Positions 1-36,125 of a DNA stretch of 36,125 nucleotides are shown piece after piece (the first letter of the stretch is position 1; the number at the start of each line of letters is the position of its first letter). The DNA is taken from contig NZ_RAVZ01000060.1 in assembly GCF_003611635.1 (NCBI RefSeq), positions 1 to 36,125 on the forward strand. The letters are read 5' to 3'. The position numbers and the translations under genes are program-made. The stretch is from Corallococcus terminator. GTDB taxonomy: Bacteria; Myxococcota; Myxococcia; Myxococcales; Myxococcaceae. The notes beneath the pieces were generated by a model. It had not been told where the DNA came from. It worked only from the letters and a program-made list of their open reading frames with translations, and searched no databases.

Positions 1-1808
1 GCCTTGGCCGGCACCGCCGCCGTGGCCACCGTGCGCTGCGGCGGCGGGGCCATCACCACGGGCGGGGACGGGGTCTCCACCACGGGCGAGGGCCGGTCCA
101 CGGCGTAGGTGAGCCCTTCGACGCTGCACGTGCCTTCGATGCAGCCGACGGCCGGCATGGGCGGCTCGCCGAAGTGGCTCTGCCAGTCCGGGCCCAGGTT
201 CAGCGGCTCCGCGATGGGGCGCTGATCCTTGCCCTGCCCGACGAAGGCCTGCATCACGCCCTCCTCGGTGACGAACAGCTCCAGGCGCGCTTCACCCTGG
301 GGAGAGGGCTGGCCCAGCATGGTGCCACTGCGCTCGCCCAGCGCCCACTCGAGGGCCAGGGGCGCGCCCGCGCCATGGTGCACCAGCGCCACGTAGCGGC
401 CGCCCCGGCCAATCAGCATCAGCGCGGCCACCGCGTCCGGCGGCGGGCCCTCCAACAGTTCCTTCACGCGGCGCTTCACCGTGGGAGGAGGCGATTCGGC
501 GCGCACGCGCGCGGTCAGGCGCGCGACGCCGCCCACCAGCCCCACCACGTCCGCGCGCACCCGTCCCACGCGCGCCAGGTTCTCGCCCTCGCTCGCGAAG
601 AAGAGGGGGAGGTTCAGGGGCGGGAAGACGACGGCCTTGTTCTCGAAGAGCACGGGCCTGCCGGCCACCGGAACCGCCAGTTGATCCGGCCCCTCGCCCA
701 CCGTCACGCGCTGCTTGCCCGGGGGCACGTCCTCGCGCCGGCCGGGGGCGCTGCGCTGCGGGTCCGCGTGCGCGTGTTCCGCCATGATGGCGACGCCCGG
801 CATCACCGGCTGCGCCCGGACCTGTCCGCTGCGGTAGTACGCCACGCCCAGCACGCCCACCGCCGCCAGCACCAGCAGCGTCGCGGCCGTCTGCGCCACC
901 ACGCGCACCGCGCTCTTCATCGTCCGCTTCGCCCGCTCCATGCGCGTCAGCCGCATGGGGGGCATGGACAGCATGCCGCCGGGCACCAGCGGTTCCAGCT
1001 CCGCGATGAGCGCGCCCACCGTCTGGTAGCGGTCGTCCGGATCCGGCTTGAGGCACCGCATCACGATGGCGTCCACGCGCGGGTCCAGCCCCGAGCGCTT
1101 GCGCGACGGCGGATCGAAGGTGCCCAGCGGCACCTCGCCGGTGAAGGTCTCGTAGAGGATGACGCCCAGGGAGAAGATGTCCGCGCGCGCGTCCGCGCTC
1201 TTCGCGTCCACGCGCTGTTCGGGCGCCATGTACGAGATGGTCCCCATGGACACGTGCGTGGACGTGAGCGCGTAGCGCGCCGCCACCGTCGAGTCGTCCA
1301 GGAAGGACGCCAGCCCGAAGTCGGACACCTTCGCGATGCCGCCAGCCTGCTGATCCAGCAGGATGTTCTCCGGCTTCAGGTCGCGGTGGATGACGCCCCG
1401 GCCGTGCGCGTACTCGATGGCGCGGCAGATTTCGAGCATCCGGCGCAGCAGCACCGGCGTGTCCATCTGCGGGCTGCGCATGAGCTCGCGCAGGGACGGC
1501 CCGTCCACGAACTCCATCACCAGGTAGTAGGTGGTGTCCGTCTTCCCCTTGTCGACGATGGCGACGACGTGGGGGTGGCTCAGGGTCGCCAGCGCGGCGG
1601 CTTCCTTCTGGAAACGCGCGATGAACGACGGGTCCTTGGCCAGCTCCGTGTTGAGCAACTTGACCGCGACCGTGCGGCCTAGCGAGAGCTGGGTGGCCTT
1701 GTGGACCTCTCCCATGCCTCCGGCACCGACGAGCTTCTCCAGGCGGTAGCCGCTGATGAGGTCAGGGGTCCGGGCACGGCTGATGGCGGTGGGCTCAATC
1801 GAGGACAT
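1..1808 (-). CDS. Membrane-anchored Ser/Thr protein kinase (3' end outside window)
   Basis: Eukaryotic-type (Hanks) Ser/Thr kinase that should phosphorylate cytoplasmic partners. Starting from ATG at 1808, the kinase domain spans about residues 20-275. Visible are the Gly-rich loop GAGGMGEV (28-35), the ATP lysine K50 in VAVK, catalytic D143 in HRDLKPEN, D163 in DFG and the MAPE motif near 194. One transmembrane helix (about 302-325) leads to an extracytoplasmic part of at least 275 residues, without PASTA repeats and with a Pro-rich end still open at the window edge. The Shine-Dalgarno is poor, but the reading frame is uninterrupted and the start sits just before the kinase fold. The GAF gene lies 117 bp upstream on the same strand; a short GC hairpin at 1885-1901 between them could weakly terminate or attenuate. 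The family and topology are clear; the signal sensed is unknown. Confidence 0.95.
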   Translation of the reverse strand, partial: MSSIEPTAISRARTPDLISGYRLEKLVGAGGMGEVHKATQLSLGRTVAVKLLNTELAKDPSFIARFQKEAAALATLSHPHVVAIVDKGKTDTTYYLVMEFVDGPSLRELMRSPQMDTPVLLRRMLEICRAIEYAHGRGVIHRDLKPENILLDQQAGGIAKVSDFGLASFLDDSTVAARYALTSTHVSMGTISYMAPEQRVDAKSADARADIFSLGVILYETFTGEVPLGTFDPPSRKRSGLDPRVDAIVMRCLKPDPDDRYQTVGALIAELEPLVPGGMLSMPPMRLTRMERAKRTMKSAVRVVAQTAATLLVLAAVGVLGVAYYRSGQVRAQPVMPGVAIMAEHAHADPQRSAPGRREDVPPGKQRVTVGEGPDQLAVPVAGRPVLFENKAVVFPPLNLPLFFASEGENLARVGRVRADVVGLVGGVARLTARVRAESPPPTVKRRVKELLEGPPPDAVAALMLIGRGGRYVALVHHGAGAPLALEWALGERSGTMLGQPSPQGEARLELFVTEEGVMQAFVGQGKDQRPIAEPLNLGPDWQSHFGEPPMPAVGCIEGTCSVEGLTYAVDRPSPVVETPSPPVVMAPPPQRTVATAAVPAK

Positions 1809-1925
1809 GGGCGGGGCGCAGGGCGACGAGGGTAGCAGAAACAGGACGCCGCGTTACCGCTGCTCGCCTGCCGCTTCCCACCTCCCCGTCCGCAGGGCGG
1901 GCGGGCGGCCGTGACCCGGGTGCGC

Positions 1926-2510
1926 TCAGGTATCCCCGGAGGCGGTGCGCAGCACGCTGGTGAGGTTGGTGCGCACCTGGGACAGCGAGGAGCGCATGTT
2001 CGCGTGCCGCACCGACGCGCCAATGGCCCGCGCCAGCGACTTGAGCAGCGACACCTCTTCCGGGCGCCAGACGCGCGCCTGGTGGCAGTCCTCGAAGGCC
2101 ACGAACCCCCACCACTGCTTGGCCGGGGTGATGGGGCACAGGAGCACCGACTGGACGCCCTGGCGCTCCAGGACCTCGCGCATCAGGGGCGGCGCCTCGC
2201 GGGACGTGCAGGAGACCACCATCCCCGCCTCCAGCATGTCCATCCAGGAAAGCGCGTAGTCGCGCATCGCGAAGGAGCGCAGCACCGGGTGCGCATGCGG
2301 GGACACCACACCCGGCTCCGCCCACGCGTGGCGCAGGTCCGTGAGGAACCGGCCCGCCAGGTTCGTGGTGCGGTTCTCGAAGATGCAGGCGCGATCCACC
2401 TTCAGGGTGCGGGCCACCATGCCCAGCGCTTCGGCGCCCGTTGCCGGGCACAGGCCCTTGTCCAGCAGCAACCGGGAGGCTTCGGACACCTTCGTGAACG
2501 CTTCCACCAT
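1926..2510 (-). CDS. GAF-domain protein
   Basis: A protein of about 194 residues that is essentially one GAF domain, a fold used to bind small ligands or chromophores. The C-terminal half carries the typical WWGFVAFEDC strand and an RVWRPEE..LL..LA..IG..VRH helix found in GAF modules of sensor kinases and cyclases. No output domain is attached, so it probably works through a partner. The start was set at ATG 2510 (MVEAFTKV) because the fold begins there. The frame is also open upstream to 2582 and 2612, but the extension (Pro/Ser-rich) looks non-coding and lies next to AT-rich probable promoter sequence at 2590-2650. The kinase gene follows downstream on the same strand, so a shared signalling role is possible. 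The ligand is not predictable. Confidence 0.8.
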   Translation of the reverse strand: MVEAFTKVSEASRLLLDKGLCPATGAEALGMVARTLKVDRACIFENRTTNLAGRFLTDLRHAWAEPGVVSPHAHPVLRSFAMRDYALSWMDMLEAGMVVSCTSREAPPLMREVLERQGVQSVLLCPITPAKQWWGFVAFEDCHQARVWRPEEVSLLKSLARAIGASVRHANMRSSLSQVRTNLTSVLRTASGDT

Positions 2511-2675
2511 GACCGTCTCGCTTGAAGGGGGGGAGGGGGACACCCCTTCTTGGCGTGGATGCAGCGGCATCCACCTAAAGCCCATTAAGCAGGATTCTTC
2601 TGTCGCTGTCAAATGGTGGTTTTGCTGAAATTCTAAGAAGAAGAATGTTTTGGGATGTCCGGTGCCGGAAACGAC

Positions 2676-2710
2676 GACAGGGGCACCCTCGTGAAGAGGG
2701 AGCCCCCGTC
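2676..2710 (-). terminator. Hairpin terminator after the first K/T/E-rich secreted gene
   Basis: Two 15-nt arms (2676-2690 and 2696-2710) pair at 13 of 15 positions around a GTGAA loop. It lies 26 bp beyond the stop of the minus-strand gene at 2736. The following U-tract is weak, as is common in GC-rich genomes. The hairpin at 3182-3214 has the same loop and a similar stem. Confidence 0.7.
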
Positions 2711-2735
2711 GGGCACTGCGTCCTGGGGCCTGGGA

Positions 2736-3023
2736 CTACTTGGTGCCGGGCGCCTTCACGGACTCGGTCGTGGTCTCGGTCTTCGTCTCGGAGGCCTTCT
2801 CGATGGACTTCGTCTCGGTGCCCTTCTTGACGGCCTGCGTGCGGCCGGAGGGCTTGGTCTCGCTCTTCGCCTCGGTCTTGGTCTCCGTCTTGGTCTCCGT
2901 CGAGGGATCGGCCTGCACGCTGCTGGGGGCCGTCTCCGCCTTGGCGGCGGGCGCCTTGGCGGGAGTGGTGGCGAAGGCGGCGGTGGCGGCGAACAGGGCG
3001 GCGGCGGCGATGAAGGTCTTCAT
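2736..3023 (-). CDS. Small secreted Thr/Lys/Glu-rich protein (paralogue 1)
   Basis: A 95-residue protein with a clear Sec signal peptide (MKTFIAAAALFAATAAFA, cleavage after about residue 18). The mature part is low-complexity, made of imperfect TETK/TEAK units with Ala and Pro, highly charged and probably disordered. There are no cysteines or known domains. ATG 3023 is chosen because it starts the signal peptide; an in-frame extension to 3083 would bury it. The neighbouring gene at 3270-3530 is a clear paralogue in tandem on the same strand. Function is unknown. Envelope spacing, a surface polymer interaction or a histone-tail-like polyelectrolyte role are only guesses. Confidence 0.8.
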   Translation of the reverse strand: MKTFIAAAALFAATAAFATTPAKAPAAKAETAPSSVQADPSTETKTETKTEAKSETKPSGRTQAVKKGTETKSIEKASETKTETTTESVKAPGTK

Positions 3024-3181
3024 GGTGGGTCTCGAAGGTCTGATGACGCTCTGCCATCGCGTGATTGCGGTGGTCATCGTCATCGCGGCTGTAGAGGGAG
3101 AATGAGGCGTTTTTATTCACTCGGAAGTCGCGCGTTGGAAGACGGTGGAGGCTTCCCGCGCACGGCCTCGCGCGAACGACA

Positions 3182-3214
3182 ACAGGGGCACCTTCGTGAA
3201 GAAGGCGCCCCTGT
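3182..3214 (-). terminator. Hairpin terminator after the second K/T/E-rich secreted gene
   Basis: Arms 3182-3195 and 3201-3214 pair over 14 positions with one mismatch around a GTGAA loop. It lies 55 bp beyond the stop at 3270. It closely resembles the hairpin at 2676-2710. Confidence 0.75.
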
Positions 3215-3269
3215 CGGGCACAGCGTCATGTCCGTCCCTTGGAGGCGGGCAGACGGTGCGGCGGCGGGA

Positions 3270-3530
3270 TTACTCCGCGGCCTTCTCGGTCTTCTCGGTG
3301 GTCTTGGTGGTGGTCTTCTTGGAGGCCTTCTTGCCCGCGGGCTTGGCCTCGGTCTTGGTCTCCGTCTTGGCCTCGGTCTTCACTTCACCGGTCGCGGGAG
3401 CAGGAGCGGCAGCTTCGGTCTTCGCCTCGACGGCGGGGGCCGGCTGCGCGGCGGGGGCGGCGGCGGGCGCGGGGGAGTTGGCGAACGCGGTGGAGGCGGC
3501 GAACAGGGCGGCGACGATGACGGTCTTCAT
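3270..3530 (-). CDS. Small secreted Ala/Pro- and Lys/Thr/Glu-rich protein (paralogue 2)
   Basis: An 86-residue protein with a signal peptide nearly the same as that of the gene at 2736-3023 (MKTVIVAALFAASTAFA). It then has an Ala/Pro-rich stretch, a TEAKTETKTEAK repeat and a Lys/Thr-rich tail ending EKTEKAAE. ATG 3530 starts the signal peptide, and the upstream in-frame extension lacks any secretion or domain signal. Together with its neighbour it forms a tandem pair of secreted, probably disordered polyelectrolyte proteins, each with its own terminator. Function is not known. Confidence 0.8.
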   Translation of the reverse strand: MKTVIVAALFAASTAFANSPAPAAAPAAQPAPAVEAKTEAAAPAPATGEVKTEAKTETKTEAKPAGKKASKKTTTKTTEKTEKAAE

Positions 3531-3868
3531 GGATGGCTCCGGGGAACGACACGCCGACGCGGAATTGCATCGGTTGTTGTGCGCTGACCCAAGAGCATCC
3601 GCCGTGCCAGTTCCGGTTTTGAGCAACTACGCGGGTTTCCCCGGGTGGGAGTGGATCCGCCATGGGGAGAATCTCCTCAGTTGCGATCGCAACGATGGGT
3701 GCAAGCTCCCCAGGCAGGCTTGCGGTGCTTTGACGGCACCAACGCTCTTCTGCAAGCTGTGACGCACTCTGCCTTCCCGAGCGTCAGGCGCCGGGACCTT
3801 GTATGAGCATGTTGCCCGGCGGTCCTCGTCACGCATGTCGCGCGGCCAGGGGTCGGGAGAGATGGCGT
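3531..3868. promoter_or_regulatory. Gene-free divergent promoter region with two adjacent palindromes
   Basis: This 338-bp stretch separates the minus-strand gene at 3530 from the plus-strand lipoprotein at 3869. It holds a perfect 14-bp palindrome, GTTGCGATCGCAAC, at 3680-3693. Just to its left is an 11-bp inverted repeat, GGAGA-A-TCTCC, at 3666-3676. A further short inverted repeat (GGTGC/GCACC) lies at 3724-3740, with TTGACG inside at 3730-3735 that could be a -35 box, though no convincing -10 follows. These look like operator sites, but no regulator is identified. Confidence 0.45.
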
Positions 3869-4330
3869 ATGCGGCACCTGCTGGTCGCATGGAGCATGGC
3901 GTGGCTGGGCCTGGGATGCGCCGCGACCATCCCGCCCGAGCGCCTGCAAGCCCAGGTGTTGGAAACGGAACGCTGGCAGCGCGAGTACCAGTCCGAGCGC
4001 GATCGCACCGAACTGCTGGCGACGAAGCTGGCGGCGTTGGAGTCCGCGCTGGAAGAGCTGGCGCAGGAGCGCGCGGAGGCGGAGCAGGCGCGCGCGGAAG
4101 CCGAGCAGGGCCGTTCGACGGCGGTGGACGAGCTGGCGCGGCTGGAGACGGAGCGCCACGCGTTGGAAGAGCACAACGCGCAATTGCTGGCGCGGCAGCG
4201 CGAGCTGGCGGCGCTGCACGAGGAGTTGTCGGACGTGTGGTACGAATCCGCGCTGGAGCGCGCGCGGCGCCGCACCCAGCCGCCCCTGCCGGGCGAGACG
4301 GCCACCGAGGCCACCCGGCCGGTGCCGTGA
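3869..4330 (+). CDS. Coiled-coil lipoprotein
   Basis: A 153-residue probable lipoprotein. The N-terminus has a signal peptide ending in the lipobox LGLGC, with the lipidated Cys at residue 17. The rest is almost one long heptad-like helix rich in Glu, Arg, Ala and Leu (about residues 30-130) and a short Pro-rich tail. ATG 3869 is preceded by GGGAGAG and places the signal peptide at the terminus; the longer in-frame start at 3803 would not. It lies just upstream of the histidine kinase gene, separated by a hairpin, so co-transcription is uncertain. It is probably a periplasmic-facing structural or scaffolding protein; no specific family was recognised. Confidence 0.8.
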   Translation: MRHLLVAWSMAWLGLGCAATIPPERLQAQVLETERWQREYQSERDRTELLATKLAALESALEELAQERAEAEQARAEAEQGRSTAVDELARLETERHALEEHNAQLLARQRELAALHEELSDVWYESALERARRRTQPPLPGETATEATRPVP

Positions 4331-4343
4331 CGTTCGCGAAGCA

Positions 4344-4363
4344 GCCCCGTCGTTGTCCGGGGC
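4344..4363 (+). terminator. Short hairpin between the lipoprotein and histidine kinase genes
   Basis: A 6-bp GC stem (GCCCCG/CGGGGC) with an 8-nt loop is followed by a pyrimidine run (GTCTTCTTCTTCC). It could be a terminator or attenuator ahead of the two-component operon. The stem is short, so this is tentative. Confidence 0.45.
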
Positions 4364-4403
4364 GTCTTCTTCTTCCAGTTCTTCAAGGAGCGTGGGCGTG
4401 GCG

Positions 4404-5831
4404 ATGAACTCGCGGACCCCCATCCGTGGCTACCGCGCGGGTTTCTTCTTCGTGGTGATGATGCTGTCGGCCGTCACGGGCTTCACGCTCTTGACGGAGG
4501 TGCGCACCGGCCATCAGGTGGACGCGCTGGTGCTGGAGGCGCTGGAGCGCGCGAGCCTCATCGGGCGCATCCGCGTGGACGTGATGTCGCTGGAGTCCGC
4601 CATCGAGGCGCACGTGCGCTCCACGGGCGACGCCGAGCGCAGGGAAGCCGACGCGGTGATGGAGGACATCCTGGGCAGCATCCGCCGGGCCTCCGAGGCG
4701 TACATGCGCCACCTGCCGCCCGGGGAGAAGGAGGTGTGGCTGCGCTTCAACGGCGCGTGCCAGGGGCTCGCGGATCAGGTGCGCGCGGCGGCGGTGTTCT
4801 CGCGGCAGCGCGAAGCGGAGCGCGCCCGGCGCCACCTGGTGGAGAGCATCCGTCCGCTGGCGGCGGAGGTGGATTCGCTCGCGGGGAAGCTCGCCACGGA
4901 GAACGCGGATGATGCCCGCGTGCTCGTGGGCCGGCTGGGCACGCTCCGGGTGCGCAACACCGCCCTGGGGGCGGGCACCACGCTGCTGGCCATCCTCCTG
5001 TCGGCGCTGGTGGGCTGGCACATCATCCGGCTGCTCAAGCGCCAGGACGCCACCATCCAGGGGCAGATTGAAGAGCTGGGACGGCACAACCAGGAGCTGG
5101 ATGCGTTCACCAGCCGCGTGGCGCACGACCTGATGGGCCCGCTGTCCCCGCTCAAGGGCTACCTGACGCTCATCCGGCGCTCGGGCTCGGTGAAGGACCC
5201 GGGCGCGCTGGAGATGATTTCGCAGTGCGAATCCAGCGCGGTGCGCATGGGTGAGCTGATTGAAGCGCTGCTGCGCTTCTGCCGCGCGGGCAACCGGGGC
5301 GATGGGACGAAGGGCGAACTGGACACGGCGGTGAGCACGCTCTTGCTGGAGGTGAGCCAGACGGCGTCGGCGCTGGGCGTGGCGTTGGAGCGCGAACTGG
5401 AGCCGGGCGTGCTGGTGGACTGTCCCGCGCAGTTGCTCCAGGTGGTGGCGCGCAACCTGTTGTCCAACGCGGTGAAGTACACGGCGGGGCGGCCGGATCC
5501 GCGCGTGAAGGTGCGCGTGGCGACGGAAGGCACGGACGCGGTGGTGGAGGTGACGGACAACGGGCTGGGGATGAGCGCGGCGACGCAGGCATCGCTGTTC
5601 CAGCCGTTCTTCCGGGCCGCGGAGGTGCGCGGCATTCCGGGCCACGGCCTGGGGCTGGCCACCACCCGGCGTGTGGTGGAGGCGCACGGCGGCACGCTCA
5701 CGGTGCATTCAGAAGAAGGCAAGGGGACGCGGATCCACGTGCGGTTCGCACGAGCAGCGCGCACGGCGGCGCCGCTTGTGGTGGAGTCCGGCGCTCAACG
5801 GGATCCCTCCTCCATCCGCAAGGCCTCATGA
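4404..5831 (+). CDS. Membrane sensor histidine kinase
   Basis: Sensor half of a two-component system. From ATG 4404 (475 residues): TM1 at about 12-30, a periplasmic helical sensor region (about 33-183) resembling a four-helix bundle or CHASE3-type domain, and TM2 at about 187-210. A short coil without a canonical HAMP leads to a DHp domain with phospho-acceptor H241 (VAHDLMGPL). The ATP-binding domain shows an N-box (LLSNAVKY), G1 (DNGLGM), F (FQPFF) and G2 (GHGLGLA). An AAGGAG site at 4385-4390 sits 7 nt before an in-frame GTG at 4398, so translation may actually start there, adding two residues. Its stop overlaps the start of the NtrC-type regulator by 4 bp (ATGA), so that protein is the probable partner. 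The stimulus is unknown. Confidence 0.93.
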   Translation: MNSRTPIRGYRAGFFFVVMMLSAVTGFTLLTEVRTGHQVDALVLEALERASLIGRIRVDVMSLESAIEAHVRSTGDAERREADAVMEDILGSIRRASEAYMRHLPPGEKEVWLRFNGACQGLADQVRAAAVFSRQREAERARRHLVESIRPLAAEVDSLAGKLATENADDARVLVGRLGTLRVRNTALGAGTTLLAILLSALVGWHIIRLLKRQDATIQGQIEELGRHNQELDAFTSRVAHDLMGPLSPLKGYLTLIRRSGSVKDPGALEMISQCESSAVRMGELIEALLRFCRAGNRGDGTKGELDTAVSTLLLEVSQTASALGVALERELEPGVLVDCPAQLLQVVARNLLSNAVKYTAGRPDPRVKVRVATEGTDAVVEVTDNGLGMSAATQASLFQPFFRAAEVRGIPGHGLGLATTRRVVEAHGGTLTVHSEEGKGTRIHVRFARAARTAAPLVVESGAQRDPSSIRKAS

Positions 5832-7189
5832 GCTCAGCCCGAATCCTCGTCGTGGATGATGACCCGCATGCGCGGGACCTGTTGCAGCGCCTGCTGGGCG
5901 TGCTGGGCCCGGTGGTGCAGGCGGCGGACCCGAAGGGCGCGGCGGAGCGGATGGGTGAGCAGGCCTTCGACCTGGTCCTCACGGACATGGCGATGCCGGA
6001 CCCCGGCGACGGGCTCAAGGTGCTCCAGACGGTGCGCTCCAACCTGCCGGACACGCCGGTCATCGTGGTGACGGCGTTCGGCAACATCGAGGGCGCGCTG
6101 GACAGCATCCAGCAGGGCGCCTTCGACTACCTGTCCAAGCCGTTCGACGTGGACGCCATCATGCGGGTGGCGAAGCGGGCGCTGGAGCAGAAGCGGCTGG
6201 TGGAGGAGAACCGCACGCTGCGCAAGCAGGTGGAGCGCACGTCGCTCGTGGGCCGCAGCCAGGCGCTGCTGGAGGTCTACAAGCAGGTGGCGCGAGCCGC
6301 GACCAGCAACGTGCCGGTGCTGATTACGGGTGAGACGGGCACGGGCAAGGAGATGGTGGCGCGGGCGCTGCACAAGCGCTCGGCGCGCTCCAGCGGGCCG
6401 TTCATCCCCATCGACTGCGGCGCCATCACCGAATCGCTGATGGAGAGCGAGCTGTTCGGCCATGCGAAGGGCAGCTTCACGGGCGCGTCGGGTGCGCGGC
6501 GCGGTCTGTTCGAGGAGGCCAACGGCGGCACGCTCTTCCTGGACGAGATTGGCGACGTGGGGATGAAGGTCCAGTCGCAGCTCCTGCGCGTGCTCCAGGA
6601 GGGGGAGATCCGCCGCGTGGGCGAGAGCGTCCCGGTGAAGGTGGACGTGCGGGTGCTGGCGGCGACGAACAAGGATTTGAAGGTGCGGGTGACGGACGGG
6701 CTGTTCCGCGAGGACCTCCTGTACCGGCTGGACGTGGTGCACCTGCACCTGCCGCCCCTGCGCGAGCGGCGCGAGGACATCCCGGCGCTGGTGGAGCACT
6801 TCGCGGCGCTGCATGCGCGGGGAGGTGTGAGGCCGGTGGTGACGGCGGACGCGATGGCGCGGCTCACGGTGTACGACTGGCCGGGCAACGTGCGGCAGTT
6901 GGAGAACGTGATGGCGCGGGCGCTCGCGCTGAACGTCACGGGCGTGCTGGGGCCGCCGGACTTCCCGGAGCCCATCGGTGACGCGCCCAAGCGGCTCACC
7001 GGGCTCGCGGGCGACCTACCGAGTCTCGCGGAGCTGTCGCGGCGGTACGCGGCGCATGTGCTCCAGCACGTGGGTGGCAACAAGAGCGAAGCGGCGCGGC
7101 TGTTGGGCGTGGACCGCAAGACGCTCTACAAGTTGCTGGAGGCGCCCGAAGCGCCGGAGGGCATTGCTCCCTCTGAAGGCCGGAGCTGA
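5828..7189 (+). CDS. NtrC-family sigma-54-dependent response regulator
   Basis: A 453-residue enhancer-binding protein with three domains. The receiver (1-120) has acidic D10/D11, phospho-acceptor D53, T82 and K104. The AAA+ domain (about 140-370) has Walker A GETGTGKE (168-175), the sigma-54 contact loop as GSFTGA (the common variant of GAFTGA) and a Walker B in GGTLFLDEI. The C-terminal Fis-type helix-turn-helix shows NKSEAARLLGVDRKTLYKLL. When phosphorylated by the overlapping upstream kinase it should activate sigma-54 promoters. No convincing -24/-12 site was found near this operon, so its targets may be elsewhere. Confidence 0.95.
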   Translation: MSSARILVVDDDPHARDLLQRLLGVLGPVVQAADPKGAAERMGEQAFDLVLTDMAMPDPGDGLKVLQTVRSNLPDTPVIVVTAFGNIEGALDSIQQGAFDYLSKPFDVDAIMRVAKRALEQKRLVEENRTLRKQVERTSLVGRSQALLEVYKQVARAATSNVPVLITGETGTGKEMVARALHKRSARSSGPFIPIDCGAITESLMESELFGHAKGSFTGASGARRGLFEEANGGTLFLDEIGDVGMKVQSQLLRVLQEGEIRRVGESVPVKVDVRVLAATNKDLKVRVTDGLFREDLLYRLDVVHLHLPPLRERREDIPALVEHFAALHARGGVRPVVTADAMARLTVYDWPGNVRQLENVMARALALNVTGVLGPPDFPEPIGDAPKRLTGLAGDLPSLAELSRRYAAHVLQHVGGNKSEAARLLGVDRKTLYKLLEAPEAPEGIAPSEGRS

Positions 7190-7196
7190 TCCGGTT

Positions 7197-7275
7197 CGCT
7201 TGGGGCAGGGAAGGACGCGCTTTCCGCCGTTCGTGGCAATGACCGCTGCGGGCGCAAGCCCTGCCCACCCAAGCG
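7197..7275 (+). other. Long imperfect hairpin, possible terminator, structured RNA or small repeat element
   Basis: The outer arms 7197-7210 and 7259-7275 pair as 8 bp plus 6 bp with a 3-nt bulge on the right side. Inside, GCGC/GCGC and CCGC/GCGG can form further short stems. It begins 8 bp after the regulator stop and ends about 40-75 bp before the L,D-transpeptidase start. It may terminate the two-component operon, shape the next leader, or be a copy of a dispersed palindromic repeat. Strand is nominal because the structure can form on either. Confidence 0.5.
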
Positions 7276-7348
7276 GTTTCGCGCGCAGGAGATCGCACCT
7301 GGGCCGACGTTGAGGATGTCGGCGGGGACCCGTACCGTAGCGACCTGT

Positions 7349-9238
7349 ATGCGCCGCTGGTTCCCGCTCGGACTCCCCCTGATGCTCTTCGCGTGCGCTC
7401 CGGTGGAGCCGCCCGCCCCACTGGTTTCGGCGGATGCGGGCAGCGCGCGCGTCGTGACGGAGCTGGCGTCCGTGGCCTCGTCGCCCGATGCCGAATCGAC
7501 ACCGACGCAATCCGCCGAGGCGCTACGCTCCGCGTGGCAGGCCACCACGCCGGAGTCGTCCGAGGATGGCGGCGTGGCGCATGCCACGGCCTCGGCGCTG
7601 ATCGAACCTTCGGAGCTCTCTGAGGACGGAGGCGCGAGTGGCGCGCTTTCGCTGGAGCCTTCGCTCTCGCAGGCCCCGTCCCGTGGTTCGAATTCCGAGG
7701 CCCTCCCGGGCGAGGAGGAAACGCAGGTCATCACCGAGTCCGAGGTCCCCGTGCTGGAACTGGGACCCGATGGAGAACCGCTGCTCGATGCCGATGACTT
7801 CGCCCAGGAGCCTGTTCCCCCCGTCGCCGTAGAACCCTTGCCGGGTGACGCGCCCATCGCGGATGTGGGCTCCACGCCGAATGGAACGCCTGCTGTTGGA
7901 GACGCTGTCGCTGAACCGAACGGAACACCGCCCGCGGTGGATCCGGACTCCGACGAGGCCCCCGTTCCCGACGAACCGCTCGCCGCGCTCGACGCAGGCA
8001 TGGAGCCCTACGCCATTCCCTACGCGCCGGACGCCGGCTCGCTGCGTGTGCGCCGTTCCATCGCGGTGCGCTCGGAACCCCGGCAGGACTCGCAGCCTCT
8101 GGGCACGGTGGCCCAGGACATGCGCGTGACGTGGCAGGAGGGCGCGATGCGCGGACCCGACTGCGAGACGTGGGTTCACCTGCAACCCCGCGGCTGGGTG
8201 TGCGAGCGCTACCTGGAACAGAACTTCCGCGAGCCCCGCGTGCGCACGCTGCCCCGCGTGGAAGAGGGCGCGCTCACGCCCGGCATCTACGCGCGCGTGG
8301 TGGGCCGCCGCGTGCGCGCCTATCCCAGCCTCGCGCTCGCCCGCAGGCGCAAGCAGGGCGTGCTGCTCAAGGGCTCCGTGACGGTGAAGCTCCAGGGACA
8401 GGTCAAGGTCGGCCGGCGCACCTTCTGGCGCACGTCGGACGGGCAGTACTTCGAAGCGCGCGTGCTGCGCGAACACCGTCCCTCCGACTTCAGCGGCCTG
8501 GACGCGGAGGCGCTCGCCTCACTCCCCATGCCCTTCGCGTGGGCCCAGTCCCGGGCCGCTCCGCGCTCGGATGTCGTCGTGCGCGTGGCCCCGGACTCCC
8601 ACGCCGACCGCGAGACGGTGCTCCCGCCCCGCACGCTCGTGTCCGTGCGCGAGCTGTCCCCGGATGGCCAGTGGGTGCGCATCGCGGAGGACCACTGGGT
8701 GGCGCGCGATGACCTGCACGTCGCGTGGTCGCTGGCGTCCCCGTCCATCGTGGATCCCGGCGCGAAGTGGCTGGACGTGGACCTGGAGTCCCAGGTGCTC
8801 ATCGCCTACGAGGGCGACCGTCCCGTCTACGCCACGCTCATCTCCTCCGGCAGCCCCGGCACCGACACCCCCGAGGGCCTGTTCCGCGTCTGGGTGAAGT
8901 TCGCCGAGGCCGACATGACCGGCAGCATGGGCAACGCCAGCTACCGCGTCGCCACCGTGCCGTGGACCATGTTCTTCGAAGGCGACTTCGCGCTGCACAC
9001 CGCCTACTGGCACGACCGCTTCGGTGAACCCGTGAGCCACGGCTGCATCAACCTGGCCCCGAAGGACGCACGCGTCCTCTACGGCTGGACCACCCCCGAC
9101 GTGCCCACCGGCTGGTCCATGGCCCACGCCATGCCCGATGACCCGGGCACCTGGGTGCGCATCCGCGGACAGGCCCGCGTCCAGCCGAAGAAGCGCCGTG
9201 GCATCGCGCCCGTGGTCGCCACCGTCAGCGACCTGTGA
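7349..9238 (+). CDS. L,D-transpeptidase (YkuD) lipoprotein with SH3-like domains
   Basis: Probable envelope enzyme that cross-links or edits peptidoglycan stem peptides. From ATG 7349 (629 residues): signal peptide with lipobox LFAC (Cys 16), then roughly 210 residues of low-complexity acidic, Ser/Pro/Gly-rich linker. Two SH3-like modules follow (near LRVRRSIAVRSEP and VVVRVAPDSHADRE), then a C-terminal YkuD domain. The catalytic signature HTAYWHDRFGEPVSHGCIN contains nucleophile C566 and the usual histidines. In-frame starts at 7310 (TTG) and 7316 (ATG) exist; 7349 places the signal peptide best. No strong Shine-Dalgarno is visible. The protein is long for the family because of the linker, which may span the periplasm from the lipid anchor to the wall. 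The gene ends 10 bp from the convergent yjbQ gene. Confidence 0.92.
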   Translation: MRRWFPLGLPLMLFACAPVEPPAPLVSADAGSARVVTELASVASSPDAESTPTQSAEALRSAWQATTPESSEDGGVAHATASALIEPSELSEDGGASGALSLEPSLSQAPSRGSNSEALPGEEETQVITESEVPVLELGPDGEPLLDADDFAQEPVPPVAVEPLPGDAPIADVGSTPNGTPAVGDAVAEPNGTPPAVDPDSDEAPVPDEPLAALDAGMEPYAIPYAPDAGSLRVRRSIAVRSEPRQDSQPLGTVAQDMRVTWQEGAMRGPDCETWVHLQPRGWVCERYLEQNFREPRVRTLPRVEEGALTPGIYARVVGRRVRAYPSLALARRRKQGVLLKGSVTVKLQGQVKVGRRTFWRTSDGQYFEARVLREHRPSDFSGLDAEALASLPMPFAWAQSRAAPRSDVVVRVAPDSHADRETVLPPRTLVSVRELSPDGQWVRIAEDHWVARDDLHVAWSLASPSIVDPGAKWLDVDLESQVLIAYEGDRPVYATLISSGSPGTDTPEGLFRVWVKFAEADMTGSMGNASYRVATVPWTMFFEGDFALHTAYWHDRFGEPVSHGCINLAPKDARVLYGWTTPDVPTGWSMAHAMPDDPGTWVRIRGQARVQPKKRRGIAPVVATVSDL

Positions 9239-9248
9239 GCGCCGCGGC

Positions 9249-9665
9249 TCAACCGCCCAGCACGGACACCGTGACGCGGCGGCGGTGCGGCGACGTGCGG
9301 TGCTCCCAGACGTAGACCGCCTGCCACGTGCCCAGGTCCGCCTCGCCGTCCTTCACCGGGATGCTCAGCGTCACCTGCGTCAGCACCGAACGCACGTGCG
9401 CGGGCATGTCGTCCGGCCCCTCCGCGTCGTGCTGGAACAGCGGATCCCCGTCCTTCACCAGCCGGGAGAAGAACGCCTCCAGGTCGCGCTGGACGACGGG
9501 GTCCGCGTTCTCGCTGATGATGAGCGACGCGCTCGTGTGATGCAGGAACAGCGTGCACAGGCCGTCGCGCACGCCCGAGCCCTTCACCGCCCGCTGCACG
9601 TCGTCGGTGATGTCCACGAGGCCCCGGCCCCGCGTGGACACCGTCAGCTCCTTCGCCTGATACAC
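9249..9665 (-). CDS. yjbQ: YjbQ/UPF0047 family protein
   Basis: A 138-residue single-domain protein matching the UPF0047/YjbQ family, whose members are trimeric and have been linked to a secondary thiamine-phosphate synthase activity. Family signatures are FLHHTSASLIISENADP, DMPAHVRSVLTQ, LGTWQAVYVWEHR and a final VTVSVLGG strand. The His residues in these motifs form the putative metal/active site. The start is GTG 9665, preceded by a good GGAGG five bases upstream. It lies 19 bp beyond the carboxylesterase gene on the same strand and may be the last gene of that operon. The true cellular role is uncertain across the family. Confidence 0.9.
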   Translation of the reverse strand: MYQAKELTVSTRGRGLVDITDDVQRAVKGSGVRDGLCTLFLHHTSASLIISENADPVVQRDLEAFFSRLVKDGDPLFQHDAEGPDDMPAHVRSVLTQVTLSIPVKDGEADLGTWQAVYVWEHRTSPHRRRVTVSVLGG

Positions 9666-9684
9666 GCGTCCTCCGTCCCGCGGG

Positions 9685-10415
9685 TCAGCGTCCGTCCAGT
9701 CGCTTCACGAGGAACGCGGCCAACTGCTCCAATTCCTCGGTGAGGATGGTGTGCCCACCGTCGAAAGGTAGGAACTCCACCGGCATCCCCACCCCGGTCA
9801 ACAGGTCGCGCAGGCGCTCGCCTTCCTGGAAGGGCAGCACCGCATCCTGACGCCCGTGCCCCTGGAACACCGGCAGCGCCGGCCGGGCCCTGGCCCGGGG
9901 CTTCCACTCATCCTCCGCGACCAGCGCACCGGACAGCAGGCACAGGCCGGCGGGGCACTCCTCCAGCCGCAGCGCTACGTCCGTGGACATCATCGCGCCC
10001 TGGCTGAAGCCTCCCAGCACGATGCGGCCGAAGGGCTGCTGGAGCGCCGCCACCGTGCTCATCAACGCACGGCGCGCGGCGGGCATCCCCGGGGGCACCT
10101 CGCGGGAGAACTGCTCCCAGTCCCGCTGCTGCCCCATCAGCACCGCCTGCGGCAGCGCGAACCACGCACGCCCCTGGGGCATGCCCAGGTTCTCCAGCGA
10201 CAGCGGCGCCTCCGGGAACACGAAGCGCACGGCCTCCGCCAGCCTGGGCGAGGCGTTCATCAACTCCGGCGCCAACCCCACCAGGTCCGTGCCCGACGCG
10301 CCGAAGCCGTGGCTGAGCACGACCACCAGGTCTGGCTTCGCGCCCTCGGGGAGCGCGTCCACCACGACGCAGTCCAGTTCGCCCAGCTTCGTGCGCACCG
10401 CGCGCGGACGGAGGC

Positions 10416-10419
<4 letters not shown>
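9685..10419 (-). CDS. Phospholipase/carboxylesterase-family alpha/beta hydrolase
   Basis: A 244-residue cytoplasmic serine hydrolase of the phospholipase/carboxylesterase family. The nucleophile elbow GFSQG holds S139. The other triad members are D192 (GRQDAVLPF) and H223 (GGHTI). An oxyanion-side HGFGASGTD motif is at 37-45. Substrates are likely short-chain or lysophospholipid esters, but this cannot be fixed from sequence. Translation starts at GTG 10419, whose GTGA overlaps the stop of the cyclophilin gene by 4 bp, so the two are translationally coupled. Confidence 0.92.
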
Positions 10420-11120
<701 letters not shown>

Positions 11121-11195
11121 GGCGGGCGCATCCTAGCGGCTTTCGGCATGGCCACGGCGTGCTAAAGAGTGCGTCCATCCCCGGAGGTTTGCCCT

Positions 11196-11546
11196 GTGAC
11201 AACCGGACAGGAATGGCTGGTTGACGCGAGCGGCTGCTCGCCGGAGAGGCTCAAGGACGCGCCCGCGCTGGCGGTCCTCTTCGAGGCGCTCGTCGTCACC
11301 CTGGACCTCAAGGTCGTGGGGCAGCCCCAGTGGCACGTCTTCCCGGAGCCCGGGGGCATCACGGGCCTGGCGCTGCTGGCCGAAAGCCACCTGACCATCC
11401 ACACCTTTCCGGAGCACGGCTTCGCCGCGCTCAACGTCTATTGCTGCCGCACCCGCGCGCGTCCGGACTTCGACGCGCTGGTGGCCCGCTTCCTGGGGGC
11501 CACGTCGTGCCGCGTGCGTGAACTGTCGAGAGGGGTGGAGGCGTGA
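11196..11546 (+). CDS. speD: S-adenosylmethionine decarboxylase proenzyme (bacterial short form)
   Basis: Makes decarboxylated AdoMet, the aminopropyl donor for spermidine-type polyamines. The 116-residue length matches the short bacterial class whose proenzyme self-cleaves to make a pyruvoyl group. The cleavage site is E63-S64 in LLAESHLTIHTFPEHGFAAL, with the processing His (H69) and catalytic Cys (C83/C84) in NVYCC. The start is GTG 11196, with GGAGG about 9 bp upstream; the in-frame GTG at 11169 lacks this site. It is the first gene of a plus-strand operon and overlaps the DUF4178 gene by 4 bp (GTGA). Its placement before a spermidine-synthase-like gene supports a dedicated aminopropyl supply. 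Confidence 0.93.
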   Translation: MTTGQEWLVDASGCSPERLKDAPALAVLFEALVVTLDLKVVGQPQWHVFPEPGGITGLALLAESHLTIHTFPEHGFAALNVYCCRTRARPDFDALVARFLGATSCRVRELSRGVEA

Positions 11547-13456
11547 CGCAGGGGGCGTGTCCGTCGTGTGGGGCGAGCGTGGAGTTCACCGCCGGTTCGG
11601 CGCAGGTGGTCGTGTGCGGCCACTGCCAGACGGTGGTGGCGCGCGCTGGCGCGGAGCTGGAGGCGCACGGCCAGGTGGCCCGCGTCGTGGAGACCGACTC
11701 TCCCCTGCGCCTGGGCCTGGAGGGGCGCATCAACGGCACCTCCTACCAACTGGTGGGCCACCTCCAGAAGGACCACGGCGCCGGTCCCTGGGACGAGTGG
11801 TACGTGGAGATGTCCGACGGCCGCACCGGCTGGCTCAGTGAGTCCGAAGGTGCCTTCCACCTGCTCTTCGACGGCGGCGTGGAGGAGGGCCTGCAACTGG
11901 ACTCCCTCCACCCGGGCGAGCGCCTGCGCCTGCGCAACCGTCCCCTGGTGGTGGAGGAGCGGGGCCACGGACAGGTCACCGCCGCGGAGGGCCAGCTCCC
12001 CAGCGACGTCGACCCGTCCGAGGACTCCTGGTACGTGGACGCCACGGGCCCCCGGGGCCTGTTCGTGTCGCTGGACTTCGGCTCGCGTGACCGCGACCCG
12101 GAGGTGTTCCTGGGCCAGAAGCTGGAGCTGTCGCAGTTGGGCATTCCGGCCGGGGACCTGCGCCCGCGCGTGCGCAAGGCGCAGTTGCAGCAGGCGCGCT
12201 GCACCAACTGCAACGGCCCGCTGGAGTTGCGAGCGCCGGATCAGACGTTGCGCGTGGCGTGCCCGTACTGCGGCGCGCTCATGGACGCGAGCCAGGGCAA
12301 GCTCAAGTTCCTCAAGCTGCTCCAGAAGCCGGAGCTTCCCGCAGACATCCCGCTGGGCGCGAAGGGCACGCTCGACGGGGTGGAGTGGATCTGCATCGGC
12401 TACCAGGAGCGCTCGTGCACGGTGGAGGGCACGCGCTACCCGTGGCTGGAGTACCTGCTCTACCACCCGGCGCGCGGCTTCACGTGGCTGATGGAGTCCA
12501 ACGGCCACTGGGTGTTCTTGAAGCCCCTGGCGGCCGGTGACGCGGAGCTCGTCCCGCATGTCTCCGCGCACTACGAAGGCCGGCGCTACAAGGCCTTCCA
12601 GTCCGTCCAGGCCGTCACCGACGCGGTGGTGGGCGAATTCTACTGGAAGGTGACCCGGGGCGAGACGGCCCAGGCGACCGAGTACGTCGCGCCGCCGTAC
12701 TCCGTGAACGAGGACGCCACCGACAACGAGGTCAGCTACACCCACGGCGAGTACCTGTCGCCGGAGCAGGTGCGGGACGCGTTCAAGCTGAAGGAGACGC
12801 TGCCTCCGCCCCGGGGCATCGCCCCCAGCCAACCCAACAAGCGCCGGGCGGCGCTGACGACGACGCTGAAGTGGACGGGCGTCTGGCTGCTGGGTTTGTT
12901 CGCGCTGTCGGCCGTGCTGCACGCGCGGGCGATGAACGCGCAGGTGTTGGACCTCCAGGTGCAGGTGTCCCCGGGTGCGGCGTCGGGCACGCCCTCCGCC
13001 ATGCACTTCAGCGAACCGTTCGAGCTTGCGCGCGACGGCAACGTCCGCGCGGAGGTGACCATGTCCACCACGCTCGACAATTCGTGGGTGGGCGTGCAGG
13101 GCGACCTGGTGAACCAGGACACGCAGGAGGTGGTGAGCTTCTACGAGGAGATCAGCTACTACCACGGGCGCGACAGCGACGGCTCCTGGAGCGAGGGTGG
13201 CAACCACGGCAGCGTGTTCCTGTCCACGGTGCCCAAGGGCACGTACGTGCTGCGCACCACCACGTCGTTCGACCCGGCGATGAAGTTCAAGTCGAACCTG
13301 CAAGGCGTCAGCTACCGGGTGCTCTTGACGCACGACACGCCGAACGAGAGCTGGTTCGTCATCGCGCTGGTGCTGTTGCTGGTGGGGCCGGTGCTGTCGT
13401 TCATCAGCGCCCACGGCTTCGAGACCGAGCGCTGGAAGGAAAGCAACCTGCAGTAG
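11543..13456 (+). CDS. Double zinc-ribbon DUF4178 membrane protein
   Basis: A 637-residue protein with two similar halves. The first has a zinc ribbon (C6/C9 and C25/C28) followed by a DUF4178-like beta domain containing WDEWYVEMSDGRTGWLSE. The second has another ribbon (C220/C223 and C240/C243) and a second DUF4178-like domain with WLEYLLYHPARGFTWLME. A TM helix at about 443-460 leads to a beta-rich extracytoplasmic domain, and a C-terminal TM helix lies at about 604-624. The cytoplasmic ribbons suggest a docking or sensing role at the membrane. DUF4178 genes are often neighbours of DUF350 and SpeE/SpeD homologues, as here; their biochemical role is not established. Start GTG 11543 is coupled to the AdoMet decarboxylase stop. 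Confidence 0.88.
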   Translation: MTQGACPSCGASVEFTAGSAQVVVCGHCQTVVARAGAELEAHGQVARVVETDSPLRLGLEGRINGTSYQLVGHLQKDHGAGPWDEWYVEMSDGRTGWLSESEGAFHLLFDGGVEEGLQLDSLHPGERLRLRNRPLVVEERGHGQVTAAEGQLPSDVDPSEDSWYVDATGPRGLFVSLDFGSRDRDPEVFLGQKLELSQLGIPAGDLRPRVRKAQLQQARCTNCNGPLELRAPDQTLRVACPYCGALMDASQGKLKFLKLLQKPELPADIPLGAKGTLDGVEWICIGYQERSCTVEGTRYPWLEYLLYHPARGFTWLMESNGHWVFLKPLAAGDAELVPHVSAHYEGRRYKAFQSVQAVTDAVVGEFYWKVTRGETAQATEYVAPPYSVNEDATDNEVSYTHGEYLSPEQVRDAFKLKETLPPPRGIAPSQPNKRRAALTTTLKWTGVWLLGLFALSAVLHARAMNAQVLDLQVQVSPGAASGTPSAMHFSEPFELARDGNVRAEVTMSTTLDNSWVGVQGDLVNQDTQEVVSFYEEISYYHGRDSDGSWSEGGNHGSVFLSTVPKGTYVLRTTTSFDPAMKFKSNLQGVSYRVLLTHDTPNESWFVIALVLLLVGPVLSFISAHGFETERWKESNLQ

Positions 13457-13490
13457 GGCTCCCTCACGGGACGCACGGTGGAGGTGGACG

Positions 13491-13652
13491 ATGAAGTACC
13501 TGGGTGGGTTCGTGCTGCTGGCGTATGCGTGGGCGACCTATACGGGCTGGGCTCCCTTCAGCAACGAGGAGCGCGGACGGGTGACAGGCGATGTGCGGCG
13601 CGGCCCCGGCGGCGTGCTGCTGTGGACCGGTGGATTCATGGGAGGCAAGTGA
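13491..13652 (+). CDS. 53-residue membrane microprotein
   Basis: A small open frame from ATG 13491 to TGA 13652, with GGAGG 7 bp upstream, in the 196-bp space between the DUF4178 and DUF350 genes. The product begins MKYLGGFVLLAYAWATYTGW, a hydrophobic helix or uncleaved signal anchor. A charged middle (NEERGRVTGDVRRGPGG) and a second short hydrophobic end (VLLWTGGFMGGK) follow. Its stop overlaps the DUF350 start by 1 bp (TGATG), and its last codons carry the DUF350 Shine-Dalgarno, so translation of the two is probably coupled. No family was recognised. It could be a small subunit of the DUF350 membrane complex. Confidence 0.75.
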   Translation: MKYLGGFVLLAYAWATYTGWAPFSNEERGRVTGDVRRGPGGVLLWTGGFMGGK

Positions 13653-13879
13653 TGCTGCTGCTTGGAGTGGTGGTCACCCTGCAGGGAGTGCTGGCGAGCG
13701 TCATCTATTCGCTCATCGGTCTGGTGGTGTTCGTGGCCGGCTTCTACGTCATCCGCCTCATCCTCCCGTACGACGTGCACAAGGAGATCGAGGTCGACCA
13801 GAACACGGCGCTGGGCATCGTCATCGGCTCTTTCATCCTGGGCCTGGCCATCATCATCGCGGCGGCCATCGGCGGTTGA
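13652..13879 (+). CDS. Half-size DUF350 membrane protein
   Basis: A 75-residue protein with two or three hydrophobic helices. It matches one DUF350 repeat: an IYSLIGLVVFVAGFYVI helix, a conserved polar link with KEIEVDQNTALGIVIG, and a Gly/Ala/Ile-rich final helix. Usual DUF350 proteins (for example E. coli YjfL) have two such units in about 130 residues, so this form probably works as an oligomer. The start is ATG 13652 with GGAGG about 6 bp upstream inside the microprotein gene. It is sandwiched between DUF4178 and spermidine-synthase-like genes, the usual neighbourhood of the family. Molecular function is unknown; a membrane stress or transport role is inferred. Confidence 0.85.
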   Translation: MLLLGVVVTLQGVLASVIYSLIGLVVFVAGFYVIRLILPYDVHKEIEVDQNTALGIVIGSFILGLAIIIAAAIGG

Positions 13880-13892
13880 ACGACGTGACGCT

Positions 13893-15389
13893 TTGAACAA
13901 GACGCTGCTGTTTCTCACCGTCCTCGTCATCGCGACGTGTGGGCTCATCTACGAGCTCATCGTCGGGACGCTCGCCAGCTACCTGCTGGGGGACAGCATC
14001 ACGCAGTTCTCCACCGTCATTGGCGGCTACCTGTTCGCCATGGGCATCGGCAGCTACCTGTCGCGCTTCGTGGAGCGCGGGGTGGCCCAGCGCTTCGTCG
14101 AAATCGAGCTGGCCGTGGCGCTCTTCGGCGGCCTGTGCGCGCCGATGCTGTTTCTCACCTTCACGCTCACCAACATCTTCCCCGTCGTCCTCTACGGCAC
14201 CGTGCTCCTCATCGGCACGCTGGTGGGGCTGGAGATTCCGCTGCTCCTGCGCATCCTGCAGGACCAGCTCAAGTTCAAGGATCTGGTCAGCCAGGTGCTG
14301 ACGTTCGACTACCTGGGCGCGCTGGCTGCGAGCGTGGCCTTCCCGCTCCTGCTCGTCCCGAAGCTGGGGCTGGTGCGCACGTCGCTGCTCTTCGGCCTGT
14401 TGAACGCGGCGGTGGGCCTGTGGAGCACGTGGCTGCTCGCGCCGGTGCTGGCCAACCCCATGCGCCTGCGCATCAAGGCGGTGCTGCTGTGCATGGGGCT
14501 GCTCGTGTGCTTCGCGATGGGGGACCGGCTCACCACCTTCTACGAGGACCAGCTCTACGCGGACGAGGTGGTGCACGCGACCAGCTCCCCGTACCAGCGC
14601 ATCATCGTCACGCGCGGCAAGCGGGGCTTTTCGCTGTTCCTCAACGGCAACCTCCAGTTCGCCAGCATCGACGAGTACCGCTACCACGAGCCCCTGGTGC
14701 ATCCGGCCATGGGGCGGGCGCGGAAGCTGGACCACGTGCTGATTCTTGGCGGTGGGGACGGGCTCGCGGCGCGCGAGGTGCTCCGCTATCCCGACGTGAA
14801 GTCCGTCACGCTGGTGGACCTGGACCCCGCCATCACGCAGCTCGCCACGGGCTACAAGGAGCTGGCGGTGCTCAACGGGCACGCGCTCACGCACCCCAAG
14901 ATGCGCGTCATCAACACGGACGCGATGCAGTTCCTCACCGAAGGCACGGGCACCTACGACGTGGTGGTGGTGGACTTCCCGGACCCCAACAACTTCGCGC
15001 TGGGGAAGCTGTACACGACGGGCTTCTATAAAATCCTGAAGAAGCGCCTGTCTCCGGGCGGGGTGGCGGTCATCCAGAGCACCAGCCCGCTGTTCGCGCG
15101 GCGCTCGTTCTGGTGCGTGGAGACGACGCTGAAGGCCGCGGGTTTCTGGACGCAGCCGTACCACTCGCTGGTGCCGTCCTTCGGCGAGTGGGGCTACGTG
15201 ATGGTGGCGCTGGAGCCGCCCGGCCGGCACCGCCCGCTGCCAGAGGGGCTGACGTTCCTGGATGAAGACACGCTGGAGGGCATGTCGCGCTTTCCTCCGG
15301 ACATGGCGCCCCTGCCGGCGGAGGTGAACCGGCTGAACAACCAGGTGCTGGTGCACTACTACGAAGAGGAATGGCGTCGGTGGAACTGA
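13893..15389 (+). CDS. Membrane-embedded spermidine-synthase-like aminopropyltransferase
   Basis: Starting at TTG 13893 the protein has 498 residues. The first 205 or so form six or seven TM helices. The C-terminal half is a spermidine/spermine synthase fold with the dcAdoMet-binding GGGDG (286-290), acidic VDLD at the end of the next strand (about 308-311), and D361 in the VVVVDFPDP motif at the active site. An NGNLQFASIDEYRYHE segment matches the substrate-gate region. It probably transfers aminopropyl groups from dcAdoMet made by the first gene, at the inner membrane surface. The open frame extends upstream to 13662, but that part is antisense-like Arg/Ser-rich shadow of the DUF350 gene, and TTG 13893 is the only start near the first TM helix. 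It lies 13 bp after DUF350 and its last 19 bp overlap the FAD-enzyme gene. The acceptor amine is not known. Confidence 0.88.
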   Translation: MNKTLLFLTVLVIATCGLIYELIVGTLASYLLGDSITQFSTVIGGYLFAMGIGSYLSRFVERGVAQRFVEIELAVALFGGLCAPMLFLTFTLTNIFPVVLYGTVLLIGTLVGLEIPLLLRILQDQLKFKDLVSQVLTFDYLGALAASVAFPLLLVPKLGLVRTSLLFGLLNAAVGLWSTWLLAPVLANPMRLRIKAVLLCMGLLVCFAMGDRLTTFYEDQLYADEVVHATSSPYQRIIVTRGKRGFSLFLNGNLQFASIDEYRYHEPLVHPAMGRARKLDHVLILGGGDGLAAREVLRYPDVKSVTLVDLDPAITQLATGYKELAVLNGHALTHPKMRVINTDAMQFLTEGTGTYDVVVVDFPDPNNFALGKLYTTGFYKILKKRLSPGGVAVIQSTSPLFARRSFWCVETTLKAAGFWTQPYHSLVPSFGEWGYVMVALEPPGRHRPLPEGLTFLDEDTLEGMSRFPPDMAPLPAEVNRLNNQVLVHYYEEEWRRWN

Positions 15390-17014
15390 CGCGGCGGGAG
15401 CTGGTGGCCGCGTTCCTGGGGGCCTCCGTGGCGAGCGCCTGTCAGCGCCAGCAGGCCCCGCGCCCCACGGTACCGGGCGCCATCGTGGACCGCGCGGTGG
15501 ACACCGGCCACAAGCTGCGCGGCGGTCCGCTGCCCCGCGCGGAAACCTTCGAACCGGTGGACGTGCTGATTGTCGGCGCGGGCGCGGCGGGACTCTCCGC
15601 GGCGTGGCGTCTGGCCGGCGCGGGCGTGAAGGACGTGCGCGTCGTGGAGCTGGAGGCGGAGGCCGGCGGCACGTCGCGCTCGGGCAGGAACGCCGTGTCC
15701 GCGTTCCCGTGGGGCGCGCACTACCTGCCGTCGCCCCTGGAGGACCGGGGCCCGGTGATGCGCCTCCTGCGGGAGATGGACGCCGTCACCGGTGTGGATG
15801 CGGAAGGCCACCCGTCGTTCGCGGAGGAGCTGCTCATCCAGGAGCCCGACGAGCGGCACTTCTACCGGGGCCACTGGTACGAAGGGCTGTACCTGCGCGC
15901 GGGCGCGAGCGGAAAGGACCTGGAGGAGCTGGAGCGCTTCGATGCGAGGATGAACGCCTTCGCCGCCGCGCGCGACGCGAAGGGCCGCAAGGCGTTCGCG
16001 GTGCCGGTGGCGCTGTCCAGTGACGACGCGGAGTGGACGGCGCTGGACGCGCTGAGCATGGCGCGCTGGCTGGAGACGGAGGGCTTCCAGTCTCCCCGGC
16101 TCAAGTGGTTCGTGGACTACGCGTGCCGCGATGACTACGGCACCACCTCCGAGCACGTCTCCGCCTGGGCGGGCATCTGGTACTTCGCCGCGCGGCAGAA
16201 CGGCCAGGGCGAGCGCAGCGACGGGTTCCTGTCCTGGCCGGAGGGCAATGGCCGGCTGGTGCGGCAGTTGCTGTCCTCGCTGGGCCCGCGCCAGGTGGAG
16301 CCCAACGTGCTGGTCCACACGGTGGAGCCGGGGGAGGGCGGCTGCCGCGTGCATGCGGTGGATGCGCGCACGGGAGCCCCCCGCGCCTTCCAGGCCCGGC
16401 AGGTGGTGCTGGCGTGTCCCCGCTTCGTCGCCGCGCACGTGGTGGCGCCGTGGCGCGAGGCGCGGCCCACGTGGATGGACGCCTTCGTGTACAGCCCGTG
16501 GGTGGTGGCGAACCTGACGCTGTCGGGGCCGCCCGCGTCGCGTGGCTTCCCGCTGGCCTGGGACAACGTCCTCTATGAGAGCCAGAGCCTGGGCTACGTG
16601 GTGGCCACGCACCAGTCGCTGCGCCAGGACGAGCGCGGGCCCACGGTGCTCACGTGGTACCTGCCCATGGCCGGCGAGGACGTGAAGGCCGAACGCAACA
16701 AGGCCCTCTCCGCCACGTACGCGGACTGGGAAGCGCTGGTGATGGCGGACCTGCTGCCGGCGCATCCCGGCGTGGGCGCGCTCACGCAGCGGCTGGAGGT
16801 GCAGCGCTGGGGCCACGCGATGGTTCGTCCCGCGCCGGGCTTCCTCTGGGGGGAGGCGCGCAGGGCCGCCGGGGAGAGCCTGGGCAGGCACTTGCACTTC
16901 GCGCACACGGACCTGGGTGGTATGGCCCTGTTCGAGGAGGCCAACTGGTTCGGGGTGCGCGCCGCGGAGCGGGCGCTGTCTGGACTGGGACGGACCTCCA
17001 CCAGTTGGTTGTAG
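15371..17014 (+). CDS. Exported FAD-dependent amine-oxidase-like protein
   Basis: A 547-residue flavoprotein of the FAD/NAD(P)-binding, amine-oxidase-like type. The N-terminus carries a Tat-like signal (TRRELVAAFLGASVASAC) with R8-R9 and a possible lipobox Cys at 24. The dinucleotide fold starts at 64 with VGAGAAGLSAAW (68-79) and an acidic strand end VVELEAEAGGTSRSG. A C-terminal FAD-contacting segment is near HFAHTDLGGMALFEEANW. In this operon it may oxidise a polyamine made upstream, but its substrate is inferred from context only; protoporphyrinogen-oxidase- or desaturase-like relatives cannot be ruled out. The ATG at 15371 lies within the end of the aminopropyltransferase gene, with GAAGAGGA immediately upstream. 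Confidence 0.85.
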   Translation: MASVELTRRELVAAFLGASVASACQRQQAPRPTVPGAIVDRAVDTGHKLRGGPLPRAETFEPVDVLIVGAGAAGLSAAWRLAGAGVKDVRVVELEAEAGGTSRSGRNAVSAFPWGAHYLPSPLEDRGPVMRLLREMDAVTGVDAEGHPSFAEELLIQEPDERHFYRGHWYEGLYLRAGASGKDLEELERFDARMNAFAAARDAKGRKAFAVPVALSSDDAEWTALDALSMARWLETEGFQSPRLKWFVDYACRDDYGTTSEHVSAWAGIWYFAARQNGQGERSDGFLSWPEGNGRLVRQLLSSLGPRQVEPNVLVHTVEPGEGGCRVHAVDARTGAPRAFQARQVVLACPRFVAAHVVAPWREARPTWMDAFVYSPWVVANLTLSGPPASRGFPLAWDNVLYESQSLGYVVATHQSLRQDERGPTVLTWYLPMAGEDVKAERNKALSATYADWEALVMADLLPAHPGVGALTQRLEVQRWGHAMVRPAPGFLWGEARRAAGESLGRHLHFAHTDLGGMALFEEANWFGVRAAERALSGLGRTSTSWL

Positions 17015-17040
17015 CCGCCGCTTCGGGAGGGATGGGCCCC

Positions 17041-18309
17041 ATGCAGGACAAGCGCTTCAGCCGGTCGGAGTTCCTCGCACTCAGCAGCCTGCTCGCGGGC
17101 TCGACGCTCTTCCCGACCCGGGGCGACGCGGCGCCGGACGGTGGCGTGGCCCCGGTCCGCGCGGCCGCGAGCACGGCCGTGGCCCGGGTTCCGGACGGCG
17201 GGGTGGCGGTCCCCGCGCAGCCCACCCAGGCGGAGTTCGACCAGTTGCGCAAGGGCTGCACCGCGTCGCTGAGCGCGGGCTCCACGGCGGACGACGGCGC
17301 GGAGTACGTGCGCATCGGCGAATGGATGCAGCGCCAGAAGCTGTCCAGCGACGTGTACGGCAACGGCGACTTCGTGCAGGCGTTCGAGAAGCGCATCGCG
17401 GACCTGCTCGGCTTCGAGGACGCGTGCTTCATGCCCACCGGCACCATGGGCCAGCTCGTCGCGCTGCGCATCTACGCGGACGCCAGCGGCGTGCGGACCG
17501 TGGGCGTGCACCCGTCGTCCCACCACGTGCTGCACGAGGACGACAGCTACGCGGTGCTGCACCAGCTGCGCGCCGTGTACCTGGGCCCCTGGACGCGGCC
17601 GTTGCTGGCGGAGGACGTGGCCCAGGCCAAGGAGACGATTGGCACCGTCAGTCTGGAGCTGCCGGTGCGGTGGCTGGGCGGACAGCTTCCGACGTGGGAG
17701 CAGCTCGCCGCGCTCAAGCGCACCTGCCGCGAGCGCAAGGTGAAGCTGCACATGGATGGCGCGCGGCTGTGGGAGAGCCAGCCCTTCTATGGCCGCTCCT
17801 ACGCGGACATCTGCAAGGGCTTCGACTCCGTCTACGTGTCCTTCTACAAGATGGTGGGCGGCATTGGCGGGGCGATGCTGGTGGGCAACCGCGACTTCAT
17901 CCGCGAGTCACGCGTGTGGCGCCACCGTCACGGCGGCAACCTGTACCAACTGGCGCCCTACGTGGCCTCCGCCGCCATGCGCCTGGATCCGGCGCTGGCC
18001 GCCATCCCGGGCTACGTGAAGCGCGCGAAGGTTGTCACCGGACTGCTGGCGGCGGACCCCCGCGTCACCGTGCTGCCGCAGCCCGTGCAGACGAACATGT
18101 TCCACGTGTTCCTGCGCGGCTCGCCCGGCGCGTTCAACCGCCAGCGCGACCGCATCGCGCGCGAGGACAAGGTCTGGGTGGCGGGGGGCTTCGGACAGAC
18201 GCGCGTGCCCGGCGTCGTGTCCACGGAGCTCCAGGTGGGCGAAGGGCTCGGGCGCATCAGCGACGCCGACGCGGCCCGGGCCTTCCTGCGCCTGCTCGAA
18301 GCGAACTGA
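17041..18309 (+). CDS. Threonine-aldolase-like PLP enzyme with an export-like N-terminus
   Basis: A 422-residue fold-type-I PLP enzyme of the threonine aldolase/beta-eliminating lyase family. Key sites are the PLP lysine K270 in YVSFYKMVGGIGG, D239 in HMDGARLW, the YGNGDFVQAFEKRIADLLG phosphate-binding lead and H161/H162 near the ring. Unusually, it starts with about 60 extra residues: FSRSEFLALSSLLAGS, which resembles a degenerate Tat signal (one Arg where two are usual), then an Ala/Pro/Gly linker. ATG 17041 is preceded by GGGAGG at a good distance; ATG 17032 is in frame but too close. It is last in the polyamine operon, 26 bp after the FAD gene, and is followed by a terminator. It may act on an amino-acid or amino-alcohol product of the pathway; the substrate is unproven. 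Confidence 0.9.
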   Translation: MQDKRFSRSEFLALSSLLAGSTLFPTRGDAAPDGGVAPVRAAASTAVARVPDGGVAVPAQPTQAEFDQLRKGCTASLSAGSTADDGAEYVRIGEWMQRQKLSSDVYGNGDFVQAFEKRIADLLGFEDACFMPTGTMGQLVALRIYADASGVRTVGVHPSSHHVLHEDDSYAVLHQLRAVYLGPWTRPLLAEDVAQAKETIGTVSLELPVRWLGGQLPTWEQLAALKRTCRERKVKLHMDGARLWESQPFYGRSYADICKGFDSVYVSFYKMVGGIGGAMLVGNRDFIRESRVWRHRHGGNLYQLAPYVASAAMRLDPALAAIPGYVKRAKVVTGLLAADPRVTVLPQPVQTNMFHVFLRGSPGAFNRQRDRIAREDKVWVAGGFGQTRVPGVVSTELQVGEGLGRISDADAARAFLRLLEAN

Positions 18310-18321
18310 GCGGCACGCGCT

Positions 18322-18353
18322 CCCGCCGGTGTCCAAAGCCAGACACGGGCGGG
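18322..18353 (+). terminator. Terminator of the polyamine operon
   Basis: The arms 18322-18333 and 18342-18353 pair at 11 of 12 positions around an 8-nt loop, 13 bp after the last stop. A short A-run follows instead of a U-tract. Confidence 0.65.
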
Positions 18354-18366
18354 GGTGAAACAGAGA

Positions 18367-18387
18367 CACCGCGCGTCAAACGCGGTG
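18367..18387 (-). terminator. Terminator of the cupin gene
   Basis: A perfect 7-bp stem (CACCGCG/CGCGGTG) with a 7-nt loop lies 15 bp beyond the stop of the minus-strand cupin gene. On the minus strand it is followed by GTCTCTGTTTCACC, moderately U-rich. Confidence 0.6.
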
Positions 18388-18402
18388 CGCCGGGCGGGTG
18401 CG

Positions 18403-18891
18403 TCAGGCCGCCATCTTGATGCTGTACTCCGGCTCCTGCGCCTGGGCGTTCAGGAAGAACTCGGAGTCGAGCAGCATCTCGATGCCGCCCTTGTCGTTGT
18501 AGAAGGCGATGGGGCCGTGCGCGGTGAAGTGGATGATGGACTCCTCCAGCGCGGTGGTGGCGGGGTGCTCCGCGCCCAGCGGCTCGAACTCATAGTCGCC
18601 CGGGCGGGTGGTGCCATGGCGGTCCTGCGTCGCGCCGGAGAGGATGAAGATCTCCGCCGGGGCCAGGTGACGGTGCGGCGCGAACACAGCGCCCTTCTCC
18701 ATCTTGAGGATGGCGCTCCACACACCCGTCTCCGCGCTCACGCGCAGCAGACGGTAGGAGGTTCCGGGTCCCAGCGGCTTCCACTCCACATCCGCGGTGT
18801 GCACCAGGACATCCATCATCGTCTTTCCGGACATGACAACCTCCACGGTCTGCGCTGCGTGTGTGTCGTTGTCCATGTTAACGCCCAACAT
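18403..18891 (-). CDS. Cupin-domain protein (ChrR/acetylacetone-type)
   Basis: A 162-residue protein with a single cupin barrel at about residues 45-145. The metal-binding motif reads APHRHLAPAEIFILSG, with H74, H76 and a Glu, and a second part in HFTAHGPIAFYND. It resembles the anti-sigma-factor ChrR cupin domain and dihydroxyacetophenone dioxygenase-like enzymes. It has no N-terminal sigma-binding region, so it is more likely an enzyme or sensor than an anti-sigma factor. ATG 18891 has AAGGA five bases upstream; a second in-frame ATG at 18876 is also possible. Both starts lie inside an inverted repeat (18874-18892) that may serve as an operator. It is divergent from the rhodanese gene. Confidence 0.85.
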   Translation of the reverse strand: MLGVNMDNDTHAAQTVEVVMSGKTMMDVLVHTADVEWKPLGPGTSYRLLRVSAETGVWSAILKMEKGAVFAPHRHLAPAEIFILSGATQDRHGTTRPGDYEFEPLGAEHPATTALEESIIHFTAHGPIAFYNDKGGIEMLLDSEFFLNAQAQEPEYSIKMAA

Positions 18892-18892
18892 G
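18874..18892. promoter_or_regulatory. Inverted repeat over the cupin start codons
   Basis: CATGTT and AACATG arms are separated by 7 bp. Each arm contains one of the two possible cupin start codons on the minus strand. A protein bound here, or an RNA fold, could block translation or transcription. The arms are short. Confidence 0.4.
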
Positions 18893-18983
18893 GAATTCCT
18901 TGCAAGTTTGTCTCACGCACACGGTTGTCGCTTAAGACACGTTGCGCTCAGGCCATGCCAGGGAGCGGAAGTTTCCACGGCAA

Positions 18984-19030
18984 CTGTTCAGGCAGGACGC
19001 CCCGGGTCGCATTTTCTGATCAGGCAGAAA
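18984..19030. promoter_or_regulatory. Direct-repeat operator-like pair upstream of the rhodanese gene
   Basis: CTGTTCAGGCAG (18984-18995) and CTGATCAGGCAG (19016-19027) differ at one base and start 32 bp apart, about three helical turns. The second copy lies within an inverted repeat TTTCTG-N6-CAGAAA (19013-19030). They sit in the 239-bp space between the divergent cupin and rhodanese genes and look like paired sites for one dimeric regulator. Confidence 0.5.
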
Positions 19031-19130
19031 GAGGGTGGGTGGATTGCGGACCCGCGTGGAAACCCGCATGAGGGGCGATGTGTCACCCCGTCTTCCGTTT
19101 CCCTCCGGATGACACGTCAGGAGCCCGCCC

Positions 19131-19595
19131 ATGCGCACCACCAGCACGTCCGAATCCCACTTCTCATTTGTGCTTGAGACACCCGCCGCGACCCCGGAGG
19201 CCGCTCGCCTGCACTTCCAGGCGAAGTTGTCGGTGGAGACGGACGCGGCGGACCTGCGCCTGGACCTGGAGCGGGGCCGCAAGGGCTTCGTCGTGGTGGA
19301 TGTTCGGTCCGCGGAGGCGTACGCGCGGCGACACATCCCCGGCGCGTTGCACATCCCCGGGCGTCAGGTCAGCGAGGCGAGCACCGCGGCGCTGTCGAAG
19401 GAGGACGTCGTGGTCGTGTATTGCTGGGGGCCCGGCTGCAACGGCGCGACGAAGGCGGCGGTGCGCTTCGCGGCGCTCGGCTTCCGCGTGAAGGAGCTGA
19501 TGGGCGGCATCGAGTACTGGGTGAAGGAGGGCGCGCCCACGGAGGGCACGCTGCCCCAGGGCGTGCCGGTGTTCGGCATGCGCGGGGAAATCTAG
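19131..19595 (+). CDS. Single-domain rhodanese
   Basis: A 154-residue cytoplasmic rhodanese/sulfurtransferase. The DVRSAEAYARRHIPGALHIP motif (57-76) is typical. The active-site loop YCWGPGCNGATKAA (97-110) is a longer variant of the usual C-x-x-G-x-R loop, with C98 and C103 as candidate persulfide carriers. The ATG at 19131 is preceded by AGGAG. Its TAG stop shares three bases with the convergent HxlR stop (CTAG at 19592-19595). The extended loop form suggests a substrate other than plain thiosulfate, but this is inference. Confidence 0.92.
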   Translation: MRTTSTSESHFSFVLETPAATPEAARLHFQAKLSVETDAADLRLDLERGRKGFVVVDVRSAEAYARRHIPGALHIPGRQVSEASTAALSKEDVVVVYCWGPGCNGATKAAVRFAALGFRVKELMGGIEYWVKEGAPTEGTLPQGVPVFGMRGEI

Positions 19596-20002
19596 GCGGG
19601 CTCGTCCGCCACCAGCGCGTCGCCAGAAGCCGAAGCCACCTTCGCGTCGTAGGCCCTGCGCGCCGCCTCCACCTGCTCGCGGCGCGCGAGCGCCCAGTGG
19701 GCCAGGGCGTTGAGCGGCGTCAGCACGTCCCGGCCCATCTCGGTGAGCGCGTAGTCCACCCGGGGAGGGATGGTGGGCGTCACGGTGCGCGTGAGGTAGC
19801 CGTCGCGCTCCAGCCCGCGCAGCGTGGCCGTCAGCATCTTCTGGGACACCGTGCCGATGGTCCGGCGCAGCTCGCTGAAGCGCAGGCTGCCGTCCGCCAG
19901 CAGGACGATGACCAGCACCGACCACTTGTCACCGACGCGGCCGAGCACCTCGCCGACCGAGCGGCAGACTTCGGAGGGGAGGTCGACGTTACCGAGTTTC
20001 AT
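19592..20002 (-). CDS. HxlR-family transcriptional regulator
   Basis: A 136-residue winged helix-turn-helix repressor or activator of the HxlR/MarR-like family. Motifs include VGDKWSVLVI, RFSELRRTIGTVSQKMLTATLRGLERDGYLTR and VDYALTEMG. Its only Cys (C13) lies just before the DNA-binding domain, at the place where redox- or electrophile-sensing HxlR members (for example HypR and YodB) have their sensor Cys. It is divergent from the SDR reductase gene, and the shared 95-bp spacer holds nested inverted repeats, so it probably controls that gene and itself. Confidence 0.92.
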   Translation of the reverse strand: MKLGNVDLPSEVCRSVGEVLGRVGDKWSVLVIVLLADGSLRFSELRRTIGTVSQKMLTATLRGLERDGYLTRTVTPTIPPRVDYALTEMGRDVLTPLNALAHWALARREQVEAARRAYDAKVASASGDALVADEPA

Positions 20003-20097
20003 CCAGGTGCCTTCTTGAAGTGCGGAAAGGTTACCAACATATACCCACTCTCCTTTTGAAACCTACTCTCCAAAGGGTAGGACGAGGTGGGTAAGCC
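20003..20097. promoter_or_regulatory. HxlR/SDR divergent promoter with nested inverted repeats
   Basis: The 95-bp spacer between the HxlR and SDR genes holds TACCCAC (20042-20048) and its inverse GTGGGTA (20087-20093). Inside these are CCTAC (20062-20066) and GTAGG (20077-20081). ACTCTCC occurs twice (20047-20053 and 20065-20071), 18 bp apart. The AT-rich part at 20030-20060 is the probable promoter core. This is a good candidate for the operator of the HxlR protein. Confidence 0.55.
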
Positions 20098-21138
20098 ATG
20101 GGCGCAGCGCTGAAGGACGACGTGGTGCTGGTAACGGGAGGTTCGGGGTTCCTGGGGGGTTGGACGGTCGTCTGCCTGCTGAAGCAGGGCTACCGGGTCC
20201 GGACGACGGTGCGGAGCCTGGAGCGGGAGGCTGAAATCCGGGCTGACGTCGCCACGCAGGTGGACCCAGGCGACCGGCTCTCCTTCGTCGCCGCGAACCT
20301 GCTGGCGGACGAGGGCTGGGAGCGGGCCGCGGACGGCGCGCGATACATCCTGCATGTCGCATCCCCCATGGGCATCGGGGAGTTCAAGACGCAGGACCTC
20401 ATCCGTCCGGCGCGTGAGGGCACGCTGCGCGTGTTGAAGGCGGGCGCGAAGGCGGGCGTGGAGCGCGTGGTGATGACGTCGTCGCTCCAGGCCGCGCTGC
20501 CGCCGGCGGACTTCTCCGCGGATGCGCCCGCGAGTGATGAGCGCGTCTGGACGGACCTCGCCTCCAGGGACGCGACCCACTACACACAGGCGAAGACCCT
20601 GGCGGAGCAGGATGCCTGGGCGTTCATGCGACAGGGCGGCGCTGGCGCCATGACGCTGTCCACCGTGCTGCCCGCCTTCATCCAGGGCCCCATGCTGGGC
20701 CGGGACATCTCCGGTTCGCTGGAGGTGGTGGCGCGGATGCTGCGAGGGGAGCTGTCCCCGCTGCCCAGGCTGGGCTTCAGCATCGTGGATGTCCGGGACC
20801 TGGCGGACCTGCACCTGAAGGCGATGACCGCGCCCGGCGCCGCCGGAGAGCGCTTCGCGGGCAGCGGGGACTTCCTGTGGATGAGCGACATGGCCCGCGT
20901 GCTGCGCGAGCACCTGGGCGGGCCGGCCGCGAAGGTGTCCACGCGGACGGCGCCGGACTTCCTGGTGCGGTTCGGTGCGCTGTTCAATCCGGAGATCCGT
21001 CAGCTCATGCCCAACCTGGGCCTGCGGCGGACGTTCAGCACCGCGAAGGCTGAACGGATGCTGGGCTGGCGGGCGCGCCCCGCGACGGAGGCGCTGGTCG
21101 CCAGCGCGGAGTCCCTGGTGCGCCAGGGCCTGGTGTGA
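20098..21138 (+). CDS. NAD(P)-dependent extended-SDR reductase (dihydroflavonol reductase-like)
   Basis: A 346-residue extended short-chain dehydrogenase of the type that reduces aldehydes, ketones or dihydroflavonol-like substrates. The nucleotide motif GGSGFLG is at 14-20. A TTVRS segment after the second strand suggests NADPH preference. The catalytic Y162 and K166 lie in YTQAK, with a Ser in VVMTSSLQAA. The ATG at 20098 follows the HxlR operator region. It is probably induced when the divergent HxlR regulator senses an electrophile or quinone, fitting a detoxification role. A perfect hairpin terminator follows. Confidence 0.9.
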   Translation: MGAALKDDVVLVTGGSGFLGGWTVVCLLKQGYRVRTTVRSLEREAEIRADVATQVDPGDRLSFVAANLLADEGWERAADGARYILHVASPMGIGEFKTQDLIRPAREGTLRVLKAGAKAGVERVVMTSSLQAALPPADFSADAPASDERVWTDLASRDATHYTQAKTLAEQDAWAFMRQGGAGAMTLSTVLPAFIQGPMLGRDISGSLEVVARMLRGELSPLPRLGFSIVDVRDLADLHLKAMTAPGAAGERFAGSGDFLWMSDMARVLREHLGGPAAKVSTRTAPDFLVRFGALFNPEIRQLMPNLGLRRTFSTAKAERMLGWRARPATEALVASAESLVRQGLV

Positions 21139-21145
21139 GGCTCCG

Positions 21146-21170
21146 GGCGCCGCGAGGCCCTCGCGGCGCC
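21146..21170 (+). terminator. Perfect hairpin terminator after the SDR gene
   Basis: An 11-bp perfect stem (GGCGCCGCGAG/CTCGCGGCGCC) with a 3-nt loop begins 7 bp after the stop. There is no U-tract, but the stem is very stable. Confidence 0.65.
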
Positions 21171-21305
21171 AGGGCGTCCACGCTGGACCGGAACGCGCGG
21201 TGTTCCTTGCGTCCGCGCTCCCGGTGGGCCCGCGCCTGCCGGTGAACCGGACCCGCGTCAGGCGTGTCTTCGCCCAGGGGCGGAGGTTGCTATCCTCCCG
21301 GCCCG

Positions 21306-22448
21306 ATGCCCCGTCTCCTCGCGCCCACGCAGGCCTGGCTGTTCGGCCCGTCCGTGGACCTCACCGTGTTCGCCGGCAGTGCGCTCGCGTCCATCGCGTT
21401 CGTGCTGGCCGCGCCGTGGCTGGGCGCGGTGGGGGACACGCCGGCCTGGGCGTGGCTGTTGTTCGTGGTGGGCGTGGACGTGGCGCACGTGTGGTCCACG
21501 CTGTTCCGCACGTACCTGGATGGCGAGGAGGTGGAGCGCCGTCCCGGCCTCTACGTGGGCGCGCCGCTCGCCGCGTACGCGGTGGGCGTGCTCGCGTACT
21601 CCGCGTCCCCGGGCGCGTTCTGGAGCGTGTTCGCCTACGTGGCGCTGTTCCACTTCATCCGCCAGCAGTACGGCTGGGTGGCGCTCTACGACCGCAAGGC
21701 GCGCGTCTCCGCGTTCGAGCGGCGCCTGGACGCGGCGGCCGTCTACGCCGCGACGCTGGGCCCCGTCGTCTGGTGGCACGCGAACCTGCCCCGTGCCTTC
21801 TGGTGGTTCGTGGAGAACGACTTCCTCGCGGGCCTGCCGACGTGGGCGGGCACGGTGGCGCTGGGCGCGCACGCGGTGGTGCTGGGCGCGTGGGCCGTGT
21901 TCCAGGGCGTGCGCATCGCTCGGGGCGAAGGGGTGCAGGCGGGCAAGGTGTTGCTGGTGGCGGCGACGTGGGTCGCGTGGTTCGGGGGCATCGTGCTCGC
22001 GCGCGACGACTTCGCCTTCACGGTGATGAACGTGGTGCTGCACGGCGTGCCGTATTTCGCGCTGCTGTTCCGCTACGCGCGGGGCCGCCACGCGGAAGGG
22101 GGCTTCGGCGCGAAGGGCGTGCTCCTGCGCGCGGGGCTGCCCGGCTTCCTGCTGTTCCTCGGGGTGCTGGCGCTGCTGGAGGAGGGGCTGTGGGACGTGC
22201 TGGTGTGGCACGACCGCCCGGTGTTGTTCGGCGACAGCGGCCTGGCGCTGGAGTCGGACCTGATGGCGCTGGTGGTGCCGCTGCTGGCGCTTCCCCAGGC
22301 CACGCACTATGTGCTGGACGCGTTCATCTGGAAGGCCGGCCGGGAACCCGCGCTGCTGAACAGGCTGGGCTGGGGCCGAGCACCCCAGGGTCCGGCAACC
22401 GTCAGCCCCGGACACCCGGCCGTAGCCATTCCCGACGTGGGTGAATAG
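21306..22448 (+). CDS. Polytopic membrane protein with conserved-looking histidine motifs
   Basis: A 380-residue protein with about nine or ten hydrophobic helices and few loops. Polar residues stand out inside or beside helices: VDVAHVWSTLFRTYLD (H61, R68, D72), FHFIRQQYGW (H116, R119), VVLHGVPY (H246) and ATHYVLDAFIWK (H334, D338). This spaced His/Asp pattern recalls membrane di-iron or carotenoid-cleaving (Brp/Blh-like) enzymes, though I cannot assign a family. ATG 21306 begins the first predicted segment; the upstream in-frame extension to 21264 is not needed. It lies 12 bp upstream of the fused trehalose gene and is probably co-transcribed with it. A metal-dependent membrane enzyme is the leading guess. 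Confidence 0.75.
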   Translation: MPRLLAPTQAWLFGPSVDLTVFAGSALASIAFVLAAPWLGAVGDTPAWAWLLFVVGVDVAHVWSTLFRTYLDGEEVERRPGLYVGAPLAAYAVGVLAYSASPGAFWSVFAYVALFHFIRQQYGWVALYDRKARVSAFERRLDAAAVYAATLGPVVWWHANLPRAFWWFVENDFLAGLPTWAGTVALGAHAVVLGAWAVFQGVRIARGEGVQAGKVLLVAATWVAWFGGIVLARDDFAFTVMNVVLHGVPYFALLFRYARGRHAEGGFGAKGVLLRAGLPGFLLFLGVLALLEEGLWDVLVWHDRPVLFGDSGLALESDLMALVVPLLALPQATHYVLDAFIWKAGREPALLNRLGWGRAPQGPATVSPGHPAVAIPDVGE

Positions 22449-22460
22449 AGCATATGGGCC

Positions 22461-24632
22461 ATGGCCCGACTCCTGCTCGTCTCGAATCGTCTCCCCGTCA
22501 CCGTCAAGGTGGAGAAGGACAGCGTCTCCGTGGGGCGCAGCGCCGGGGGGCTCGCCACCGGCCTGAGCCGTCCGCATGAGCGCTCCGGAGGCCCCTGGAT
22601 TGGCTGGCCCGGAGATGTCTCCCGGCTGACGGACGCCCAGCGCACGAAGGTGGAGGCGCAGTTGGCGGAGCTCAACTGCGTGCCGCTGTACCTGTCCGCC
22701 AGCGAGGTCAGCCGCTTCTACGAGGGCTATTCCAACCGCGTCCTCTGGCCGCTGTGCCACTACATGCTGGACCGCATCCCCCGGCAGGACCGGGACTGGG
22801 ATGCGTACCGCAAGGCGAACGAGCGCTTCGCCGACCTGGCCGCGAAGCACTACCAGCCGGGCGACACCATCTGGGTGCACGACTACCAGTTGATGCTGGT
22901 GCCGGGCCTGCTGCGCGAGCGCCTGCCGCACGCGCGCATCGGCTACTTCCACCACATCCCGTTCCCGTCGTCGGAAATCTTCAGCACGCTGCCCCGGCGC
23001 ACGGAGCTGTTGAAGGGCCTCCTGGGCGCGGACCTCATCGGCTTCCATGCGGTGAGCTACGTGCGGCACTTCTCCGGCACGCTGCTGCGGCAACTGGGGC
23101 TGGACACGGACATCGACCGCATCCTCTTCCAGGGGCGCGAGGTGCGCGTGGGCGCGTTCCCCATGGGCATCGATGCCACCTCGTTCGAAACGCTGGCGCA
23201 GGAGCCCGCGGTGCTGGACGAGGTGAAGGTCCTGCACGAGCGCGCCCACGACGAGCGGTTGCTCCTGGGCATCGACCGGCTGGACTACACCAAGGGCATT
23301 CCCCGGCGCCTGCTCGCGGTGCAGCGCGTGCTGGAGCGCTCGCCGGCCCTGCGCGGACGGCTGCGCTTCATCCAGGTCGCCGTCCCCAGCCGCACGCAGG
23401 TGCAGGCGTACGCCGAATACCGAGAGACGGTGGACGAGCTGGTGGGCCGCATCAACGGCCAGTACGGCACCGTGCACAGCACGCCGGTGCACTACCTCTA
23501 CCGGTCACTCAACGAAAAGCAGCTCGTCAGCCTCTACCGGGGCACGGACGTGATGCTGGTGACGCCCGTGCGCGACGGCATGAACCTGGTCGCCAAGGAG
23601 TTCTGCGCGGCCCGGCCGGACGAGGACGGCGTGCTGGTGCTGAGCGAGTTCGCGGGCGCGGCGTCGGAGATGCGCGACGCGCTGCTCATCAACCCCTACG
23701 ACGTGGAGGGCATGGCGGACGCCATCGAAGAGGCGCTGGAGATGCCCAAGGCCGAACGTCAGCAGCGCATGCGCTGCCTGCGCGCGGGCGTGAAGGCGCG
23801 CGACGTGCACTGGTGGGTGGACAGCTTCCTGGGCCGCCTCCAGGGGCTGAAGTCCGTGGAGGAGCGCCCGCCGCTGCCCGACGGGATGCAGGCGCTGGAG
23901 AAGCTCAAGGGCCCCGGGCGCAAGGTGCTGTTCCTGGACTACGACGGCACGCTCGTGGGCTTCGCGCCGACGCCGGAGCAGGCCGCGCCGGACGCGGAGT
24001 TGATGAAGCTGCTCAAGGACCTCTGCGCCCGGCCGGACCTGTCCGTGCACGTGGTGAGCGGTCGTCCGAAGGAGACGCTGGAGGCATGGTTCGGCGAGCT
24101 GCCCATGGGGCTGCACGCGGAGCACGGCCTGTGGTCGCGCATGCGGCGGGGGCAGTCGTGGCAGGCCCTGCCGGGCGTGTCCTTCGAGTGGAAGCCCCGG
24201 GTGAAGCCCGTGCTGGAAGCATTCGCCGGGCGGGTGACGGGCTCGTTCGTGGAGGAGAAGACGGCGTCGCTCGCGTGGCACTACCGCAAGGTGGACGCGG
24301 AGTTCGGCGCGCTCCAGGCGCGCGAATTGCGCCTGCTGCTCTTCGAGCAGTTCTCCCAGGAGCCCATGCACATCCTCCCCGGTGACAAGGTGGTGGAGGT
24401 GCGGCCCCGGGGCGTCAACAAGGGCCGCGTCGTGCCGGAGGTGTTGAAGCACGAGGCCCCGGACGTGCGCGTGCTGGCCATCGGCGATGACGTCACCGAC
24501 GAGGACCTGTTCGCGGCCATCCCCAAGGGCGGCCTCACCGTGCACGCGGGCAACAAGCACACGCGCGCGGCGTACCGCACGGAAGGCCCGCAGGAGGTGC
24601 GGCGGTTGCTGAAGGCGCTGCTGGGCCAGTAG
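22461..24632 (+). CDS. Fused trehalose-6-phosphate synthase/phosphatase (OtsA-OtsB)
   Basis: A 723-residue bifunctional enzyme making trehalose from UDP-glucose and glucose-6-phosphate. The N-terminal GT20 synthase (about 1-465) has the sugar-binding SAGGLATGL loop, [28 protein letters not shown] and [10 protein letters not shown]. The C-terminal HAD phosphatase (about 485-720) has D493 and D495 in [10 protein letters not shown] and metal-binding D676/D677 in GDDVTDED. Both active sites look complete, so both steps should work. It probably gives osmotic or desiccation protection, for example during spore formation. Separate OtsA and OtsB proteins are the commoner bacterial arrangement. The start is ATG 22461, with only a weak Shine-Dalgarno. 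Confidence 0.95.
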
Positions 24633-24722
24633 CGGCGCGGGCCGGGCTGGCTGCACTCCCGCGCAGGGGCGACGCCGCCAGCGACCCCATGAGAGGGCCG
24701 CCAGCGGCGCGCGCTTCTCAGG

Positions 24723-25298
24723 CTACTGGATGGCGGTGACGACCTGGGCCTGGCACGTCGCGGGGTCGACGAAGGTCTGCGACGTGCTGAGCGTGCAGAC
24801 GGCGCCCTGCGTGCCGAAGGCGGCCTGGTTGATGCTGCCCGAGCAGACGCCGTTGGTGACGGTGAGCGTCAGGATCCAGCGACACGTCTTCGCGGCGCCC
24901 GTCGGATCCGCCGCGTTGGTCGTGTAGTAGTAGAGCTGGGTCAGCGGCGACAGCAGCGGGGTGATCATCTGGAAGTGGCCCGAGATGCTGGGCGACACGA
25001 CGGGGGGCAGGGGGCTGGGCGGCAGCGGATTGGGCGTGCCCGTCACGGAATAGCCGGGGAAGGTGTTCACGCCGGTCCAGTTGGCGATGAAGAAGTCGTT
25101 GACGGTGGTCGCCGGGCGCAGCGACGGGTTTCCTTCCAGGCGGCCCGAGGGAAGCTGGATGGTCTCCTCCTGAACGACGCTCACATAGTCGTGGCGCTTG
25201 GAGAGGAGGTCTTCAACGCCGTACTGCTCGGCGAGCGCGACCGACGGCATGAGGGACAGCAGGGAGGCGGCCAGGAAGCGCTTCACGTTGTTCGTCAT
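24723..25298 (-). CDS. Small secreted protein with four cysteines
   Basis: A 191-residue protein with a Sec signal peptide (cleavage after about ALA at 23). The mature part has a Pro-rich stretch (GTPNPLPPSPLPP) and a beta-rich C-terminal half. Four Cys (TCRW, VCSG, VCTL, TCQA) could form two disulfides. No family was recognised. It is alone on its strand, convergent with the trehalose gene. The 263 bp upstream include an AT-rich patch (25325-25395) that probably holds its promoter. An extracellular or surface role is likely. Confidence 0.75.
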   Translation of the reverse strand: MTNNVKRFLAASLLSLMPSVALAEQYGVEDLLSKRHDYVSVVQEETIQLPSGRLEGNPSLRPATTVNDFFIANWTGVNTFPGYSVTGTPNPLPPSPLPPVVSPSISGHFQMITPLLSPLTQLYYYTTNAADPTGAAKTCRWILTLTVTNGVCSGSINQAAFGTQGAVCTLSTSQTFVDPATCQAQVVTAIQ

Positions 25299-25561
25299 GG
25301 GTCTTGTCCTGTGTGTCTGGGTTTGGCCGGAGCCAATTCCTTTCTAACAGCGCATTTGTCTGGAAATCAAATGCTAACTGGTAATTCGGGCAATTCCAGC
25401 GAACGTGAAGGATTGCGGCCCGGATGCGCACCTACGGGTTTTCCCCCGGGTCCACGGGATGAGCAGGGATTGACCCAGGCCGACAGTGAAGGCGCGGGGC
25501 GCCAACGCGCCGCGTCCCTTTTCTGCCTGCCTTTGACGCGCGCCCGGACGGGGTGGGGCTT
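25299..25561. promoter_or_regulatory. Spacer with AT-rich probable promoter
   Basis: The part at 25325-25395 is much richer in A and T than its surroundings, which fits a promoter for the secreted-protein gene at 25298. TTGATT and TTAGAA (minus strand) are 17 bp apart but match the consensus poorly. The right part holds only a weak hairpin (25491-25511). Confidence 0.35.
25491..25511 (-). terminator. Weak hairpin after the beta-barrel-like gene
   Basis: A 6-bp stem GGCGCG/CGCGCC with a 9-nt loop lies about 50 bp beyond the stop at 25562. It could end the two-gene envelope operon. Evidence is thin. Confidence 0.3.
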
Positions 25562-27889
25562 TCAGAGATTGAAGCCCACGTTCCCGACGGAGATGCTGGG
25601 CCCGAAGATGAAGGACCACTTGCTGGAGGGCACCACGGTGTTGGTGTTGGGGTCGCCGTTGGTGCGCCGGGTGATGTCGCCCCGGAATTCGCGGGCAATC
25701 CATGCGTTGGCACCCACCGCCGCGCCCGGGCCAATGGGCACGCGCAGGCCCAGGCCCAGCACGGCGGCGAGCGTGGGCGGGAACTGGATGTCACCGGACT
25801 GTGGCACGAGCCCCAATCCCATCAATCCCATCTCGATGCCCAGCAGGCGCTCCTGGCCCTCGTTGTTGAGCAATGCCAGACGGGACAGGACGCCGAAATT
25901 GATGGCCAACTGTCCCGTGGGCTGCGTGGCGCGGTAGAGGCCCGCGGGGATGGTGGCCATGGTGTAGAGGCGGAACATGCCGCCGCGCACGATCGCGGTC
26001 CACTGGGCGGAGGGCAGCCCGGTGCGGTCCACGGTGGACAGCGCGTAGCGGGATTCGTCCGCGACGTGGGACACCTGCACGAGGATGCGGTCGTACTGCC
26101 CCAGGTTGCCCTGCACGGGGATGACGCGCATCTCGCCGTTGGGGCGCAGGAACAGGCGCTGCTCCACGTGGCTTTCGCCCCGGGTGGAGCCGTCGGATTT
26201 CGTCACGTCGATGCGCAGGGTGATTTCCTGGTTGCCCTCCTGGGGCGTCAGGCGCTCGCGGTGGATGATGACGCGGCAGGTGTTGCGCATGGCGTAGTTC
26301 AGCCGGTGCGGGCGGCTGGGCTTGAGCGTCTCGTCATGGCCGTCCTTGTCCGCGCAGATGAACTCCACCAGGTTCTCCACGTTGGTGGGCACGCTGGCCT
26401 CGCGCACCGCGCGCTGCACACGCTCGCTGGTGAGGAACAGGTCCGTGGTGGCCAGCTCCGCTGGCAGCGTGGGCAGCCGGTAGCCGAAGCGCAGCGACAC
26501 GAAGCCGCCGGCCGTGGCCTCGCCCTGCACGAGGGTGGCGGTGTCCCGCATCGTCACCGTGTAGGCGCCGCCCAGGGGGCGCAGCACGAAGCGGCCCAGG
26601 CCGCCGTTGGAGGCCACCGTCACCTCCGCCGGGCGGTTGGTGGGCACGAAGTCGATGCCGCCGTGGCCGGGCAATTCCAGCATCGCGCGCGGGTCTGGCA
26701 CCGGCCGCGTCTCCGCCGTTTCGGATGCCACCACCGTGCCGTCCACGCGCGACGTGGTGGCCGTCACCGTCACCTGGGGTTCGTCGGTGCCCCGGGTGCG
26801 CAAGAGGACGTAGGTGCCCTCCGGGACCTTCACCACGCGCTCCACGCGCGTCCTGGCGCCATTCACCGTCCACAGGAGGCCGCGCGGATCATGCGCGCAC
26901 GCCGCGTCCAGGCGCATGACGAGCGCGGAGTCCTCCGCGTCGCGCAGCACCGTGCCCTCCACGGCGGTCAGCGGGCACGCCAGCACGGGCAGCGTCTCCG
27001 CCACGGACGTCTCCAGCGCGTCGCCCCGGGCGAAGAACACGCGCGGCGTCAGCCGCAGCCGCAGGGACACGGTGGGGTTCAACCCCGGCACGTTGCGGAT
27101 GGACACGGCGCCGTCGGTCACCTCGCAGCGCGCGGAGCCGCAGTCCACGGAGGCGATGGCCTCCGAGTGCGTCACCGACGCATAGCCAGGGCCCTTGGAC
27201 AGGTCCACGCCGGAGGACTGCACCAGGGGCCGCGTGAGCACCGTGCGGCCGGGGCGCAGGCGGAAGTACTCGTCGTCCAGGAAGCGCCCGTTGGCGTCGT
27301 ACGTCGTCACGCCCGCACCCGCGCGGGCGAAGGCGGGGCGCCACGACAGCGTCGCGTCCGTGGGCAGCCCGGGCGTCACCGGCACCGCGCACTCGGAGGG
27401 GCCGTTGGGCTCCAGGCACAGGTCCTCGCCGTCCACGCTCTTGCCCTGCGGATCCGGTCCCCGGGGCACGCCGGACCAGGCGATGGTCACGTTCTTCAGG
27501 CCGGTGCCCTTGAGCTCCAGCCGACCGTCGTCCGGGTAGAAGGTGGTGGCGGCGCTGTCGATGCGCGGGAAGGGCCCGGTGGCCACCACCACCACGGTGT
27601 CGGTGGCCGAGGCGCACGCGGCTTCGTCCGCGGCGACCTTCAGCTCCAGCGTTCGCGCGGTGTCTTCCGCCTTGGTGGGAGGCTTGAGCGAGCGACCGTC
27701 CGAAGAGAGCACCCAGCCGCCACGCACGGGGCCGCAGAGGATGCCCTTCGGGATGACCTCCACCGCCCGTCCTCCTTCGGGAAGCTGGACGACGGAGGTG
27801 GCGGCGGCGGCGGTCCCCGCCACCAGCAGGCAGCCAAGGACGAGCGCGCGTGCACGGTGCATGTGTTGCTTAAGCACGGAGGGCCGCAT
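25562..27889 (-). CDS. Large secreted envelope protein with a beta-barrel-like C-terminus
   Basis: A protein of about 775 residues with a signal peptide (LVLGCLLVAGTAAAA), many beta-rich segments resembling Ig-like folds, and several Cys. The final 150 residues (from about IVRGGMFRLYTMATIPAGLY) alternate hydrophobic and polar residues in short Gly-rich strands, like a small outer-membrane barrel. The C-terminus is GNVGFNL, not the classical terminal aromatic. ATG 27889 has GGAGG upstream; ATG 27862 would also keep the signal peptide. It follows the large transglutaminase gene by 59 bp on the same strand and is probably co-transcribed. It may anchor or partner that protein at the outer membrane. 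No known family was recognised with confidence. Confidence 0.75.
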   Translation of the reverse strand: MRPSVLKQHMHRARALVLGCLLVAGTAAAATSVVQLPEGGRAVEVIPKGILCGPVRGGWVLSSDGRSLKPPTKAEDTARTLELKVAADEAACASATDTVVVVATGPFPRIDSAATTFYPDDGRLELKGTGLKNVTIAWSGVPRGPDPQGKSVDGEDLCLEPNGPSECAVPVTPGLPTDATLSWRPAFARAGAGVTTYDANGRFLDDEYFRLRPGRTVLTRPLVQSSGVDLSKGPGYASVTHSEAIASVDCGSARCEVTDGAVSIRNVPGLNPTVSLRLRLTPRVFFARGDALETSVAETLPVLACPLTAVEGTVLRDAEDSALVMRLDAACAHDPRGLLWTVNGARTRVERVVKVPEGTYVLLRTRGTDEPQVTVTATTSRVDGTVVASETAETRPVPDPRAMLELPGHGGIDFVPTNRPAEVTVASNGGLGRFVLRPLGGAYTVTMRDTATLVQGEATAGGFVSLRFGYRLPTLPAELATTDLFLTSERVQRAVREASVPTNVENLVEFICADKDGHDETLKPSRPHRLNYAMRNTCRVIIHRERLTPQEGNQEITLRIDVTKSDGSTRGESHVEQRLFLRPNGEMRVIPVQGNLGQYDRILVQVSHVADESRYALSTVDRTGLPSAQWTAIVRGGMFRLYTMATIPAGLYRATQPTGQLAINFGVLSRLALLNNEGQERLLGIEMGLMGLGLVPQSGDIQFPPTLAAVLGLGLRVPIGPGAAVGANAWIAREFRGDITRRTNGDPNTNTVVPSSKWSFIFGPSISVGNVGFNL

Positions 27890-27948
27890 CCGGGTCAAGC
27901 CCTCCGTGCATGCCGGCGCGAAGATGCGCCGGGAGTGTCTCTCCACGC

Positions 27949-30900
27949 CTACCGCGATGCCGTCTTCTGCCCCGGACCCTGGAGCAGGATGCGGCGTCCG
28001 AAGGCCCGGTCCACGCGGCCCAGGAACTCACGGAACTGCGGGTACTCGTTCGCCTTGATGCGGGCGACGGAGAGGGCCACCTCGCCGTCGGCGACGAGGG
28101 CGCCGTCCTCCACGCGGTAGGAGAGCTTCACGCGACCGAACGGCGTCGTCTCCTCCACCGCCTGGGGCATCTCCGCCACGGTGTAGCCGCCGGGCAGCGT
28201 GTAGCGCAGCTTGAAGGTGTTCACCCACGGGCTCTGCATGACGAGGTCGAAGCGGCGCTCGGCGAGCGACGCGTACGCCTGCTGGTAGGTGCGTCCGGTG
28301 CCGAAGGGCAGGAAACGCAGGCTGCCGCCGGGGAGCACTTCCGCGTAGCGCGGGATGCCCATCTTGAAGTCCAGCGCCACGTCGTCATCCAGGCGGGTGG
28401 TGTCGCTGAGCTTCACCTCGCGCACGGTGAGGCCGGGGAAGCTCTGCGCCCACGAGCGCTCGAAGGTGGACTTGCGCGTGGACTCCGGGCGGTAGGCGCG
28501 GCGGTAGTCCGGCGCCGTCTGGCCGGACACGCTGCTCTGGCCCTTCACCTCCGCGCCGCCGTCGGGCCGCAGGGCGACCTCCATGGCCAGCGTGGTGGTG
28601 TTGTCCTGCGCCTTCGCCTCCGGCGTGGTGAGGAAGGTGCTGGTGCCGTTGGGTTCCACCACGAGCACGTTGGCGACGCGGTCCGCGGACGGCAGCTCCT
28701 TGGCGCCGTGGAACTCCGCGGTGCCGTCCAGGTACAGGTCGAACTTGGGCACGTACGCGATGGCGTGGTTGAAGGCCGCCAGCGACGCGGGCTCCGCGTC
28801 CAGCGAGCCCAGGTTGCGCATGCGCAGGAGCACCAGCCGGCTGTCCACGCCCGCCACCTTCAGCATGGAGTAGATGAGGCTCGCCTTGTCCTTGCAGTCA
28901 CCGAAGCGGCGCGCCAGCACGCGGTCGACGCGGTAGGGCTTGAAGCCGTGGATGCCGAACTCCAGCGCCACGTAGCGGGTGTTGGTGACGACGAAGGAGT
29001 AGATGGCGCGCACGACGGCCAGCTCGTTCTTGCGGTCCACGCCCTGGAGCACCTGGTCCACCGTCGCCTTCAGCTCCGCGTTCGGCTGGAGCTGGTCGCG
29101 CACGAGGCCCCACCAGTAGTGGCCCACCTGCTCCCACGTCTTGTATGTGGAGATGTGCAGGTTCTGCGCGACCTCCGCCCAGCCCGGCATGCCCGGCTCC
29201 GGCACCACCTTGGAGACGTGCTTGGCGCCGAAGCGGTACAGCGTGCGGGTGTCGTTCTCCAGCGGCGACTGCTGCTGCTCCACGCCGGCCAGGCGGCTCT
29301 TGTTCCAGTACAGCGGCCGCTCCTTGGGCATGTCCACGACGTACTGGAAGCGCACCTTCGGGTAGACGCCCTGCACGCTCTCCACGTCGCCCCAGTAGTC
29401 CGACAGCAGGTTGTCCTGCGCGGTGTCGTCCAGGCGGTACGTCAGCTCCAGCGTGTCGCCCACGGCGAGCGACGGGAACGACAGCACGCGCATGCGGGCG
29501 TCGTAGTACATGCCCGTCCACGGCTCGTTCATGTTGCGCTCGGCGTCGCCGTAGCTCTCCACCACGGAGCCGTCCGGCTTCGTCACGCGGGCCTTGAGCA
29601 CGCGCACTTCCTGGCGGTCCGGCGAATAGCTGACCGGGAGGCTGCGGAACGCATCCACGCCGCGCGTGTTGAGGACCTTCACCACCATCTGCTGGATGCG
29701 GCTGGAGAGGCCGCTCTTCTGCACGCGCACATAGGTGTTGTCCACGAGGTAGACGGCGTCCTCGTGCACGTAGCCTTCGGCCTCCTTGGCCAGCGGCTTC
29801 GCGTCCACCAGGTACTGCGTGCCCGCGCTCTCCGTCTCACCCTTGAGGGTGCGCAGGGCCTCCTTCAAGCCGGGGTTCTGCGGGCGCAGCACCAGCGAAC
29901 GCTCGAAGGCGGCCAGGGCGGGCTCGCGCTGACCCGCGGCGAGCAGCGCGCGGCCCTCGCGCTCGTAGACTTCCGGCTCGTCGGGGGACAGGGCCTTGGC
30001 CTCGGTGAAGAGCGCGGCGGCCTCTTCGGCGGCGCCGTTGGAGGCCTTGAGCTCCGCCAGCCGCACGCGCGAGCCGTTGTCGAACGGGTTCAGGTCGGTG
30101 AGCTTCGCGTACTCGCGCTCGGCGGCGTCCACCTTGCCCGCGTCCGCGAGCTGCGAGGCGAGCTGCCGGCGGGTGTTGGTGTCATCGAAGCGCAGCGCCA
30201 GCACCACGCGCATGCGGTCCATGGCCTCCTGGTTGCGGCCCAACTGCCGGGACGCCGCCGCCGCCACGCGCACCACGCGGGGGACGCGGGGCTGCTGCCG
30301 GAAGGTCTCCTCCACCAGCGCATGCGCGCGGGCGCGCTCGCCCAGGGCCTCGGCGGCGCGGGCCAGCAGCAGTCGTGCGCCCGGCTCGTTGCGGCCGTCA
30401 TCCTTCTCCATCAGCGGGGCCAGCAGCGGCTGCACGCGCTCCGGGTGGCCGCGGTCCATCTCATGGTCCGACAGCGCCAGCCGCGCCGGGGCGAACGTCG
30501 GATCCGCCTTCAAGGCGGCCTCCAGGAAGCGGCGGCGCTCGTTCAGGTCATCCGTCTGGGTGTTGGCGGCCAGCAACTGGAGGCGCGCGTCGTTGGGGGC
30601 GGCCTCGGCGGCGGCGGCGGCCTCGGCGCTGGCGGTGTGCTCGCGCTCGTCATAGGCGCGGAAGAAGGCGAGCACCTGGGCGTAGTCGCCTCGCAGGGCC
30701 GCGTCGTCCGGGTTCTTCTCCACCAGCGCGCGCAGCGACGAGGTGAGCGTGGGCAGCACCTGCGGCGCGGGGGCCGGCATGCGCTCCAGCGCGGGGGCCT
30801 TGGCGGGCAGCGTGGCGCGCGCGGACGCCGTCTCCGAGCGCAGGTAGAAGCCCAGCGGGCCGGACTCCTGGCACACCTTCACGAGGACGCGGTTGAGGCC

Positions 30901-31614
30901 CTTCTTGAGCTTCACCGACACGCGGGTCTGGTCGGGGCGGGGCAGGTTGTAGCGGTCCTCCTTGGAGGCCAACTGCCCGTTCACCCACAGGCGGTAGCCG
31001 CCGGAGGTGCCCAGGCCCAGCGCCACGCGCGTGTCCTGCGGCACCTCCAACCACGTGAGCGCGTACGCCACGGCCTCCTTGTTGGGACGCACGGCGGTGG
31101 CCAGGTCCACGTAGCCGTCCGCGGACGTGACGGACAGCTTGCGCCAGGTGGCCTCGTGGCCCTTGGCGCCCGGGTAGCGCGCCGTCAGGTCCAACGCGGC
31201 GGTCTCCGGGCCGAAGTTGGTGTCGCAGCCGGCCTTGCCTTCGTTCTCGAAGCCGCCGACGACGTAGTAGTCGTTGACGAAGCCCAGCCACTGGCGGACT
31301 TCGTTGGCGCGCACCATCCGGCCCCGGGAGCGCTCCGCGTCCATCAGGAGGATCTGCGCGGTGGTGCGCGTGTTCACGTCGGACGTGCGGCGCGAAGCAA
31401 TCTGCTGGTAGGTGCTCACCAGCGGGGTGAGGTCCTCCACGTCGTCCACCAGCCCGTGCATCCGCAGAAGGGCGGCACCCCCGCGTGGGGAGCCGGCGGC
31501 CTTCTGGGCCTCGGCCGCGTACTCGCGGGCCCGGTCGTCCGCGTTCGGCTTCGCGAGCGCCAGCACGGGGCAGGTGAGCACGAAGACTGCGGCCAGCGAT
31601 GTGAAACGCGACAT
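27949..31614 (-). CDS. Giant exported TPR/DUF3857/transglutaminase protein
   Basis: A 1221-residue protein starting at ATG 31614 with a clear GAGGAG ribosome site. Order: signal peptide (to about 23), helical region, and a jelly-roll-like domain (about 120-260, with LGTSGGYRLWVNGQL and KLKKGLNRVLVKVC). A long stretch of TPR-type helices follows (about 290-600), then DUF3857 (about 630-800), a transglutaminase core and a further beta domain at the C-terminus. The transglutaminase triad appears intact as C907 (FGDCKDKAS), H950 (FNHAIAY) and D963 (LYLDGT). DUF3857-transglutaminase proteins are common in Bacteroidetes and myxobacteria, but their substrates are mostly unknown. It may cross-link or cleave envelope proteins; an additional sugar-binding role for the jelly roll is inference. 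It is upstream of the beta-barrel-like gene in the same transcript. Confidence 0.88.
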   Translation of the reverse strand: MSRFTSLAAVFVLTCPVLALAKPNADDRAREYAAEAQKAAGSPRGGAALLRMHGLVDDVEDLTPLVSTYQQIASRRTSDVNTRTTAQILLMDAERSRGRMVRANEVRQWLGFVNDYYVVGGFENEGKAGCDTNFGPETAALDLTARYPGAKGHEATWRKLSVTSADGYVDLATAVRPNKEAVAYALTWLEVPQDTRVALGLGTSGGYRLWVNGQLASKEDRYNLPRPDQTRVSVKLKKGLNRVLVKVCQESGPLGFYLRSETASARATLPAKAPALERMPAPAPQVLPTLTSSLRALVEKNPDDAALRGDYAQVLAFFRAYDEREHTASAEAAAAAEAAPNDARLQLLAANTQTDDLNERRRFLEAALKADPTFAPARLALSDHEMDRGHPERVQPLLAPLMEKDDGRNEPGARLLLARAAEALGERARAHALVEETFRQQPRVPRVVRVAAAASRQLGRNQEAMDRMRVVLALRFDDTNTRRQLASQLADAGKVDAAEREYAKLTDLNPFDNGSRVRLAELKASNGAAEEAAALFTEAKALSPDEPEVYEREGRALLAAGQREPALAAFERSLVLRPQNPGLKEALRTLKGETESAGTQYLVDAKPLAKEAEGYVHEDAVYLVDNTYVRVQKSGLSSRIQQMVVKVLNTRGVDAFRSLPVSYSPDRQEVRVLKARVTKPDGSVVESYGDAERNMNEPWTGMYYDARMRVLSFPSLAVGDTLELTYRLDDTAQDNLLSDYWGDVESVQGVYPKVRFQYVVDMPKERPLYWNKSRLAGVEQQQSPLENDTRTLYRFGAKHVSKVVPEPGMPGWAEVAQNLHISTYKTWEQVGHYWWGLVRDQLQPNAELKATVDQVLQGVDRKNELAVVRAIYSFVVTNTRYVALEFGIHGFKPYRVDRVLARRFGDCKDKASLIYSMLKVAGVDSRLVLLRMRNLGSLDAEPASLAAFNHAIAYVPKFDLYLDGTAEFHGAKELPSADRVANVLVVEPNGTSTFLTTPEAKAQDNTTTLAMEVALRPDGGAEVKGQSSVSGQTAPDYRRAYRPESTRKSTFERSWAQSFPGLTVREVKLSDTTRLDDDVALDFKMGIPRYAEVLPGGSLRFLPFGTGRTYQQAYASLAERRFDLVMQSPWVNTFKLRYTLPGGYTVAEMPQAVEETTPFGRVKLSYRVEDGALVADGEVALSVARIKANEYPQFREFLGRVDRAFGRRILLQGPGQKTASR

Positions 31615-31816
31615 CCGTTCTCCTCGGTAGAGCAGCGGCGCCAGCAGCGACGCCGGGACAGCAGGGGGCGACGACGCCGGTGAACAGGCGGACCCGTCGC
31701 GGCCTTCCCCTGCATGTGGCCCCGGACGGCGGGCAGGCAACCAGAACCCCTCCACTCTATGACGGACCGGTGTGGGGCGGGGTGGGCCCGTGGAGGTAGG
31801 AAGTCGAAAATACACA

Positions 31817-31850
31817 GGGCCGGCACGGGCGCTGATGCCCGTGCCGGCCC
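31817..31850 (-). terminator. Strong Rho-independent terminator after the chitinase gene
   Basis: A perfect 14-bp stem (GGGCCGGCACGGGC and its complement) with a 6-nt loop. On the minus strand it is followed by TGTGTATTTTCGACTT. It lies 41 bp beyond the chitinase stop. This is the best terminator in the window. Confidence 0.85.
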
Positions 31851-31891
31851 CGATAGTGTGCCGCTGTTGAGGTCCGGAGGCTGCCCGGCCG

Positions 31892-33928
31892 TCAGTGCAG
31901 CTTGGAGTACAGGGCGTTGACGAGGGTGCCGTCGTCGCCGCTCAGCTCCCAGAACATCGCGCCGCCCAGGCCCTTGGACAGGATGTAGTCCGACTTGGCG
32001 GTGAGGCTCTGCGCGTCGTCGTAGGCCACCCACACCTTCGTGGTCGGGCTGTACACGTAGGCCTGCTTGCTCTCCGGGTGGAAGAACTTCGTGTAGCCGG
32101 AGCCCGCGCGCTCGTAGTTGGCCTTGAGGTCCTTGTAGTCGAACACGCCGGTGAGGCCCGACTGGCCGTCATCCCAGGTGCCCTTGGTGGGGACGCCGCT
32201 CTGGAACAGGCCGTTGTTCACGTTGGGCACGTTGCCCCAGCCGCGGCCGTAGAACGGAACGCCCAGGACAATCTTGGAGGCGGGCACGCCCAACTGGAGC
32301 ATCTTCGCGATGGAGCCGTCGGTGTAGAAGCCGTCCACCGCGCCCGGGTCGCCCGTCACGCGGTTGAGCGCGGAGTGGAAGTTGACCGTGCTCTCGAAGG
32401 CGCCGTGGTAGTCGTAGGACATCACGTTGATCCAATCGAGGATGTTGGCCAGCTTCAGCGTCTCCTGCTTGTTGGCGAGCAGGTCCGGCGAAGCGCCCGA
32501 CGCGATGGTGAGCAGGTAGGGCTGGCCCGTCTGCGCCGTCACGGCGGCAAGCTGGGTGCGGAACTCCTGCATGAGCAGGGTGTAGTTCACCTTGTCCGCG
32601 GGGCTGCTGATGTTGTCCGGCAGGCCGCCGCCGGTGGGGTACTCCCAGTCCACGTCGATGCCGTCGAACACGCCCACGCCGTTGGCCGGGGTGACGCCGG
32701 GGTACTGGCCCTTCACGTACAGGTCCACGCAGGACTTCACGAACGCGGCGCGCGACGCGGACGACGCGGCCACCTGGGAGAAGTACTTGGACCAGGACCA
32801 GCCGCCAATGGAGATGAGCAGCTTCAACTGGGGGTTCGTCTTCTTCAGCTCCTTGAAGGCGCGGAAGTTGCCGCGCAGCGCGCCCGCGTCCCACTCACCC
32901 GGGAAGCCGAAGCCCTTGTCGATGTCCGCGAACGCGTCCCCGAGCACGCACTTGCCGTCCGGCGTGATGTTGGAGAAGGCGTAGTTGATGTGCGTGAGCT
33001 TCGCCGCCGGGACGTTGGACACCTGGTAGTTGCGGCCGTAGATGCCCCACGCGGTGAAGTAGCCGACGATGCGCTTGTTGCCCACGGGCGGCTGGCCGGA
33101 GATGGCCACGGTGACGGTGAGCGTTTTCGTGCCCACGTTGCCGGCGGCGTCGTACGCCTTCACGGTGTACGTGTACGTGCCGTTCTGCGCGGAGGAGGAG
33201 AACGCGCGGTTGAACGACGACGCGGTGGCGACAAGCGTGCCGTTCTCCAGGATTTCAATCTTCGTCACGCCCACTTCATCGGTGGCGCTGGCGGAGATGG
33301 TGAGGGAGCCGGCGGTGGTGATGTTGGAGGCGCTGCTGGACGCGGTGACGACAGGGGCCTTCGTGTCACCGACGCCAGGGATGGCCACGGTGACGGTGAG
33401 CGTCTTCGTACCCACGTTGCCGGCGGCGTCGTACGCCTTCACGGTGTACGTGTACGTGCCGTTCTGCGCCGAGGAGGAGAACGTGCGGCTGAACGACGAC
33501 GCAGTGGCGACGAGCGTGCCGTTCTCCAGGATTTCAATCTTCGTTACGCCCACTTCGTCGGTGGCGCTGGCGGAGAGGGTGATTGAGCCCGCGGCGGTGA
33601 TGCTGGAGGCGCTGCTGGACGCGGTGACGACGGGGGCCTTCGTGTCGCCGCCTCCCGTCGCGGGCCCGACGTCGAGCCACAGCGAGGCCACGGCCGAGGG
33701 CGTCCAGTCCGACTGGGACGTGTGCGGCTGACGGCACTCATAGATGCGGCCTTCATAGGAGACGCGCGTGCCTGGCGAGTAGGCGACGCCCACGGCCCAC
33801 GCGGCCTCCAGCGGCGCCTTCATCACGCTGCCCGGGCCTTCGGCCTCGGGCGTGAAGAGTTCCTGGCCACATCCGGTGACGGTCAGCGCGGACGCGACCA
33901 GGCCCATGATCCACTTGCTACGCAGCAT
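31892..33928 (-). CDS. GH18 chitinase lipoprotein with CBM and two Ig-like repeats
   Basis: A 678-residue secreted chitinase. The signal peptide ends in lipobox VTGC (Cys 20), so it is likely surface- or outer-membrane-anchored. A CBM5/12-type chitin-binding module follows (about 43-88, AWAVGVAYSPGTRVSYEG). Two Ig-like repeats of about 93 residues (about 95-280) are nearly identical, with six differing residues in some 91 aligned. The GH18 barrel (about 287-675) has SIGGWSWSKYF and the catalytic DGIDVDWEYP with acid/base E429. ATG 33928 has GAGGAG upstream. It probably degrades fungal or insect chitin into chitobiose or GlcNAc, feeding the downstream-acting NagA and SIS enzymes encoded just upstream on the same strand. 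A strong terminator ends the unit. Confidence 0.95.
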   Translation of the reverse strand: MLRSKWIMGLVASALTVTGCGQELFTPEAEGPGSVMKAPLEAAWAVGVAYSPGTRVSYEGRIYECRQPHTSQSDWTPSAVASLWLDVGPATGGGDTKAPVVTASSSASSITAAGSITLSASATDEVGVTKIEILENGTLVATASSFSRTFSSSAQNGTYTYTVKAYDAAGNVGTKTLTVTVAIPGVGDTKAPVVTASSSASNITTAGSLTISASATDEVGVTKIEILENGTLVATASSFNRAFSSSAQNGTYTYTVKAYDAAGNVGTKTLTVTVAISGQPPVGNKRIVGYFTAWGIYGRNYQVSNVPAAKLTHINYAFSNITPDGKCVLGDAFADIDKGFGFPGEWDAGALRGNFRAFKELKKTNPQLKLLISIGGWSWSKYFSQVAASSASRAAFVKSCVDLYVKGQYPGVTPANGVGVFDGIDVDWEYPTGGGLPDNISSPADKVNYTLLMQEFRTQLAAVTAQTGQPYLLTIASGASPDLLANKQETLKLANILDWINVMSYDYHGAFESTVNFHSALNRVTGDPGAVDGFYTDGSIAKMLQLGVPASKIVLGVPFYGRGWGNVPNVNNGLFQSGVPTKGTWDDGQSGLTGVFDYKDLKANYERAGSGYTKFFHPESKQAYVYSPTTKVWVAYDDAQSLTAKSDYILSKGLGGAMFWELSGDDGTLVNALYSKLH
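33102..33649 (-). repeat. Tandem duplication within the chitinase gene (period 279 bp)
   Basis: The segments 33102-33370 and 33381-33649 are nearly identical at DNA level and exactly 279 bp (93 codons) apart. Each encodes one Ig-like domain. Low divergence, including at silent positions, suggests recent duplication or ongoing gene conversion. Confidence 0.9.
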
Positions 33929-33997
33929 TCGTGTTCTCCTCGCCTGCGGTACATGCGGAAGGAGTCACGCCCCCATTTTTCAGGGTTAATCGCGGAG

Positions 33998-35179
33998 TTA
34001 TTTTTCCGGGCTTCGCGCCTGTCCGCCGACCCAGGTGGTGTGGACGGAAAGGTCTTCCTTCAACAGCACCAGGTCCGCACGGTGGCCTGGGGCGATGCGA
34101 CCTCGGTGGCCGTGCACGCCCAGGAAGGTCGCGGGATGGAGCGACGCCATGCGCAGCGCTTCCTCCAGCGGAACACCGAGCGAGTGGACGCAGTGACGCA
34201 CGGCCTCGGTGAGGTCGATGTCCGCGCCCGCGAGCACGCCGTCCTCGGTCTCCAGGCGTTTGTTGCGGCGCAGGATGGTGCGGCCCTGGAGCATGAAGGA
34301 CGTGACGGAGGTGCCCACGGGAGGCATCGCGTCCGTGACGAGGAAGACCTTGCCGGGAGGTTTGACCTTGAGGACGAGGCGCAGGTTGTCCGCGTGCACG
34401 TGCACGCCGTCCGCGATGACGCCGCACCACGCGTCGTCATGGGTGAGCGCGGCGACGACGGGGCCGGGCTGACGGTTCATCACCGGGGGCATCGCGTTGA
34501 AGAGGTGCGTGAAGCCGCGCACGCCAGCCTTGAGAGCCTGGGTGGTGCGCTCGCTGGTGGCGGCGGTGTGGCCCGCGCTGAGCACCACGCCGGAGGTGGC
34601 GAGCCGGCGCAGGGTGGCGTCGTCCACGCACTCCGGCGCGAGTGTCATCAACACGCGTCCTCCGTGCGCGGCGAAGCGGCGGGGCAGGGCGGTGAGGTAG
34701 TCGAGGTCGCTCGGGTCGGGGGCGCGGATGAAGCCCGGTGCGTGGACACCGGCGCGCTCACGGCTGATGAAGGGGCCTTCCAGGTGGATGCCGAGCACCC
34801 CGCTGTCGGGCCGTGAGTTGGCTTCGAGCGCGGCCTCGCACGCTTCACGCATGCGCGTGGGGTCGTCGGTGATGAAGGTGGGCAGCAGGCCCGTGGTGCC
34901 GGTGCGACGCATGGCGGCGGCGATGGCGAGCGCGGCCTCCGCGGTGGGCGTGTCGTTGAAGAGCACGCCGCCCGCGCCGTTCACCTGCACGTCGACGAAG
35001 CCGGGCGCGAGCAGCGTGTCCCCGGGCAGCGTGTGCACGGTGGCACCGGGAGGGATTTCAGCGGTGGGGACCACTGCGCGCACGGTGTCGCCTTCGAGGA
35101 CGACGGCCTGTCCTTCGAGGAGCAGGTCCCCGGTGAAGACACGCGCGCCGTGGAGGACGACGACCGTGGCGCCAGCCAT
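33998..35179 (-). CDS. nagA: N-acetylglucosamine-6-phosphate deacetylase
   Basis: Converts GlcNAc-6-P to GlcN-6-P and acetate. The 393-residue length fits the family. The metal and catalytic residues are visible: E134 in GIHLEGPFIS, H204 in SAGHT, H225 in FTHLFNAM, H260/H262 in GVHVHADN and catalytic D283 in VTDAM. ATG 35179 overlaps the stop of the SIS gene by 1 bp (TGATG), so it is translationally coupled to it; the open frame upstream of this start is shadow. The chitinase gene follows 69 bp later. Confidence 0.95.
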   Translation of the reverse strand: MAGATVVVLHGARVFTGDLLLEGQAVVLEGDTVRAVVPTAEIPPGATVHTLPGDTLLAPGFVDVQVNGAGGVLFNDTPTAEAALAIAAAMRRTGTTGLLPTFITDDPTRMREACEAALEANSRPDSGVLGIHLEGPFISRERAGVHAPGFIRAPDPSDLDYLTALPRRFAAHGGRVLMTLAPECVDDATLRRLATSGVVLSAGHTAATSERTTQALKAGVRGFTHLFNAMPPVMNRQPGPVVAALTHDDAWCGVIADGVHVHADNLRLVLKVKPPGKVFLVTDAMPPVGTSVTSFMLQGRTILRRNKRLETEDGVLAGADIDLTEAVRHCVHSLGVPLEEALRMASLHPATFLGVHGHRGRIAPGHRADLVLLKEDLSVHTTWVGGQARSPEK

Positions 35180-36125
35180 CACACCGTCTCCGTGACCTTG
35201 CGCAGGTGCGCGGGGGCATCCGGATCCAACCCGCGCGCGGTCGCGAGCTGGTGCACCGCGAAGTAGAAGCTCTGCACCTGACACAGGGGCGCGAGCACCG
35301 AGGGCAGGTCCGGCAGCGTGGGCAGGGGCTGCGCGCCAGGGACGGGCAGGGTGGCGTGGACGTTGGCGCCCAGTTCGACCATGCGTTGCACGACGGAGCG
35401 CATGCCCTGCGCGGCGTTGTCCTCCTGGCCCAGCGCGAGCACGGGGAAGCCCGGGCGCACGAGCCCGAGCGGACCGTGGAGGACCTCCGCGGAGCTGAAG
35501 GCCTCCGCGTGCAGGCGGCAGGTCTCCTTGAGCTTGAGGGCCATTTCGAGCGCCGCGCCCAGGCCGCTGCCGCGCCCGACGACGTAGAGGCTGGAGGCGT
35601 CCTTCAAGGAGGCGAGCGCGGGCCACCAGTCGAGCTTGCTCGCGGCCTCCAGCGCATCGGGGAATCGACGGGCGGCGTCGTGCAGCTCGGCGGAGTCCGA
35701 CCAGTAGGCGACGAGCTGGAGGAAGGCGAGGCCGGAGAGCAGATAGGACTTGGTGGCGGCGACGCTGTGTTCGGGGCCGGCGGACAGGGGGACGCGCACG
35801 TCGCACAGCGCGGACAGGGGCGAGGACTCGTCGTTGATGAAGCCCAGGACGACGGCGCCGCCCGCGCGCGCGGCCTCGGTCATGCGCAGCAGGTCCGGGC
35901 TCTGGCCGGACTGGGAGATGGCGATGAAGAGCGAGTCGCGCAGGTCGAGCGAGCGGGTGTTGTAGACGGACGCGACACTGGGACCCAGGGAGGCGACGGC
36001 GCGGCCCAGCGTGGTTTCGATGAGGTACTTGCCGTAGACGGCCGCATGGTCGGAGCTGCCCCGCGCGCAGGTGACGACGAAGCGGGGCGGGGTCCGGCGG
36101 AGGCGGGCACCCAGGTAAGCCAGGG
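35179..36125 (-). CDS. SIS-family glucosamine-6-phosphate deaminase/isomerase (5' end outside window)
   Basis: A double-SIS sugar-isomerase protein, here 315 residues with a small part of the N-terminus beyond the right edge. The first SIS domain has ARGSSDHAAVYGKYLIE, and LFIAISQSGQSPDLL marks the sugar-phosphate site. The second has VVGRGSGLGAALEMALKLKETC and EAFSSAEVLHGPLG. It resembles the GlmS isomerase half without the glutaminase domain, as in NagB-II/GlmD-type deaminases. With NagA it should convert GlcN-6-P to fructose-6-phosphate and ammonia. An AgaS-like amino-sugar specificity is the alternative, but the nagA and chitinase context favours GlcN-6-P. Confidence 0.9.
   Translation of the reverse strand, partial: LAYLGARLRRTPPRFVVTCARGSSDHAAVYGKYLIETTLGRAVASLGPSVASVYNTRSLDLRDSLFIAISQSGQSPDLLRMTEAARAGGAVVLGFINDESSPLSALCDVRVPLSAGPEHSVAATKSYLLSGLAFLQLVAYWSDSAELHDAARRFPDALEAASKLDWWPALASLKDASSLYVVGRGSGLGAALEMALKLKETCRLHAEAFSSAEVLHGPLGLVRPGFPVLALGQEDNAAQGMRSVVQRMVELGANVHATLPVPGAQPLPTLPDLPSVLAPLCQVQSFYFAVHQLATARGLDPDAPAHLRKVTETV

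Follow-up and report, generated by a model that had tools for sequence, protein, structure and literature searches.

Operons that combine a transmembrane aminopropyltransferase with DUF350 and DUF4178 proteins are known from earlier work. The available portion of PMC11237479 gives, as its second operon group, an association of PspA/CesT-Tir, DUF350, DUF4178, SpeE with 7TM and a 'novel lipoprotein, Ctha_1186 domain', and it cites Li 2019 (Biochem J) on the aminopropylation of other substrates. According to the accessible parts of two further papers, polyamine chains are attached to lysines of silaffins, those of silaffin-3 having two aminopropyl units (PMC3820600), and microcin C bears an aminopropyl group on its phosphate (PMC10491745). 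The locus considered here lies in a window of 36,125 nucleotides, the whole stretch of DNA analysed, from Corallococcus terminator (contig NZ_RAVZ01000060.1). Like the second group, as presented in that portion of PMC11237479, it unites a 7TM-fused SpeE, DUF350 and DUF4178 in one operon. Unlike it, the window operon includes SpeD and an amine oxidase, which the same portion lists for third-group variants; PspA, present in second-group operons, has its only family match in the window genome on another contig (C372). The additional uncharacterized lipoprotein of the second group can be compared with the microprotein that is the subject of this study. The window peptide has no cysteine and therefore no lipobox cysteine; a relationship between it and the Ctha_1186 lipoprotein, which we know from this source by name alone, is possible.

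The gene order, all on the forward strand, is SpeD, DUF4178, microprotein, DUF350, SpeE and FAD amine oxidase. SpeD (S-adenosylmethionine decarboxylase; 11169..11546) is the sole PF02675 match in the genome at E 0.001; the Spermine_synth family (PF01564) has five matches in the genome, four of them above the cut-off. The DUF4178 protein (11543..13456; PF13785, E 6.9e-37, two stretches) is laid out as two zinc-ribbon/DUF4178 units, a helix (433-462), a beta-rich domain (466-597) and another helix (602-632). In its AlphaFold2 model (pLDDT 87.8) both helices are read as transmembrane, and comparison of the model with the PDB gave no meaningful match (TM-scores by query length about 0.1). A short form of DUF350 (75 aa; 13652..13879; PF03994, E 3e-14) precedes a SpeE-type aminopropyltransferase (13893..15389) fused to a hydrophobic region that we read as seven transmembrane helices, with positive loops at 53-67, 120-135 and 179-193. 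This count is a hydropathy reading with which the AlphaFold2 model (pLDDT 90) is compatible; DSSP merges helices five and six and splits helix three, and the count was not taken from the coordinates. The soluble domain resembles that of canonical spermidine synthases, matching PDB entries 1uir, 3anx, 6bq2 and others in sequence and fold and retaining GGGDG and other invariant positions; the N-terminal hydrophobic region is what the window protein adds. SpeE residues 276-422 also resemble the PADLOC model mad2 (E 3.8e-17), perhaps through a shared methyltransferase-like fold. The FAD amine oxidase (15371..17014) starts with a Tat-lipoprotein-like signal, TRRELVAAFLGASVASAC; a signal of this kind occurs in 14 of 15 relatives examined (the start is unreadable in L102), and judging by it the enzyme is probably exported. 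A PLP-dependent beta-eliminating lyase (PF01212, E 1.2e-33) occupies 17041-18309, and its N-terminus, MQDKRFSRSEFLALSSLLAGSTLFPTRGDA, resembles an export signal.

The microprotein gene extends on the forward strand from an ATG at 13491 to a TGA at 13650-13652 and specifies 53 residues, MKYLGGFVLLAYAWATYTGWAPFSNEERGRVTGDVRRGPGGVLLWTGGFMGGK. The features that the preliminary description had ascribed to it are all present. Its own GGAGG (13480..13484) ends 6 nt 5' of the ATG, a good spacing. The final A of its stop codon, at 13652, doubles as the first base of the DUF350 ATG (TGATG), and the GGAGG of DUF350 (13641..13645), 6 nt 5' of that ATG, lies inside the last microprotein codons, which read Gly-Gly-Lys (GGA GGC AAG, 13641..13649); DUF350 could alternatively start at the in-frame GTG at 13649. 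The hydrophobic N-terminus is borne out by a transmembrane helix predicted from hydropathy at about residues 4-21 (13500..13553). As an isolated ORF it is unremarkable in size and GGAGG: the window contains 36 first-ATG ORFs of 45-70 aa, two of which have an upstream GGAGG. Among 98 loci whose microprotein ends in Gly-Gly-Lys (GGK), a GGAGG precedes its start in 67, and some four-base portion of a ribosome site in 84. In L013 and several other relatives, the beginning of the microprotein gene shares 4 nt with the end of the long ORF ahead of it, which makes coupling to DUF4178 possible as well.

No relative was found in Pfam, NCBIfam, PADLOC or the PDB. Pfam and NCBIfam scans of family members gave no model over its curated cut-off, the stray sub-threshold matches being to PsbN (E 0.02-0.06, one Tritonibacter member) and TIGR04200 (E 0.063, one member). 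PADLOC, run on the window protein only, gave none, and a PDB search with the microprotein gave nothing convincing (best E 0.12). Our literature search returned nothing useful on M. xanthus small proteins detected by ribosome profiling or on a myxococcal transmembrane aminopropyltransferase. The microprotein represents a new small-protein family, belonging to a type of operon that had been noted before.

Comparison with relatives confirms at the sequence level that the 53-codon ORF is a real, conserved protein-coding gene. Conservation of the frame had been set beforehand as the check on which the proposal was to stand or fall, and it did not refute the ORF: of 86 same-family genomes that have DUF4178, 84 carry it. 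In a first search, which covered 59 relatives, 30 of 35 same-family genomes, its own included, had a match that was full-length and free of stops; the five misses (G021, G025, G027, G028 and G032) are without a DUF4178 match too. With a profile, the microprotein was found at E 2.4e-14 or better in the 84 genomes; as for the remaining two, the contig of G153 begins inside the tail (...WTTGFMGGK, then the stop) and that of G120 ends inside DUF4178. Ten same-family genomes without DUF4178 gave no strong microprotein match, G111 having one at E 0.009 with an internal stop. Nei-Gojobori (NG86) estimates from 71 distinct 53-codon coding sequences, in which pairs are compared without regard to shared ancestry, yielded full-length dN/dS values that are all below 1 and fit purifying selection: 0.108 among 16 loci of the genus (120 pairs, not independent of one another), 0.289 among 24 loci of a second genus, and 0.375 when the window was paired with eight loci from other genera. 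In the second genus, codons 26-48 taken by themselves gave 0.179. Among the 71 relatives, frame +1 contains a stop in 68 and frame +2 in 30. Frame +2 is thus stop-free in 41, and because other frames are often open in such G+C-rich DNA, frame openness is weak evidence; the substitution pattern and the fixed length carry the argument. A chance ORF, even though the size and the GGAGG are not rare, is ruled out by the stop-free matches and the dN/dS values.

The constant feature of the family, overlooked in the preliminary description, is the lysine at the C-terminus. GGK is invariant, as is F49, among 24 aligned family members; a set of 21 divergent Myxococcota members shares M1 and the final GGK without exception; and across 15 diverse members from three phyla only M1 and the C-terminal lysine are invariant. 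Counting Lys-ended ORFs directly (103 of 108 loci) is circular, as the search pattern itself required lysine. The five outside that pattern are L030 (ending SFMGGK), L079 and L085 (contig edges), L082 (no ORF) and L104 (DUF350 elsewhere). Excluded from this count and from the 98-locus coupling count were L031-L059, largely repeats of whole-genome loci, and likewise L074, L075, L078, L094-L097, L103, L106 and L107. In place of the circular count we used a pick blind to the C-terminus, based on position, preferred ribosome site and hydrophobicity, with a rule written after several of its ORFs had already been seen. At 25 divergent loci, two of which (L072 and L073) belong to the window's family, the ORF so picked ends in lysine in 24, and the exception is L082, where the rule took the end of DUF4178. 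DUF350 served as a control: at the same 25 loci its last residue is G in 8, H in 6, S and A in 3 each, K and N in 2 each and V in 1; over 103 loci it is glycine in 85 and lysine in 2.

Outside the window's family, DUF4178 occurs in 29 of 99 Myxococcota genomes. It is matched together with DUF350 in 18 of them, and the microprotein ORF lies between the two in 17 of these 18, which include G075, whose contig ends ahead of SpeE. The exception, G163 (L082), has DUF4178, DUF350 and SpeE without a microprotein ORF; in its variant operon a DUF350 with a signal-like N-terminus is flanked by two DUF4178 pieces. In G065 a microprotein tail is seen at the contig edge, and the other 10 of the 29 genomes have different DUF350 contexts or no DUF350 match. 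Scans for small membrane ORFs gave no K-ended ORF in G171 or G180, whose operons have a long DUF350, or in an Alteromonas operon from a plasmid record.

The plasmid-record operons were located through DUF4178 and SpeE searches; a search of these records with the L069 peptide gave 12 weak matches, none of them real. The Gemmatirosa counterpart (...SVRENPGAYRS...RFRHGK, plasmid record) is a weak match of the Myxococcota profile A2 (15 bits, E 0.0075). Three Novosphingobium records have counterparts that end in ...GPTHK or GPSHK: that of N. resinovorum aligns directly with the window peptide over a short stretch (14 aa, E 0.001 in a nine-locus database), and the protein at the corresponding position in Novosphingobium sp. 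ES2-1, WP_193828724.1, is annotated as hypothetical. The Tritonibacter counterpart ends in ...NRVK. In Ensifer the peptide (...GGGPESGK) sits between SpeE and a gene resembling the C-terminal part of DUF4178, and three Burkholderia records have a lipoprotein-like peptide (...LFSC...SYGSHK) between DUF4178 and SpeD. The latter, encoded on megaplasmids, is 48-49 aa long and lipobox-like (L103:7849-7998; L107, reverse strand; L153), and these three stretches carry no annotated features in the collection used. The Tritonibacter, Ensifer, Burkholderia and two of the Novosphingobium peptides are counterparts by position, size, hydrophobic N-terminus and final lysine only, not by significant sequence similarity. 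Adjacency to DUF350 holds in nearly all Myxococcota loci examined and in Gemmatirosa, Novosphingobium and Tritonibacter, and is absent in Burkholderia and Ensifer. Across the loci seen, the neighbour that is kept most constantly is DUF4178, upstream of the microprotein, and not DUF350; Ensifer has only the gene that resembles the DUF4178 end.

How these proteins are oriented bears on what the lysine could do. With the amino end counted as +1, the N-terminal flank of the helix is more positive than the C-terminal one in 10 of 11 members, Gemmatirosa being a tie, and the microprotein is therefore predicted to have its N-terminus inside and its C-terminus, with the lysine tail, outside. A lipobox-like cysteine, recognized by eye in Burkholderia, N. 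resinovorum and a few Myxococcota members, would also mean export. Seven SpeE helices with the N-terminus inside would place the aminopropyltransferase domain outside. The beta-rich domain of DUF4178, lying between two modelled helices, is likewise predicted to be outside. DUF4178 is predicted to be intracellular in the portion of PMC11237479 at hand, in contrast to the two helices and ectodomain predicted for the window protein; that placement may fit the cytoplasmic units of the latter. The tail, the SpeE domain, the DUF4178 ectodomain and the amine oxidase may then meet on one face of the membrane.

Our preferred interpretation, to which we assign a probability of roughly 0.6, is that the microprotein belongs, as a membrane-tethered component, to the SpeD/DUF4178/DUF350/SpeE polyamine module and acts through its lysine tail. 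A single-pass small protein would be a regular member of this membrane module, to which many loci add an exported amine oxidase. Its helix would sit among membrane partners, DUF4178 foremost, leaving a flexible glycine-rich tail on the outer face, where the terminal lysine could be bound or acted on by the outward SpeE domain, the beta-rich domain of DUF4178 or the amine oxidase. The tail might thus serve as a docking, gating or substrate end, and the TGATG overlap in the window would match microprotein output to that of DUF350. Against this interpretation stands the fact that the topology is deduced from hydropathy, flanking charge and the seven-helix count. Moreover, if SpeE works outside, decarboxylated S-adenosylmethionine from the cytosolic SpeD must cross the membrane. 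The absence of the ORF from G163/L082 and from the Alteromonas, G171 and G180 scans also counts against it.

The preliminary description had proposed a subunit of a DUF350 complex. The part of that claim which holds is that the ORF is a coding gene with a predicted membrane anchor and that, in 91 of the 98 GGK-ended loci, the DUF350 start overlaps its stop or is within 3 nt; the link to DUF350 does not extend to the Burkholderia and Ensifer counterparts. One could imagine that the microprotein completes the short DUF350 structurally, its extra helix helping to build a DUF350 membrane complex in which the tail plays a minor part. The tight coupling just mentioned agrees with such an arrangement, and so do the position of the microprotein 5' of DUF350 in 17 of 18 loci beyond the window's family and its absence from the longer-DUF350 operons of G171 and G180. 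However, it is the end of the tail that is conserved, the rest of the protein being divergent, and Burkholderia and Ensifer, which have a full-length DUF350, keep a K-ended membrane peptide away from the DUF350 gene. We consider such a structural role unlikely.

A more specific chemical role can also be conceived, in which the terminal lysine is itself the acceptor of aminopropyl groups that the membrane SpeE transfers from decarboxylated S-adenosylmethionine, the amine oxidase acting on the product. The idea has chemical logic, since by our reasoning the butylamine side chain of lysine resembles putrescine. It agrees with the invariance of the lysine, both in the blind picks and in the 15-member alignment, with the presence of a dedicated SpeD together with a SpeE that resembles spermidine synthases in alignment and fold and has GGGDG conserved, and with the Tat-lipoprotein signal of the amine oxidase. 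For operons of this kind, 'aminopropylation of other substrates' is mentioned in the available part of PMC11237479. The aminopropylated phosphate of microcin C is one precedent, and another exists in the diatom silaffins, where, in the accessible part of PMC3820600, a peptide lysine acceptor is tied to S-adenosylmethionine decarboxylase and aminopropyltransferase genes. The likeness to silaffins is one of idea: many internal lysines are modified in silaffins, and we claim no sequence relation. On the other hand, SpeD is the only one found in the genome, so the operon may simply make spermidine, and the donor would have to be exported if SpeE acts outside. On balance, lysine as acceptor seems to us rather improbable. 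The corresponding outcome, in which the lysine replaces putrescine to give a protein-linked polyamine on the outer face that the Tat-exported oxidase may oxidise, is equally speculative.

The meaning of the C-terminal lysine also depends on the DNA that encodes it. Because GGA GGN AAR TGA TG is itself a DUF350 ribosome site, conservation of GGK could reflect a DNA signal. The first glycine codon is GGA in 90 of the 91 coupled loci and GGG in the other one. In the seven uncoupled loci, where DUF350 lies 17-117 nt downstream and has its own site, it is GGC in all seven and Gly-Gly-Lys is retained (Fisher p 5.8e-10 for the codon switch, uncorrected for shared ancestry). Codon choice tracks the ribosome site; the amino acids do not. 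That GGK is an artefact of the ribosome site is thus ruled out by the uncoupled loci that keep it. The notion that the ORF is a translated leader serving coupling only, with GGK kept as part of the DUF350 site, fits the GGAGG held within the Gly-Gly codons of coupled loci but is already contradicted by those seven loci, by the Novosphingobium peptides, which keep the lysine without Gly-Gly and are followed, 18-26 nt on, by a DUF350 that has a ribosome site to itself, and by the within-genus dN/dS of 0.081 for codons 26-48, with the last five codons excluded.

The locus also shows cleanly how a ribosome site and the protein end that it overlaps can be told apart through a comparison of loci. 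The finding adds a family that has no Pfam or NCBIfam model to the membrane polyamine module, and the C-terminal lysine provides a single testable residue. A lysine that serves as a substrate or docking end would, if this is true, account for the role of a dedicated SpeD/SpeE pair at the membrane. Should the aminopropyl acceptor prove to be this lysine, the operon would represent a dedicated bacterial system for protein aminopropylation.
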